Below, piece by piece: positions 1-64,000 of a stretch of 64,000 bases of DNA (positions within the stretch are counted from its first letter, which is position 1; every line of letters begins with the position of its first letter). This DNA is from Prosopocoilus inquinatus (taxonomy: Eukaryota > Arthropoda > Insecta > Coleoptera > Lucanidae): the NCBI GenBank assembly GCA_036172665.1, contig CM069876.1, forward strand, positions 35,991,001 through 36,055,000, in the 5' to 3' direction. The notes beneath the pieces are model-generated. The model searched no databases. It was not told the DNA's origin and worked only from the letters and a program-made list of their open reading frames with translations. The position numbers and the translations under genes were made by a program.

Positions 1-66
1 TAGTCGCCTGTGAAACTTCCGGCGCCGAGTTGCTTTGCAATCCCTGCAACCCCTACAGCTACACCA
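1..66 (-). CDS. Possible edge of a minus-strand exon (partial)
   Basis: Read on the minus strand, a T-rich tract ends in ATAG at 70-67. It is followed by an open frame from 66 to the window edge that gives GVAVGVAGIAKQLGAG and then SFTGD. Base composition is much richer in G and C than the AT-rich DNA just upstream, which fits a coding exon entered through a 3' splice site. Only about 21 residues are visible, small and glycine/alanine-rich, and I do not recognise the protein. It could be chance; no exon upstream on this strand was found in the window. Confidence 0.35.
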
Positions 67-849
67 CTATAATATATATACAAATAAATAAAATATAATA
101 TTAATAAATAAAACTTAAGTATGAGCCCCTACCATATGACCGGCTGAGAACGGGCTGGCGAAAAATTTCAAAAAAAGAACGGGATAAACGCAAAAAAAAC
201 TTAACGAATTTCAAAATTCACTTACCTATACACGACACTAATGAAGTTATAATCACTCACTCTATTTTAATTTACAATTAAGCGAATTTATTACAGATAA
301 ATCAAATAAAATTGACTGAAATTTTTACGGAATACGATCACTTCTATTCGTTTACCGAATTGTTCGTGCACTGGAAAGCGCATGTATCTCTGAAACAAAT
401 GAACAAAAAACTCGTCAAGCCGAGCCTGCTTTTTTTGCAATTTGCAGTTTTGATACAGAAAACATAACTTCATTATTAAAACGTTCTTAATATCGTCACG
501 AGATAGATAATATTATATGGTCGAGGGAATCTTTTTTTATATAATTTTTTTGCAAAGAGCAAAGCAATGAGAACGTCGTAAAATTAAAATACCTACCTCT
601 CTTCTAAAATTAATATTCAATGATTATATCCAGGAACAAATAAGTTGTACCTATCTTAAGCCGCATCCACATCATTAAAAATTTACAGGGTGTTCACGCG
701 AAGCCGCAACAATAGCTAACTTACTTATTTGAATTTTTAGTAAGTACGTAACTTATATTGAAAAAGTTTCAGGATCTTTCCTGCCCAATTTTGTGGCAAT
801 AGCAGAAAAACAAATGACTATCAGGTTTTTGAGATTTTCAATTGTTTTT
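67..849. other. AT-rich stretch with no recognisable gene
   Basis: No splice-bounded reading frame or structured repeat is convincing here. A 60-codon minus-strand frame at 291-473 has no similarity I recognise and no codon signal. The LINE remnant begins at the right-hand edge. Confidence 0.5.
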
Positions 850-1343
850 TAACTACTTGTTTATTTATTCAGAAATTAATAAGATAAATGATAAGGCCAA
901 CACCTTTAGCTTCAGTGAAGTCTCTGAGGATCAAGTTGCTGAAATAATCAATGCTGTGACTTCTACTTCAACTGGTGTCGATGCCATATCTATTGATATG
1001 ATTAAGCGTTGTTGCCCCTACTTGCTTCCTGTTCTTACTCACATTTTTAATTACTGCTTGAGCACGGGTACTTTTCCTTCCCAATGGAAACATGCTAAAG
1101 TAATTCCAATAGCGAAAACGAGGAAGCCATTAAGTTTTCAAGATCTCCGACCAATTAGTATCTTGCCGACCTTGTCGAAAGTTTTGGAGAAAATCATTGA
1201 TAAGCAATTGCGTCATCATTTAGCGTTATGTAATTTATTGCCCCCTTTTCAATCAGGTTTTCGACCTGGCTACAGCTGTTCCACAGCACTTTCGCTTATT
1301 ATAGATGATATTATTAAAGGTATTGATAACAATAAACTTACTG
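850..1343 (+). pseudogene. Reverse transcriptase fragment, N-terminal part
   Basis: This is the first coding part of the LINE, ending in residues IDNNKLT at the insertion point. Bases 1331-1343 (AATAAACTTACTG) are one copy of the 13-base duplication around the inserted element. The same bases at 1925-1937 let the two protein halves join in frame at NKLT-VLILLDF. Confidence 0.85.
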
Positions 1344-1526
1344 AACATATAAAATAGCGACATCTTACTATCGCTTTTTGACCTAACATTGCAGTAGGAT
1401 AGACAAATTGAAGCGGGATTTGCTCCTAATGAGTCCCCCATGCAAGGCGGCCATGCTTGCTGTCAAAGCATAATGAAAGATTTTAGAAAAATTTTGTGCA
1501 AATCGTTTTTGATTGCAGTGAGAACC

Positions 1527-1591
1527 TCGAGCAGCCTCTGGACAGCTGTTTCAGCCCTGCTTGGGGCTTCTTCAGCAGAAACGTAGCTCGA
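1527..1591 (-). ncRNA. Type I hammerhead ribozyme motif (minus strand)
   Basis: On the minus strand from 1591: TCGAGC, loop TACGTT, TCTG, core CTGAAGA, stem II AGCCC with loop CAAGCA and GGGCT, then GAAAC, a 2-bp stem III capped by AGCT, GTC, then CAGA, loop GGCT and GCTCGA. Stem I pairs TCTG with CAGA and TCGAGC with GCTCGA around an internal loop, as in natural type I hammerheads that use a loop I-loop II contact. The predicted cut follows the C of GTC, between plus-strand positions 1541 and 1540. All core nucleotides (CUGANGA, GAAA, GUC) are intact. Confidence 0.85.
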
Positions 1592-1814
1592 TTTGCACAA
1601 AATTTTTCTAAAATCTTTCATTATGCTTTGACAGCAAGCATGGCCGCCTTGCATGGGGGACTCATTAGGAGCAAATCCCGCTTCAATTTGTCTATCCTAC
1701 TGCAATGTTAGGTCAAAAAGCGATAGTAAGATGTCGCTATTTTATATGTTCATCATTCTTACATCGCATTTGCGAATAAATTGGGCAAGTCGTTTTTGGT
1801 CTGCAGTGGGAATG

Positions 1815-1879
1815 TCGAGCTACGATTCTGCTGAAGAAGCCCCAAGCAGGGCTGAAACAGCTGTCCAGAGGCTGCTCGA
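1815..1879 (+). ncRNA. Type I hammerhead ribozyme motif (plus strand)
   Basis: Parts in order: TCGAGC (1815-1820), loop TACGAT, TCTG (1827-1830), core CTGAAGA (1831-1837), stem II AGCCC/GGGCT (1838-1842 with 1849-1853) and loop CAAGCA, GAAA (1854-1857), stem III as 2 bp within the palindrome ACAGCTGT (1857-1864), cleavage C at 1865, CAGA (1866-1869), loop GGCT, and GCTCGA (1874-1879) pairing back to the start. The very short stem III is typical of the minimal hammerheads of Penelope-like elements and retrozymes, which act best as dimers; the ACAGCTGT palindrome would allow that. It is the mirror partner of the motif at 1527-1591. Confidence 0.87.
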
Positions 1880-1924
1880 GGTTCTCACTGCAATCAAAAA
1901 CGATTTGCACAAAATTTTTCTAAT

Positions 1925-2960
1925 AATAAACTTACTGTTCTTATCCTGCTTGATTTCTCCAAGGCCTTCGACATGATCAATCACGACCTACTCTTGACTA
2001 TCTGACACTATTGTGGATTGGATGCAGTTGCGATTGGATTGATAGGTTGCTTCCTTTCGGGTAGGACACAGTCGGTTGTTCTAAATAACTTTAAATCTAA
2101 TAATGTGAGTTTAAGATCAGGTGTTCCTCAGGGTTCTATCATTGGGCCCTTGTTATTTGCCATATATACTTCGAATTTTTTTACCTTCTGGAATACGTTT
2201 TGTAAATGCCATATGTTTGCTGACGACACGCAGCTCTGTGCTTCCTTTGATATTTGTGATTTACAAACTTGTATGACTGGAATCAATAATGAATTGCTTA
2301 AAATCTCTTCCAAACTTTGTTTACAAATCAACCCGAATAAATCTTGCTTTTTATTATTTGGAAGAGATCAAGCACGTAACATTGCTTTACCGTTACTTGA
2401 AATTAAATTAAATAATGTACGTCTCTCCCATCGTGATTGTGTTAAGAATTTAGGCTTACATATCGATTGTAAATTACGTTTCAGGGAACATGTCTCTGCG
2501 TGTATCAGTAAAGCCTATTGTAATATAAAAATGCTATATCCTAACAGGCACATTTTAACCACCAAAGCAAAAGCATCTCTTTGCGAAGCACTAGTTTTAT
2601 CTCATTTTAATTATTGTGACGTGATTTACGGTTCTTGTTTGGATTACAAGGATTCGAGGCGAATACAGGTAGTGCAAAATTCATGCTTGCGATTTATATA
2701 CGGCATTCCAAAACGGCAACATCTCACATAAGTTAAATGACGCAGGTTGGCTTAATATGGTAAATAGAAGATATCTCCATCTCGCATGCTTTTGTCAAAA
2801 AATCCTTTTTTTCAAGACCCCTCCATATCTCCTCTCCAAAATTAGGTATCGTACTGATGTTCACAGTATTAACATCCGTCGTAAAGATCTTATAGATATT
2901 CCATCGTACCGCGCTCTACAAAAGATCTTTCACTTATATTGCTGCTCATTGTCTCAATGA
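1925..2960 (+). pseudogene. Reverse transcriptase fragment, C-terminal part
   Basis: This part carries the LDFSKAFD motif, the VPQGS motif and the FADD active site (about 2214-2235). It has an early TGA after LLLTI, then an open frame at 2018-2731, and a frame change before the segment that starts near 2740 (DAGWLNMVNRRYL). The stop and the frame shift make it a pseudogene. Confidence 0.85.
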
Positions 2961-3343
2961 TTTTGAGTCTCACTGAAAAAAACTTACCACCAGTATCTTT
3001 TAAACTTAAATTGTAAAGTAGTTTAATTTTTGTTCAAATGAGGTAGATAATCTTTATACCTGCAATACTAAGTTGCATCACTTTTCATTTATTTAATGTC
3101 TACGTGCTTTGTATACCTCCAAATGCTGATCCTTGCCTGATGATTTCTCTTTTTCATTTTTTTCCCATTTTCTTTTACATTTTCATTTTCTTCTTATTTT
3201 CGTTTCATTTTTTTTCCTTTATTTTCTTTCCTTTTATTTATTTTCTAGTATTTAGTTTTATTTTAAGCTAGTTTACTAGTCTGGGAGGCCGGGTAGAGCA
3301 GTGTACTATTTGTGTAGCAGAACTGATGGCCTTCCATTTAGAT

Positions 3344-3557
3344 CATAGATTCTCAAAGTGGGCGGCAGCGCCCACCAGTGGGCGCTAAAGCGTTCTAGGG
3401 GGGCGTTGGGAGGAACTGGGTGGCGAAGTTAATAATAAACTTTGAAATCAGAAAATCTTTAAAAGTTAAGTTCTGAATTATTGATGGAATGGGGGGCGTT
3501 AAGCAATCTTTGGTCTTGCAAAGTGGGCGGCGAGCGCAAAAAGTTTGAAAACCTATG
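3344..3557. mobile_element. hAT MITE, 214 bases, perfect 8-base target duplication
   Basis: Imperfect terminal inverted repeats (CATAGATTCTCAAAG at the left; TTTGAAAACCTATG at the right) are flanked by ATTTAGAT at 3336-3343 and 3558-3565. An 8-base duplication is the hAT signature. It has no coding capacity and contains internal GGGCG-rich direct repeats. It sits in the 3' UTR of the dead LINE, so it arrived after the LINE. Confidence 0.85.
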
Positions 3558-3642
3558 ATTTAGATCATAGCGTATTTTGACTTTTTTTTTCTTGTAACGT
3601 TTAGTGTGTTGTTTCTTTATTCGCTGTTGATCTAATAAAACT

Positions 3643-3669
3643 CTTATTATTATTATTATTATTATTATT
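3643..3669. repeat. (ATT)n tail of the LINE
   Basis: A run of ATT triplets directly follows AATAAAACTC. It marks the 3' end of the non-LTR element. Confidence 0.8.
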
Positions 3670-4067
3670 TTCGTTGCCACCCTTGTTTACAAAAAGAAAA
3701 GCAATAAGCGTTTTATCGAAATGACGACATTCACCTTTTGTCTAACGTCGACTATTATAGGTAATACTGACCTAACATTCGGACTTATAATTAAAATCAA
3801 CAAGTCAATGTAATTTCAATTTTTCGGTCTTATCTGAAGTGATCGCTGGATTTTTCCTTGACTATAATGGGTTTCGATACAAGCAAAATTTTTTATAATG
3901 AATGTTTTTCTCCTTAAAGTCATATTAAAAAAGTTTTCCCTGTAGCAAACCTCATCTCTTTACACACCGTATACATATGTAGAGTCCCCTTTAGACAAGC
4001 TAAGGCGACCCTACATGTATACGTATAGAATGATGGATGCTGCCAGCATTCTATATTTCTGTGTATA
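3670..4067. other. No gene seen
   Basis: A 400-base stretch between two transposon remnants. It contains short matched words (GTATACATATGTAG near 3969 and CTACATGTATACGTAT near 4011, an imperfect inverted pair) but no coding signal. Confidence 0.4.
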
Positions 4068-5605
4068 CAGTGTCTTTCAAAAAGTGTGCTACAAATGGAA
4101 TTTTTTTTTATTATCGTCTTTTATTTAAATTTAAATTTAGTCAGAACACTTCTGCATCCCCTGAAACCAAACTGGCAAATTTCAGATGAAATTTATCTTG
4201 AATGGTATACAGCGTGGACACTAAGAAATGAATACCGCCTAACAGTAAAGTGCCCTTATTTCACAAGATACAGGAAAAGATCATAAGAATAAGTTGTCGG
4301 GATTAAAAGATATGAAATTATAGAATCCTATCTCAAAAACAAATTAAATACAATTTATTGTGAACCTCGCTTTATTTACACTACATTAAGAAATATTGGT
4401 GGGATTAAAATGTCCCCTAAACTAATATGAATTTCGTTCTTACTTTTCAATTATTTCGTTTTGTTCCGAGTGATTATTTCAAGGATTTGCTATCATGCTA
4501 CAAAAAAGCATAGAATTTCGAAATGCATTGAAATGATCACAAACAAAGATGAAATAATTGAAAAATAAGAACGTGATTCATGCTTTCCTATTCATATTAT
4601 TTTAGCGGACACTTTAACTAGAGTTGTGTCGTTCACGAACGAATCAGTTGTTTCGAACGAATCTTTTGAATAAAGATTCGTTCATTGCGTTCGTTCGTGA
4701 ACGAACGAATCTTTTCGAACGATTTGATTCAGATGAACGAAATGAACGAATCACGCTGCACCGTAGCTTCCAATTTTATTCGTGCATTTTTCACTTCTTG
4801 TTTTCATGTATTTTAGAAACGAAATTTTTGAAGAAAGAATAAAATTACTTTATCAATAATATAGCACAGTATATTAATTCAGAAAGATTTTGAGATATTT
4901 CAATAATATTTACAATGTTAATATTTGGATAGTTCAGGTAGGCGGTGGTTGAAGATTTTTAAACAATTTTAATTTTCTGTCAAATCTCAGTCAAATTATT
5001 TGGAAATTATATCTGAGCGTAAAAGAAATGTTGATTGTAAATGCTTTAGTGTTTCTGATATAAATAAAAGAAAATGTAATTATTGTTTGAACGAAATGAG
5101 TACCGCGGGAATCAATATAAATATGTACGGTCTACGACCGATCCATTCCGATTCGTTCGACTCGTTCATCTCGTTCATGATCGTTCACCGATTCAAAGAT
5201 TCGTTTCTTCGTATTTTTAAGAACGAATCTTTTGAGTCGTTCATACTAATAATATGAACGTTTCGTTCGTGAACGACACAACTCTAACTTTAACCCCACC
5301 TGTATTTCCTAATGTAGTGTGTATAATGAGTGGTTCACAATAAATTGTGATTTTTTTTGTTTTTTAGGTAGAATATCTAGCTATAACTTTTCATACTGAA
5401 TGACCTTTTCCTATATCTTATAAAGTAAAGGCACTTTACACTTTAGCGGTCTTCATTTCTCGGTGTCCACACTGTATACCGTTCAAGAAAAAAATCCCGA
5501 TTTGATTTTAAGATATGCAGAAGCGTCCTGCATCAATAAATTTTTATAAAAATCGATAATAAAAAAAATTCCCTTTGTAGCATACTTTTTGAAACACGCT
5601 GTGTG
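4068..5605. mobile_element. Fold-back element with long imperfect inverted repeats, split by a hAT element
   Basis: The left arm starts near 4068 (GTGTCTTTCAAAAAGTG, CTACAAATGGAATTTTT). It is matched in reverse by the right arm ending near 5605 (AATTCCCTTTGTAGCA, TACTTTTTGAAACAC). The pairing continues inward through the ATACAGCGTGGACAC and GTGTCCACACTGTATA region, the AAAGTGCC and GGCACTTTAC region, and the TAATGTAGTGT region that flanks the internal insertion. Without the insertion it is about 860 bases of near-continuous hairpin. No transposase is visible, so its class is unknown. Confidence 0.7.
4619..5286. mobile_element. Non-autonomous hAT element, perfect 8-base duplication
   Basis: Terminal inverted repeats of about 24 bases (TAGAGTTGTGTCGTTC... 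and its reverse ...GAACGACACAACTCTA) are flanked by ACTTTAAC at 4611-4618 and 5287-5294. The TAGNG start and 8-base duplication are hAT features. The subterminal regions are crowded with GAACGAATC/GATTCGTTC words, a usual site of transposase binding in this superfamily. Open frames inside are short and have no transposase similarity. The element split the older fold-back element around it. Confidence 0.88.
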
Positions 5606-7230
5606 TATGGTCTCCCCTTTACACAGGTTGGTTTATCAAAACAAGAAAAAGAAAAAGAAATATTAACTAACATTATTAAAAAAATATGTATAATATAACG
5701 CAAATCGATAAGGAAAAAAGGTTGATTAAGATCATATCAGCCATGCGGATTTTCGAAGAGTTTCAAGTCAGTGCAGAAGGAATGAATGTTTGGTATTCTA
5801 AAAATTTCTTCGTCTAAAATCAATACATAGGTATGTTTTTCCTGTTTGTATAATTGGATAATAATCAGGCCTAGGCTCATCTTAGGCGGAAGGTTTCGTT
5901 AAATATACGAGGAACTACTAATAAGCTGAAGCGATCATAGTCGGAAAAAGTTCTAATCTTTAACGCGTGTGCACTGTAAAAGCGAAACAATAAACCTGTC
6001 AGAAGTCCGAGAAGTCTATGCGGCACGCAGTAATCACTACAGTTCTGGCCGACTGGATACAAAAACTTGTTTACATAACCGATTCATTCCTAAATAAACT
6101 CACATTCTTTTTGCAGTGACGGCGCTATAATTGATATAAATTAAATGTATTAAGCCAGTCTTTTTAAAAGTTACATTAAAGAATTAAAATGTTTTCATAA
6201 TTATTAATTTGAAAGATACTATCAAGGCACACGTAATTTACATCAAACGGTGGCTTCTGATGCAATGAGCGCGAGGGTGAGAGTGCCTCGGGCATATAAG
6301 CCGTTCAGCGGCGACGTTGAAATCTACGCCGCTGCTTTGTTTATCTTTATACTGGTTCTTATCAGATATCCTAGGAATGTCCGACCCTTACTAATAATTA
6401 GCCAAATGCGTGCAGAATCGAGCCAATTAGCAAAGCATGTAATACACTTCACATTTACTTTTGGCAAAGGCCAAGCATTCCAGCGACCTTTTTACGGCAA
6501 AATAAAATTCCGCGCGAGTCTGCCAAAAACGTGTTTTGTTTTTTTATCGTCCCATCCAAATCGAAAAATGCTTTCAATTTGCTGCGAGAAGTGATCTTTG
6601 ATGAAGCTGTCACCCGCCGACGCACTTCCTGTTTTATATCTGACGGCGCGGCGGGGAATTTTGATTTGCACAAAACTGGGCCTTGTGTAGGTAGGCAATA
6701 AAAGAACAAAAACGAGGAGTTTCGCAAAGGAATGCGGTAGTACGTCGTGAGTTTTCGAGTAATAATAATCATTAATGAATATTTACATGTGTTACAATGT
6801 ATTCGGTGGCAGTATTCTTGATTCGTCGACGAAGGACATATGAGGTGCTTTCTTTCGCTTAAAAGTTTGAACCGTGTTTCGAATTTTTTGGACTTTGGAA
6901 TTTCGTAGTTGTTGCAACAAAACACCTGATTGGAATTTTTGATTAACAGTTCATTTGTAAACAACTATAATTCAATCCAAACAAGTTTTAAAAATAGAGA
7001 GATTCAAAGAAAAGAATGTGTTTTTGAATCAAAACACGTTTGTATCACGATTTTGTGAGCGAAAGAAAGCACCTATGGTTTCACGCAATATAGGAGGAAG
7101 AAGGAAGATGTAAGAAGTAAGAAGTTGAATCAAAGTATCTCTACAGACGGGGGTTAAATAAAAACAAGCAAATGAATTCATGATCTCACAACTTTGAATT
7201 TAGCAGTTTTCGAAAAGTCGAACTATAACG
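5606..7230. other. Intergenic; GC-richer patch at about 6240-6720 without an identified gene
   Basis: Most of this is AT-rich. The patch at 6240-6720 is clearly richer in G and C and has frames on both strands (114 codons plus, 169 codons minus), but neither shows a domain or splice structure I recognise. A CATATAAG word at 6293 could be a TATA box, so the patch might be a promoter or a 5' exon of the small GTPase downstream. I cannot show either. Confidence 0.3.
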
Positions 7231-7474
7231 TCTATAAAAATTTTGTTGCAAATCGTTTTTGATCGTAGTGAAAACTTCGAGTAGCCTCTGTACAGCTGTT
7301 TCAGCCCCATTTAGGGCTTCTTCAACAGAAAGTATTTGCAACAAAATTTTTTAAAACTTTCATTATGCTTTGAAAGCAAGCATGGCCGTCTTGCTTGGGG
7401 TAAAGTTATTATATATCAAACCCGCTTCAGTATGTCTATCCTACTGCAATAATCGCAGGATGTCGCTGTTTTAT
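7231..7474 (-). mobile_element. Hammerhead-family insertion, copy 2 (244 bases)
   Basis: Same family as 1344-1924 but in the reverse orientation, flanked by CTATAACG at 7223-7230 and 7475-7482. The 5' end on the minus strand is the GATAAAACAGCGACATC start, followed by the GTAGGATAGACA block, the GGCCATGCTTGCT block, and a decayed hammerhead at 7276-7330. Its ends match the other copies, and the 8-base duplication differs in length from the others. Confidence 0.75.
7276..7330 (-). ncRNA. Decayed hammerhead motif
   Basis: Stem II (AGCCC/GGGCT), GAAAC and the ACAGCTGT stem III survive. The core starts TTGAAGA instead of CTGAAGA, the cleavage triplet is GTA, and the distal stem I strand upstream of the core is missing. 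It is probably inactive: loss of the first core C alone should abolish cleavage. Confidence 0.7.
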
Positions 7475-7482
7475 CTATAACG

Positions 7483-8657
7483 CAAGGTTGGTAGAGCTGG
7501 ACTGTGTATTAGAAGGTTGCCTTGATCGATGGAGAGGACAGAGGGTGCGCATCTCGTTGCGTCACGTCACGTGATAAATTCCACTGGGCATATTAATGAG
7601 GTTTTTGCGTTATTTGATCAAAGGTCCATAGATTTGATTCCATTTTTAGTGAATTAGGTGAAGCTTTAGGAAACAGGATTAAAACTCACCCTATTTACTT
7701 CACTCTGGCGGATAGAAGTTTCGTGTGACGTCATGAGTTACTTTTGTGAGGAGAAAATTTCAAACTGCATATTAAATGCGAACGAGGCAATATCAGTTTT
7801 ACCAACCTTCAAATAACGTTTATCTCTTGAGACTTCCCATCCCGCCTCCGCCACAAATAATGTAACCAACGCGGTTAAATAATAAGAGAACTCCATCAAA
7901 TTTCGTCTGCTATTTATAACGTTTAGCTCGCGATGATTGCCATTCCACCGCTGCCACCAACAATGCAACCAACGGCGGTTTAATAATAAAGAAACTATCC
8001 AACACCTTCGAATTTATTAATCTGTAAGGGTTCATCAAGTGTACCCTTTAATTGTAGAAGTTTCGGCGAGATTGAGAAAGAAATTCGATTAGAATCTCTG
8101 ACTTTAATTGAGAACTTTACAAAAGTCTTGCACAGAAGTAAACAAACCATTTCTCTCCTTCGATAAGCGGTTAATTTCGATAACTTCGTTTTCCTTTGGG
8201 AAACAGAAAAATAAGAAAACCCAACACTTATCTGTAATTTACCATTCAAACAGGTGGTGTGCTTTAAACAAGTTAGAGACAATTTTGATTAATGAAATTT
8301 TGCTACCACCAGCTAAATTTTAAGGTGGTTACCGAACATGTTTAATTGACTAATTAATAACTCTTTCGAAGGGGGTTCTTGTGCTCAGAAACTGTACAAC
8401 AAACAGAATCCATCGTGTGTTACAATAAAATTATTTATTTAGAAAAAATAAAAGTAAAATTTAGTTTAGAGAAATTTTAAAAAGAAAATGTTATATGACA
8501 TGTAAGATAACAGTTACAATACCTTTATCAAGTGGAACATAGTAACAGAGGCTCTGGGATGCCCTGAGAGGTTTTAGATTGGATTCTGGGCATCGAGACT
8601 GGTTTTCTCCGCGTCTACAAACACACGCACTCATACATGTGGCCCCTTGAAGGGATT
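7483..8657. other. Intergenic, no gene seen; local degenerate duplication at about 7790-8010
   Basis: Two diverged copies of a block of about 70 bases are spaced by about 135 bases (CCGCCACAAATAATG... and CTGCCACCAACAATG..., both followed by AACCAACG and a GGTTTAATAATAA-like run). A CACGTG E-box lies near 7570. No coding signal. Confidence 0.35.
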
Positions 8658-8665
8658 TTCTAGGG

Positions 8666-9414
8666 CAGCGTTTCCCAAACTTTTAGGTTTGGCGACCCCC
8701 TTTTGAGCTGTGTTATGATCAGGGAAAAGAATTCAGGCCACTTAGTGTTGGACGCTTTTTACGTCGAATGTACTTTGCGATGCATCGAATAGTTATTGAG
8801 TGGAAGGGGAAGGAGTGCAATGCGAGCATTCGCACGTTATGGGCGAGGCTTTTGTTTGGTTATGATTCACGCCCCCCCCCCCTCGAACCTCGAACTTGAA
8901 GACTGATCCTGGTCAAATGTTTTCATAATATTCTTTAAATATTTGAGATTCATTTTATAACGGATACTTACAGCACATTTATTTTATTGAAACTTGTTTG
9001 CATATCCTGCAATGCATTGACTCGATTTTTTCTAAAACTAAACATGGGAATATTTACATTGTACATGTGTTCAAAGTTAAAAGAAAACTCATTGTATATG
9101 TATATATATATATATATAGTCGCGAGTATTAAATTTTGGTTATCACTGTTAATCAAAACGTCAATTTTAATTCCAGAAATTAGAAATTTTCATAAGTAAT
9201 AAATAAATTAAATATTTGCGAGACATTCAAAATTAAGAATCTCCTTAGTTTCAATAAAATACAAGTTCGGTGACAACCTTTTACAATGACGACCAAAATT
9301 TAATGCTTGCGACTGTATGTAAATGCAGTCTCATGTAAAAAATAATATGATAATTTTCTTTATTTATTCTGGTGCGCCCCCCTTTGAAGACTTACGCCAC
9401 AGTTTGAGAAACGC
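8666..9414. mobile_element. hAT-like non-autonomous element, 749 bases
   Basis: Inverted ends CAGCGTTTCCCAAACT and AGTTTGAGAAACGCTG. The flanking octamers are TTCTAGGG (8658-8665) and ATCTAGAG (9415-9422), matching at six of eight bases, as expected for an old hAT duplication. The left part (about 8700-8860) holds a reverse copy of the repeat also seen at 20740-20975 and 54985-55212. A (TA)n run lies at about 9097-9118. No transposase frame. Confidence 0.7.
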
Positions 9415-9422
9415 TGATCTAG

Positions 9423-10648
9423 AGGGTTAAACTGCTCTATGGTAAAAACAACCGCATGGTTGAACGGTTAGGTGGAAAACTTAACTTTCTTAATTTTCTC
9501 TTAATTCTCCTTAGCAGTAGTACCTAAATGTTAATCGTAAGAACGTCCTTCTCTCTCGTTTATCTTATAGACGTTACAAAGGTTGCCTAAATCAGGGGGC
9601 AACTTTAACAAGCTTTTAAATTAATTTGGTACGGTGAAAAAGGAGGGAACATAGTCGCACGGTTTCTGCAGGTATTGCGATCTTAATTATTAACGTTATG
9701 ACTATAGTATTTCCTGTTCAACTCATTTTCTACTGAGAAAGTTTATATATTAAAATAAAACAGATTAAAATGTAAGATCGACTTTCCGGGCGTTTACACT
9801 TCTTCTCGCCCAAATTTTTATTTACTAAATTTTATTCAAATCACAAAAAATCAAGTCATAATTTCTTTCGTTTCCACTTTGAATTTTAAGCTCTAAACAG
9901 TAAGATTATTGGATGGGTAGAGTACCGTCGTTTCTTCTCATTCTCTTCTATCTCTTTTAATTTGGAGTGAGATTCAACGTAAACTGTAACTTGTTTTGTA
10001 TTTATCTTTTTCTCCTTAGCGTCTTGCAGAGCCCTTTTCATTTTGGGGGACGAAAAAAAACTCCTTCTCACCTCAGTAACCTTCGGCAGGAGTTGCTCTC
10101 AGCGTCCCTTTTATTTAGATATTTGGTTTATTGAAGAGCTCTGATTAATTACTTTTAAAATATACCATGTAAGTCGAATTTAGCCGTAACGTGTTCCAAA
10201 TCGGATGCTAGTGTTACTGGAAGGTCTTGGCGGGCTGGCTTTTCACGTCCATTGCGTTGCAATATGTAATTTTTTAATGTAAAATAAATTCCCTATATGT
10301 ATATTGATAAGACGCTGAGCTTTGTTATTGTTAATTGAAAACTAATTTATAAAGAAAAGTACCCGTGGACTAGCAACAGGTTGTGACGTGAAAATTAACT
10401 TCGGCACAATGCCAGCAGCTCAATGGTGACGGGCGTGAGAATTTGATAAGCTCATAAAAAATTGGGCGTCACTTAATTTTAACCAGAAATTAAGAAATGA
10501 AATTTCTTTGTTTAGACACAAAGCTTTATTCGTACAAAAACATAATTAAATAACAAAAGCAGTAATCTAATCAGTTTACTCTAAACTGAAACTTTTTGTT
10601 TAGATTTCTTTCCATTTGATGCAGAGTTCTCTTTTTTTTCTGTTTCAG
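9423..10648. other. Intron or intergenic DNA upstream of the GTPase exon
   Basis: No P-loop-coding exon (GxxxxGKS) could be found on the plus strand here. The 61-codon minus frame at 9886-10071 is lysine-rich but unsupported. The T-rich tract from about 10631 ends in the acceptor at 10647-10648. Confidence 0.4.
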
Positions 10649-11065
10649 AGTGAAAACGATTTCCCTTCCAGGGACATCCTGAACTGGGCAGATGGTTTAC
10701 TCCTCGTCTATTCAATAACAGACCGTCGTTCCTTCGCGTACGTCAAGAACATGCGGACTTTACTCAACGATTACGACATGCCTGTATACCTAGTCGCCAA
10801 CAAGAACGACATGATCCACCTGAGGCAAGTCAGCACCGAAGAAGGAACGATCCTAGCGGGCGACTTGGAATGCGGTTTCTCAGAGGTGGCGGCCGCCGAA
10901 CAAGTGGGGCCCGTGGCCCTGGCGTTCCAGGACCTCTGCAAATCCGTCCTGGCGGCACGCAGGAAGTCCAAACAATCACTGCTTGAACGCATGTTAGGCA
11001 GCAGGTCCAGCAACATTAAGCTGTACGCAAGGGGAAAGAGTGACAGTGCGCTACCAAAAGATTGA
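10649..11065 (+). CDS. RERG/RASL-like small GTPase, terminal coding exon (5' part outside or unseen)
   Basis: The exon starts after a polypyrimidine tract and CAG (10646-10648), in phase 0, and ends with TGA at 11063-11065, giving 138 residues. It encodes the C-terminal half of a Ras-fold GTPase: RDILNWADGLLLVYSITD (beta 4 and the switch II end), SFAYV, the guanine-specificity motif VANKNDM (NKxD, G4), RQVSTEEG, and a G5-like VAAAEQ. The basic tail AARRKSKQSLLERMLG has no CAAX prenylation box, as in RERG/RASL proteins. The RQVSTEEG signature is shared with RERG. The P-loop, switch I and DxxG motifs must lie in upstream exons, which I could not find in the 10 kb before it. AATAAA at 11311 is a good poly(A) signal. 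The family call is firm; the exact orthologue is not. Confidence 0.85.
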   Translation, partial: SENDFPSRDILNWADGLLLVYSITDRRSFAYVKNMRTLLNDYDMPVYLVANKNDMIHLRQVSTEEGTILAGDLECGFSEVAAAEQVGPVALAFQDLCKSVLAARRKSKQSLLERMLGSRSSNIKLYARGKSDSALPKD

Positions 11066-11316
11066 CCGGGGAGTTCACTCGTTTTTGATTACATTTTTTT
11101 TTGGCCGCATCCCGCGGCAATTAACATAACACATACATATTACATAAATGTTGTTGACAATGATGAGAGGGGGATTCACTCACCTGTACTGTGCTTTGAA
11201 ACTTATTAGGGGTTGACATTCCTTGAGATTTTTTTATTAGTTGTTTTTGACGATGTTAAGAATTAGGTTATGGTAGTTTTAAGTAAGTATGTAAGATCTT
11301 TGTCGTTTTTAATAAA
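11066..11316 (+). other. 3' UTR of the GTPase gene with poly(A) signal
   Basis: Non-coding sequence after the TGA, ending with AATAAA at 11311-11316. The next 20-40 bases would hold the cleavage site. Confidence 0.6.
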
Positions 11317-11570
11317 AAGATTAAATGCATTGGTGATTTATTTTTTACAAAAAAAAGTACAGTGACGAGCAAAGAAAAAGAGCTGTCTTAAAACTATGCG
11401 TATTAATTCTCAAAATCTAGCTTTGGAGTCGTACAGAAAACTGTAGAAAATCGTCATGAAATGTCATCATCAGTTTATTATTGTCAATGTCATTGACAAT
11501 TTAAGTGCAATTATATTTATTTTTCAAACCTATACAGAGCTTAGTACATCTACAAATGTGCGAGTTCATG

Positions 11571-12088
11571 TACAGTAGTGGACAGAAAATTTCGGACACA
11601 CTGTCATCTGACTAAGACTAACCCCTCCATTCTATAACTCATAACGACATTGTTAAACAACGAAAATCGTAAGTGACATATTCTAACCAATCAGGTCTTA
11701 GATACAACGCATTTCTATGCTTTTATTGGTCAAAAAATACCACTTAACGATTTTCGTTATCTAACGATGTCGTTAGGAGTTATAGAATAAGGGGGTTAGA
11801 ATAAGAAATCTTTTGTGGTGTCCGTAATCCAATGTTTGTTGTCATTTTGACTAACGTTTGACAAAGTTCCTTTTCTGTCAGGCATAAATTGAAAACCATA
11901 ATGTTAGAATCAATATTACCCAAAGATGTACCATTTAATCCTTCAAAGGAATACTAAGACCGACAAAACCTATCTGCCACTGAGTCACATGCGTTTGAAT
12001 TATGCAATTAATACAAATTTAAATGGGTTCGCACTGTTATGGTGGTGGAATGATAGTGATGTTCGAAATTTTCTGTACGCAACTGTAC
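11571..12088. mobile_element. Tc1/mariner-like non-autonomous element with a MITE inside
   Basis: Inverted ends of about 27 bases (ACAGTAGTGGACAG then AAAATTTCGGACAC; right end reads ACAGTTGCGTACAG then AAAATTTCGAACA on the other strand) are bounded by TA on both sides, the mariner-type target duplication. No transposase is seen. A separate hairpin MITE lies inside at 11618-11799. Confidence 0.7.
11618..11799. mobile_element. Hairpin MITE, 182 bases, nested
   Basis: Ends CTAACCCCTCCATTCTATAA and the near-complementary TTATAGAATAAGGGGGTTAG. Matching continues inward (CGACATTGTTAAACAACG, CGTTATCTAACGATGTCG; ACGAAAATCG with CGATTTTCGT). It interrupts the mariner-like element, so it is younger than that element. 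Confidence 0.7.
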
Positions 12089-12138
12089 ATTAAACGGCAT
12101 TGTAATCTAAACTAGAAGTCAGAAGTGACTAATATCAC

Positions 12139-12272
12139 TAAGGCCCGATCTTACCACCTCCTGATAAATTTAACCGTCGGTTAATATCCTAGGAAACCAT
12201 TATCGGCACAATAGTTTCCAGGGATATTAACCGACGGTTAAATATGTCAGGAGGTGGTAAGATCGGGCCTTA
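12139..12272. mobile_element. Hairpin MITE, TAAGGCCCGATC family, copy 1 (134 bases)
   Basis: Nearly the whole element folds back: TAAGGCCCGATCTTACCACC at the left is the exact complement of the right end, and inner arms TTTAACCGTCGGTTAATATC and GATATTAACCGACGGTTAAA also pair. Diverged copies of the same design lie at 55314-55452 and 55453-55585, and a fragment at about 48866-48935. Confidence 0.85.
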
Positions 12273-12462
12273 ATAGTATCTGTATTTCATCTGTCATGAG
12301 AAGCTAGTGGGAGTCACGTACAAAGATGCTCACCACAAATGATACCATTTGACAGTTTCACAGCCCTTACGCTGCATGTTCTTAAAGGTGTGGTTCGCAT
12401 GCAAGAATATCATTTAAGTTGAGCGTCGTAGTACATTCTCTCTCCAATCGCCCTCCAAGTCA

Positions 12463-12625
12463 ACGTCAGTGTTGCCAATCGCAGCTATTTATCACCGAGT
12501 GAGCTAGTCTGGTAACCATCTGGCTTACTTTTTTTTGGCGGCCAAAATGGGCAAATTAATTTTTATTTGACTACGAGTGACAATTCCGAAACAGGGAAAA
12601 ATTAAGTGTGACATTTATTTTTTTT
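12463..12625 (+). repeat. Dispersed repeat, copy 1 (GTTGCCAATCGC family)
   Basis: This block (CAGTGTTGCCAATCGC, TTATCACCGAGTGAGC, CCAAAATGGGCAAATTAA, AAAAATTAAGTGTGACA) is repeated with divergence at 33600-33775 inside a WAC intron. It is a transposon fragment of unknown class. Confidence 0.65.
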
Positions 12626-12759
12626 TATTAATTTGGAGTATTTCTTTCTGACCGATTGATGGCACTGTGGGGCGCTATTAAAAGTAATCCGCGTATTTAA
12701 TTACTTTTTTAGAGTCTTCATTTGGTATAAATGATAAATAAGTAAATAAATGAACCAAA

Positions 12760-12831
12760 CTGTCTTAAGGGACCATGCTGTCTTAAGAGACCAAGCTGTC
12801 TTAAGTGACCATGCTATCTTAAGTGACCAAA
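12760..12831 (+). repeat. 18-base tandem repeat, four copies
   Basis: Four consecutive 18-base units of the form CTGTCTTAAGNGACCATG, with one to four differences each. Confidence 0.8.
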
Positions 12832-13355
12832 AGATGGCGCTCTATACAAATTTCTTGAGAAACTTAAATGTTTCTTTTTTTCGCAGATTTTGATTTTAGA
12901 ATTAGAATCGTAATAATTCAGTCATTCATATTTTTGGTCTTAACTCCCTTTGATGTTTTTATTAGAATACAAAGCTGCTTAAAACAAATGAATGCGGTTA
13001 CGTGGCGCAGGTACAGAGGTCTGACACTTCGTATTTTACGAGATAAATTAAGAAGAAATACAGCAGTGTTTGACATCTTTAATCGGTTTAGCGTTAGTTT
13101 TAAAGGGCTGTTAAATTTTGTAACAACCAATCATACATCTGGATTTTAAAATTTTAAAGGACCTCTAAATTTTAACGGCCCGTTAATAAGTTATATAATA
13201 CGCCCCTGTACGTGTAGAATATACCGTTCCCTGTTGTAAGGTGAGGACATAGATAACACAATGAACTACTCAACGAGTGTAGTTATTATGCCTAACGGAA
13301 TATTCCTTTCTGACCGACAAAATGGCACTTAGAACTAGGTTGATTAGGTTGATTT
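12832..13355. other. Intergenic, no gene seen
   Basis: A 93-codon plus frame (12868-13149) overlaps a 70-codon minus frame. Neither has recognisable similarity or splice support. Confidence 0.4.
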
Positions 13356-13560
13356 AGAAACCGTCTAGTTAGAGTCTGGCAGAGTCAGCCATCTTTCAGC
13401 AAAAAAGTCCCGTCTGTGTCAAAATTGACAATACTTTCTAACCTTGCTTGCTCTTGCAAAGTCAAATTTCAGCAAAAAGAATTCCATAAGTGTCAAGTTG
13501 AAAATATTACCTAACCTTGCTTGCTTATTTTCAATGTCAAAAACGATTTTTTACTTTTAT
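13356..13560 (-). repeat. TCTGGCAGA family repeat, copy 1
   Basis: Starts GTCTAGTTAGAGTCTGGCAG and contains CTAACCTTGCTTGCT and TTCAGCAAAAA blocks. The same blocks occur in reverse order and orientation at 19240-20305 and in this orientation at about 51480-51735. Confidence 0.7.
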
Positions 13561-15867
13561 TCTTTTAAATATCTTTTTTATTTTTTAAATATTGGTTAGG
13601 TTGTTTGTTTATTATTAACACTCCGATACAAACCATACAGGACAAATTAACTTACATAAATGCATTGTGATACAATATGTTAATTAATTAATTGAGCTGA
13701 GTTGACCTTGAAATTTGTATGTTAACATGTATGTTAATTGTTAACGTTTTTTATTTTACTTTTAATTTTTTAGGTATTTTTTTTATTTTTTACTTTGGTT
13801 AAGTGGAGTTCAATTATTAATAGGTTGATATTACATTAAAATTACATTAAAATGCAGACACTTGTCCTGCCTTCGTACAATGAACGGAGTATAAAAAAAA
13901 ACTCTCCCTTTTTATACGCGCAACTGTACAATAATATTAATAACTTTTTCAAGTCTGTTTCAGAATTTTTATGTAGTTCTCTTTATAACTCACTATAAAG
14001 ACTATGACTAATGAAGAAACGTTTCAACAGCAAAAGTATTTGATTTATTTCAAATAAATTTAGAAGAGTGAACATTTACTGTTCGGTTTCGTGCAGTCAG
14101 ACAATTATTGTTTTGACAATTTATTGTCTTAATGTTTCTTTCTGGCGAAGGTTAACTATAATAAATGCCTCTCAAAAGTCGTTTATGCGCTTAAATGCCA
14201 ACAAAAAATGTTTATAAATGTTTGAAAACTTTAGTTTGAATCTGAGCCAGCGCACGAGCAATGTCACGTTTTTCAACCGATTGCAAACATCGCCCTGTGT
14301 TAAATATAACGCGTGTAAATACATACAACGTACAAAAGTATAATATGTATGCTACATTGTTGCAAACGAAAAAGATCTGGAGCGACATAATGTTTCCTTG
14401 AAATTTATTGGGAACGTACTAGAATTAAAAAAGAATAGGTATCCAACTGCTGAATATATTTCTTTTTGTAATGTTTGGCCTTATCTATTAATTCTTTTTA
14501 ATTTTTTTATCTCGGTTCTCACATCCGTCATCGCCTGGGTCGTGCTTTTTATACTGTCCTTTTCTTACCTAATCACTTTTTTGGATTTATTGTACTAGTT
14601 TTATTTTCTATTAATTTTTCGTATTCCCTATCCCATTTCTATTCCGTTCCGTCAATCATAACCTTTTAGCACCTTACTTTCGTTGCTTTTCCTTTTTTCC
14701 TCTATTCTTCCACTATGTGGTTTATCTCTTTTTTTGGGAAAACTCCATTTTGTAGGTTGTTTCAAATTATTTTTGTTTTCCATCACCTTTTCTTTCTGTC
14801 TAGTTCCAAACTTAGTATACGGGAAGTTGCCTGATGCAAAATCGGACGGATTCGATATTTTTCGTGTGGGTCTCAGGTCTACGTCATTCGTCCAAGCTGA
14901 AGCTCGATTTAAAACCATCATAATAGTTGCGTTGTTATGGTAACGGCACCGACTGTGCATGCGCCATGGATCGCGGCCAATCAAAATCGCCACACTCTAG
15001 TCTGACGTCACGAGAGATCGCACGGACACCCCCGCCAGTGCGACCTTTATGCATTTAAATCCAAGCGTATGAGGTAACTTCTCATACATTGACTTTGGTC
15101 TAGTTTCACTTTGTAGAGTTTTGTTCCAATTTTTTCGGCTTCTTTGATCTACACTTTCATCTTTCTTGTTCTTTCTGCTGAGTGTTTCAGCTCGTGATTT
15201 AGATCAACTTTATTCGCTCCTTGCATTTCTAAACTGATATTATTATTTTTATTTTCTTTTTGTCTTTTTCTAGACTTCTTAGCTTGCTTTGCATATTTCT
15301 CATTGTCTCTTTTATCTTCAGGCTTTCCTCCTTTAGCTTTATCTTTTCTTATTTATTTTAATCTCTTTTAATTCTTGTTGATATGATTTTGGTCTTGTTT
15401 TATTTCTTTTGTTTTTCATTAATTTCTTTATTCATTTCGATCAGCGTATTAATCTTATCTACTTTGTTTCTCTTTTTGCGATGATCTATTGACTTTCTTA
15501 CTACTGAATCCATCCTCTACTTTCTCTCCTTCTCTTTTCCCTTTCGAGTTTTCCGAGGTGTCGCTACCCATTTCCCATTTCCTTTTATTTTAGTTGATTA
15601 AACTGATTTTCCGTCATATTACTTTAATATTTATTTGATTTGTTATTATTCTGGACATTCAGTTTTTTCTCTTAAGAAATTTGTTTGTTTTTAGAATTGT
15701 GTTCAGCCATATTTTGAGCTGTTTCTTAGTTTTCGCATTTCTGTGCGAATTCCGTCAGGTGAGCACTCGGAATTTTCAGTTTTCACAAAATAAACGGTAC
15801 CTTCCTCCTTTAAATATGTCCATATATTTTGAATTTTGTTAATTAATAATTCATAATATTACTTTCT
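13561..15867. other. T-rich intergenic DNA; CRE/CCAAT-containing patch near 14930-15060
   Basis: Low-complexity T-rich sequence with chance frames on both strands (14398-14598, 14652-14993, 14683-14943), all hydrophobic or biased and unsupported. Around 14970-15010 there is a GC-richer patch with CCAAT and TGACGTCA words that could be regulatory, but no transcript can be tied to it. Confidence 0.35.
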
Positions 15868-16290
15868 TTAGGGCTACTTGTTCAAACATCGTTCAACTTT
15901 GAACTTGGTTCAAAAACTATTGCAACGCATGCTTTTGCAATTGTTGCCATAGCAAAGCTGCTGCTTTTCCTGCTTTGGAGATTTGGTGAATTGGGGATTA
16001 CTGTGACTTCCCCAACTGGCGTGGAGGTATTAGCCGAATCTCCCAGAAGCATGTTCAAGTGTATTCAACTTTTCTTGAGCAATTTTAAGACGCGTGCGTG
16101 CTTCTGATTAACTCAATTAGCTCTTTCTGTTAATTTGTCTTCACATTTCTTAACAATTTACGTCAAATATACATACTTCGTATTCCCTCCCTAATCGCCA
16201 ATTCTCCAAATCTCCAAGGCACGAAAAGCAGCTTAACTGAAGTAAGTTCAGCGCTGAAGTTCAAGAATTGAACAAGTGGTCCTTAAGGGG
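15868..16290. mobile_element. Inverted-repeat element of about 420 bases
   Basis: The left end AGGGCTACTTGTTCAA is matched by the reverse right end TTGAACAAGTGGTCCTTAA. A second inner pair matches GCTGCTTTTCCTGCTTTGGA with CCAAGGCACGAAAAGCAGC, and GATTTGGTGAATTGG with CCAATTCTCCAAATC. No coding capacity. The TTAA-like edges are only suggestive of piggyBac-type insertion. Confidence 0.6.
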
Positions 16291-17583
16291 CCTCTTGCAT
16301 CTTCATTTCTTTCTGGGTTTGGGTTAGGTGAGGCATTTTTTATCTTCCTTTCTTCTTCTCCACAACTCAACGATACTCTCCATTTCCATTCTTAACAATA
16401 AAAAGTAATCAAGGTATCTTACTTCAACGCAATTGTACTTTGTTTTGCGTTTAGATCAAGGCGTCGACTGACGCCCGTCAAAATTTTAGTAGCAAAAATG
16501 ACACGTCGTTTTCGAAATTCGTGCAAGCCGGAATGAAATAATTATTTTGAAATGTACGTACAGATGGAACTGTATTTGTCCTCCAAAGTAAGTCCCCTTG
16601 AATAATGCAAGTACTTTTACTGTTTTTGCTGCGCACATACCTTACATCAGACCATACATACAAGATTTTATTTGATTTTTTTTATTGTTTCGTAATAAAA
16701 AATTACTGCTTACTGTACGAGGTAAATACTAACACCAGAATAGCGCTTTATATGTGAATCTATACGCATTCAAAGCAATTTATTAAATAAATTTGATCAT
16801 ACCCGGGTAAATTCTATTTTTCAAAAAATTTCAAAATTTTGCGCCTTTTGTATAGGCATCACGCTTGACGCATGTGTTAACAAAGTTGCTGCCGCCTCTT
16901 GTAATTAGGTTAATTACCCTGTTTTGAAATGTAATCACTACTACTTAATTAAATGGCAATCATATATTAATTGTTCATTTTAAGAAAGATTTAGCCTCAA
17001 ATTGAGATGTAAAAATTGAATTAATAACAATTTATTTTATTACTATACACTAGCTAGAATGCATTGGCATCTCATAAGTGAATCAATATGACGTTGTAAG
17101 AAGACTGACCAGAAATATTAAATAATCAGAAGTTTTAAATAATTTTTTGGTATGTTTTCTGGATGAGTAAATTTTTTATTCTATTTTAAAATCCTGCGCC
17201 CTTTTTATAGACAACACGCTTGACGAAAGTGGCCATAAAGCTGCCTCCTTCCAGGTACTGTCAGGTTAATTAGTTATTGGAATGTGTGTAACAATTAATA
17301 GTCATATTATTACCATGGTAATTACGTTTTGATAATTGATTTCAACGATGCTTTGAGAATGAAATTAAGAAGTTAAAATTCAATTAGCGGTTACTTTTTA
17401 AACTGTTCTTCTTCTTCTTCTTCTTCTTTGCGTGACACTTTTGGCGCGGCAATTGGTTGTGAAAGTACCTGAAAAGAAGCGGCCATATTTCTATTCCCCA
17501 TGCAGTGAAAGTGTCAGAGAGATGTTTAGTTTTATAAATGTTGTGTTTTTAATATTTTGGTGTTACTAATACAGCGTGTAAAT
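16291..17583. other. Region upstream of Nup153, including its probable promoter
   Basis: No gene is seen up to about 17400. Two diverged copies of a block (CTATTTTTCAAAAAATTTC...TTTGCGCC near 16818; TTTTTTATTCTATTTTAAAATCCTGCGCC near 17170, each followed by an ACGCTTGACG word) are spaced by about 350 bases. The Nup153 promoter and 5' UTR must lie just before 17584. Confidence 0.45.
17404..17430 (+). repeat. (TTC)n microsatellite
   Basis: Nine TTC/CTT triplets in a row, about 155 bases before the Nup153 start codon. Confidence 0.8.
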
Positions 17584-20500
17584 ATGGCAAACGGTAGTGA
17601 CGACTACTTGAGTGATAAAACGCCAGCGTCGAAGGAATCCGAATCAAACAAGGTAATTACGCGTACATGGACATGTTCGCGCGTTATAATCTCTAAAAAT
17701 AGCACGTTCGGCTTAAGGAAGCTTAAAAATCGGCCCGCATTATCTGCTTTCGTGAGATTCGGCGGTCCCCTTGCCTATTTAATCGCCCGTTTTGCACTTG
17801 TTGAAATAACCTGTATTCAGAGCATGTCGCTTGCTTAACCTTGGCTGCCGAAATTTCACCACCAACTTTTGTTTCAGTCGTTTGTAAAGAAGGTAAAGTC
17901 ACGTGTATCAGGTTTGCTGCCCTCGTCGATCAGCAAATGGTTCGGAAGCACCGAAAGCCAAGTGCGACAGCGAGAAGACTCAGATGAGGACGAGGAGTTC
18001 TTCGATATACAACCCCCATCCAAGCGGATCAAACCAAGCCTGACAGATCATTCTATGTGTTTTGCATCGGTTAACAGGACGAATCATGTAGAGAACAAAA
18101 TCGTAGGTTCAATCTTCCCGGAACCGGTGGCAGGGCCATCTGGTGTTCAATCTCGGAAAACTTTCACCCCATCTAGGAGTGCTAAATACAGACGTGTGAG
18201 TGGGAGTCAGGATGTGTACAATGGAGATAAGTATTCCGACAGCGGTGAGTCCACCAGTGGATATTCAAGCATGCCGAAAATTGGTAGCAAGGAGCAACTT
18301 GCTGAAACGAGCGAAGCCAAAACCGTGCAGGCTTCAGTCAATGCTACCAAACGTTCGCTTAATACAAGTAAGTGGTGAAATCCAGTGCCATCTTTATTTC
18401 TAAAAAGGATTTATCAAGCACATCCTGCAATGTACTTTCCATAAACGATTAGCCTCGAAGAAATTATATTTCTTCAATGAGAACTTGTAACTCTATTATA
18501 GCGTTTTTCGCTGGCTCCACCAGTGCACTGAGTGTATCTATATCTTGTTTTATTATATAAAGCTGAACCGAGATGGAGATACACTCAGTGCGCACTGGTG
18601 CAGCCAGTGGAAAACGCTATTAGTGCTGCTTCCTAGCTGAATTCTTTCAATTGGTCGATATCTTACTTCAGGTGCATTTTCCTATTCCAGAGGAAGCTGC
18701 AGTTGAGTGATCTGTTACTGTCTTCAGAGAAGTTATTGTTATAAAATATCGCATAATCTATTAAATTGTAGCTTTATTAGTTGACAAGAACCGCGGTCAA
18801 CTGAATTGATATGTTATATACGGCCAGTCCAAAGAGGATTAAAAAATGTTTTCGGAAAAAATTAAACGCATGTGTCAAGTGGCGCCCTTAAATTACTGTC
18901 GTCTTGCAATTTTTGGTTATGAGAAATGTCAATTCGTCTTGATATTTAAGTTGTCAAAATAAGCGTCGGTGTCATAACCATGGTAGCACCTAATTAATGA
19001 GTATGAGAGGGCGCTAATTGACACGCTTCATGGCTTGCTTTATTGGAACACATTTTTAGGCTGTATATCAATTCAGCTGACCATCATAAGAACATATTTA
19101 TGATTTATTATTCAAATTCACATAAAATCAGCAAAATTCAAATCAAATATAAATTGTAGGAGTAATATTTAACATGGTAATTACGACAATTTGGGTTTAG
19201 TAAAGCTGAATTTATTGTAATTAGATGGTTACTTTAATCAAGAGACCCTCTAGTTAATGCATTTTTAATTGGTTCTGCCATATTTCAGCAAAAATGTATT
19301 TTAGCCGATCAAAAGAAAGAATGGAAGTGTAGTTTGGCGTAAACAGTTGAATTTGACTTTGAAAATAAGCAAGCCAGGTTAGATAATTTCGTCAGTTTGA
19401 CATTTTTTTTTGCTAAAATTTAACCATGGATTTAAAACAATGGATGGCTAACATAGGGTTATGGAATTGAAGCAGGTGGCACCCGCAATCCGCCATTTGT
19501 ATTATGTCATAAGTACCTTGTTCTCCATTTACTTACATGTTAAAAGTCACCCACAGAAATGGTTATTTAAGGGGGTTACCGTTTACTTGGTGAGGTGATT
19601 GGTGATTTCTGTGTTAATTTAAATATCCGTTTGCATAAATATATTAGTTTCAAGCATTGATTGTGGCTATTTAAATAGAAAAGTCTTGTATTTTCAGCAA
19701 AAAGAAATAAAAATTTCGTTTCTCTATAAGTAAGTAAATGCGTTCCCGCGCTTTTTTAGACATAATACAAATGGCGGCCGATTGTCAGCGCTTGCTTCAC
19801 TTGTATATATGGCTAATGTATTGCAGTTGTCAGTCTATAGTAAACGTCCTTGAATTTGACATTGAAAATAAGCAAGCAAGGTTATGTAATATTGTCAATT
19901 TGACACTGACAGGACGTTTTTTGCTGAAATATGGCCGATTCTGCCAGACTCTAATTAGAGGGTCTTTATTCTTTCCTAGATACCCTCTAGTTAAAGTCTG
20001 GCAGAATGACATTCATTTGCTGAAATATGGCAGAATTGATTCTGCCATATTTCAGCAAATGAATGTCATTCTGCCATATTTCAGCAAAAACGTATATACT
20101 TCAGCCAATCATAAGAAAGAATGGAAGCGCAGTTTGGCGCCAACAGTTGAATTTGACGTTGAAAATAAGCAATTTGTCATTGAGGTTTTTTTTTGCTGAA
20201 ATTTGACTTTGAAAGAGCAAACAAGGTTAGATAATATTGTCATTTTGACATTGACGGGACTTTTTTTACAGAAGGATGGCTGATTCTGCCAGACTGTAAC
20301 TAGAAGGTCTCTACCTCAATCAAAAGGGAAAGGTCACTTGTGATACAATAATTTATAATCTCCGTTCACACTGAGAAACTAAAGTCACATGATTTGGTAA
20401 CTTTTACTGTTGAAGCCTGACTGTTTAATTGCCACATCTTGTAAAAGGGTCTTTTATTTTCAGGTTGGTTAAATATATCTGCCATCTGTTGTTTCTACTG

Positions 20501-23500
20501 CTTTAGATCTTTGACTATCCAGGGTTTTTTATTGAATGCATTATTGCTACGCTTCTTTGTTTATTTGGTGATAGATTTACGAATTATTTTTGAAAAGTGT
20601 ATTTTGCAATTCACAAATGAATTTTCACGTAGACTGACAATAAATTGATTAGGTAATAAAATTTTTAATGCAATACCAATTGCTTTATTTAGGATTTTCT
20701 TGTAAGGCAACATAAGAACAAAAAAATCGCAAAATTATTTATAACCAAGGATACGAAATCGGCCCACTTGTTTCGTGAGCAGTACGAAAATTTAGTAATC
20801 GCCCAGAGTAACTTCTGCGAAGTGCGAACGCTTGCATTGTAACCGTTCCCCTCCCACTCAATAGCATAGATTTAAATGCATCGGAGCCGCGCAGTGGTAC
20901 AGTCGGTGTAAAACGTGTCCAACACTAAATGGGCCAAATTTTTTTCTGATTTTTTCTGTTTTTTTCCCCGTGACTAGGAACCCTACGAACCTCAGAATAT
21001 GCTCAATGGATTTTGTCACATGATGTGGCGGAATAAGTTACCCATCCTATACCTCTCTCTCTTGATCAAACAACCTCCTAATACATAATACACTTATTTG
21101 AAAGCTGTTTTTCTTTTCTTAAGAAGAATTCACATCATAGTGACAAATTGCAATATTTTTATGAGCGACGTAAAATGTAACAAAATTTGAATTCAAATGG
21201 AAGTTATTTCACATATAAACAACAGTTATGTGGCCAATGTTACAGGAAAACTATGGCAACTGAATTAATGAAGGAACAGATATCTATCCAGTTGGTACAT
21301 TTAAAGAAAACCTGCGAAAAGATTCTGTTCTGTGAAAGTTCTTGCAAGGTTGTTAGAACTGATTTGTGTATTAGGAGGTTTCTTAGATCAAGAGAAACAG
21401 GTATAGGATGGTAATTTGTTCCATAAAGTCCAAAATCCATTGAGTATATTCAGGGTTACCACTCACAGGGAAAACCGGGAATGAACAAAAGCTTCACAAT
21501 GTCAGGGAAAGTCAGGAAATGTCCTTATTTTAATGCAAAAGTCTGGAAATTCGAATAAAAAAAATAGAAAATTGTTTTAGATATTAAAGAAACATAGAAT
21601 TGCGTAATCTAAGTGAATAATTGTTAATAATATCACGTTTTTAAGAGAAAAATATTATTATTCGTATTGCCAATGTAGGCAACCATACAAACGAATGTGT
21701 TCATTGAGTTGCACTAAGACTTTTCGTTTCTTGCAAAATTCAATTTCTTATTTTATTTAAACCAACAGACGTGTTATTAAAATTAATTGCTTATAATTTT
21801 TAAAAGTAATTCGATCGTTCTCCACAATACCTGTGATATTTAAATTAGAAATGTTTGTACATCTATCATTTCTGTTCTGAAATCAAGAGAAAACGTGTAA
21901 AAATTAGGAAAGTTGTTTAATCGCAATCAATAGTGTAAGCTTTTTTTGTAAAAAGTCAGAAAAACTGGAAAAGTCAGGGAATGTTTCAGTGAAAATAAAG
22001 TGGGAACTCCACACCAGGTTTTTATACTAAATGCTTGACAGACCCGTAAGTTAATTACATTTTTATTAAATGGTTTAATGTTTAATTAAATGTTTAAATT
22101 GCAACAGTCCTTCTCTGAAAATAGGTTGCTTTAGTGTGTCTCCCTCTTCAGCATAGCGTTGAAAAATTGTTCTGAAGTTAGAACTTATGATGAAAACCAG
22201 ATTGGTTTTGCAGTTTATGACACTATTTCGTTCTGTTAGGTTAGGATTATCTAAAATGATAACAAATTTATTAAAAACAAAACTGCTATAAAATTTAACA
22301 TCGTGTCATTTAGGCCTCAAAGTAATAAAAAAGATAACTTCCAATAAATAGGTGACAAATCATCACTATCTATTTGGTGCAGTGTACCTTGGGATTTGGA
22401 CATAAGTCATAAATTTGTAGCCGTATCTTTTAATGCAGGCCGCGATGAAATTTTTCTTTCTCGTTTCAGCTTCAACCATAAATGAAAGGTCTCTTTTTAA
22501 TGAGAAAAGTCTGAGTCCTCAACAGGCAAACTCTTCGCTGAGCTCGAGGCAACCATCCTTTAACGCGTCAGTGTTTGGGTCTCCCAATTTCGTTGACCGC
22601 ACTATCTCCAGCAAGCGAATAATGAACTCGCCCTTCTACAATGGACGCACAATTTATGGGGGAGCCTCTGCGTACGGTCGTCATTTGGGGCAGACATCGT
22701 TTGATCCGAAACTTCCCCTAAGAAACATCGTTCAAATAAAACCTGTGAATGACAAAGTGTTGAAGGATAACGCTGTGCTAAGCAAAACAGCCCGGAGGAT
22801 TTTGGATACTCTGGAACAATACACGACGCCTATCGCAGAGGCTAAGAAAATACCCAATCCTTCATTGAGGCGGCCCTTGAAGAGTGCGGGGGCAAGTCCA
22901 TATTCAATTCGTGAGCCGAGAGTTCCATCGAACAAAGAACTTCAAGTACCGACAGTGCCGGATTTGTTGAAAATGAAATTGAAAGAACGGTTGCAAGATA
23001 GCACCGTATCAGTCAGGCAGATAGCCACGAGCTCTAAATCGTTGTTGAACACTGAGGAGTATTCAATCAAAGCCACAGACGAAAACGTTCCTAAACACAC
23101 GAATAAAATGAAGGCGAAAATATCAAGTCTGAGGCCGAAGGCACCAGTGGAAAACGAGATAGCTCCCGAAGTAAAACTTCCCGACATTCAATTACCTATT
23201 TCGACTCTTCCCAAATTCGATTTTTCCCTAACGACTCCGCCGCCTACATCAAAGAAACCGTCAAAATCCGAAATCACATTCACCTCATCCACCAAGACCC
23301 TCAAAACAATCACGAAAACCTCCCCGAGCAAGGAAGAAACCAAGACCACTTGCACCAAAGAAGAAACTATTAAAAAAGAAACAAGCAAGGTGGAAAACGA
23401 CGAGGTTGTTTCGCATAAAACAGAAAATTCCAGGACGGAAACGAGCAATTCGCAGAAGACTTTGATCACGGAATACAAATTCGCTGAGCCCCTCATACTA

Positions 23501-26500
23501 GCAGAGAACATGAAGTCAATAAAGGCCATCAACAACTTCATCTTCAGCGAGCCCGTCTCGAAGAAACAGGACAAGTCCGTCTTGGAAGTTCCTGAGGTAC
23601 CCAACAACTTTAAGCCCCCAAGTGAAAACAAGAGAATTCAACCGCCACCCAAATCAGAAGTTAACAAAGAGACTGCCCCAAATGTACTTACCTGGGAATG
23701 CCCCGTGTGTCTCATTCGGAATATCCCGGGGAATGCTTGGTGTAAAGCCTGCAACGCTTTGCACAGTGATACAAAAGAAAAATTGAAGGCCCCGAGTGAA
23801 CAGCGAACTTCAAACGTGGTCGACAAGAATAGTTTCGGTGGAAACTTCAAGCTCTCTGCAGATAAGTGGGAGTGTGCAACTTGTCTGGTTAGAAATAATG
23901 TTGCTGATAGTAAATGTGTCGCATGTACGACACCTCGAGCCGGTGCCCCAAACACAGCAACAACAACAACAACAACAGCACCCACACCGATGACTACAGG
24001 CAGTGGTTTCGGGGATAAATTCAAGCCACCATCAAATTCATGGGAATGCACAGTTTGTATGATTAGAAATAAAAACGAGCTCACAAAGTGCGTGGCTTGT
24101 GAATCACCGAGATCCGCCGGAAATAAGTTGGTAGCAAAGCCAGCAGATTTTGGAAGTAGTTTCAAAAAGAAAGAGAGTGAGTGGGAGTGTGACAGTTGTA
24201 TGGTGCGAAACTCAGCTGATTTAAATAAATGTCAGTGCTGTGAAGCTGCAAAGCCGGGCAGCGCAAACCCCACTCTAAACCTGCCGAGAGAGAAAAGCAC
24301 GTTGTCTACTTTTAATTTTGGAATTGATAAAAGCAGCGTGACAAACACGCATGGCTTTACTCTGCTTGCTAAGACAAATGAAAATGGACCGATTGCAAGC
24401 TCGATTTTCGGTCAAAGTTCTAACGTGACAGTTCCAACATCCACACCACTGACTTTCACTTTCGGGGTCAAACCTCAAACCATTCAAGATCAGCCGAGTA
24501 CTTCGGAGGCTCTATCCAGCAGTTCTAAGCCACCCATCTTAAATGTTGAAAAACTTGAAGAAGTGAGTGTGAAACCCACAGGATTTGTGTTTGGGGCGAA
24601 CGCTCCGACGCCTATCAACAGTTTCGTGTTCAAGGAACCTTTGCCTGTTGCCACGAATTCAGCGAACGCAGAAATTGCAAAAGATGTTTCCAAGTCGGAT
24701 AAACCCGTGTCCTTAAACGGTGATATTAACAAGAGCGAGTCAGTATTTAAAAGTGCACCGAGTTCGATGCCTCAATTAAACCCAAGCGTCCAAACAAACA
24801 CTGTAAGCTTTCCAGAATCAGGAAAAGACGCTGTCCCAAATTTGTTTGCATTCGGTGCTAAACCACAGTCTCAATCTCAACACCAACCGGAACTCCCCCA
24901 ATCTTTATTTGGTGGAAGCAACAACAACGACGGTCAATCGTCTACTTTATTTAAATTCATGCCAACTGAAAATAAAACTGTTGTGAACGACAAGTCATTT
25001 GGTTCGCCTTTCGCCTTTCGTGGTGCTGCCGGTGGTTCATCGAACAATTCAGTATTCGGACAGACGAATTCAGCCTCGTTTGGAACTGCGACACCCTCCA
25101 CGGGGGCCTTCGATGTTCAAGCAAAACCGTTCTCCTTTGGTGCCGCCAGCGCTAATAGCCAGCCGGACTCGACCCCAAAGACGTTTTCCTTCGGGCAAAA
25201 CGCGGTTACCAAACCTGAAACGGCAAATCTGTTCAGTTTCGGTGGAAACAGCGGTGGCAGTTCTGCTGCTCCCACCCCAAATATATTCAACTCGCCCCCG
25301 AATGTGAGTGTCGTTCAACCAAGCGGCGGTGGTGGTTTCAGTTTTAACTCGCCTCCGTTCGGGTCTTTGTCTCAGCCTGCGCAGAATGGAACTTTCAATT
25401 TCGGTGGAAACGTAAACGCTGCACCGAAAGCCGGGTTTAGTTTTGGTGCTCCTACTGCTGCTCCGGCTGTTCAGCCGACTGTTGCACCTCCCCCCGTCAA
25501 CGCCCCGGGGATTTTCAATTTTGGCGCACCACCTAATTTGGTAAGTAAAATACAAAGTTAATGCTTTAAGTTTTTTTTTTTTATTTGTTAATTACAGAGT
25601 GTTACTGTATTCATGTCTTTAACAGTGTTCCCACTCAGCGGAAAAAGATAGGGAATTGTGAATGGGTTCACAATGTCGGGGAAAAGTCACGGAATTTGTT
25701 TTTTTTTTTTTCATGCTAAAGTCAATGAAGTTAATTGAAGCACTGGAAACTCGAATATAAATTTGTTTTCTAAAATTAAAAAAAAAAAAAAAAATTAGAT
25801 TTGAGAAGAAAAGAGATTGATTCGACCTCTAAGACGGTTTTACGCTATCCTATTTCTTTTGTGTGCAAGATTTGGTTCATTTTCCTTGAAGTGCAGTGAC
25901 TTGTATTAAAAATTAAATTGAATCAGAGTTTTCTAGAGTCTAGAAAAATACAACATGTTCTATCTCCAAACCATATCTATAGCTCAACTATTAGAGAAAT
26001 AGAACCAAATTTTGTTATTGGAATAGGGTAGTCTAAAAGGACCTTGAGACTCATAATGAGGCATGATTGCTTTCATAACCTCTGATTGCTTTCATAACTT
26101 TCAGAATATTTTTATTTACTGCAAATTACACAAATTCTACGATTTTTTTAAACATATAAAATAGCGACATTTTACTATCGCTTTTTGACCTAACATTGCA
26201 GTAGGATAGACAAATTGAAGCGGGATTTGCTCCTAATGAGTCCCTCATGCAAGGCGGCCATGCTTGCTGTCAAAGCATAATGAAAGATTTTAGAAAAATT
26301 TTTTTAAAGTTGGAAACTGTGCAGCAATGTAGGCAATGAAATGGGTTTGCGTTACAAAGCACAGTGATTTTTTATAGATAAAATATGGCAACATTGCAGG
26401 TGTACAGTCAGATTAAAAAATAATAATAATTTTTTGTGTTTTGTTCGAAACAGATGACAATTAATTACTTCTCATTGGTCAGTTTTGGAGTTTTTTTTTG

Positions 26501-29385
26501 CTTCAACTAAAACACAGCTTTGTCATTTTTTTTTGTTAAAACATGACAATCGCTTTTTATCTTTTCTTTTTTATCAAAGAGCTAGAACACCGACAGATTT
26601 TTCATAAAATATGGCAACATTGTAGATGATAAGTGACGCTAAAGGTTTTTTGTCGGTTTGTCGGGGATTGCCTTAAGTGGATAAAAACGTTTACACTAGA
26701 TTTGGAATTTCTTGCTTAAATTAAAAGATTATAATGTATGTACTTTGTTGTATTTTTGTTCACACATATGACAATCGCTTATCATTAGTCAAGTTTGCAG
26801 TTTTGTTAAAGAAAAAGAACTTTATTGTATGTTGAAATAGATGACAATCGCTTATCATAAACAAAACTTCAATTTTGCAATTTCGTTTCAATTGCTTATT
26901 TCTTTGAAATGAAAATCAAAGAATAAAACTAAAATTACATTTTTGTTATTTCGTTTATTTTCTGTTAAATTAAAAAAAAAAACAATTGTATTTTTGCTGC
27001 AACAAATGACAGTTCAGCGTTAGAAAGTTTGACCTTTTTTAATTTGTTCATTTGGCTCAAATGAAAAAAAAAAAAACTTAAAATGGTGTTTTGTTGAAAC
27101 AGATGGCAAAGGTCTAATGATTAGTCACTTTTGGAATCTTTTTGCTGTTTTCATTTGTTTCGAGTGCACATTGGTGCAACAAAGGAACACACAACTTTAC
27201 TGTATTTTTGTTGAAACAGATGACAATCGCTTTTCTTCAATTTCTCTAATTTTATAGTTTTGTTTTATTTGCTTATTTGTTTGAAATGAAAAAGAATAAA
27301 ACTAAAAATGCATTTTTGTTGATTTTTTTTTAATTTCGTTTATTTTCTTTAAATTAAAAAAAAAAACAATTGTATTTTTGCTGCAACAAATGACAGTCGC
27401 TGATCGTTAATGAGTTTGACTTTTTAAAAAATAAAAACAAAATTGTGTTGAAACAGATGACAATCGTCTACGATTAGTCACTTTTGGAATCTTTTTTCTG
27501 TTTTCCTTTGTTTCGAGTGCACATTAGTGCAACAAACGAAAACACACTTTATTGTATTTTTGTTGAAACAGTTGACGATCGTTTATCATCAATAAAACTC
27601 CCAATTTTGGAGTTTGTTTCATTTGCTTATTTGTTTGAAATGAAAATTACAGCATAACTGCATTTTTGTTGATTTTTTAAATTTCGTTTGTTTTCTTTTC
27701 TTTAAATAAAAAAAAAAACAGAATCGTATTTTTACTGCAACAAAGTGACACTCGCTTTTTTCATTCGTTCATTTGGCTTAAATTATAAAAGAAAAATAAA
27801 TGGTGTTTTGTTGAAACATTTGACAATTGTGTATGATTAATCGCTTTTGGAATCTCTTTTCTGTTATTCCTGTTTTAAATATAAAAAAAAATAAGCAACT
27901 TCTTAGCTTGTAGAAACAGAAAGCAACAGCTAATCACTAATCATTTGTTTTAAAAAGCTACGTCTCGTTTGTTTCTTAGCTGAAAATAAAAAAAGAATTA
28001 ATTTTATGTAACTCTTTCTGAAACAAATAATTATTGATCGGTTTTGAGTTTCGTTTCGTTAGTTTATTTCTTTCAAATCTAAAATAAGAGCACTTCAACC
28101 AAAACTGTATATTTGTTGAAAATCGTTTACCTTAATTACACTCACCGGCAAAAAGAAACCCCCGGCCACCCTAAATTTCTTTTACAAAACTAATAAAATT
28201 TAACTAATTTAACTGAATAATGGTAGATGATAGTAATGGTATAGTTTTGGACCTTTGTTTCAGATCTGCTTCACAAAAATAAATCAAGTAAAATTGTGTC
28301 TTCATTGAAACAAATGACAATCGCCTGTGACCAGTCATTTTTCGAATTTTGTTCGTTTTGTTTTTCGTTTGTGCAAAACTGAATCAAATAAAATTGAAAT
28401 GACGATCACCTGTGACCAGTCATTTTACATATTTTGTTTCGTTTGTTTCTTTTTTATTTCAAATTTAAGAAAGGGAAAAAACAACTTATTTTTACCTTTG
28501 TTGTAACATCAACAAAAAAAACTCTTTGTTTTTACAATTTTCTTTTTTACTTAAAAAAAACAAGAAGTTTCGTTTTATCGTTGTAAACTAAAGAATCAAA
28601 AAGCAAATTAGAAAATTTAAAAGTGAATTATGAAAAAGTTCACGTTTTTAATTAAAAAGAAACATGTTATCGAGGTCTGTAATATAGGCAACCATACAAG
28701 CAGCAGTGTTGTATAGTGCAACCATACAAGCAGTCATTGAGTTGCCTATAGGTAAGAATTTTCATCTTTTGAAAAATCTAATTTATTTTTTAAACCAACG
28801 GGCATCTTATTAAAATTATAATAGATACTTAGAATTTTTTATTGTTTATCACAACACGTGATAATAAAAAATAAATTAATTAAATCTATTATTTCTGTTC
28901 TGAAATCAGGAGAAAAAAATGGATAAATGTGCAAAATTTAGGAGAGTTGCATAATCACAGCCAGAAAAACCTGGAAAAGTCTTGAAATGTTTCAATGAAA
29001 ATAATAAAGTGGGAAGCCTGATTAATTAATACAGTATGTTCCGTATCTACATATTCTTCTTTTATACGTGTCTTTTTGACTTTAAAAGTATTTTAACGCA
29101 AATAATTTAAGGAACAAGTAATAATTGTTATTGTTGGTAAGTTATAGTTGTTTTTCTCTTTGAAACAGCCACCGTCAGGATCAGGTGGATTCAATTTTGG
29201 ATCGAGCGATGTCAAGCCGAACTTCAACTTCACAGGAGGAGCTCCACCTCCGACTTTCAGGTATTTTACTGTGCTAACTTTGACTCTGTTGGATTTGGCA
29301 ATGTGTCTTCCTTGTTTTCAGTGGTGGCTCTGGTACAGACAAGCCGAGAGTAATCAGAAGAGCAGTACGAAGAACGCAACGATAG
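17584..29385 (+). CDS. Nup153: Nucleoporin Nup153 (five coding exons, 1261 residues)
   Basis: Nuclear-basket nucleoporin of the nuclear pore complex, binding Ran, transport receptors and lamina/chromatin partners. Exons: 17584-17652, 17878-18367, 22470-25540, 29169-29260 and 29322-29385. All junctions are GT-AG and the joined frame is exactly 3786 bases, stop included. Residues 24-50 form the amphipathic N-terminal segment (SFVKKVKSRVSGLLPSS, ISKWFG) that resembles the vertebrate envelope-targeting region. A Lys/Arg stretch (PPSKRIKP) follows. Four RanBP2-type zinc fingers start at residues 595, 653, 711 and 758. From about residue 790 to the end is an FG-repeat domain with FNFG, FSFG and FGA units. 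The protein ends in a basic tail (PRVIRRAVRRTQR), a typical Nup153 C-terminus. The start ATG opens exon 1 (MANGSDDYLSDKTPAS). Confidence 0.95.
18497..18622. mobile_element. Hairpin MITE, TATAGCGTTTTTC family, copy 1
   Basis: The left end TATAGCGTTTTTCGCTGGCT pairs with the right end AGCCAGTGGAAAACGCTAT, and an inner pair CACTGAGTGTATCT/AGATACACTCAGTG follows. The ends are bounded by TA, so Tc1/mariner-type is likely. A second copy lies at 35410-35536. Confidence 0.8.
18795..19083. mobile_element. Inverted-repeat MITE in Nup153 intron 2
   Basis: The left end GGTCAACTGAATTGATAT matches the reverse of the right end ATATCAATTCAGCTGACC. Inner blocks GTGTCAAGTGGCGCCC and GGGCGCTAATTGACAC also pair. 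Confidence 0.7.
19240..19440 (+). repeat. TCTGGCAGA family repeat, copy 2
   Basis: Begins AGAGACCCTCTAGTTA and contains TCTGCCATATTTCAGCAAAA, GAAAGAATGGAAGTGTAG and AAAATAAGCAAGCCAGGTTA. It aligns with blocks in copies 3 and 4. Confidence 0.7.
19850..20305 (+). repeat. TCTGGCAGA family repeat, tandem copies 3 and 4, with a perfect palindrome
   Basis: A partial unit (about 19850-19968) is followed by a near-complete unit from about 19979 (ATACCCTCTAGTTAAAGTCT) to 20305 (GACTGTAACTAGAAGGTC), whose ends are inverted repeats. Inside lie GAAAGAATGGAAGCGC and AAAATAAGCAA. The palindrome at 19999-20076 is described separately. Confidence 0.7.
19999..20076. repeat. Perfect 38-base inverted repeat with 2-base loop
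   Basis: The left arm 19999-20036 (TGGCAGAATGACATTCATTT and on) is the exact complement of 20039-20076 around the two bases TG. Such a sequence would form a very stable cruciform or RNA hairpin. Confidence 0.9.
20740..20975 (+). repeat. Dispersed repeat (CGGCCCACTTG family), copy 2
   Basis: From ACGAAATCGGCCCACTTG to GTCCAACACTAAATGGGCC. The ends carry a short inverted repeat (GGCCCACTT and its reverse). The block with GAAGTGCGAACGCT and CCCACTCAATAGCA is shared with 54985-55212 and, in reverse, with about 8700-8860. Confidence 0.75.
20983..21456. mobile_element. Fold-back element in Nup153 intron 2
   Basis: The left arm (AACCCTACGAACCTCAGAAT, then ATGCTCAATGGATTTTG, CATCCTATACCTCT, CTTGATCAAACAACCTCCTA) is matched in reverse by the right arm (GTGTATTAGGAGG, CTTAGATCAAGAG, AGGTATAGGATGG, CAAAATCCATTGAGTATA). 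Arms are about 110 bases. The middle has no known protein. Confidence 0.7.
21453..22017 (+). repeat. hAT-like dispersed repeat (GGGAAAACCGGGAA family), copy 1
   Basis: From CAGGGTTACCACTCACAGGG to AAATAAAGTGGGAACTC. It contains the markers CAATGTCAGGGAAAGTC, TAGGCAACCATACAAACG and GGAAAAGTCAGGGAATG. Related copies are in other introns at 25623-29014 (interrupted), 34542-35145 and 42308-44470 (interrupted). The CAGNGTTNCCAC/GTGGGAA ends suggest a hAT relationship. Confidence 0.65.
22470..25540 (+). CDS. Nup153: Nup153 exon 3: linker, four zinc fingers and FG domain
   Basis: The acceptor TTTCAG is at 22464-22469, and the first two bases complete a Thr codon split from exon 2 (A+CT). The donor GTAAGT is at 25541. 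Fingers of the type WECxxC(x10)CxxC start with Trp codons at 23693, 23867, 24041 and 24182, spaced 58, 58 and 47 residues. A (CAA/ACA)n run at about 23955-23980 encodes a polythreonine linker between fingers 2 and 3. The Ser/Thr/Lys-rich region before the fingers is expected to be disordered. An upstream in-frame ATG at 22445 lies in the intron and is not used. Confidence 0.95.
26151..26297 (+). mobile_element. Hammerhead-family insertion, copy 3 (147 bases, no ribozyme)
   Basis: Starts AACATATAAAATAGCGACAT like the copy at 1344, runs through the GTAGGATAGACAAATTGAAG, TTGCTCCTAATGAGTCCC and GGCGGCCATGCTTGCTG blocks and stops at GATTTTAGAAAA. The flanks ATTTTTTTA at 26142-26150 and 26298-26306 are a 9-base duplication, though low in complexity. 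The hammerhead part is absent, so copies end at different points. Confidence 0.7.
26380..28450 (+). repeat. Degenerate satellite-like tandem array in Nup153 intron 3
   Basis: The word ATGACAATCGC with neighbours TTGTTGAAACAG and ATTAGTCACTTTTGGAATC recurs about 16 times, every 70-170 bases. A higher-order period of about 355 bases is visible: the blocks starting near 27095, 27450 and 27810 share, in order, GAAACAGATG-GACAATC, CTTTTGGAATC, TTTCGAGTGCACATT (first two only), TTGTTGAAACAG and TTGAAATGAAAA. No coding potential. Confidence 0.7.
29169..29385 (+). CDS. Nup153: Nup153 exons 4 and 5 (C-terminus)
   Basis: Exon 4 (29169-29260) continues the FG domain (GGFNFGSS, NFNFTGG). A 61-base intron follows, with GT at 29261 and AG at 29320-29321. 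Exon 5 (29322-29385) encodes GGSGTDKPRVIRRAVRRTQ and then R before TAG. Read-through past 29260 would give an unrelated frame, so the small intron is needed for the conserved basic tail. Confidence 0.92.
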
Positions 29386-30503
29386 TCAAGCTCAGGTGTA
29401 AGCACAACCGGAAAGTCCACTGTAATTATGTGTATGTAACATATAGAAGTATACTGTCAGCGTGACACTACTTTAGCCTTATTTACTCTCCTCTTAGTGT
29501 ACGTTTTTTAAGGATAAATGTTAGGTGATCTGACTGGGAATGTGTTTGCAGACGTGTTGGATGTTACCTAGATAGCTAATGGAGTCCAACTGTGAAGATT
29601 GAAGGCGCGGCATTCACCGTTTCGACCTCCCCCCTTGTAATATAATGTTGATTGTTTAGAATTTATTACGTGCAAATGCGAATGCGGCTTGACCTCGAGG
29701 ATGTTCACAGTTGAGGCTCGCTGGTATAACAACAGTTTGTTATACAAACTTACTGGTGTCACTCTTACATTATTTAATGAAATAGTGTTAGTTGAAACTT
29801 ACGGTCTGATCCATAGAATGTAGAATTTTACAAATGTAAGATGAATGTACTTCATCTGTTATAAGGTGTGATGGAATTCTTTGAGAAATTAAAAAAAAAA
29901 AGAAAACAAACTAAACATATAATATTTATATGACGGCCGTTATTGGCTGGAACTTTTCTGTGATATTCTTATGGGTCAGGCCCCTCCCCGATGTGTATAT
30001 ATATACATAATATGTAATGGTTTATTACTGGTTAACACAGGCAAAACCGCCGGTATATGTACGTATTCGACTCATGCAATTGTGTTGTACTTTTAGTATG
30101 TACTATTGTTGTGAACTGAGAAAATATTTATTGCAGTGCAATAGACCGATATATATTTTTTTATTGCGTTAGTAATTTCGTTTTACACACGACTACGTTT
30201 TGTCTGTGTCCAGTTCTTTCTTTCTTTATAATTTTTTTTTGTAACTTGTAAAGTAGGCTCACTCCTTAGCAAACAATACACAATTCCCCCTCAAACTGAA
30301 ATTATATTTTTTTTTGCTGTAAATAAGTTAACATTTCAAAGAGATGATGTATTTTTAATATAGTGTTTCAATTTTATGTTGTACGCAGACACAATATGAA
30401 GAAGTGATATTTATATGTTGTCTTTTTAATTAAAAAAAAAAAAAATAAATGAAAATAATCCTAAGATGGGTTTATGGCCCCCCAAGTTTTAAAACAAAAT
30501 AAA
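29386..30503 (+). other. Nup153: Nup153 3' UTR with poly(A) signals
   Basis: About 1.1 kb of AT-rich non-coding DNA. AATAAA occurs at 30444-30449 and 30498-30503, either of which could end the transcript. A (GAT)n run follows at about 30523-30538. Confidence 0.55.
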
Positions 30504-32322
30504 AGGAGTTAGACTGCTTGAAGATGATGATGATGATGTATATAAAATATCTATTGAGAACATTATTTAATCCGTTCTTGCTGAAAATTCCAGTCGAATA
30601 CTTCACGTACTGCGAGGGTTTTTATTGATTAGATTATACTCTGATGGAATTCTCAGCAAGTTTGTGCCTTTATTTTTTTATTTATATTCTGTCGGTTGCA
30701 TTACTGCTTGGCCTAGTCCACGAAACTGTTTTAATTTTTCCCTCCTCCCGGACACTTTTATATTTTGCAATTTTACGAGTCTTTTGCATTCCTTCACATT
30801 GATTTCGCAGAATTTATACTGTTGTAAGAAAACATAACTTCGAATTTACACTCATTAATCACGGTCCGAAGCCAAGGTTTTGTTAATTTTGTTTTGGTTA
30901 AGTTAATAAAAGTAATTAGTACGTAACCAACTCATTTATCCCTTATTGATACTTCAACAATACTTTAATTAAATTGAAAGTGAAATAATAACAATGAAAT
31001 AGATTAAAAAGTTTTTAATAATTAATCATTTGGAACATTTCAATTTATAAGATTATACATAACAGTGACATGCACGCAAATACATGGAGAGACAACTATA
31101 CAACTCAACGATTACGCTTTTTTTTTTTGTTTTGTTTTCCTTTAGCCGAACTAAACAGTGTGCTAAGAAGGCGTGAAATACAGTGGGCTCGAAAATTCGA
31201 AGAAATAATTCCATACCATCATCGTTATCATTATTATTAATCCTATTAACACTTACATACACAACTTGTACTTTTTTTTTATAAAAACAACATTAATTTA
31301 TAATAATAATAGTTACGAGAAACAAATAAATTACAACATATATTAATTAATCGAATTTGGATTAAATAAGAGCGGACCTGAGGGTGCTCGAATGCAAAGA
31401 AACACGTCAATTACAAAGTGAAAGTAACAGCTCTGTCGATATCACATGTTATAATATGTTCTTGTGTGTCGCAATTAAGGAAGGGGAGGGGAAGGGGGTG
31501 GAAAAATCACGATGAGAAGCTGGAAAATAAAATAAAAGTGCCTCGAGCTAATTTGCCTTAAATATCCTAATGTACATCTTCGTCTTGCTATTTAAGGAGG
31601 AGGGGGAATGGTACAGCCAAATTTAAACCAAAAGCTGATATGTTCTTAATTTTTTTCTGTAAATCTAAATTGTACTATTGTTTGCCCTTTTTTTATTTTT
31701 TCAGTTTTATAGTCGATGACATCAACCGTGTTATGTAGTAATCTTCGCCATCAATAGATTTGTACTAAAAGAAAACATGCGATGTTTTTTTTTTATTATC
31801 AGACTAAAATTTTATTTTGAACCAACTTTTTATATATATAAATACATTAATATTAATCTATAAAGTCTAAAACTTAAAAGAAAATTATTTACAAATTATC
31901 TAACAGAAGATAGTAGTTACTGTTTTTAGCAAACGAAAATGTACATTGAGGTGATGGAATAGAAAAAAAAAAAAGAGAAAAAAGAAAGAAAAACTATGTC
32001 TAGGAATATTAATTTTCTCTAATTCTAAAACATAAAACCATATTATAATACAAATACAAAGTCACATGTTCGATAAACTACTGAAGGAGATGAGATAGTC
32101 TTTAGTCGTCTGTCTAAGTTAAATAAAAATGCCGATAGGCCCTAGTGAAGTTCAAGTCCTGCGGCTGGGGCAGGTCCTCGGTTCTTTTTTTTTTGCAAAA
32201 AACTGTAAATGTACACCGGTCTTTGCAATAATTATAAATTCAACTCATAAATATACATGCATACTTTTTCACTTAAATCGACCGTTTAACCACTCGAATC
32301 CTGTCAACTCAACGCTCCACCA
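30504..32322. other. Convergent 3' region between Nup153 and WAC
   Basis: AT-rich, with no gene seen. The WAC 3' UTR (minus strand) must occupy the right part; TTTATT words, which read AATAAA on the minus strand, occur near 31690 and 31794 and are possible poly(A) signals. The short frames here have no support. Confidence 0.45.
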
Positions 32323-35300
32323 CTAAGTGTCATCGGACATGAAAGAATTCTGCGACTTCATCTCCTCCAACGTTTTTATTTGCTGGCGAAGGAATAGTAT
32401 CCTGCAACACTCAGAAATTAAAAACCACGCTCCTATTTAACACCTCCGTACTTGTTAAGTAACATTTGTGCCTTTCTCTCAAACCCTTAAAATAAAATCT
32501 CAATGTGCATTAACAAATCAAAGAAATAACTCTTCTGGTACTTGAAAAAAAAGGTACAAAAGGAAAACAAAACTGATAAATAAAGTCATACCTTTGTTCT
32601 TGTAACGTGGCTTGAATTTCTGTTAGTCGAACTATTGACCTGGCAGTTTTTAATTCTGCTGATACTTTTGAACACTGTATACTACCCATAATGTGTGCCT
32701 CTTCCGATAATTTTTGCGCCTGCAACAAAGGACGAAAGAATCAAAAGACTTGCACTCCCATCGAGTCAAATCATTACTTGTTTCTCCAATATATCAGCAG
32801 GCCAGCCCTTAACGTGATTTGTGAGGTCGTCTCTGACGTGGTTGGCCAGGGATGGCGTGATAGTTGGACCTTGCGGTCGTAATGCTTGCAAGGAGCTTGC
32901 TACCCCCTGCAGTGATGAAAGACTGCCCCCTGTTGGTGGACTCGCTGTTGGTATCGCTACTAATATAAAATCAAGGATTCTATACAATGTCCAAAAATTA
33001 AAAATTTTTGGTGGCACGACGCATGGAAATTTTTAAACATTAATTTGATTAAATATAAATTGATTTTTGTACAAGGAATATTTATTTTTTATTTTGTACA
33101 TCATTCAAAACAAACAAAAAACAGTAGTCACACACGTTTTAAAACTTAAATACTACTGTTGTAAATAATGGTCATTAGCAAAATCTATAAACACAATTTT
33201 CTATTAAAACTTTGTCGGTAAGGTACAGGGCCAGAGGAAGAGTAGTCGGAGCCCTTTTTCCAAAAAAAAAAATAATTTTTTTAATATTTATACGTTTATA
33301 CAGTTGTCTCAAAAAAAGCCTAGTATGCATCCTTTATAAACTGACATTAAGGGCCATTTTCATAATCAGACTTTAAATTAAAGTTTCCTTAAAGTCTGAT
33401 TATGAAAACGACCATTATTTTTATTAAGTATGAAATCGATTGCAAAAAAATATTGTAATTTTATAGTTCCCAGATTTTTTAAAATTTGAATATATCCATC
33501 ATTTTTCCAAATTTGTGTTAAAAAATTAATTTTGACGAAATCTTCAAAGTTAAGCAAAAATTGTTACCGGAATTAATTCGTATGTGATTTTAAAGTCGGA
33601 CAATGTTGCCAACCGCGGCGATTTATCGCCAAACGGTCCACTTTTGGTAACCGTTTGGATTACGTTTTTCTATAATGGCAACTGGTGACCAAAATGGGCG
33701 AATTAATTTTGTTTTGTTTGTGACTGACAATTCTAAAGTACGAAAAAATTAAGTTTGGCACTTAACGGATTTTTTTAAATTTATTCATTTTTATTTTTAC
33801 TTCATTTTTGCTTAGGTTGAATAGAACTAAGTTGGTTGAGCTTCATTTTAATTGATTTTTATTTTTAATAACTTTTATACTTATTTTCCTTGCAGTCTTT
33901 AATTTTTATTTATGTTAAATGAATTTTGATTGAAATCAGTTGGATTGGGTTGACCTTGACCTTAGTTGAACTTCATTTTAATTTATTTCTTTTTTAAATC
34001 TATATTTTTAATTTTTTTTTTTTTTCAAGATGAACTTAAGTTGATGTCGGTTTGGATTGACCTAGAGATTTGTTGAGCGAGCTTGATTTTAATCCATGTA
34101 TAAATTTTAAAATTTTTTTTACTTTTATTTTCTTTAAGTTTTTTACTTGTGTAGAATGGAGTAACGATAGGTTGAAAGGGTTCAATTGACCTTGAGATTT
34201 GTTGACGTTCATTTTAATTGTTTCAAATTTTTTACTTGGGTGGGTTGACATCGATTTTTTTTTTTCATTTCATTTTTACTTTTTGCTTGGGTTAAATAGA
34301 ATAGAGTTCACTTGTTGAGTCAAATTTGGTTGGTTTGGTTAATCGTTTTTTTAATTTGAATAGTTAAGTTGAGTTCAGTTGAGTTGAATTGAGCTTGACA
34401 TTTTGTTGAGTTTCAGATTTATTTACATTTAATTTTTTTAATATTTCTCTTTCTTACTTTTTTACTTGGGTTAAATGGAGACAGTTGGAGTTAGCTTGAG
34501 TGGACAATTTTTTAATTTTTTTTGTTTTTTTTTGTGTACCAGGATACCGGGAAAACCTGGAAAAGTCAGGGAATTGAGAAAAGTTTCGTAATATCAGGAA
34601 GAATTTTGTTTTTGAATTTATAGTAATAATTTTACAAAATTTTATTTATTTTATTTAATAAATAATAATAATTATGTTTGCGAAACGTCAAGTAAGTCAA
34701 TAAATTACTCTTTTAGCTCGTTTTAAAAAGTTTTATTTGATTCATATTCTCTGCAATTCTCATGAGCAAGAACTACCCAAAAAAAAATAAAAGTTAATAA
34801 ATAAAATGTTTAAAAAATGTGCGCAGCTCCTTCAATATAGGTAACCATACAAACGACTATGTTTATGGGGTTGCCTACACATTAAGACTTCCATTTTTTT
34901 CAAAGAGTACAACTTTTATTTTTAAACAAACACGCATATCATTAAAACTTTAGTCTCAATTTGAAAAAATTTGAAAAACAAATTAAGTTAGTATTATTTG
35001 TTAGCAAGCCTATTATTTTGAAATCGTGAAGATGTGGAAAATTGTTTAAACATTCAAGTTTGAAGAAGTTTGCAGTAAAAAAAAATGTCTTTGTCAAATT
35101 TGGAAAGGTCGGGAAATGTTCTACTCAAAATAAAGTGAGAATTCTGTATGTAAAGTTGAAAATAATTATTTACGAATTTAACATATTTAATTAATATGTT
35201 CAAACAATCTCAACACCGACCCAATCCAACTAAACTCAACCTATATTCAGTTGAAAGCAAAAAATTGCAGACAAATGCAGTTTTCTCAAAATGCTATTGT

Positions 35301-38300
35301 CCAAACGTGACTTCACAGATTTTACAAAAATTTTAAGCTTGCCAAATTTGAAAGCTTTCAAAATTCTTAAACGCCATCTATGAAATTTTATTTAAACAAT
35401 ACCAATCTCGTAACATTTTTCGCTGGCTACACTAATGTACGCTGAGTGGATTTCCATCTCAGTTTAGCTTTATGTAAAAAACAGAGATAAAGATATCTTG
35501 TAAGTACGTGGTGCAGACAGTGGAAAACGCTATTAATGGAACTTAACCAAACTGTGCTCATTCTTTAGTAAAAAATTAAAGAAAATAAAATAAAAAGTGA
35601 TGCATATTTGTTTTTGTTTAACAATAATTATGTAATTAATTACCAGATGAAACTTAACTTTGTTCAATTCAAGTAAAAAAATGAAAAACTAACAAAAAAA
35701 AACGGAAAAACGTGTAAAGTTAAAAATTAAAATCAACCAATTTCAAGACCGACTCAACCCAACCAAACTCAACCTAAGTAGAAAATTAAAATTTAACACT
35801 TAAACTCAAAATAAAAAAAAAGAAGCAAAAAAAATTTTTAAATAAATCATAAAGTTAGTTAAAGCTTGATCATATTTAAGGACAACTCAACTGTAATCAA
35901 CCCGAGTAATATACTAAATTAAAAAAAAATATATTAAAAGTTTTACTTACTCTGTTCAAACTAAGTAAGAAAATAAAAGACTAACAAAAACAACAAAACT
36001 GGAAAACACGTGAAGTTAAAAATTAAAATCAACCAACCTCAAAATTGACTCAATTTAGCTAAACTCAACCTAACTGTGCCCAACCTAAGTAGGAAATTAA
36101 AAATTAGCGAAAACTAAATAAAAAAGTGAAGCGGAATATTTTAAAATAAATTGTAAAATTAGTTAAAGCTTGTTCAATATCAAGGTCAAGTCAACTGCAC
36201 TCAATCCAAAAATTAAAAGTGGCAAGCTTACTTACTCTGTTCAACCCAAGTAAAAAAAATGAAAGACTAACAAAAACAACAAAACTGGAAACAAACTTTT
36301 GTGCTAAGGTAATTAAATTTAATTTAAAACGCCAATAAAATGTAATATGTATACAGTTTTAATAAAGAATTCGTTAATGCTGAAGTACAAACAACCTGTT
36401 ACGAGCAATAACTAATAATCAGCCTCACTTCTCATGACAAGAAAAAGAAACTTTTACCTTAAAACACAGTGTATTTTAATCCATTCATTAGAACTACAAA
36501 CTGAAATCATTCATTTTCTATTAATAATAAATGGCTATTAAAATAATTCGAAATTATCTAAAATAATTTTGGTAAACAAATCACAGTAGAATTGTTGAGT
36601 TTATTAATTTCATGTACTGTTGTTGAAGGCATTTCTTGCATTTTTAAAATAGCTGTTCACAGCAAGAATCTCCTTTTTGTCTGCAGTTTATTTTCAAATT
36701 TTGTATTCCATATTAAAATAAACTTTTAATTTTGCAAATGGGTGGTTTTTAATAGCTTTAATTATTTCTTGCAAAAAAATATTAGTGATAAGATCTTGTT
36801 TCACGTAACAAAATCGACAATAATACATTTGAAGTATGTACTAAACATTTTTTGGAAAACATGGAAATAATTACATTTTCAAAAAATAGATACTTGAGCA
36901 GGGCTTTATTGAAGATAAATGTTTGACTTGGCATTTCATTACAGTATGACCATAAAACAAAAGTTCTGTGGTCTTTGTGTTTACATGACTTGCTACATGT
37001 AATTTATTTCTTGGTCTTATATGGAAAATTAGGTTTCTCAAACATCAGTATCAGATTTAACAATGTTCAGCAAAGAGTTGAGTAAAAATATTTTCAAGAA
37101 TATATGAAATTAAAATGAATCTACATTTAATATAAATTCTGCAGTTCTCTGTTAAGTTTCATTTAGTTTTTATTTAAGAGTCATTATGTGAGAGTGCAAT
37201 TTTGGTTTTGAGTATTTGTAGATTTTTTCTTTTCATCTTAAAAGCAGAAAAATAAATAAAGCACTTACCCTTTGCACAATCAGGTGTCTCTGAATGCGTA
37301 GGTGTGGGTGGCCCCTCAATAACTGGCCCACTGTGATTAGTCTCGACAGTAAGTGGCTGTGTATGTACACTATTATCACCTGGTACTATTTGTCTATTCA
37401 AAATTAGCATAGTTTGTGTTTTGGGATCGGTAGTCTCAGCTGAAGCACTGCTCAAATGCGTCACCGGAGGACCGGGAGTGTTCGAGGTGGTAATACTAGC
37501 CGATGTGGGCACCATCGAAGGAGTGCTCTGGGGATTCGCCAGGGGAGAAGTTTCCGGCCTTGCGGTGGTCGGGGTGGTTGGTAGGTGGATGGGGTGCGAA
37601 ATCAAACGGGGCAGGGCATTTGCTAGTAGCACTGGTCCATGAGAGTTCTGTTCCACTGACACGGACTGAGACGGGGCCGTCGAGTGACTGTAAGACACTT
37701 CCGACGTCGGGGTACTGTCCCCGGGTGAAATGTCCATGTCCTGAGTGGTGGTTTGTACGTTTTCATCTGAGTGCTTTCGTGATGATGAACGCGACTCTTT
37801 CGGCGTTTGCTCGCCCTCGTCACGACTGGTGCTGTTGCTCCAATGCCGGCTACCAGCTGCCCCCTCTCGAGAATTATCTTTACTACTGCTGCTATTACTC
37901 GCCCGTGAATTGGAATGTTTTTCATGTCCTGAAACACAAACAAAACATCACTTGATTCACGAAAATAAAAAATTAACGTTAACTGAACGTACCCGAACGA
38001 CTGGAACTGCTGTATCGATCAGAATCTCTTTCTCTATCCCTGCTTCTGAAGCGATCTCTTTCTCTCTCAATCCATTCACGTGGTTTCTCCCATTGTGAGA
38101 TCTCCGTCTTACAGTTGTAATAATACTTCTTGCCTGAGGAGCTTATATGCTCTGACCAATCACCAACTCTAGTTACTCGATCTCTTTCATCCCTCTACAA
38201 CAGAAAGTTGACTTAAAGAATTTATTTCTAAAGTGTACTCATTCTATACAATGTCCAATAAAGCAAAAGCAATGAATTCACCAAATTAAATTCAACATGA

Positions 38301-40359
38301 TTAAACAAACCAAAAGATTTTTAAATTCTGAATCTTTCATACCCTACTGTCATGTAAGGTTGAAACAAGATAGGAATACTTTGAGACTGTTCTAGAGTAG
38401 TGAATCAAAATGCTGTTAATTTGAGAAAGGGTTGCATTTACCTTATCTATACAGTTATTATGCATGGGCTTTCGATCTCGAGATGATAAGTTCTGTGATG
38501 CCTTTATCGGGTGTAAAATGCTTTTATCCTCACTCCTATCATGATTGGTTCTGTGCTCAGAATCTCGGCTTCGTTTCTCCTTTGGTGACCTGGCGCAATC
38601 TGGAACGAGGCTAAACTAAACCACTAATCATCGCTCTTTAATGTATTTCAATGCCACAGCTGAAAATTGTTTTTAATGATAAGCACCTTGCACTATCTGT
38701 TTGTATTACTTATTTAAATGACTAATTACTATGTTGAAGAGATGTTTAAAAATAAACTAAAAAGTAAATGCTCAACAACAAATAGGCTTTGAATATACAA
38801 AATTAAAATATAACATAAAACACCAGCTTCTTGACATTTCATATATTTTTGAGGTTATGTCCCGAAGGAAAAGCTTTCAATGTTTTCAAGAAATCATGAA
38901 GGTTTTGTAGAAAATGGGCCTGCATGTACTTCCAAACGGACAAAATGTAATTCAAGGCCCTAAAAATTAAAATTATAAACATAACAACCCGACAAACATG
39001 TAAACTGACACTTAAGTATTTTAAGGTTATGTCCTGAAAAACATGATTAAAATACTAAAAACTGAAGAAATTCATTAAAAAACCAGGAGCTGTCTCACCT
39101 TAATTAGTTTGACTAGGACAGGAGCAAGTATGAGCTTAAAAATATAAAGAAACAGCATCAGAATTTAGCGCGATGACAGTTACATATTGTGAGATTATGT
39201 TTTCAAAACATAAATAAAAAAAAATACTGAAAGAAAAATTGAGAAGATAATAGTCTTCAGAAGTCTTTTAAACTGAAAACATGAATAGTTTAGTGCCTTG
39301 AAATTAATGAAAATGTGAAAGAAGCGGAAGTAATAATAATTAAGAGATTAAAGACACATTTGTGTTCATCTCAATATTCTAAAAAAAAAATTATTTTCTA
39401 CAAACTTAAGAACATCTTAGGCTCTACGCATAAAGCAATAAAAAAGATGAAGTACAAGTTTTTTTTTTAAAGTATCCTTACAGCTTCAACTAAACTGTTA
39501 AGCAATAAAGCTGAAAATGTTTCTCTTTTTTAAATGTGAATTTCACCTGAGTACTTGTCCCTTGACATCTTGTAGTCTCTGTTTTCTCTCTCCTTTTCAC
39601 GTATTTTCTGTAGATAGGAGCCCTTTGACTGATAGGAGCGGTCTCTGTCACGAGGAGACTGGGAATCCGGACTGTCTGACCTGTAGTTACCGTTGGGCGA
39701 ATCTCGTATCCTCTCATAGCGCTCTCCACTCGACCCGTAACTCTTTGACGAACTATACTTCGAATTCTATGCAAAACACACAAGACAGTAATCAACCGAC
39801 ATTCATCGAGTATGCGCAGCCCAAGGTGAAAAAACCACAAAAAGTGTTTGACATTGTAAGGAAGGTTAGGTGGAAAAACCTACTATAAAATACAAAGGTA
39901 GACATGTTTGTTTTCATGTTTGATCAAGAGGATGTGGTTTGTTTGTGAAATTTGGGGCCCTGTTGATTGAAAGGGGGGTGAACAATCGGTGGTTTTGTTG
40001 GAAGTGACTCGAAACCCACTTCAAACAACCCAACCCAGTTACTTCAGGGGCCGTTGTTTTTTTTGGCCGAATTCGCTATTAAACTGCAAGTAAAGGCGTT
40101 TTGTCTCGACTTTTCGCCTATATTGTCAAATTTATTTGTTTACCTGATAGGGATGGGTCTGGTGCTTCTCGAAGTACCTGGACATAGAGAAAACAAAATT
40201 AGACTCATTACAGACACAGAGGCGCGATTTGGTCGAGTTAAAATACGCGTGGCACAACTTGGGCGGCAAATTGTTGGATTTGCCCGCAATGTTGTGTCAA
40301 TAAGGGCAAAATGCCTACCCATCGTTCATCCGCTGCGTTTTCCTTGCATGCATTACCAT
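32323..40359 (-). CDS. Wac: WAC, WW domain adaptor with coiled coil (nine coding exons, 567 residues)
   Basis: Nuclear adaptor known in animals to bind RNA polymerase II and the RNF20/40 complex for H2B ubiquitination, and to act in autophagy and mTORC1 control. Exons on the minus strand: 40359-40319, 40177-40144, 39766-39547, 38599-38442, 38194-37993, 37928-37269, 32959-32778, 32719-32592 and 32401-32323. All are GT-AG and join to 1704 bases, stop included. The N-terminus [16 protein letters not shown] matches the vertebrate MVMYARKQQRLSDG start. A Ser/Arg-rich region follows, then the WW domain (residues 163-192), a Ser/Pro/Thr-rich middle, and the conserved C-terminal helical region (about 470-560, including [23 protein letters not shown] and [25 protein letters not shown]). 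The protein ends [10 protein letters not shown]. The largest intron (4.3 kb) is full of repeats. Confidence 0.96.
33347..33416. repeat. Small hairpin, about 70 bases
   Basis: GGCCATTTTCATAATCAGAC and TTTAA at the left pair with TTAAAGTCTGATTATGAAAA and CG at the right around a loop of about ten bases. Probably a very small MITE. Confidence 0.7.
33600..33775 (+). repeat. Dispersed repeat, copy 2 (GTTGCCAATCGC family)
   Basis: Diverged copy of 12463-12625: ACAATGTTGCCAACCGC, TTTATCGCCAAACGG, CCAAAATGGGCGAATTAA, AAAAATTAAGTTTGGCA. Confidence 0.65.
34542..35145 (+). repeat. hAT-like dispersed repeat, copy 3
   Basis: Marker words in the usual order: ACCGGGAAAACCTGG, AAAAGTCAGGGAATTGAG, AGGTAACCATACAAACG, GGGGTTGCCTA, AAATAAAGTGAGAATTC. 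Confidence 0.65.
35410..35536. mobile_element. Hairpin MITE, TATAGCGTTTTTC family, copy 2
   Basis: Diverged copy of 18497-18622: ATTTTTCGCTGGCTACACTA at the left and CAGACAGTGGAAAACGCTAT at the right. Confidence 0.75.
37269..37928 (-). CDS. Wac: WAC exon 6, Ser/Pro/Thr-rich linker
   Basis: Begins in phase 1 (G+GA, Gly) and ends in phase 1 (G+TA, Val). The 220-residue product is low in complexity ([30 protein letters not shown]) and is expected to be disordered. The local G+C content is higher than in the introns, in keeping with coding DNA. Confidence 0.92.
37993..38194 (-). CDS. Wac: WAC exon 5, WW domain
   Basis: Encodes [18 protein letters not shown], then [13 protein letters not shown]. 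The two signature Trp residues are 164 and 186, with the Tyr triplet at 175-177 and the closing Pro at 189. The domain is nearly identical to that of vertebrate WAC. The Arg/Asp-rich tail [18 protein letters not shown] follows. Acceptor TTGTAG upstream of 38194; donor GTACGT after 37993. Confidence 0.95.
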
Positions 40360-41092
40360 CAATGCAAGTCTCTAGGAAATGTTTTTGGCTTGTATAATAA
40401 GCCGATTCTTCATACAATGTCATAAAAACTGTATTTAACGTTTGCGCTCGCTTAAGAACTAACTTTCCTCTCAGACGCCATGTCACATAAGGGAACAATT
40501 CGCAGCTGAAGGTAAATGCTCCTAATTTCTTCCGTTGCCTCATTGGTTGACGTAAGAAAATGTCAATGCTGCCAATCCTAACCCCAAAGTTACCAGTTTA
40601 CATTCAAAATCGCTGTGCGTCTCTTCAAATAATTGATTAATCTTAACACGCAAGTATTTTGCAACAATTTAAAATCAAAGCGCAATTTACTACTTGGTTA
40701 AACGTTATAAATCGCTGCACTCGTACTGAGCATCCCAGCGCCACCTACCCTCAAATGACAGTTGGCAACACAAATAGTCATTTTGTGCAACAAAAACATG
40801 ATAGCACGTAGTTTTGTGACTTTGTTGACGAAAATCGGTGTAAATTCGCCTGCAAATTTATCCCCAAATACACTACACACTCCTAAATGTAGCATTAATA
40901 TGGTGAGTCGCTTTTAACGCGTCGACATTCACTTTCAAAACGCGCGATTCGTGCTCCATTTGGCGCAATTGGTTATATACCTAGTTATATCTCCTGGTGA
41001 ACTCAAAGTCTGCCCTTCTTTGGCTAACTTTCGCCACACGCGCAAATCAGGCTTGCTTTGAGATTAAGTGATTTTCATTCGCAGTTGCAAAA
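40360..41092. promoter_or_regulatory. Bidirectional promoter between WAC and the repeat-protein gene
   Basis: WAC runs leftward from 40359 and the next gene rightward from 41093, leaving 733 bases. The interval is richer in CG dinucleotides than its surroundings (ACGCGTCGACATTC, CGCGCGATTCG). No TATA box is clear. A possible plus-strand exon with the strong donor ATG|GTGAGT ends at 40902. Confidence 0.6.
40798..40902 (+). other. Possible 5' exon of a plus-strand transcript
   Basis: A 35-codon open frame starting ATGATAGCACGT ends exactly at a consensus donor (GTGAGT at 40903). A matching acceptor (TTCGCAG) ends at 41083, ten bases before the start codon of the next gene. Spliced this way the frame meets TGA at once, so it would be a 5' UTR exon with a short upstream frame. 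It could also be the start of an unrelated small gene. Confidence 0.4.
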
Positions 41093-44000
41093 ATGATCCG
41101 AAAGGAAGACGGTGGCTCGACTTCAGGTGGTAGGGACTGGGCCAACGTGAAAGTCAACACCCCCCGAAGACGCAGACAGGAACGGGGTAAGTCTTATAAG
41201 CGCGAGTACTCTTCAACCGAGTTCAGACGGTAACGATTTCCTTGTGTTGCAGGACCTGATTCACGATCGGTCATTAAGTCTCTGCTTCACACAGTCAGTT
41301 ATGAAAATTCTGATGAGATCGCGTTGGCTATATACAGGTACGCTGCATCATATCAAAAGATCAGTTTTAAGTTCCATAATATAAGTAATGACGTGCACGA
41401 ATTGCAGTTTGTTTGTGATTTATATATTACTGCTTGCATTTTCAATTTATTGTGCCAGAATACTGTTAGGATGCATTCGCATTGCACGTAAAAACGAAAA
41501 GGAAAGGAAAGTTCCGTATTTACATTGGTACTTTCGGATTATTGAAACAAATCAGAGGTTCTCTTGGTAGATTAATTTTCCGTTTCCGTTTTTATGTGCA
41601 CTGTTAATTTACACTGAGAATGTCTCACATACGAGGTTAAGAATAGTCGATTGAAAACTGTTTTTTTGATAGTTACTATTACCAACATTTTTGATAAACC
41701 TTTAAAGTGATTAATGCCGGATTTATGAACTTTGTATTGGCATTGGAGTTGCTGCTAAACATTAAACTATTGTAGTTAAGTAGAATCATTTATAAATTCA
41801 GCTGCCGCTGCTGCTCACAGTTTGTAAACGAAGCACAAAGTTTATAAATCCACCTTTAAGCCAAAGAGAGTCTTAATCAGTATCACCAATATTGTTAAAG
41901 GAGCACCGTAGATAATACACTGACCAAAATAAGGTCAACATCTCTTTTATATACTTTAATAATCCTTTAATGAAAATTTTCTTTTTAAAATAAGTTTAAA
42001 ATAACTTGAGAATTTTTTTAAAACTAATTCAAGGATAATTCATTGCAACTGATAATATATCTATCTAATATTGTTGAGTGACATTTAAAAAAAAAAATTG
42101 TCTTTCTATTTTCGACGTAATAATTCGATACCGTTAAATTTGCCTTTCATATATACTATAACGTTTCATTACATTATTTTATATTCTGGACTTTTTATAG
42201 GACAGTGTAATAAGTAAATTTGATTATAATTGAACATATTTATTGCAATTACATTGTGGACATGATTTATACAACAGAGAAAATGCTTGTAGCTTTTTAA
42301 ATGCTGCACCTTCAACACTCTCTGGGAAAACCGGGAAATGTCTGGGAATCGAAAAAAGTTTCATAGTGTCAGGGAAAAGTCCGGGAATTTGCCTCTTTTA
42401 ATACAAAAATTAGTGAAAATAATCGCAGAACTGGAAGTCTGATTTATTATTTTGTGTGCAATATTTTTTTTTTATATTTGCATTAATAATTTAAATATTT
42501 TATTTATTATTGGTTGCTACTAATTTTGGAACAAGTTTCGTCATTTTCTGTATTAATGTTGCTGTTTTTTTTTTAATTGGTATGTTCTGTACCTACATCC
42601 AAAAAAAGTACAACTTTGTTCTTTCAAAATAGGAAAAAATATTAACAATGATTTTAAATATTAAAAGAAATTATGAAAATGCATAATCTCAGCGAATCCT
42701 GAACAAGTTTATCACATTATTTAATTAAAAAGAGTAAATGCCCTTAATGCTTTACGTCTAAGCAACCATACAAACGACTGTGTATATTGGGTTGCCTATA
42801 CCAGGGTTGCCAGATTGTGCGAAATTCCGCCATTTGGGGTACATTTTAGGCGTATTTGGCGCTTAAAACTCTTTTTTGGCACCCGGCGTCTGATTTCAGC
42901 TACTTTTATTGTTGTATACACATAGCGCCGCTTAACAAAATTTTACATCTAATGTAATTCAAAAATTTAAAACCCCGGAAAAAAATATACAGTGCGATCA
43001 ATAATGAGTATTCATTCCGCTACATTAATTTATAGGTATTACATGACGAGAATAGTTTTCTTTTGTTTTTTTATTCGTTTAAATTTTTTTCCTTTTTCGT
43101 TTTAAAGAAGTGATGTTATTCCATTGACGATTCGTTTATTTAATTTTGTCATCATTGTTTCGTTCCTGTTTTCGACCGGAGGATCACCGTTTCTTGATTT
43201 ATTTATTTTTTTGTGTAACCAATTCTTCTTTTGTTTTTTTTTTTATGTTTTCTACCATATTCTTTTTTGTTTATTTTTATTAATTTGATTTTCATTGAAA
43301 TTTACGCATTGTTTTTCGTCGTTCACTTTTTTAGACTTCTTTTTTAAATCTCATTACCGACTTTTTTACATTTGCTTTTAATTTCTACGAATTTTTTAAA
43401 TAGTACAGTAAATCGTGTAGCCATTCTTCTTTTGTGTTTCTTTATGTTTTGGCAAATTTTCTTTTTCTTTTAACGAATCGGTTTTCGCACTTTATCGGCT
43501 CTTTTATTTCTTACGAGTTTGTTTTTATTTGCAATAATTTTCTTCGATTAGTATCGTGTTACTTCTGTTTTTTAAATTCATTTTATGCTGTCATATTTAT
43601 TTTTTATTTTTATCAATTTGATTTTGATGTTTCATGGATTTTATTTACGCTTGCCTTTTGTTTTCTACTAGTTTTTTTCTCTTAATTTAACAAAGTTCAT
43701 ACATTTTTTGACTGGAAAATCGTAATAAAATAATAGGAGTATAATTATCTTGAATCACAGTCACTTTTTTAAAATTATTTTTCACCTCAATTGTGATTTT
43801 TGTTTTGTTTTACGCGCTGTGTTTCGTTGTTAATTTCTAATTTTTTAAATCATATTTAGTTTCTTACAGACTGCTTTTATTTTCTAGGATTTTTTTTAAT
43901 ATTCCCGATAATAATTGTTCGGCTTGGCCTTGTCGATCTTTCGTTTTTTTTTGTGTTCAATTCATGCCTTCTATTTTGTTGCTGTTTCTTTTATTTCTCT

Positions 44001-47000
44001 TTCGTTTCTGATTTTTTTACAGGCTTCATTTGTTATTTGTTTATTTGTTCCGGTTTTTGAAATCATAAATCGGTGACTTTTTGTTTGTTTTTATTTTTTA
44101 TCTTATTCACCGTTTCGGAGAAAAAAAAAATTATAGGAAACGGTAATTGTCTACTATTTTGTACTTTCGACCGTAACAGGTAACATGTTATACACCTTTT
44201 GGCTACATTTTATCAAGAAGATGACCACATTGCCTGCAAGAAATCTGGCAACCCTGGCCTCTACTAAGGCTTCTTATTTTTTAAAATCTCAGATACGTTA
44301 TTAAAATTAATTGTTCATAAGGCATATCAATAGCTTTCTCCATTCATTCCTGTTAAATTAAGTGAAAAATAAATTAAATTTCTAATTTTTGTACGTCTAT
44401 TATCTAAATGTGAAAATTTCTTAGATTTTTGAGAGAGGTCGGGGAAAACCTGGAAAAGTCATTAAAATAATATCTGATTTTTATTAATCTCATGGTACTG
44501 CTGTAATTATAATTAATGTTTAGTTTATATAACAGAATTGTAAATATTATTTATCAGACAATTTCAAAATACAGCCAATTGGCTGTTTTGGATTTTAATT
44601 AATCTTTCAGGATCTTAAAGCAAAAAGCGAAACACTGAAACTTTGAAGCAATAAGTACAAAATGTTCTAGAAGTTGTCTGAACTATAATATATTTGCAAC
44701 AATAAGAGACGTGTTACATTAAATAATCTTAGTTCAGTTTAGTTTTGCCATTATACCGGGTGTTTGTGAAATAAGTACAGAAATTTAAACCTGTAATACG
44801 TCACCGTAAATGGGAACGATTGAACTTACATGTTCTTAGCAAAAGTTTTACACATTTCTAGAAAATCGCAGTTGAAAAACGGGCAAGAAATAATCGCACG
44901 TCTATGTCTTTGAGGTAGGTCAAGAAAAAGAAATTTTATTGGAGCAAAAAATAGAAGCGCAATCGAGCAGTGACTTTTGCCGAAGTCGAAGTCGAAAGCG
45001 TTTTTTAACGTCGCAATAAGTCGTATTACAGCCGAGAGAAAGAATTTGCTTCATTTTTTATGATTATGACACACTATTTATTGCTTCGTATTCCTTGGGA
45101 CCAACAGTTTAGGTTCTGAAAAGCGATTGAACCAGTTAAATCTAAATATGATTACTATCTACACAGTATTATTGCTTATTAAAATGCCGCAATTCACGAA
45201 CGGCCAGAGAACAGCATTTTAGAGGAGTTGACAGTATTTGCGCAAATCCCGACATGCACACGAAACAAGAGCCACTTTTTCGCCGAGCTCGTTTGTGTGT
45301 CGCTAATGATGAACACCACGTCGAACAATTGTTATAAACATTTCTAAATGTCTAATAGTGGACATTTGTTTGAATGTGATCCTCCACACAGATGATATTC
45401 AGTGAGTGTGTCTTGCGTATTAGTCATTCTCGCAATGTTTACTGTCTATGATCAGAGAAGCAAGTTCCGTAAGTTTTTTTTCTTTGTTATCTCATGAGCG
45501 CCGAATAAGAGACGGATAAAGGAATTTTCTTTTTGTTATACCAATTTTTTTTTGTATTTTTTTCGTATTGTTTGTGCTGTCGGCATACTGTGGTTAAAAA
45601 TTTTGCACTTATTTTGCAAATACCCTGTATTTACAGTGTACGCATTGGCAATACTTTGGTTTATTATTTGCCTGTATTATGATATACGATTTTTTCATGC
45701 ATTTTTACATTTATTACAGGGCACACCGATTGTATGAGAAAGGAAATCACTTTTACAATTGTTAAGCTTCACAATACCCAAGTGTCTAATAGATTTTAAT
45801 TCTTAAAAAAAAATCCCTGTCATTATTTCTCATTGAACAACCAGTTTTGTTTCTTAGTTATTTATCCGTTGAATCCACTAGAAATCGCAAGAAGCACAGG
45901 ACCTAACAGATTTTAATTCCAAAATAATTTTATTGTTATTCAATAACAGGTTGAGGTTTTGTTTCCTTTCTTTTTTTTTATTTGTTGAATCAACTGGAAG
46001 TATTAAGAAGCAAGGGGCTGCCAAAAAAGCGAAGGGAAGTTCGAATCACAACCAAATATTTTATTGTCACCATTGAAACTACCGCAATTTATTCCTTGAT
46101 TTACATTTAACATTTAGCAACAACATCACAGAAGAATAGAGAAGAAAGAAGAACGGAAGAATTTTAATGAAGATTACTTTTTTTTCTAATTTTCATTTAA
46201 ATTAAAATACCAGTTGACAATGCAGATTAAAAATCAAAATATTAATATTTTTTTTTTATTATGTAAAGTCAAGTAAATTCAGCTTTCTTAATCGCAATAG
46301 TTTTTCTTTTGTTTGCTATTGAATTAAACGCAAGAAGAACTGAAGCAAATCTCACAAGAGGACCGTCGTGGAAGAACCGAAGATTTTAGCAGCTGCATTT
46401 CACTCTCGCTGTTATTCTAACAATTATGCATTGCAGGGACATAACGGACACTCTGACATGTCATCGAGAGAATGAAGAGTACGTCGAGAGAATTCGCAGG
46501 GAACTTTTTTTATTATGTAATTACAACAGAACTTTAACCAAGGTAAGTGTCTATTAGTATTCATTAAAAGACTCTCTCAGTCTCAGTTGAGATTAAACAA
46601 ATATTAATATTTCCACCCTCCTTCATTTTCATTTCTTAACAAAAGTTTCGTGTGCTGTTTTGTAGGCAGAAGGAAGGTTTCCTCGCATGCTCTCATTGAA
46701 AAATGTCTTGGCCCGCTATGTAGAACTGGAATACATCGTTCTCTACGCTAGAACGCATGATGGAACAAGGCGAAGTGAACGGGAAGTGGAGAAAAGAGTG
46801 CGGTCCATCCTGTATATGATGCTTTCTAACGTTCACCAACAGCCGGTCGATCATAAACTCCTGCACAAGAGCGTTCTGTTCGTCTTGCAACAAGTAGGCA
46901 CACGCTATTGGGCAGAAGAAAGGATCGTTCACAGATTGAACGTGTAGGTTTAGTTTATCTTCGAGCGGGAATTTTTTTAGTACTTGAGATTAATTTCAGG

Positions 47001-47165
47001 CATGTGTTCCAAAAATACGGCAAGTTTGATGCGATTGTTAAAATTAAAGACAGCAGGGAAGATTTCCTGATAGAACACTTGCGGAACAATGATCCGGATA
47101 TCGCATACCTGAGCGTTGATCCTTTCGAGGATGTCAAGGACTTTGAACAGAACGTCTTCATCAAG
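41093..47165 (+). CDS. N-terminal exons 1-5 of the repeat-protein gene
   Basis: Five exons coding 243 residues. Introns are 66, 5099, 123 and 56 bases. The shortest (46944-46999) fixes the junction NV-HVFQKYGKFDAIV: the donor must be GT at 46944, after AACGT. Charged, leucine-rich segments with regular hydrophobic spacing suggest an all-alpha domain, the only part that looks globular and the best query for homologues. Exon 5 ends VDPFEDVKDFEQNVFIK at 47165 in phase 0 and joins IPEVNANKTNSFG of exon 6. Confidence 0.85.
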
Positions 47166-50100
47166 GTAATTAATTAATAGTAATTAAATGGAATGAAGTT
47201 CGCAGGAATATAGGGTATCTGTCTATGAAAGAATTTAAGGATGATAATGAAACACAGTTTGACACATTTTTTTTATTACATACCTATACAATCCATTCGA
47301 AAATGAAATTGCAATTAAGAAGTCAGCTTCAATCATAATTTTAAATGTGATACATATTCAGTATGGACTGTTGTATTTAACTGTGATTTAAATGGCAAGG
47401 TTTCACATTAGGGCTCAGGTATACATATAATTTATTAAAAACATATTTATTAGTGTCTGTAAATACACTTTTGGAACACATTGGTACTAGGTACAGTTTG
47501 TAACTGACCTGTATTCTTGACAGCACCGAACTTTCTGTATTAATATTTTTTTTTCAGTTTTATGTTTTAAAAGATTCAGCCGCAACATAAATGTGTTGTT
47601 AACTTCAAGTTTTTTTGTACAGTTTTCTGTCTGTGCTCTAGACAGCAAGCAAATATACTTTAAAATAGATTGTTTGGATGAACAACGACTTACTTAATTA
47701 CATGTGACAAAGTTATAAGCAACTGTATGTTCTAATACTGATAAACGAACAAACCTCCAGCTTTCGTTTGAACATTTATGTTTTGTGAGACGAGCAATTT
47801 ATCCAAAAACAAACAATATAATCCGTGATATTAGTAACTTAAGAATAATTTCGATGCCTTAAGTCGTCACAATAAAAACGAGAAAGGAATTTACTATCGT
47901 ACTGCTTTATCTGTGCTTTAAATGTGCTTGAATCACCATAATATATTTATGGGCCAGTTTTTTCTTCTTTTTTCTTTAATTTACATGACTGTTTTAATTC
48001 CAATTATAGATGTGCATTGAATTCTTGTTTTGTCGGCCTCGCATTAAACAATGTTCTGTCTTCATTTCAGAGCTTTTTTTTGGTACAAAACGTTAAAGAG
48101 ATGTCGGAAAATTGCTTTATGGACGTTATTGAACTTGAGTGAGTGAGTAGCTTGAACCGGTGACGTTTGAATTAGTTCATGAACTCTGTCCACTTGTAAA
48201 GTATGTATTTTTTGTTTACATAAATGTTTCACATACTTTTGTTTACATTTATTTCATGTGTTGATTTTTTTCTGCATTTATTACTTATTTATTAACGAAC
48301 AGATAAAACAGCGACGTCCTACGATCGCTTTTTGACCTGACATTACATCGGAATTGCGAATAAATTGGACAAGTCGTTTTTGGTTTGCAGTGGGAATTTC
48401 GAGCTACGTTTCTGCCTGACGAAACGCCAAACAGGGCTGAAACATCTGTACAGAGGCTGCTCGAAGTTTTCACTGCAATCAAAAAAGATTTGCAACAAAA
48501 TTATTTATTAACAATGAAAAATTCATCACTCAGATGGTGCTAAGAAAGTTTGAAATGTAATAGAACTAAAGGAGACTTTAAAGTCACATTCAGATGTTAA
48601 AACAAACGTGAAACGTACTTATTTACGCATCAGAATGTGACTTTAAATTTAAATCTGCTTTGTTCGATTATATTTATGAACCCGGCCCAAGAATCGAACG
48701 ATTCATAGCACGTATATTCGGCTAAAGAAGTGAGGAGAATCTCAGAAAGGAAAATCTGTTACTTACTTTTCTTTATGCTTTTATTTCTTTTTTATTAATC
48801 AAAAGTATAGGTACTTTTGCAGATGATACTAAAAATTATTGAAATGATGAACTATTAAACTGAAGCCCGATCTTTTCCCCTCCTTGTAAATTTACCTACC
48901 CTATAAACTCTTTGGAAACAATAATATAGCCAATACTGTACATATATAACACATTTCAACTGATAGATAAGTTAACCTTTTAATTATTTTAGCCAACTTT
49001 TCATTTGTTCACTTGAGTACAGTAACAGGCAAGAATATGACAGAATATACATATTAAGACGTATTTAGTAAAGCAATCTTGTATTGGGACTTTATGTTGC
49101 TGCCAAAATACAAGAAAATTAATTATAAATTAACGTACTTATTATTAAAAAAATTACTCCGTATTTTACTGTCACTTACTATACATTTCATTATCATTGC
49201 ATCCATGTAGGGATCACGACGAATAGAATTCTATTTTAGTGACGTCACATCGTTTCTAGGCGACTGCTTATTGTACGGTGAGCGTCTTCCGTTGCTAGGC
49301 AACGTGACGTCATAAAAATAGAATTCTATTCGTCGTGATCCCTACACTGGTCTGCTTGAAATCACATGACGTTCTGTAACTTGTTTCAAGTGTCCAATTT
49401 GGTCCAGTTGAAAAGTTCATCAGGTGGCCTTTGTATTTTTGATGAAGCAAGTTTTAAAGTAGACTTCTGCGCAATGTCACTTTTCTAATTTCAGATAGAA
49501 AAAAAAACACTCCGATTAATGTCATCCGTTAAACGTCAATCTTGACGTTTACGAAAGTCATGCCTTTTCGCTCTGTCTTTTTTCGGCAAAAAATTAAAAT
49601 CGACGTCATGAATTTCTCTCTTGAACACTTCGTGGATTTAAAAAACTTGCTCCCTGCGATTTCGATACTTGCTGAGAATTTTCTTTATCGTTGAAACACG
49701 AGTGGCCATGAGTCAGAAGCATCCAGTAATTTATTTTCGAGAAAATTACCGAGTGGCTGACACCTAGCGGAAGTTTTGTGAAAGGCCCTGTAATAAGGAA
49801 AACATTGCAATATTTGGAATAACATTTCACTAACTTCTAAAAAAAATATTAAACTGAATTGTTTGTTTGGTTTGTTTGTGGTGCTTCCAAACTTTTAGCT
49901 TAACAGGAAGGATATGAAACAAATAAAACACTTTAGAAACAAGCTAAAAACTTAATTTTATTACTTACTTAACGCTTCGCAAGCTTGATTGCTTGTTTTA
50001 TCAAAAGTGAATAACGGAATTATTTGTTTCACATCGTTTCTGCAATTCTCACGAGCAAGAACTATACGAAAATAAATTTTAGCATAATAATTTTCATAAG

Positions 50101-53100
50101 ACGAGAGTATTAAGCATTCACTCTTTTTTCTCGCTAAAGCGGGCCGTGTTTTAGTTTCCTTAGGTTGCTTACATGAATTTTGATAGATGCCAGAATCTGA
50201 CATGAAAAATATTGTGACAATGGGCGCGTTCAGTGACGCTCAGCGGCTGAGTTACTTCCTCAGCAATCGTTTGTGATTGGCTCACATTAAGGCAATAGCC
50301 AATCACAAACGACTGCTAAGTAAGCAACTCAGACGGTGAGCGTCTACTGAACGCGCCCATTAGATGCTTTCCATTTGCCACAAATCTTACCTCATATCAG
50401 ATAAACGTCATTTCCGTTGGTATGAACAAGTAAGTTTGAACGGATATAATTAACCTAGCCACAGACCTAGCAACCAATGAGAGTGCTAGAATGGCAAAGT
50501 GGGAGGCAGAAATCTCAGTTCAATCTTACTTGTTCGTGCTAACGGAAATGACGTTTATCTGATCTAAGGTAAAATTAATGACAAAAGCAATGCAGCTAAT
50601 TTCACATTAGTAATCTGACTATACCACAGATTAACTCAGATGCGACACTCTGCGTTCCCGTCTAAACGACATCCACCATTTCGAAATAGGTGTTAGCGAC
50701 TTCAGGTTATTTACTAGTTATTTGGTAGGTTAGATTACTTTATTTTTATTGTGGAATTTACCAAAGTATTATCAGCATTCATTAACAAAATAATTTTAAT
50801 TGTGCTACACGCAAGTGTGCGACTACACTCAACATAGTTGTACACTGTGATGAAGTTAGGAACATCCATCTCCAAATGGTTGAAGGTCAAAAAATTTAAT
50901 CTTCAACATCAAAGGTGCCGCCGCTAAGTGTCGTATCTGGTTAATCTGTGACTATACTGTTTGCTGTACTGCCAAATAAGAAGAAGCACTCATCTGCGAC
51001 GGACTCTGGCATAAATAATGTACTAAAATCAGAGACAAGTCTTTGTATGCATTTTTGAGTTATTTTATTTTATTAGTTTGAATGCAACTTTAAACTTGAT
51101 TCTACGGTAACGTAAAAAACAGAAATAAACAAGCGGACGAATACATCAAAGCAGCAATAATTAACTCGTCGTATTTACAATAAGACGTATTACATGTCCC
51201 AGATTTTTTTGGCGGACGTAGTACAGTTGCGGCCTTTGAAAACTGGTACACTTTGACAAACACAATGTTTCGGCGGTGTAAACTGATCCTAAATCTAAAG
51301 TCTTTTTACGTCACTCAAATCATTCTAAATCCAGCTAAGGATTTGTCAAGTTTGACATTGACATGAAAATGACAGATGAAGGTTTGATTTACACATTACA
51401 AATTTACGAATTTTTGGCATTGATCTCAATTCTCAGCGTACTAGTTTTCAAGGGCCGCAACTATACTTACCACTGCAGTCGAGGTGAAATTGACAATATT
51501 TATCTAATCTTGCTTGCTCTTTCAAAGTCAAATTTAAGCAAAAAAATCTCGTCAATGTTAAATTGACTATATCACCTAACCCTGCTTGCTTATTTTCAAT
51601 GTAAAATTCAAGTGTTGGCGCCAAACTGCACTTCCATTCTTTGCTGAAATATGGCGGAACCAATTAAAAATGCACGCTATTCTGTGAAACTCCAACTAGA
51701 TGGTACCTAGTTTTTCTAAAGATCTTCTAGCTAGAGTCCGGCAGAATCAATTTTGCCAAACCTTGAATTTCTTTCATATTTAAATAAGAATACATACACG
51801 TCTGCATCATAATTCTATGTAGGTACCTAATAATACAAATTCCAAGCTATTTCATGTTTGAAGTTTGTTCTTGCCCGATGAAAATTGTAAGTACAAAGTT
51901 CTGTCCGGTTTAAGATTAAAAAAACTTTGTACTTTATTACAATAGGCGTGTTCTTTTTGCCACAAATCTCATCTCAACTCAAATAAACGTCATTTCCGTT
52001 GGCACGAACAAGTATGAACTGTGATTTCGATCTCCTACTTTGTCACTCGTGCACTCCTATTGGTTGCCAGGTTGAAATACACATTCAAACTTACTTGTTC
52101 GCGCGAACGGAAATGACGTTTATCTGAGTTGAAGTGAGTTTTGCGGTAAAAAGAACACACCTATCATGTTTGTTTACACTCCGTAACAAATCATAGGTAT
52201 GTTCTGCATACGTTACACCTGGCAACGATGTCTAAATTGTACGTCATCATTGTCGATGACGTGCAACGAAACTAAGGAAAACTATGTAAGAAGACTTCAT
52301 TTTCCTTATTTTCTTAACTTGCTTTGTCGCACCTGTTTTAATTAAATAATCAAACCACATCAGTTAATTTCTTTAAGAAGCCGATTGTAAAGAGTGTTTT
52401 TGTAAATCTGGGGTCGAAGTTGGCTACGAAAGTTTATTTGCGGATCATGATCAAAATAACAGTGCAGAGATACGGTAGAGATCACGACAAATTGAATTCT
52501 ATTTTTGTGATTCCACGTTGCCTAGCAATGGCGGACGCTCGCCATCAGGAGAGAGCCAATTCCCATGTAAATTTTTTGTCCACGTAATATGACGTAGTAG
52601 TACTTAGTAACGTATTTATCTGTTGCGATGGCGCCACTATTCTACGCGCGCTTTTTTACACGCCTTTTTAATTTAAATAATTCTTTAGGTCTTCTTCTCT
52701 ACACATTCATTTAAGTAATACGTATATTCTGCAAAGACTCTAATACGCTGTAATATACATTACAAGTCTTTACAGAATATAACGTATTACCTAAATGAAT
52801 GTGTGGAGAAGAAAACCTAAAGAAACGGAAAATCATGCTTAAATTATGATATTTACTAGATTTTAAGCTAATAAAACAAACCACATACTATTCTCAAATT
52901 ACTATATTTAACTGCAAAAGTAACTGCAAGTAATAACACATTATTTGTACATTGTCATTCATGAAGTTCATAATTTATGGAAATGCTTTCAAAATTGCAA
53001 TTCAATACATTCTTTCTTTATCCATACACATTATTTTTCACTTTAAGTGCGAATATCAAAATTACTGCAAATTAATCTTTTTTTTAACAATTTTTATTCA

Positions 53101-56100
53101 GAATACTGTTGACCACCTTTAAATTTTATAAATCAGCTAATCACTCACACATAATAATACTTGTTACACTTTACTAAAATTATTTAAAGTGATTGTTTCA
53201 TGGTTGTAGCTCCTACCTTCTGCACTTTCATTTCTATTAAAATGATGAATTGTCTCGGTAGATAATACGATGTAGGACACAGGTTAAGTCTCCGTATTAA
53301 TTTAATCTTCCTGCATTCATGTTCTGGATACACATATCTGTAACACTTTATATTTTACTGACATTGTTAACTTGGTAAAATAAAAACCTTATTATGAATT
53401 GTTATGATGCTAACGGTAATGCTAACCTTAAATCAGTGTGACGCATACACGTCTTCTTGGATCGAAATTGTCACAGGGCTTCGTTGCCTAAATTAGCAGC
53501 CCTAATTCCAAATTGAAGGAAATTTGGTCTGATTGGAACATGAATTGCATTCAATAACTACACATTTAAATCTTCTTTTGCAGATCTTGCGAGGTCCATT
53601 TTTCTCAAACTCTGTTTATATTAGAGACTATTTTCTGGTCACACAAAAATAATTTAATCATCAACAATGTTTATTTAAGGGACAATTTGATTTAACCCAT
53701 TATGTTTGTGCCAGTTCTTTAATTTACTTAAACGATCACCAACACCGCCATCACTAAAACAATTAACATTGATAACATGTGACATTTGATTCGCGCCAAA
53801 TTTACAATTACTCCTAGCGCCAGCTCTGCGGATAAATACGTTACTAAAACAGCCTGGACAAAAATTTTCAATTGCCAATAAACCTTTCTCCTGCTTGCCA
53901 TACAATATGATGTGACGTCACAAAAATAGAATTCTATATTCCTACGGCTGAGTTAAGTGAATTGTCAAATTGAACGAAATCGTCAAGTCAACGGTCCGAC
54001 TAAACCCTCTGACCAATCACCAATTGAGAAAAGTGACCATGTAGCTTGGTCTGACCACTTGACCGTTCACTTACGCAGCCTGAAACTGTCGTCCAATTTC
54101 ACATTTACACCTAACCTTGCTTTTGAGTGCGATGTTAACAAGGATTCGAGAAATTGTTGGAGGAATTCTTCAAAACAATTGATTCCATCATGAAAAAAAT
54201 TTCTATTCTTGCGAGAACGCCGTTTTAATCGAGAAAATAAAACACTTTATTTCAAAAGTCAAAACAAATGACAGATTTCAAATGGGCGTGTTCTTTATTT
54301 CTTCAAAAATCCTGCTGCATGGCATCAGTTCCATCAAAATCGTTCTTTAATTGTTTGATGGATGACTCAGATTCATTAACAGTCGTTCTTTTATTCGAGT
54401 TGGTTTTCATCAGATGGCATCCAAATTCATCATTCGCTTCATATGAACTGGAACTGTTTGAAAGTTGAAATCTCAAACCTAACCTCGCTTTTTAAACGTG
54501 AGTGAAGGCCAAGTGAAAGTTTTATTCGTTTTATCTGCACTTTTTAAAATTGCTTGCACCCACCGCTTGTGTAAAATGAGATGTCCATAAATAAGTAGGA
54601 ATGTAAAGAAGTTACAAATTCTAGAAAGTGCAGAACAAACCTAAAATTAATTGGAAATTATACTAGTATGTGTATCGTGTTTAGGACAATCCAAGAGTTG
54701 AATGAGATGATCAATTATTTTAAGAACGTAAATAAAATATTTACTCGTTGAGGTTAGACAGAATTTTATCTGAAAGCAAAGCATTCTTTTATTCCTAATC
54801 CATCAGTAGATGACGTCACTGCATCAAGTTCCAACACTGATGCTTTCAACCACAAAATTGCGTTGAAATAAAGAACATGCCCAAAAATTGTGTTGCGTTC
54901 ACGTCACCCCCATTTGGGGCGTTATAATTAAAAAAAACACTCGTCAGTTGAATTTTAAGCTAAAAATTAAATCCGTAATAAGCAGGGATAAGAAATCGGC
55001 CCACTTGTTCCGCGAGCAGTACGAAAATTTAGTATTCGGACTGTATTAGTCCTCGTCCAGAGTAACTTCTGTGAAGTGCGAACGCTCGCACTGTAACCCT
55101 TCTCCTCCCACTCAATAGCAATTTAAATGCATCGGAGCCGCGGAAGGAGGAAGTAGTACATTCGGTGTAAAAAGGGTCCAACACTAAGTGGGCTGAATTC
55201 TTTTCCCTGGTAATAAGCTTTGGCCTTTTGGTTTAAAGATTAACTAGAATTCTACAATCGAGCCTTAGGGCATGGATTAATTTTAAACTTCAGGTTATTT
55301 CTATATCTACAATTTAGGTCCGATTTTTTTCTTCACCTTCTAATAAATTTATCTGCCACATACTATCCTAGAAAATCACTATCGATACAATGGTTTCCAG
55401 GGATATTACCTGGTTGATAAACTTATCAGTAGGTGAAGAAATTTGGCATTAATAAGGCCCGATTTCTTTAGCTACAGATAAATTTATCTGCCAGATAGTA
55501 TCCTCGGAAACTATTATGGATAGAATGGTTTCCATGGATAACGCCTTGCCGATAAATTCATCAGGAGATAAAGAAATCGGGCATAAGGCAATTATTTCTA
55601 TGGGAATAAACCAACGCTTAAAATTAATCCATGATTGAAAGAAATACTGGGCCATACAGATACAAAATGATAAAAATTAAGCAATGTTTAGCAACAATGA
55701 AAGAAATTATGATCTAATGCTACATTAACTTTGCTTCACATTTTCATACGGTTTATTTTATTAACATTTGATTTAATTATTATAACTATTAACTTCTGTT
55801 AAGTAAAACATCAAAACGTACTTTATTTTATAATTCTGTTATTCACATTTACAGTATCGCAATCAAAAGACCAAATAGCCAAATAAGACAGGGCAACTGG
55901 AATTATTTAAACTAAATTGCATTGAACTGAATTAAACAGTCTTGTTAATTAATTTATTAATAGTCAGTTTTTAATTTGCGAATGATAACTAGCAACAGGA
56001 GAAAGTAAATAAATCATAAAAGCTTTGATACTCACTCACACTGGCGTTCCTTAAGCTTGAACTTCCAGTTATTAAATAATCAATTTCTTTTACTTGCTTT

Positions 56101-59100
56101 TGTGCCAAGGGATGCCTGCAAAATGATTTACTGATATTTTATTATAAATAAAATAAAAAAAAGAGAATGAACTTACTGAAAATAACAATATTTGGCAGCG
56201 TATGATTGATTTTGTAGCTGATTTCGCTTCACACTGATCCAGTGAACTTGTTTGATGTGTGTTCATCATTACACTGCGTGCAACCTAATATTTAATTTAA
56301 TTTATCACTTTGCTTATTATATCTGCATAGTTTTTACCTGTATCATTGCAGGTATTTTGTTCGAGGCAATTACCTATCTTGCTGCTTCAGAGAAACATGC
56401 GGAAGCGTCAGATTTCAATCAAGGAATTTTATCATCACTGCTCGTTAGAAATTTATTTATTTAGTAAAAATTCTTGGCAAGTTTCAGTATACATTTCATA
56501 AAGGATTGGGCTACTTCTTCAGTGTCTGACGGTGGGTTTCACAAAAAAATTGTTAATCAATGATTAATTTAATTCTTTGATTAAGGAACGTCATTGTTTC
56601 GCCTAACCAATCACAGACTTTAATCACGCTGTTAAATTAATCAGTGATTAAATAATTTTTACGAAACTGGGGGTAAAGCTATTAAAATTATAAATAAATA
56701 AATCAAATTTTTGAAATAATTGAAAATCAGCATCACACACTTAAAGTGTGATTTACATAAAAGCTTTTGTTTCAGATCCCTGAAGTCAATGCGAATAAAA
56801 CCAACTCGTTTGGCCCAAGTGTGCTCATCAAAACCGAGAAAGTCAAGATTGAGAAAGTCAAGTCGGCTGAAGACGAAGACGTAAAACAATGCGGGGTGAT
56901 CTTAACGATAGACTTAACGAGCGAAGCCCAAATAGATGAAGACAAGACCAACACGTCTTGCTCCACCGGGAAGCAACAATCCATAAGTGATAGGTGTAGC
57001 GAACCTGATCTCAGCAACAAAGACTTATCGAATTCAATCGTACAAACTGTTGAAGAAGAAATCGCTGTGGTGAAAAGTACAAATGACTCAAGTGCAAGAT
57101 GTCTTCAAGGCAATGACATTATAGTTATAAGTGACGGTGATGTTCCGGCGGACGACGAGGAGGAAAGTGTTTCAGTTCCTAACGCGAAAGCGGATGTCAT
57201 AGATTTAACGTCTGATGGTGAACAGGAAGTGCAAGAGTGCGTCGCTCAGGATAAAACCAGCGAAGATCCTGTCCCTGTTCCGGCTGTAATTTGCCCCGCA
57301 CCGTCCCCTCCGAGGGTACCGTCACCAAGAAGTCCTCCGGTTAACCGAGTAGATGAAATTTGTGATAATAATGAGCCCGCCCCAATAATTCAACACGTGT
57401 GGATGCGTTCAGTGACCGTCAATCAAGTGAACGAAGTCTCCTCATCTGTCATATCCGAAAGCGATGAAGTCTCAAGAAACGAAGAAGTGCCTGCGAATGA
57501 CGGAAACGTTTCCAGCACGGGGAACTCCCCCAGCAGAAACTCAGTAGTGCCATACTCCAACGGGGAAATTAGTTCCACGACTGGGAAGTTAGATGAAAAC
57601 GCTTTGATTGAATTGATTTACCGAAAGCAATCCGATTTAGTTGACAATTGCAATTTCGAGAACAGCCCAAGTCAGTCTGGTAGTGTTTATAGTAAAAAGT
57701 TCGAAGCCGAGAAGGAGTGTGGGATTTCCAGCCCGACGAATAATTTAGACTTGATTGAATCAGCGAGAGTACAAAATAATGATGAAGTCGGAAAGCGACT
57801 CGAGGAAGAAGTGCCCATTATTAACATTGACAACGCTGAAGAAAGTACAAATGATCCTTGCAGTAGTAAACAGTCGGAAATTGCGAGTGCCCAAAGTGAC
57901 GTTTCAAAAAGTGAAAGTGAGAGACTTGCAGCAAGTTGCCACCAAGAAGAAGAGCACATCAGCCGGAGTCTCGCAGAAAAAGAACGCAATCACAGGAACG
58001 TCCATTCGATGGAAATAGCCGAACATGCTCTGTTATTAATTAATATTGAAGCACTGACAGAACAAATTGAAAAGAAACAGCAACGCGGGGAAAGTTACAG
58101 AAACTTGCACTCGATAAAACCAGCTGAAAATGACGCTAGTAACTCCCCCCTGTTATTTTCCGGTGCCAAATCAAGAACATCAACAGAAGAAGTTCAAGAG
58201 CAACCACATACAAGTCCTAACGATGTGCTAGATAGAAATGCAAAGCAGTTAAACGTCGACAATTCTTTGACTAACGAATTTACCAACAACCAAAAGTCAA
58301 CGTTAGACGAACGTCTTCTTGAAAAAACTGACGAAGCACAAATTAGAGAATCTGATGCCGTTGAAACAATGATGAATCATTCAGAGTGCAATAGTGAAGC
58401 TAATGAAGACATCAGCCTTATTTTAGAAGCCCTTATTAACGCATGTACCGACGAAAAAGTTATCAAAACTCAAAATATTGAAGCACAATCGGTAAACAAA
58501 CCCACTCGTGTTATTTTTGAACAAATAGATGAAAGGATATTTTCTGATGTTATTATTAATGAATACAACGAGCTCGTTAACAGGATAGACGAGTATGAGA
58601 ACCAAATTGTCGATCATGGCAAAGAAAGCTCACAAGATAGCGACGAGCTCAAACCCCCCAGGAATCAAATACAGTTTAAAAATGATGACAAAGATAGTTT
58701 ACTGATGGAAAATAGTAATTACCAAAAGGAAAACAATGAATTACAAATGGAGTCTTCACTTATGCAAGGCATCGAAGCAAGCGATGCGTTTGTCATTGAC
58801 CAACGGCAGTTGAAGTCTAAACCAGATGACTTTCTTGATTCCTCTTTTGCAGAAATCTGCGTGTCAGGTGAACCAACAGCTGAAACGCAAGTCCAGGAAA
58901 ACCTAGTACTAGATCTTCTTGCAGAAAACGTTGTTAACATTGAATTTGATGATCAAATTGAAGAGGAAAGTGTTCTTGCTGAAAGCTTTCATGTTGAAGA
59001 CGACGAACAGTCTGATGTGCAAGCATTGATTTTAATAAAAAACGAACGAGTCCCAGATTGGCCCACTTTGCAAAAAAAAATAATAGACGCCGAAAAGAGG

Positions 59101-62100
59101 GATGCAGCAAACAATGAGAACGAAGTCGAGTTAAGGAATTCATTATCTGACGACCTTGAACCAGAACATGATCAAGTTGTAAAACAAAATAGTCTTGCAC
59201 GTGGTCAGGAGGAAATTGTTGGTGAATTAGTTGCAGAGCAAACATGTAACGCGAGTCAAACTGACGAATTTGATTTGGTGGATTTACAAAGTGAAGACGA
59301 ACAGTTTGAACCACGTCTGCCACCCAATCAGCTTTTAAAGAAAGATGTAGAGGATCAGGAGAAAATTGTTGGTGATTTAATTGCAGAGCATACATGTAAT
59401 GCAAGTCAAACTGACGAATTTGATTTGGGGGATTTACCAAGTGAAGACGAACAGTTTGAACCAGGTCTGCCACCCAATCAGATTTTAAAGAAAGATGTAG
59501 AGGATCAGGAGAAAATTGTTGGTGATTTAATTGCAGAGCATACATATAATGCAAGTCAAACTGACGAATTTGATTTGGGGGATTTACCTAGTATTGAAAA
59601 CAAACCGTTTAAATCACATCTTCCTTCCAACCAGGTTCTAAAGAAAGGTGTAGTAGGTCAGGAGGAAATTGTTGGTGAATTAGTTGCAGAGCATACATGT
59701 AATGCGAGTCAAACTGACGAATTTGATTTGGAGAATTTACCAAGTGAAAACGAACCGTTTGAACCACGTCTACCACCCAACCAATTTCTAAAACAAGATG
59801 TACAGGGTCAGGAGAAAACTGTTGTTGAATTAGTTGCAGAGCAAACATGTAACGAGAGTCAAACTGACGAATTTGATTTGGGGGATTTATCAAGTGAAGA
59901 CGAACAGTTTGAGCCGCGTTTGGCACCCAACCAGATTCTAAAGAAAGATGTACAGGGTCAGGAGAAAACTGTTGTTGAATTAGTTGCAGAGCAAACATGT
60001 AACGCGAGTCAAACTGACGAATTTGATTTGGAGGATTTATCAAGTGAAGACGAACAGTTTGAGCCACGAATGCCACCCAATCAGATTTTAAAGAAATATG
60101 TACGGAATCAGGAGAAAATTGTTAGTGATTTAATTGCAGAGCATACATGTAATGCAAGTCAAACTGACGAATTTGATTTGGGGGTATTACCAAGTGAGGA
60201 CGAACAGTTTGAGCCGCGTGTGCCACCCAACCAGATTATAAAGAAAGATGTACAGAGTCAGGAGAAAACTGTTGTTGAATTAGTTGCAGAGCAAACATGT
60301 AACACGAGTCAAACTGACAAATTTGATTTGGAGGATTTACCAAGTGAAAACGAACCGTTTGAACCACGCCTACCACCCAACCAATTTCTAAAACAAGATG
60401 TACAGGATCAGGAGAAAACTGTTGGTGAATTAATTGCAGAGAAAACATGTAACGCGAGTCAAAGTGACGAATTTGATTTGGGGGATTTACCAAGTGAAGA
60501 CGAACCGTTTGACCCACGCCTACCACCCAACCAATTTCTAAAACAAGATGTACAGGGTCGGCAGAAAACTGTTGAATTAATTGCAGAGCAAACATGTAAC
60601 GCGAGTCAAACTGACGAATTAGATTTGGGTGATTTACCAAGTGAAATCGAACCGTTTGAGCCATGTCTGCCACTCAACCAGGTTCTGAAGAAAAACCAAT
60701 TTCAAGAGGAAGAAGTTTTTTGTGAGTCAGTTGCAGAGCAAACGAGTAAAAGTGACAAATTTAATTTGGGGGATTTACCAAGTAAAAATGATGTACAGTT
60801 TGAACCACCTAACCAAGTTCTAAAAGGAGATCGATTTGAGGAGGAAAAAATTGTCAACGACTCAATCGCAGAGCAAACGTGTAATGCAAACGAAACTAAC
60901 AAATTTGATTTAAGGGATTTACTCACTGAAAGTGACATACAGTTCAAACCATCTAATCGAGTTCTGGAAGGAGACCGACTTGAGGAGGAGAAAATTATTC
61001 ATGAGTCAATCGCAGAGCAAACTTGTAATGCAAACAAAACTGCTGACAAATTTGATTTGGGGGATTTACCTAGTGAAAATGAGCAAATTACACCGCCTAA
61101 CCAAGTTCTAAAAGAAGACCGACTGGAGGAGGAGAAAATTGTTGATGAATCAATCGGAGAGGAAGTATGTAATGCAAACAAAAGACACAAATTTGATTCG
61201 GGGGATTTACCCAATGAAAGAAAACGCTGTAAATCACGTCCGCCAAGGAAACAGAACGGTACAAACTTATTAAAAAAGAGAGTTGATTCCGTTGATCTGA
61301 AATCGTCAGTGTTAAACAAGAGCAACATTGAATCAGAATCTAAATTAAGCGACGACCAAAGTTGTTCTGATCCAAGCAGGGAATTCAATGAGCCGTCTTT
61401 TGCTCATAGAAACAAGAAACGACGTGAAGACTCATCCCCAGAGAAAGCCAAGCTACACATAAATAATGAGCCAGTCGGTGCACTAACAAATCCAAATAAT
61501 TTGAAACCTGGCCATTTGAATCCAGAACTCGAAGATAGCTGTGAGCCCGCAACAGACGATTTTCTGTGCGGGAGGAATTTCCCTGCAAGTAAAAGTAAAT
61601 TTCGAGATGAGAGTCCTTGCCATTTGAATGCAGAACTCGAAGATAGTTGTGAGTTAGCAACAGACGATTTTCTGTGTGAGGGGAATTCCCCTGCAAGCAA
61701 AAGTAAATTTCAAGATGGGAGTGAAGTAGAGCAAAATATTTCTGGGGATAAAGTTCAACCTGACGGCACTGAAAGCGCATTGGCTTTCAATTCTGATACT
61801 ACTGCACTTTCACTTAATAAAGAAAATATCGCAAATTATGATGTAATTGACAAGAATGTAAATGCTTTTTCAACCATAGAGTGTGAGGCACGAATTATTA
61901 GCGATGAAGAAATTCCGGAAAGTGTTGGTGATTCACCGAAAGCAAAAGAACGCAGTCATGAGCCCTCTAATAGCGTTGAAGTGCAAGAAAAGCGAGAGCC
62001 AAAGACGGAAACAAACGAAAGCACTGCCGTTGTTAATAAACCGCCGATTAGAACTGAGCAAACCAGCTTAGATTCATGTATTGCGCCCAATGGCAACTTT

Positions 62101-64000
62101 GCAACAGAAATAAATGACGGCGCTTACTTGAATGGAGAACCGCCAATCAACTCTGCGCATATGAGTCTAGCCTCATCAGCTTCCACTGCCAATAAAAATT
62201 TGGAAACGGCAGAAACAAATGAAGACGCTATTGGTCACGCTATTCCCCCACATAAAAGTATTCCGGCAAGCCTAAAATCGTCTGCGAGTTTGAGTGAGAA
62301 CGCTGACGTTGAAGCAAGTCTAGACACATCATCTATTCTGATTAATGAAAATTTGACTATAGAAACAAATGAGAGTAACACGCTAATCAAAAATGAGCAA
62401 ACTAAGTCGGACCAATTAGTTCTGACCAGTGGGAATTTGAGTGGGAAAATTAATGATAGTGACACGCCAATCAAAAATTTGCAAGTTAAGACAGATTCAT
62501 CAATTCTGACTAATGAGAATTTGATTACAGAAATTAATGATAGTGACACACCAATCAAAAATGTCCAAACTAAATCAGACGCATTAATTCCGACCAATGG
62601 GAATTTGAATGCAGAAATTAATGATAGTGTCGCACCAATCAAAAAAGTCCAAACTAAACCAGACTCACTAGTTCTGACCAATGAGAATTTGACAGCAGTA
62701 ATTAATGATAGTCTTACACCAAACAAAAATGACCAAACTAAATCAGACCCATTAGTTCTGACCAATGAAAATTTGACTGCAGAAATGAATGATGGTGAAA
62801 CACCAATCAAAAACGTGCAAGCAAACTTGGCCCCAACTGTTCTGACCAATGAAAATGAAAATTTGATGACAGAAACAGTTGTTGGTGACATTCCAATCAA
62901 AACAGGTCAAGAAAACTTAAGCGCATCTGTTCAGACCAATAGAAATTTTATGACGGGAACCAATATTAATAACATACCAAACAAAACTCTTCAAACTAAC
63001 TTAAAGCCGACAGTGAAAGAATGTCAGAGTCAACATCAAAATGAGTCTTCTGTTCTTGATGATGTACAAGAAAAAGAAGCGTCTGCTTTAATCAAATCGA
63101 CAGAAATAAATGAAAGCTCTCCCATAATTAATGTGCAAACAAGCTTAGACTCGTCTGTTTCGTCCAATGGCAATTTCGCAACAGAAATAAATGAAACCTT
63201 TGCCGAAAGAGATTTGGACACAATAGAAACAATTGAGGATGATAATCCACCAATGAAAAGTGCGCAAGAACCTGTTTTGACCATCAATACGAGTTCTACA
63301 GCCGAAACAAGTGACGTTAAAGCAAGCCTAGACTCGTCTACGCTGACCAATACAGAAACAAACATTATTGCCACGCCTATCAAAACTGTGCAAACAAACT
63401 TAAAGCCTTTGGCTTTGGCCAATGAAAATATGACTTGCGAAAAAAATGTTAGTGAGGCACTAATCAAGACTAACTTAGAACCAATGACCAATGGAAACCT
63501 AACATCAGAAACAAATGTTAGTGACCTGCCAATTGAAACTGTGCAAACAAATTTAGAGCTACCCAGTGCAAAATTGTTTTCAGAAACAAATGTTAGTAAC
63601 ATATCAATAGAAACTGTGCAAACAAATTTAGAGCAGCCGCCCAGTGCAAATTCGACCTTGGAAATAAACGATTGTCTCGCGCCAATCGAAAACGTGCAAA
63701 CTAACTTAAAACCATCCATCCTAACCATTGACAATTTAAAGACAACAGAAAGTAAAGCGCCAATCGAAACTGTGCAACCAAATTTGGCCACGACTCCTTC
63801 TACCATCGAGCATTCGACTGCTGCAGAAACAAACCAATCGCCGATCCAAACTGTTTCGACCGACAAGAAGCTCGAGGCAGAAACAAATGGGAACGCTGAC
63901 ATTACTGAAGGTCCGCCAATCAAGAATTTAGCCGCCAGTGACAGTTTCCGAGTGCAACAACAAGTGAAACCAGATCCGTTTATGATCGACGAGAAACAGG
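41093..64000 (+). CDS. Large SIM- and repeat-containing protein, unrecognised (partial, at least 2651 residues)
   Basis: Exons: 41093-41186, 41253-41337, 46437-46542, 46666-46943, 47000-47165 and 56776 to beyond the window. All junctions are GT-AG and phases agree (1, 2, 0, 2, 0). Residues 1-243 begin MIRKEDGGSTSGGRDW, pass a basic PRRRRQERG stretch, and form a probably helical domain (IKSLLHTVSYENSDEIALAI, YVERIRRELFLLC, LARYVELEYIVLYA, LLHKSVLFVLQQVGTRYW). From residue 244 it is acidic and low in complexity, with SUMO-interaction-like cores (VILTIDLTSE, IIVISDGD, VIDLTSDGE) and three families of tandem repeats. A nuclear, SUMO-linked scaffold is a reasonable inference. I could not name a family, and the C-terminus lies outside the window. 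Confidence 0.85.
42308..44470 (+). repeat. hAT-like dispersed repeat, copy 4, interrupted
   Basis: The left part (42308-42801) has CTGGGAAAACCGGGAAATG, ATAGTGTCAGGGAAAAG and AAGCAACCATACAAACG. The right part (44257 to about 44470) resumes at ACTAAGGCTTCTTATTTTTT and has GGGGAAAACCTGGAAAAGTC. The break is filled by the hAT element. Confidence 0.65.
42802..44256. mobile_element. Non-autonomous hAT element, 1455 bases
   Basis: Ends CAGGGTTGCCAGATT and AATCTGGCAACCCTG are exact complements. Flanking octamers are GCCTATAC (42794-42801) and GCCTCTAC (44257-44264), one mismatch. The interior is very T-rich; an 83-codon hydrophobic frame at 43434 reflects composition, not a transposase. Confidence 0.85.
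48071..48142 (+). CDS. Possible alternative terminal exon
   Basis: After TTTCATTTCAG (to 48070) an in-phase frame gives SFFLVQNVKEMSENCFMDVI, then ELE, then TGA. It could follow exon 5 (phase 0) to make a short protein of about 266 residues without the repeat region. A donor-like GTGAGT at 48139 would leave phase 2 and cannot join exon 6 in frame, so only the terminal-exon reading works. It may be chance. Confidence 0.3.
   Translation, partial: SFFLVQNVKEMSENCFMDVIELE
48297..48500 (+). mobile_element. Hammerhead-family insertion, copy 4 (204 bases)
   Basis: Flanked by perfect 12-base repeats TTATTTATTAAC (48285-48296 and 48501-48512). Starts GAACAGATAAAACAGCGACG, then a short hairpin (GCGACGTCCTACGATCGC), CTTTTTGACCTGACATTAC, GCGAATAAATTGGACAAG, the hammerhead region, and ends GATTTGCAACAAAA. 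It is the simplest copy: one unit, one orientation, clear boundaries. Confidence 0.82.
48399..48464 (+). ncRNA. Partly decayed hammerhead motif
   Basis: TCGAGC, TACGTT and TCTG are followed by an extra C, the core CTGACGA (48416-48422), a disrupted stem II (AACGCC, loop, GGGCT), GAAAC, ATCTGTA where the palindrome was, then CAGAGGCTGCTCGA restoring stem I. Core CUGANGA and GAAA are present, but stem II is broken and the cleavage triplet is GTA, so activity is doubtful. Confidence 0.7.
48555..48660. repeat. Imperfect hairpin repeat
   Basis: AGACTTTAAAGTCACATTCAG at the left is mirrored by CAGAATGTGACTTTAAATTT at the right. The wording resembles the small hairpin at 33347-33416. Confidence 0.5.
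48866..48935 (+). repeat. TAAGGCCCGATC hairpin family, fragment
   Basis: GAAGCCCGATCTTTTCCCCTCC, then TTTACCTACCCTATAAACTC and TTTGGAAACAATA, matches the left half of the MITE at 12139-12272. The right half is missing. Confidence 0.55.
49207..49345. mobile_element. Hairpin MITE, GTAGGGATCACGACG family (139 bases)
   Basis: The left end GTAGGGATCACGACGAATAG pairs exactly with the right end, followed by AATTCTATTTT and the TGACGTCA-containing arms. Its ends are shared with the 1.47 kb element at 52474-53945. Confidence 0.85.
50221..50359. mobile_element. Hairpin MITE, TGGGCGCGTTCAGT family (139 bases)
   Basis: TGGGCGCGTTCAGT at the left and ACTGAACGCGCCCA at the right. Inner arms GACGCTCA/TGAGCGTC and CGTTTGTGATTGGCT/AGCCAATCACAAACG also pair, around a short loop. 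Confidence 0.82.
50360..50600. mobile_element. Hairpin MITE, AACGTCATTTCCGTT family, copy 1
   Basis: CAGATAAACGTCATTTCCGT at the left is complementary to ACGGAAATGACGTTTATCTG at the right. The ACAAGTAAG/CTTACTTGT pair also matches. The outer ends are diverged; the same design lies at 51943-52163. Confidence 0.78.
50619..50959. mobile_element. Inverted-repeat MITE of about 340 bases
   Basis: CTATACCACAGATTAACTCA and GATGCGACACT at the left match the reverse of AGTGTCGTATCTGGTTAATC and TGTGACTATA at the right. The interior is unrelated. Confidence 0.7.
51480..51735 (-). repeat. TCTGGCAGA family repeat, copy 5
   Basis: Contains TCTAATCTTGCTTGCTC, CACCTAACCCTGCTTGCTTA and TTCTTTGCTGAAATATGGCG, and ends near CTAGCTAGAGTCCGGCAGA. 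Same block order as 13356-13560. Confidence 0.65.
51943..52163. mobile_element. Hairpin MITE, AACGTCATTTCCGTT family, copy 2 (221 bases)
   Basis: Ends TAGGCGTGTTCTTTTTGCC and the near-complement finishing GAACACACCTA. The inner AAATAAACGTCATTTCCGTT arm pairs with AACGGAAATGACGTTTATCT. This copy defines the family ends better than copy 1. Confidence 0.82.
52474..53945. mobile_element. Long-terminal-inverted-repeat element, 1.47 kb, probable parent of the 139-base MITE
   Basis: The left end GTAGAGATCACGACAAATTG, AATTCTATTTTTGTGA matches the right end TGACGTCACAAAAATAG, AATTCTATATTCCTAC. Pairing resumes 150-200 bases inside: TTAGTAACGTATTTATCTG and GATGGCGCCA at the left against TGGCGC... (CCTAGCGCCAGC) and GCGGATAAATACGTTACTAA at the right. 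A separate MITE lies inside at 52681-52824. Internal frames, including 76 codons on the minus strand at 53675-53905, have no recognisable transposase. Confidence 0.7.
52681..52824. mobile_element. Hairpin MITE, TTCTTTAGGTC family (144 bases), nested
   Basis: TTCTTTAGGTCTTCTTCTC, ACACATTCATTTAAGTAATA and CGTATATTCTG at the left pair almost throughout with the right half ending GAGAAGAAAACCTAAAGAA. Confidence 0.82.
54985..55212 (+). repeat. Dispersed repeat (CGGCCCACTTG family), copy 3
   Basis: From AAGAAATCGGCCCACTTG to CCAACACTAAGTGGGCTG. The fullest copy of the repeat at 20740-20975. Confidence 0.75.
55314..55452. mobile_element. TAAGGCCCGATC hairpin family, copy 2
   Basis: TTAGGTCCGATTTTTTTCTT, CACCTTCTAATAAATTTATC at the left; TTATCAGTAGGTGAAGAAAT and TTGGCATTAA at the right. 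It is placed head to tail with copy 3. Confidence 0.75.
55453..55585. mobile_element. TAAGGCCCGATC hairpin family, copy 3
   Basis: TAAGGCCCGATTTCTTTAGC at the left and AGGAGATAAAGAAATCGGGC, ATAA at the right, with TTTATCTGCCAGATAGTATC inner arms. It starts at the base after copy 2 ends. Confidence 0.8.
56530..56674. mobile_element. Hairpin MITE just upstream of exon 6
   Basis: GGTGGGTTTCACAAAAAAAT, then AATCAATGATTAATTTAA at the left; TTAAATTAATCAGTGATTAA, then TTTTTACGAAACTGGGGGT at the right. The right end is about 100 bases from the exon 6 acceptor. Confidence 0.8.
56776..64000 (+). CDS. Giant exon 6: SIM region and tandem repeats, open to the window end
   Basis: The acceptor TTTCAG ends at 56775. 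The frame (first bases at 56776 + 3n) is open for 7225 bases with no stop. Residues 244-1050 are Ser/Glu/Asn-rich with SUMO-interaction-like motifs at about residues 284 (VILTIDLTSE), 358 (IIVISDGD) and 384 (VIDLTSDGE), and a weaker PIINIDNAEE near 591. Residues about 1054-1720 are the 50-residue repeats, 1823-1894 the two 36-residue repeats and 2099-2325 the 28-residue repeats. More degenerate repeats continue to the edge. Cysteine is rare and no zinc finger, membrane segment or enzyme motif is visible. Confidence 0.9.
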   Translation, partial: MPEVNANKTNSFGPSVLIKTEKVKIEKVKSAEDEDVKQCGVILTIDLTSEAQIDEDKTNTSCSTGKQQSISDRCSEPDLSNKDLSNSIVQTVEEEIAVVKSTNDSSARCLQGNDIIVISDGDVPADDEEESVSVPNAKADVIDLTSDGEQEVQECVAQDKTSEDPVPVPAVICPAPSPPRVPSPRSPPVNRVDEICDNNEPAPIIQHVWMRSVTVNQVNEVSSSVISESDEVSRNEEVPANDGNVSSTGNSPSRNSVVPYSNGEISSTTGKLDENALIELIYRKQSDLVDNCNFENSPSQSGSVYSKKFEAEKECGISSPTNNLDLIESARVQNNDEVGKRLEEEVPIINIDNAEESTNDPCSSKQSEIASAQSDVSKSESERLAASCHQEEEHISRSLAEKERNHRNVHSMEIAEHALLLINIEALTEQIEKKQQRGESYRNLHSIKPAENDASNSPLLFSGAKSRTSTEEVQEQPHTSPNDVLDRNAKQLNVDNSLTNEFTNNQKSTLDERLLEKTDEAQIRESDAVETMMNHSECNSEANEDISLILEALINACTDEKVIKTQNIEAQSVNKPTRVIFEQIDERIFSDVIINEYNELVNRIDEYENQIVDHGKESSQDSDELKPPRNQIQFKNDDKDSLLMENSNYQKENNELQMESSLMQGIEASDAFVIDQRQLKSKPDDFLDSSFAEICVSGEPTAETQVQENLVLDLLAENVVNIEFDDQIEEESVLAESFHVEDDEQSDVQALILIKNERVPDWPTLQKKIIDAEKRDAANNENEVELRNSLSDDLEPEHDQVVKQNSLARGQEEIVGELVAEQTCNASQTDEFDLVDLQSEDEQFEPRLPPNQLLKKDVEDQEKIVGDLIAEHTCNASQTDEFDLGDLPSEDEQFEPGLPPNQILKKDVEDQEKIVGDLIAEHTYNASQTDEFDLGDLPSIENKPFKSHLPSNQVLKKGVVGQEEIVGELVAEHTCNASQTDEFDLENLPSENEPFEPRLPPNQFLKQDVQGQEKTVVELVAEQTCNESQTDEFDLGDLSSEDEQFEPRLAPNQILKKDVQGQEKTVVELVAEQTCNASQTDEFDLEDLSSEDEQFEPRMPPNQILKKYVRNQEKIVSDLIAEHTCNASQTDEFDLGVLPSEDEQFEPRVPPNQIIKKDVQSQEKTVVELVAEQTCNTSQTDKFDLEDLPSENEPFEPRLPPNQFLKQDVQDQEKTVGELIAEKTCNASQSDEFDLGDLPSEDEPFDPRLPPNQFLKQDVQGRQKTVELIAEQTCNASQTDELDLGDLPSEIEPFEPCLPLNQVLKKNQFQEEEVFCESVAEQTSKSDKFNLGDLPSKNDVQFEPPNQVLKGDRFEEEKIVNDSIAEQTCNANETNKFDLRDLLTESDIQFKPSNRVLEGDRLEEEKIIHESIAEQTCNANKTADKFDLGDLPSENEQITPPNQVLKEDRLEEEKIVDESIGEEVCNANKRHKFDSGDLPNERKRCKSRPPRKQNGTNLLKKRVDSVDLKSSVLNKSNIESESKLSDDQSCSDPSREFNEPSFAHRNKKRREDSSPEKAKLHINNEPVGALTNPNNLKPGHLNPELEDSCEPATDDFLCGRNFPASKSKFRDESPCHLNAELEDSCELATDDFLCEGNSPASKSKFQDGSEVEQNISGDKVQPDGTESALAFNSDTTALSLNKENIANYDVIDKNVNAFSTIECEARIISDEEIPESVGDSPKAKERSHEPSNSVEVQEKREPKTETNESTAVVNKPPIRTEQTSLDSCIAPNGNFATEINDGAYLNGEPPINSAHMSLASSASTANKNLETAETNEDAIGHAIPPHKSIPASLKSSASLSENADVEASLDTSSILINENLTIETNESNTLIKNEQTKSDQLVLTSGNLSGKINDSDTPIKNLQVKTDSSILTNENLITEINDSDTPIKNVQTKSDALIPTNGNLNAEINDSVAPIKKVQTKPDSLVLTNENLTAVINDSLTPNKNDQTKSDPLVLTNENLTAEMNDGETPIKNVQANLAPTVLTNENENLMTETVVGDIPIKTGQENLSASVQTNRNFMTGTNINNIPNKTLQTNLKPTVKECQSQHQNESSVLDDVQEKEASALIKSTEINESSPIINVQTSLDSSVSSNGNFATEINETFAERDLDTIETIEDDNPPMKSAQEPVLTINTSSTAETSDVKASLDSSTLTNTETNIIATPIKTVQTNLKPLALANENMTCEKNVSEALIKTNLEPMTNGNLTSETNVSDLPIETVQTNLELPSAKLFSETNVSNISIETVQTNLEQPPSANSTLEINDCLAPIENVQTNLKPSILTIDNLKTTESKAPIETVQPNLATTPSTIEHSTAAETNQSPIQTVSTDKKLEAETNGNADITEGPPIKNLAASDSFRVQQQVKPDPFMIDEKQ
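59206..61250 (+). repeat. Coding tandem repeat, 14 units of about 150 bases (50 residues)
   Basis: Unit starts (codon for the I/T in the EK(I/T)V word): 59215, 59365, 59515, 59668, 59818, 59968, 60118, 60268, 60418, 60568, 60715, 60850, 60994 and 61138. The spacing is 150 bases for eight of the first nine intervals (153 for the other), then 147, 135, 144 and 144. The consensus reads VGELVAEQTCNASQTDEF, DLGDLPSEDEQFEP, RLPPNQILKKDVQGQEK. Central units are very similar in DNA sequence, so the array grew recently. The last four are diverged. No indel breaks the frame. Confidence 0.92.
61513..61728 (+). repeat. Coding direct repeat, two units of 108 bases (36 residues)
   Basis: Units 61513-61620 and 61621-61728 both begin HLN(P/A)ELEDSCE and continue ATDDFLC and (F/S)PASKSKF. 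Confidence 0.9.
62341..63010 (+). repeat. Coding tandem repeat, eight units of 84-90 bases (28-30 residues)
   Basis: Unit starts: 62341, 62425, 62509, 62593, 62677, 62761, 62845 and 62935. The consensus is TNENLTAEINDSDTPIK, then NVQTKSDPLVL. The first six intervals are exactly 84 bases and the last is 90 because NEN is duplicated. Loose copies of the TNxNL...PIK(T/N)VQTNL pattern go on to about 63800. Confidence 0.9.

Follow-up and report, generated by a model that had tools for sequence, protein, structure and literature searches.

Insert A, a 581-bp insertion that carries two hammerhead ribozymes in opposite orientation, is likely a copy of a 312-nt non-autonomous retrozyme family of the beetle Prosopocoilus inquinatus, with a type I hammerhead and no recognised open reading frame (ORF). 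Penelope-type machinery would have copied the retrozyme RNA, circular or multimeric, with priming from either target strand and with starts at two fixed sites inside the RNA. Family, integration and life cycle are judged together here, and we consider the whole probable. The hammerhead motif, the family, the end sites, the pairing of ends, the duplications and the equal pairing in host Penelope-like elements can be read from the sequence, from which we infer an RNA circle, self-cleavage and the identity of the helper. Both ribozyme and retrozyme are of known kinds, while the two-site insertion signature was not found in the literature searched, as far as the portions of those papers that were available extend.

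Insert A and its target

Insert A lies in the analysed window (the whole stretch of 64 kb) and is bracketed by an exact 13-bp target site duplication, as had been stated from the sequence alone. It interrupts the reverse-transcriptase (RT) ORF of a LINE (Table 1): RVT_1 is detected on either flank, and NNKLT, which derives from the duplication, is present in both flanking frames. The inverted partial units noticed earlier could be mapped as a 248-nt minus tract and a 336-nt plus tract (335 nt match) of a 312-nt repeat, numbered u1 to u312, and both tracts overlap and join at a common CGA (1589-1591). The complementary arms thus formed comprise 109 nt with 99% identity. With the two target ends as primers, reverse transcription of one retrozyme RNA would have yielded a 248-nt cDNA beginning at u162 and a 335-nt cDNA beginning at u23, which would then have been joined at CGA. 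We regard insert A as a dead-end copy that records its mechanism of integration, with arms that would pair. Since it has one hammerhead per strand and lacks a tandem pair in the same orientation, it could probably hardly yield unit circles. Rfam also gave miRNA-like matches at 1427-1666, which were set aside, as any long inverted repeat gives such matches.

Table 1. Features of insert A and of further retrozyme copies in the window
Feature	Position	Strand	Remarks
LINE reverse-transcriptase ORF pieces	833..2731	+	833-1357 and 2006-2731, split by insert A
Left target site duplication, insert A	1331..1343	+	exact AATAAACTTACTG match
First cDNA tract, insert A	1344..1591	-	u162 down via u1 and u312 to u227; starts at site 2
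Type I hammerhead	1527..1591	-	predicted cut between 1541 and 1540
Second cDNA tract, insert A	1589..1924	+	u1-312, then u1-23; start on opposite target strand, site 1
312-bp repeat unit u1-u312	1589..1900	+	23-nt repeat 1589-1611 = 1901-1923, spacing 312
Type I hammerhead	1815..1879	+	predicted cut after 1865
Right target site duplication, insert A	1925..1937	+	copy of AATAAACTTACTG
Copy B	7231..7474	-	~85-87% identical, inverted; 8-bp duplication CTATAACG, 7223-7230 and 7475-7482, weak alone
Copy C	26153..26297	-	99%; single tract u160 to u16, not inverted; duplication ATTTTTTTAAA, 26142-26152 and 26298-26308
Copy D	48297..48500	+	~88-89%, inverted; duplication TTATTTATTAAC, 48285-48296 and 48501-48512

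The hammerheads of insert A

Judged by sequence, the observation of two opposed type I hammerheads in one insert is confirmed. A strict descriptor (stem I of at least 4 bp, CUGANGA, stem II of at least 4 bp, GAAA, stem III of at least 2 bp ending in U, H17) detected two loci in 64 kb, with cores at 1831 (+) and 1575 (-), exactly where the sequence-only reading had placed them, and gave no match in 300 dinucleotide shuffles of the window on both strands. If stems I and II were relaxed to at least 3 bp, the same two loci were returned and one match occurred in 100 shuffles. Both loci comprise the CUGANGA, GAAA and UH core and three stems, with stem I open, as defined for type I hammerheads. The recomputed cut sites are predicted at the positions named before. 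From the stem layout described earlier, the core and the minimal stem III of 2 bp could be kept, whereas stem I differs between the copies: it has 7 bp on the minus strand but 5 bp on the plus strand, with one A/T difference at unit position 237. Stem III reads AC[AGCU]GU, with a palindromic AGCU tetraloop. Since this 8-base palindrome pairs with itself (-11.1 kcal/mol), a dimer would be the active form. In a single copy, a fold other than the active one has the lowest energy (-23.5 vs -17.5 kcal/mol for the plus copy, -26.8 vs -20.8 kcal/mol for the minus copy).

The Rfam comparison is less clear. At the gathering score no match was obtained in the whole window, an outcome that formally counts as a refutation by the test proposed with the sequence-only reading, which asked for a hit above threshold. 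With E values up to 10, the only hammerhead match within 1300-2000 was RF02275 (HH9), with 14.5 and 13.2 bits (E 2 and 4.9). When 81-base windows were compared with RF00163 (Hammerhead_1, type I), both copies aligned at full length (1-45 of 45), over the entire core and stems, with 21.6 bits (E 0.0018) for the plus and 23.8 bits (E 0.00032) for the minus copy. Both scores fall below the gathering score of 34, which is a curated cut-off outside the biochemical definition of a hammerhead. We nevertheless retain the identification, because the conservation pattern across the genome was weighed above the Rfam score.

A peptide-like open frame runs through the hammerhead (1815-1923 on the plus strand, and likewise in the minus copy): SAEEAPSRAETAVQRLLEVLTAIKNDLHKIF. 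A coding reading was rejected, as no relatives of this frame or of a 97-aa frame were found and the changes in copy D single out no frame; the rows of copy B, being out of register, were excluded from that comparison.

A retrozyme family in the beetle genome

Among the named hits of the Nup153 protein encoded in the window, beetle proteins are the closest. A search of the 650-Mb assembly with the 312-nt unit, in which 40 of 85 candidates were scored, returned at least 101 matches in at least 40 loci. Tracts were mapped in the 39 loci other than insert A, as well as in window copies A to D. The longest, with 1079 and 1117 nt (L010 and L011), comprise about 3.5 units and contain three and four descriptor hammerheads, respectively. 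According to the available text of Cervera and de la Peña (2020, PMC7229834), metazoan non-LTR retrozymes are small repeats of about 170-400 nt with a GC content under 45-50% and a type I hammerhead, arranged as dimers to multimers and flanked by duplications of more than 4 bp. The beetle unit agrees in all these respects: it is 312 nt long with 43% GC, L010 and L011 are tandem copies with a type I hammerhead in each unit, the duplications measure 8-17 bp, and coding capacity is limited to the 97-aa frame mentioned above. The ORF of Penelope-like elements, with telomerase-like RT and GIY-YIG, is absent from the unit. Outside the host the family was not detected in phages, and the exact 23-base pattern was absent from the viral and genome contigs searched.

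The earlier suggestion of retrozyme-like or Penelope-like mobilisation is thereby backed by 39 further loci and by the host Penelope-like elements described below. The beetle ribozyme resembles the type I form with weak helix III of amphibian retrozymes more than the minimal hammerhead form of Penelopes. Such a helix with a tetraloop is described for the axolotl in the available part of the same paper (PMC7229834), along with better cleavage by dimeric constructs.

Repeats elsewhere in the window, with matches up to 25 bp, raise the null expectation for duplications, and a short duplication carries little weight by itself; for the 8-bp duplication of copy B, 18 of 478 random places do as well. 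L036 and L037 (C15:3029300-3032500 and C6:30069700-30072900) are one locus on two contigs in opposite orientation, with flanks identical over 250 bases on each side, and represent a duplication or an uncollapsed haplotype.

Ribozyme conservation across copies

With the duplicate locus L037 left out, 73 hammerhead copies were available, which reduce to 47 distinct rows that are not independent. Among these rows, mismatches to the unit affect 12 of 515 core cells and 149 of 2340 cells elsewhere. N7 (A 23, C 15, T 9) and H17 (A 31, C 11, T 2, G 2), the two sites at which a hammerhead tolerates change, rank among the most variable. Selection for cleavage would give such a pattern of few core mismatches and variable N7 and H17. 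The G at H17 in 2 of the 47 rows counts against it. The stem II pair adjoining the core is A-U in nearly all rows, where G-C is usual, and this may lower ribozyme activity. In copy B the core is damaged by a change of C3 to U, and in copy D by a one-base insertion and a disturbed stem II; the long-stem pairs of copy D are the same in 44 cases, kept by a one-sided change in one, compensated in none and broken in five.

Two-site end pattern of the insertions

The ends of the retrozyme insertions are the feature that points to a mechanism. They concentrate at site 1 (about u22) and site 2 (about u162), to which the automatic tally assigned outer ends lying within 12 nt. After removal of the duplicate locus L037, 48 tract clusters were counted, and 29 of them are head-to-head, that is, the first tract is minus and the last tract plus, so that both cDNA starts face the flanks. 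One outer end lies at site 1 and the other at site 2 in 24 of these 29, both at the same site in none. In the remaining five, among them L015, L017, L033 and L035, one end was left unassigned, and the missing end of copy B was placed at u157 by hand. A further inverted copy at L049:2006-2467, with ends at about u159 and u20 and a 14-bp duplication, adds one more two-site pair. A GIY-YIG match that belongs to another family is located some 500 bp away.

For 25 hand-curated inverted copies (without L015, L017, L033, L035, the complex L020 and L037), the site means are 22.0 (sd 3.2) and 162.0 (sd 2.7). Arcs equal to 12% of the unit hold 63 of 68 cDNA starts, L015, L017 and L033 included, and 3 of 50 inner ends of simple copies. 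An estimate of end clustering from the four window copies alone (1 in 1,000,000) is superseded by these genome loci. Own duplications flank 23 of the 25 curated copies; they measure 12 bp in 11 of 23 and range from 8 to 17 bp. Among 21 selected copies, the duplications are 83% AT, with AC before them in 11 and GT after them in 6, and this sequence pattern suggests a symmetric target close to AAC-N12-GTT. Among the non-inverted copies, C, L010 and L016 run from site 2 to the vicinity of site 1; the other single tracts stop elsewhere. The inner junctions of head-to-head copies are scattered along the unit. In the curated set, junctions at u227, u237 and u113 recur four times each in otherwise different copies; these may be preferred places of strand transfer, or the A/T polymorphism at 237 may have influenced the alignment.

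The opposed arrangement of ribozymes, which the sequence-only reading had called unusual, is thus common in the family, and because of this it looks like a by-product of integration without a function of its own. One might still speculate that the two ribozymes of insert A form a functional pair whose members regulate each other, given that neither motif shows damage in its sequence and that the arms containing them are long and complementary. However, other head-to-head copies have different middles, the cores of copies B and D are damaged, and among the copies there is no sign that the insert A arrangement is kept; we give this idea practically no credence. An origin at the DNA level, either as a two-ended DNA element with internal deletions or as an artefact of palindrome-making amplification or assembly, would suit the fixed outer ends, the variable middles and the long inverted arms. 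It is very improbable nonetheless, since the duplication length varies, the middles are differing joins of tandem-unit tracts with scattered inner ends, and nearly all curated copies are flanked by a duplication of their own.

Another scenario invokes LINE machinery, which would have moved the retrozyme RNA, while the inversions would stem from twin priming, in which one strand primes at the RNA 3' end and the other internally. A LINE is indeed present in the window, and L1 insertions with an inverted 5' part, duplications and short junction overlaps are known, 639 of 2068 (30.9%) being inverted according to the available text of PMC2912911. However, twin priming as described there fixes the 3' end of the RNA only, whereas both outer ends of the retrozyme are fixed and its single tracts start at either site. 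Inversions are moreover a minority in LINE products, and in primates inversion is very rare among short RNAs mobilised in trans (Alu 1 of 5554, SVA 4 of 477; same portion of PMC2912911), in contrast to 29 of 48 retrozyme clusters. The AC and GT motif of the host target is also symmetric, unlike the TT/AAAA of L1. We therefore consider LINE-driven movement unlikely and turn back to Penelope-type integration.

Host Penelope-like elements

A GIY-YIG domain search of the host genome, with 150 of 2232 candidates scored, gave at least 150 matches, many of them as minus/plus pairs. Among 30 returned loci, 25 belong to one family (the L067 family), which is Penelope-like because the ORF of L067 carries RVT_1 and GIY-YIG; a candidate hammerhead-like core lies downstream of the stop codon. 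L049, L050, L052, L053 and L058 did not match this family and were put aside; apart from the retrozyme copy within L049, none of them resembles the retrozyme in sequence.

All 3' ends of the L067 family, among hits that reach position 1990, fall at 2005-2018 or 2045-2060, where 2060 is the end of the query. This resembles the published Penelope tail. The inverted pairs flanked by duplications (11-16 bp) have one end at each site in 18 of 18 cases, with the sites about 39 nt apart. L059 is excluded from this set, as are L075 and L077, which repeat L074 and L076; no usable pair was obtained from L082, L078-L083 had been chosen for two close domains and L084-L087 for medium spacing. In L059 both ends lie at one site, there is no duplication and the flanks are mirror images; it is perhaps a larger inverted duplication. 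AC precedes the duplication in 4 and GT follows it in 5 of the 18 pairs, a weaker form of the retrozyme motif. The arms of 10 of the 18 pairs (L060, L074, L078-L081, L083 and L085-L087, five of which had been picked for shortness) end no more than 20 nt apart on the RNA. These pairs are near-perfect palindromes, such as would arise if each cDNA had been extended to the 5' terminus of a single linear RNA.

Penelope-type integration involves both strands being extended from internal RNA sites, with inverted ends and a tail as its products, and this is the structure of the 24 head-to-head retrozyme clusters and of all 18 Penelope-like pairs. Since retrozyme and Penelope-like family share this uncommon insertion rule in one genome, Penelope-type machinery is the most likely mover. 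The link rests on the insertion pattern, not on sequence similarity: the comparison of the Penelope-like 3' region (L067) with the retrozyme was not significant (best 21, with the 95% level of shuffles at 23). The difference in site spacing, about 140 nt in the retrozyme vs 39 nt in the Penelope-like family, counts against a common helper.

RNA template and life cycle

The 98 tracts with their 196 ends, counted here with the duplicate locus L037, cross the predicted ribozyme cut 88 times, while 3 of 196 ends lie near it, and 32 of 98 tracts exceed one unit. Consequently, reverse transcription used a circular RNA or an uncut multimer as its template instead of a linear unit released by cleavage. 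The predicted 312-nt circle folds with -108.8 kcal/mol (z -6.6), and its two longest unpaired runs, u151-175 and u13-34, hold both start sites. However, in an alignment fold of 18 diverged units site 1 is open and part of site 2 is paired, which speaks against this picture; the covariation in that fold is slight, with two-sided change in 6 of 99 pairs and 105 inconsistent cells.

Bilateral integration might also have used an uncut linear multimer, so that self-cleavage and circles play no part. The frequent crossing of the cut site would agree with this, and so would the Anolis element, in which, as far as the available text of PMC11167929 goes, ribozyme mutants still insert and unprocessed RNA is the main substrate in vitro. 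The conserved ribozyme core argues, in contrast, that cleavage matters. Furthermore, the inner ends of the two retrozyme cDNAs are uncorrelated (within 20 nt in 4 of 25 curated copies), as an endless template gives, whereas those of the Penelope-like pairs lie within 20 nt in 10 of 18, half of these 10 having been selected for shortness. An uncut multimer is hence a serious candidate, although we would rate it at somewhat less than an even chance.

In the life cycle that we propose by analogy with published animal retrozymes, tandem copies would be transcribed, hammerheads would cut the multimers to units, probably as tandem dimers through the palindromic ACAGCUGU of stem III, and the units would be ligated into circles. 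Judging from the insertion structures, a Penelope-type enzyme would cut the two strands of an AT-rich target at positions about 12 bp apart. The 3' ends thus released would serve as primers on a single retrozyme RNA, where reverse transcription would begin at about u22 from one end and at about u162 from the other. Each cDNA would extend 5'-ward for a variable length, in some cases over more than 3 units, and the pair would be joined head to head, often with an overlap of a few bases.

Going one step further, the retrozyme might be a parasite of Penelope-like elements, and both might integrate by an obligate two-site, two-strand reaction. The enzyme, an RT-endonuclease acting as a dimer, would bind one RNA at two internal sites, with one site and one target strand assigned to each subunit; the two cDNAs would be made on that same RNA, a circle in the case of the retrozyme, and fused head to head. 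The opposed ribozymes would be the fingerprint of this reaction. We lean slightly toward this more specific model.

Comparison with known systems and implications

Published retrozymes are tandem repeats, and the word "inverted" is absent from the main text of PMC7229834, whereas most beetle copies are head-to-head with two fixed outer ends. Among the titles and abstracts listed in searches of the open-access literature, none deals with retrozyme copies in inverted arrangement or with a retrozyme from a beetle.

With Penelope-like elements the retrozyme shares inverted terminal copies, a tail between two RT start sites, similar duplications, cutting and extension of both strands and an RNA hammerhead, according to the available portions of PMC3846280 and PMC11167929. 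Rotifer Penelopes possess inverted pLTRs and an optional tail at one of them (PMC3846280), and the Anolis Penelope-like protein cuts and extends both strands in vitro, where reverse transcription starts at two internal RNA sites that are not homologous to the target (PMC11167929). The retrozyme differs by the lack of an ORF, by sites about 140 nt instead of 30-40 nt apart, and by having no significant similarity to the host family. A strict rule of one end at each site is not stated in the main-text portions of either paper. It is also not predicted by the Anolis work as described there, because both strands used the same start sites without preference (PMC11167929).

Penelope-like elements have been proposed as a strong candidate mover of animal retrozymes, a proposal that rested on shared hammerheads, tandem copies and co-existence (PMC7229834, main text), while the repeats were said to show no motif that would reveal a helper (PMC7761336, in its available part). 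The end pairs described here would be such a helper signature, readable in any genome by a simple census, and add a mechanistic link to that proposal. The strict one-end-at-each-site rule in the Penelope-like family itself bears on how this class of retroelements integrates.

Elsewhere in the window, long tandem repeats occur at 59205-61219 and 62314-62945. Their periods of 150, 144, 84 and 168 are divisible by 3, and they apparently lie in coding sequence.
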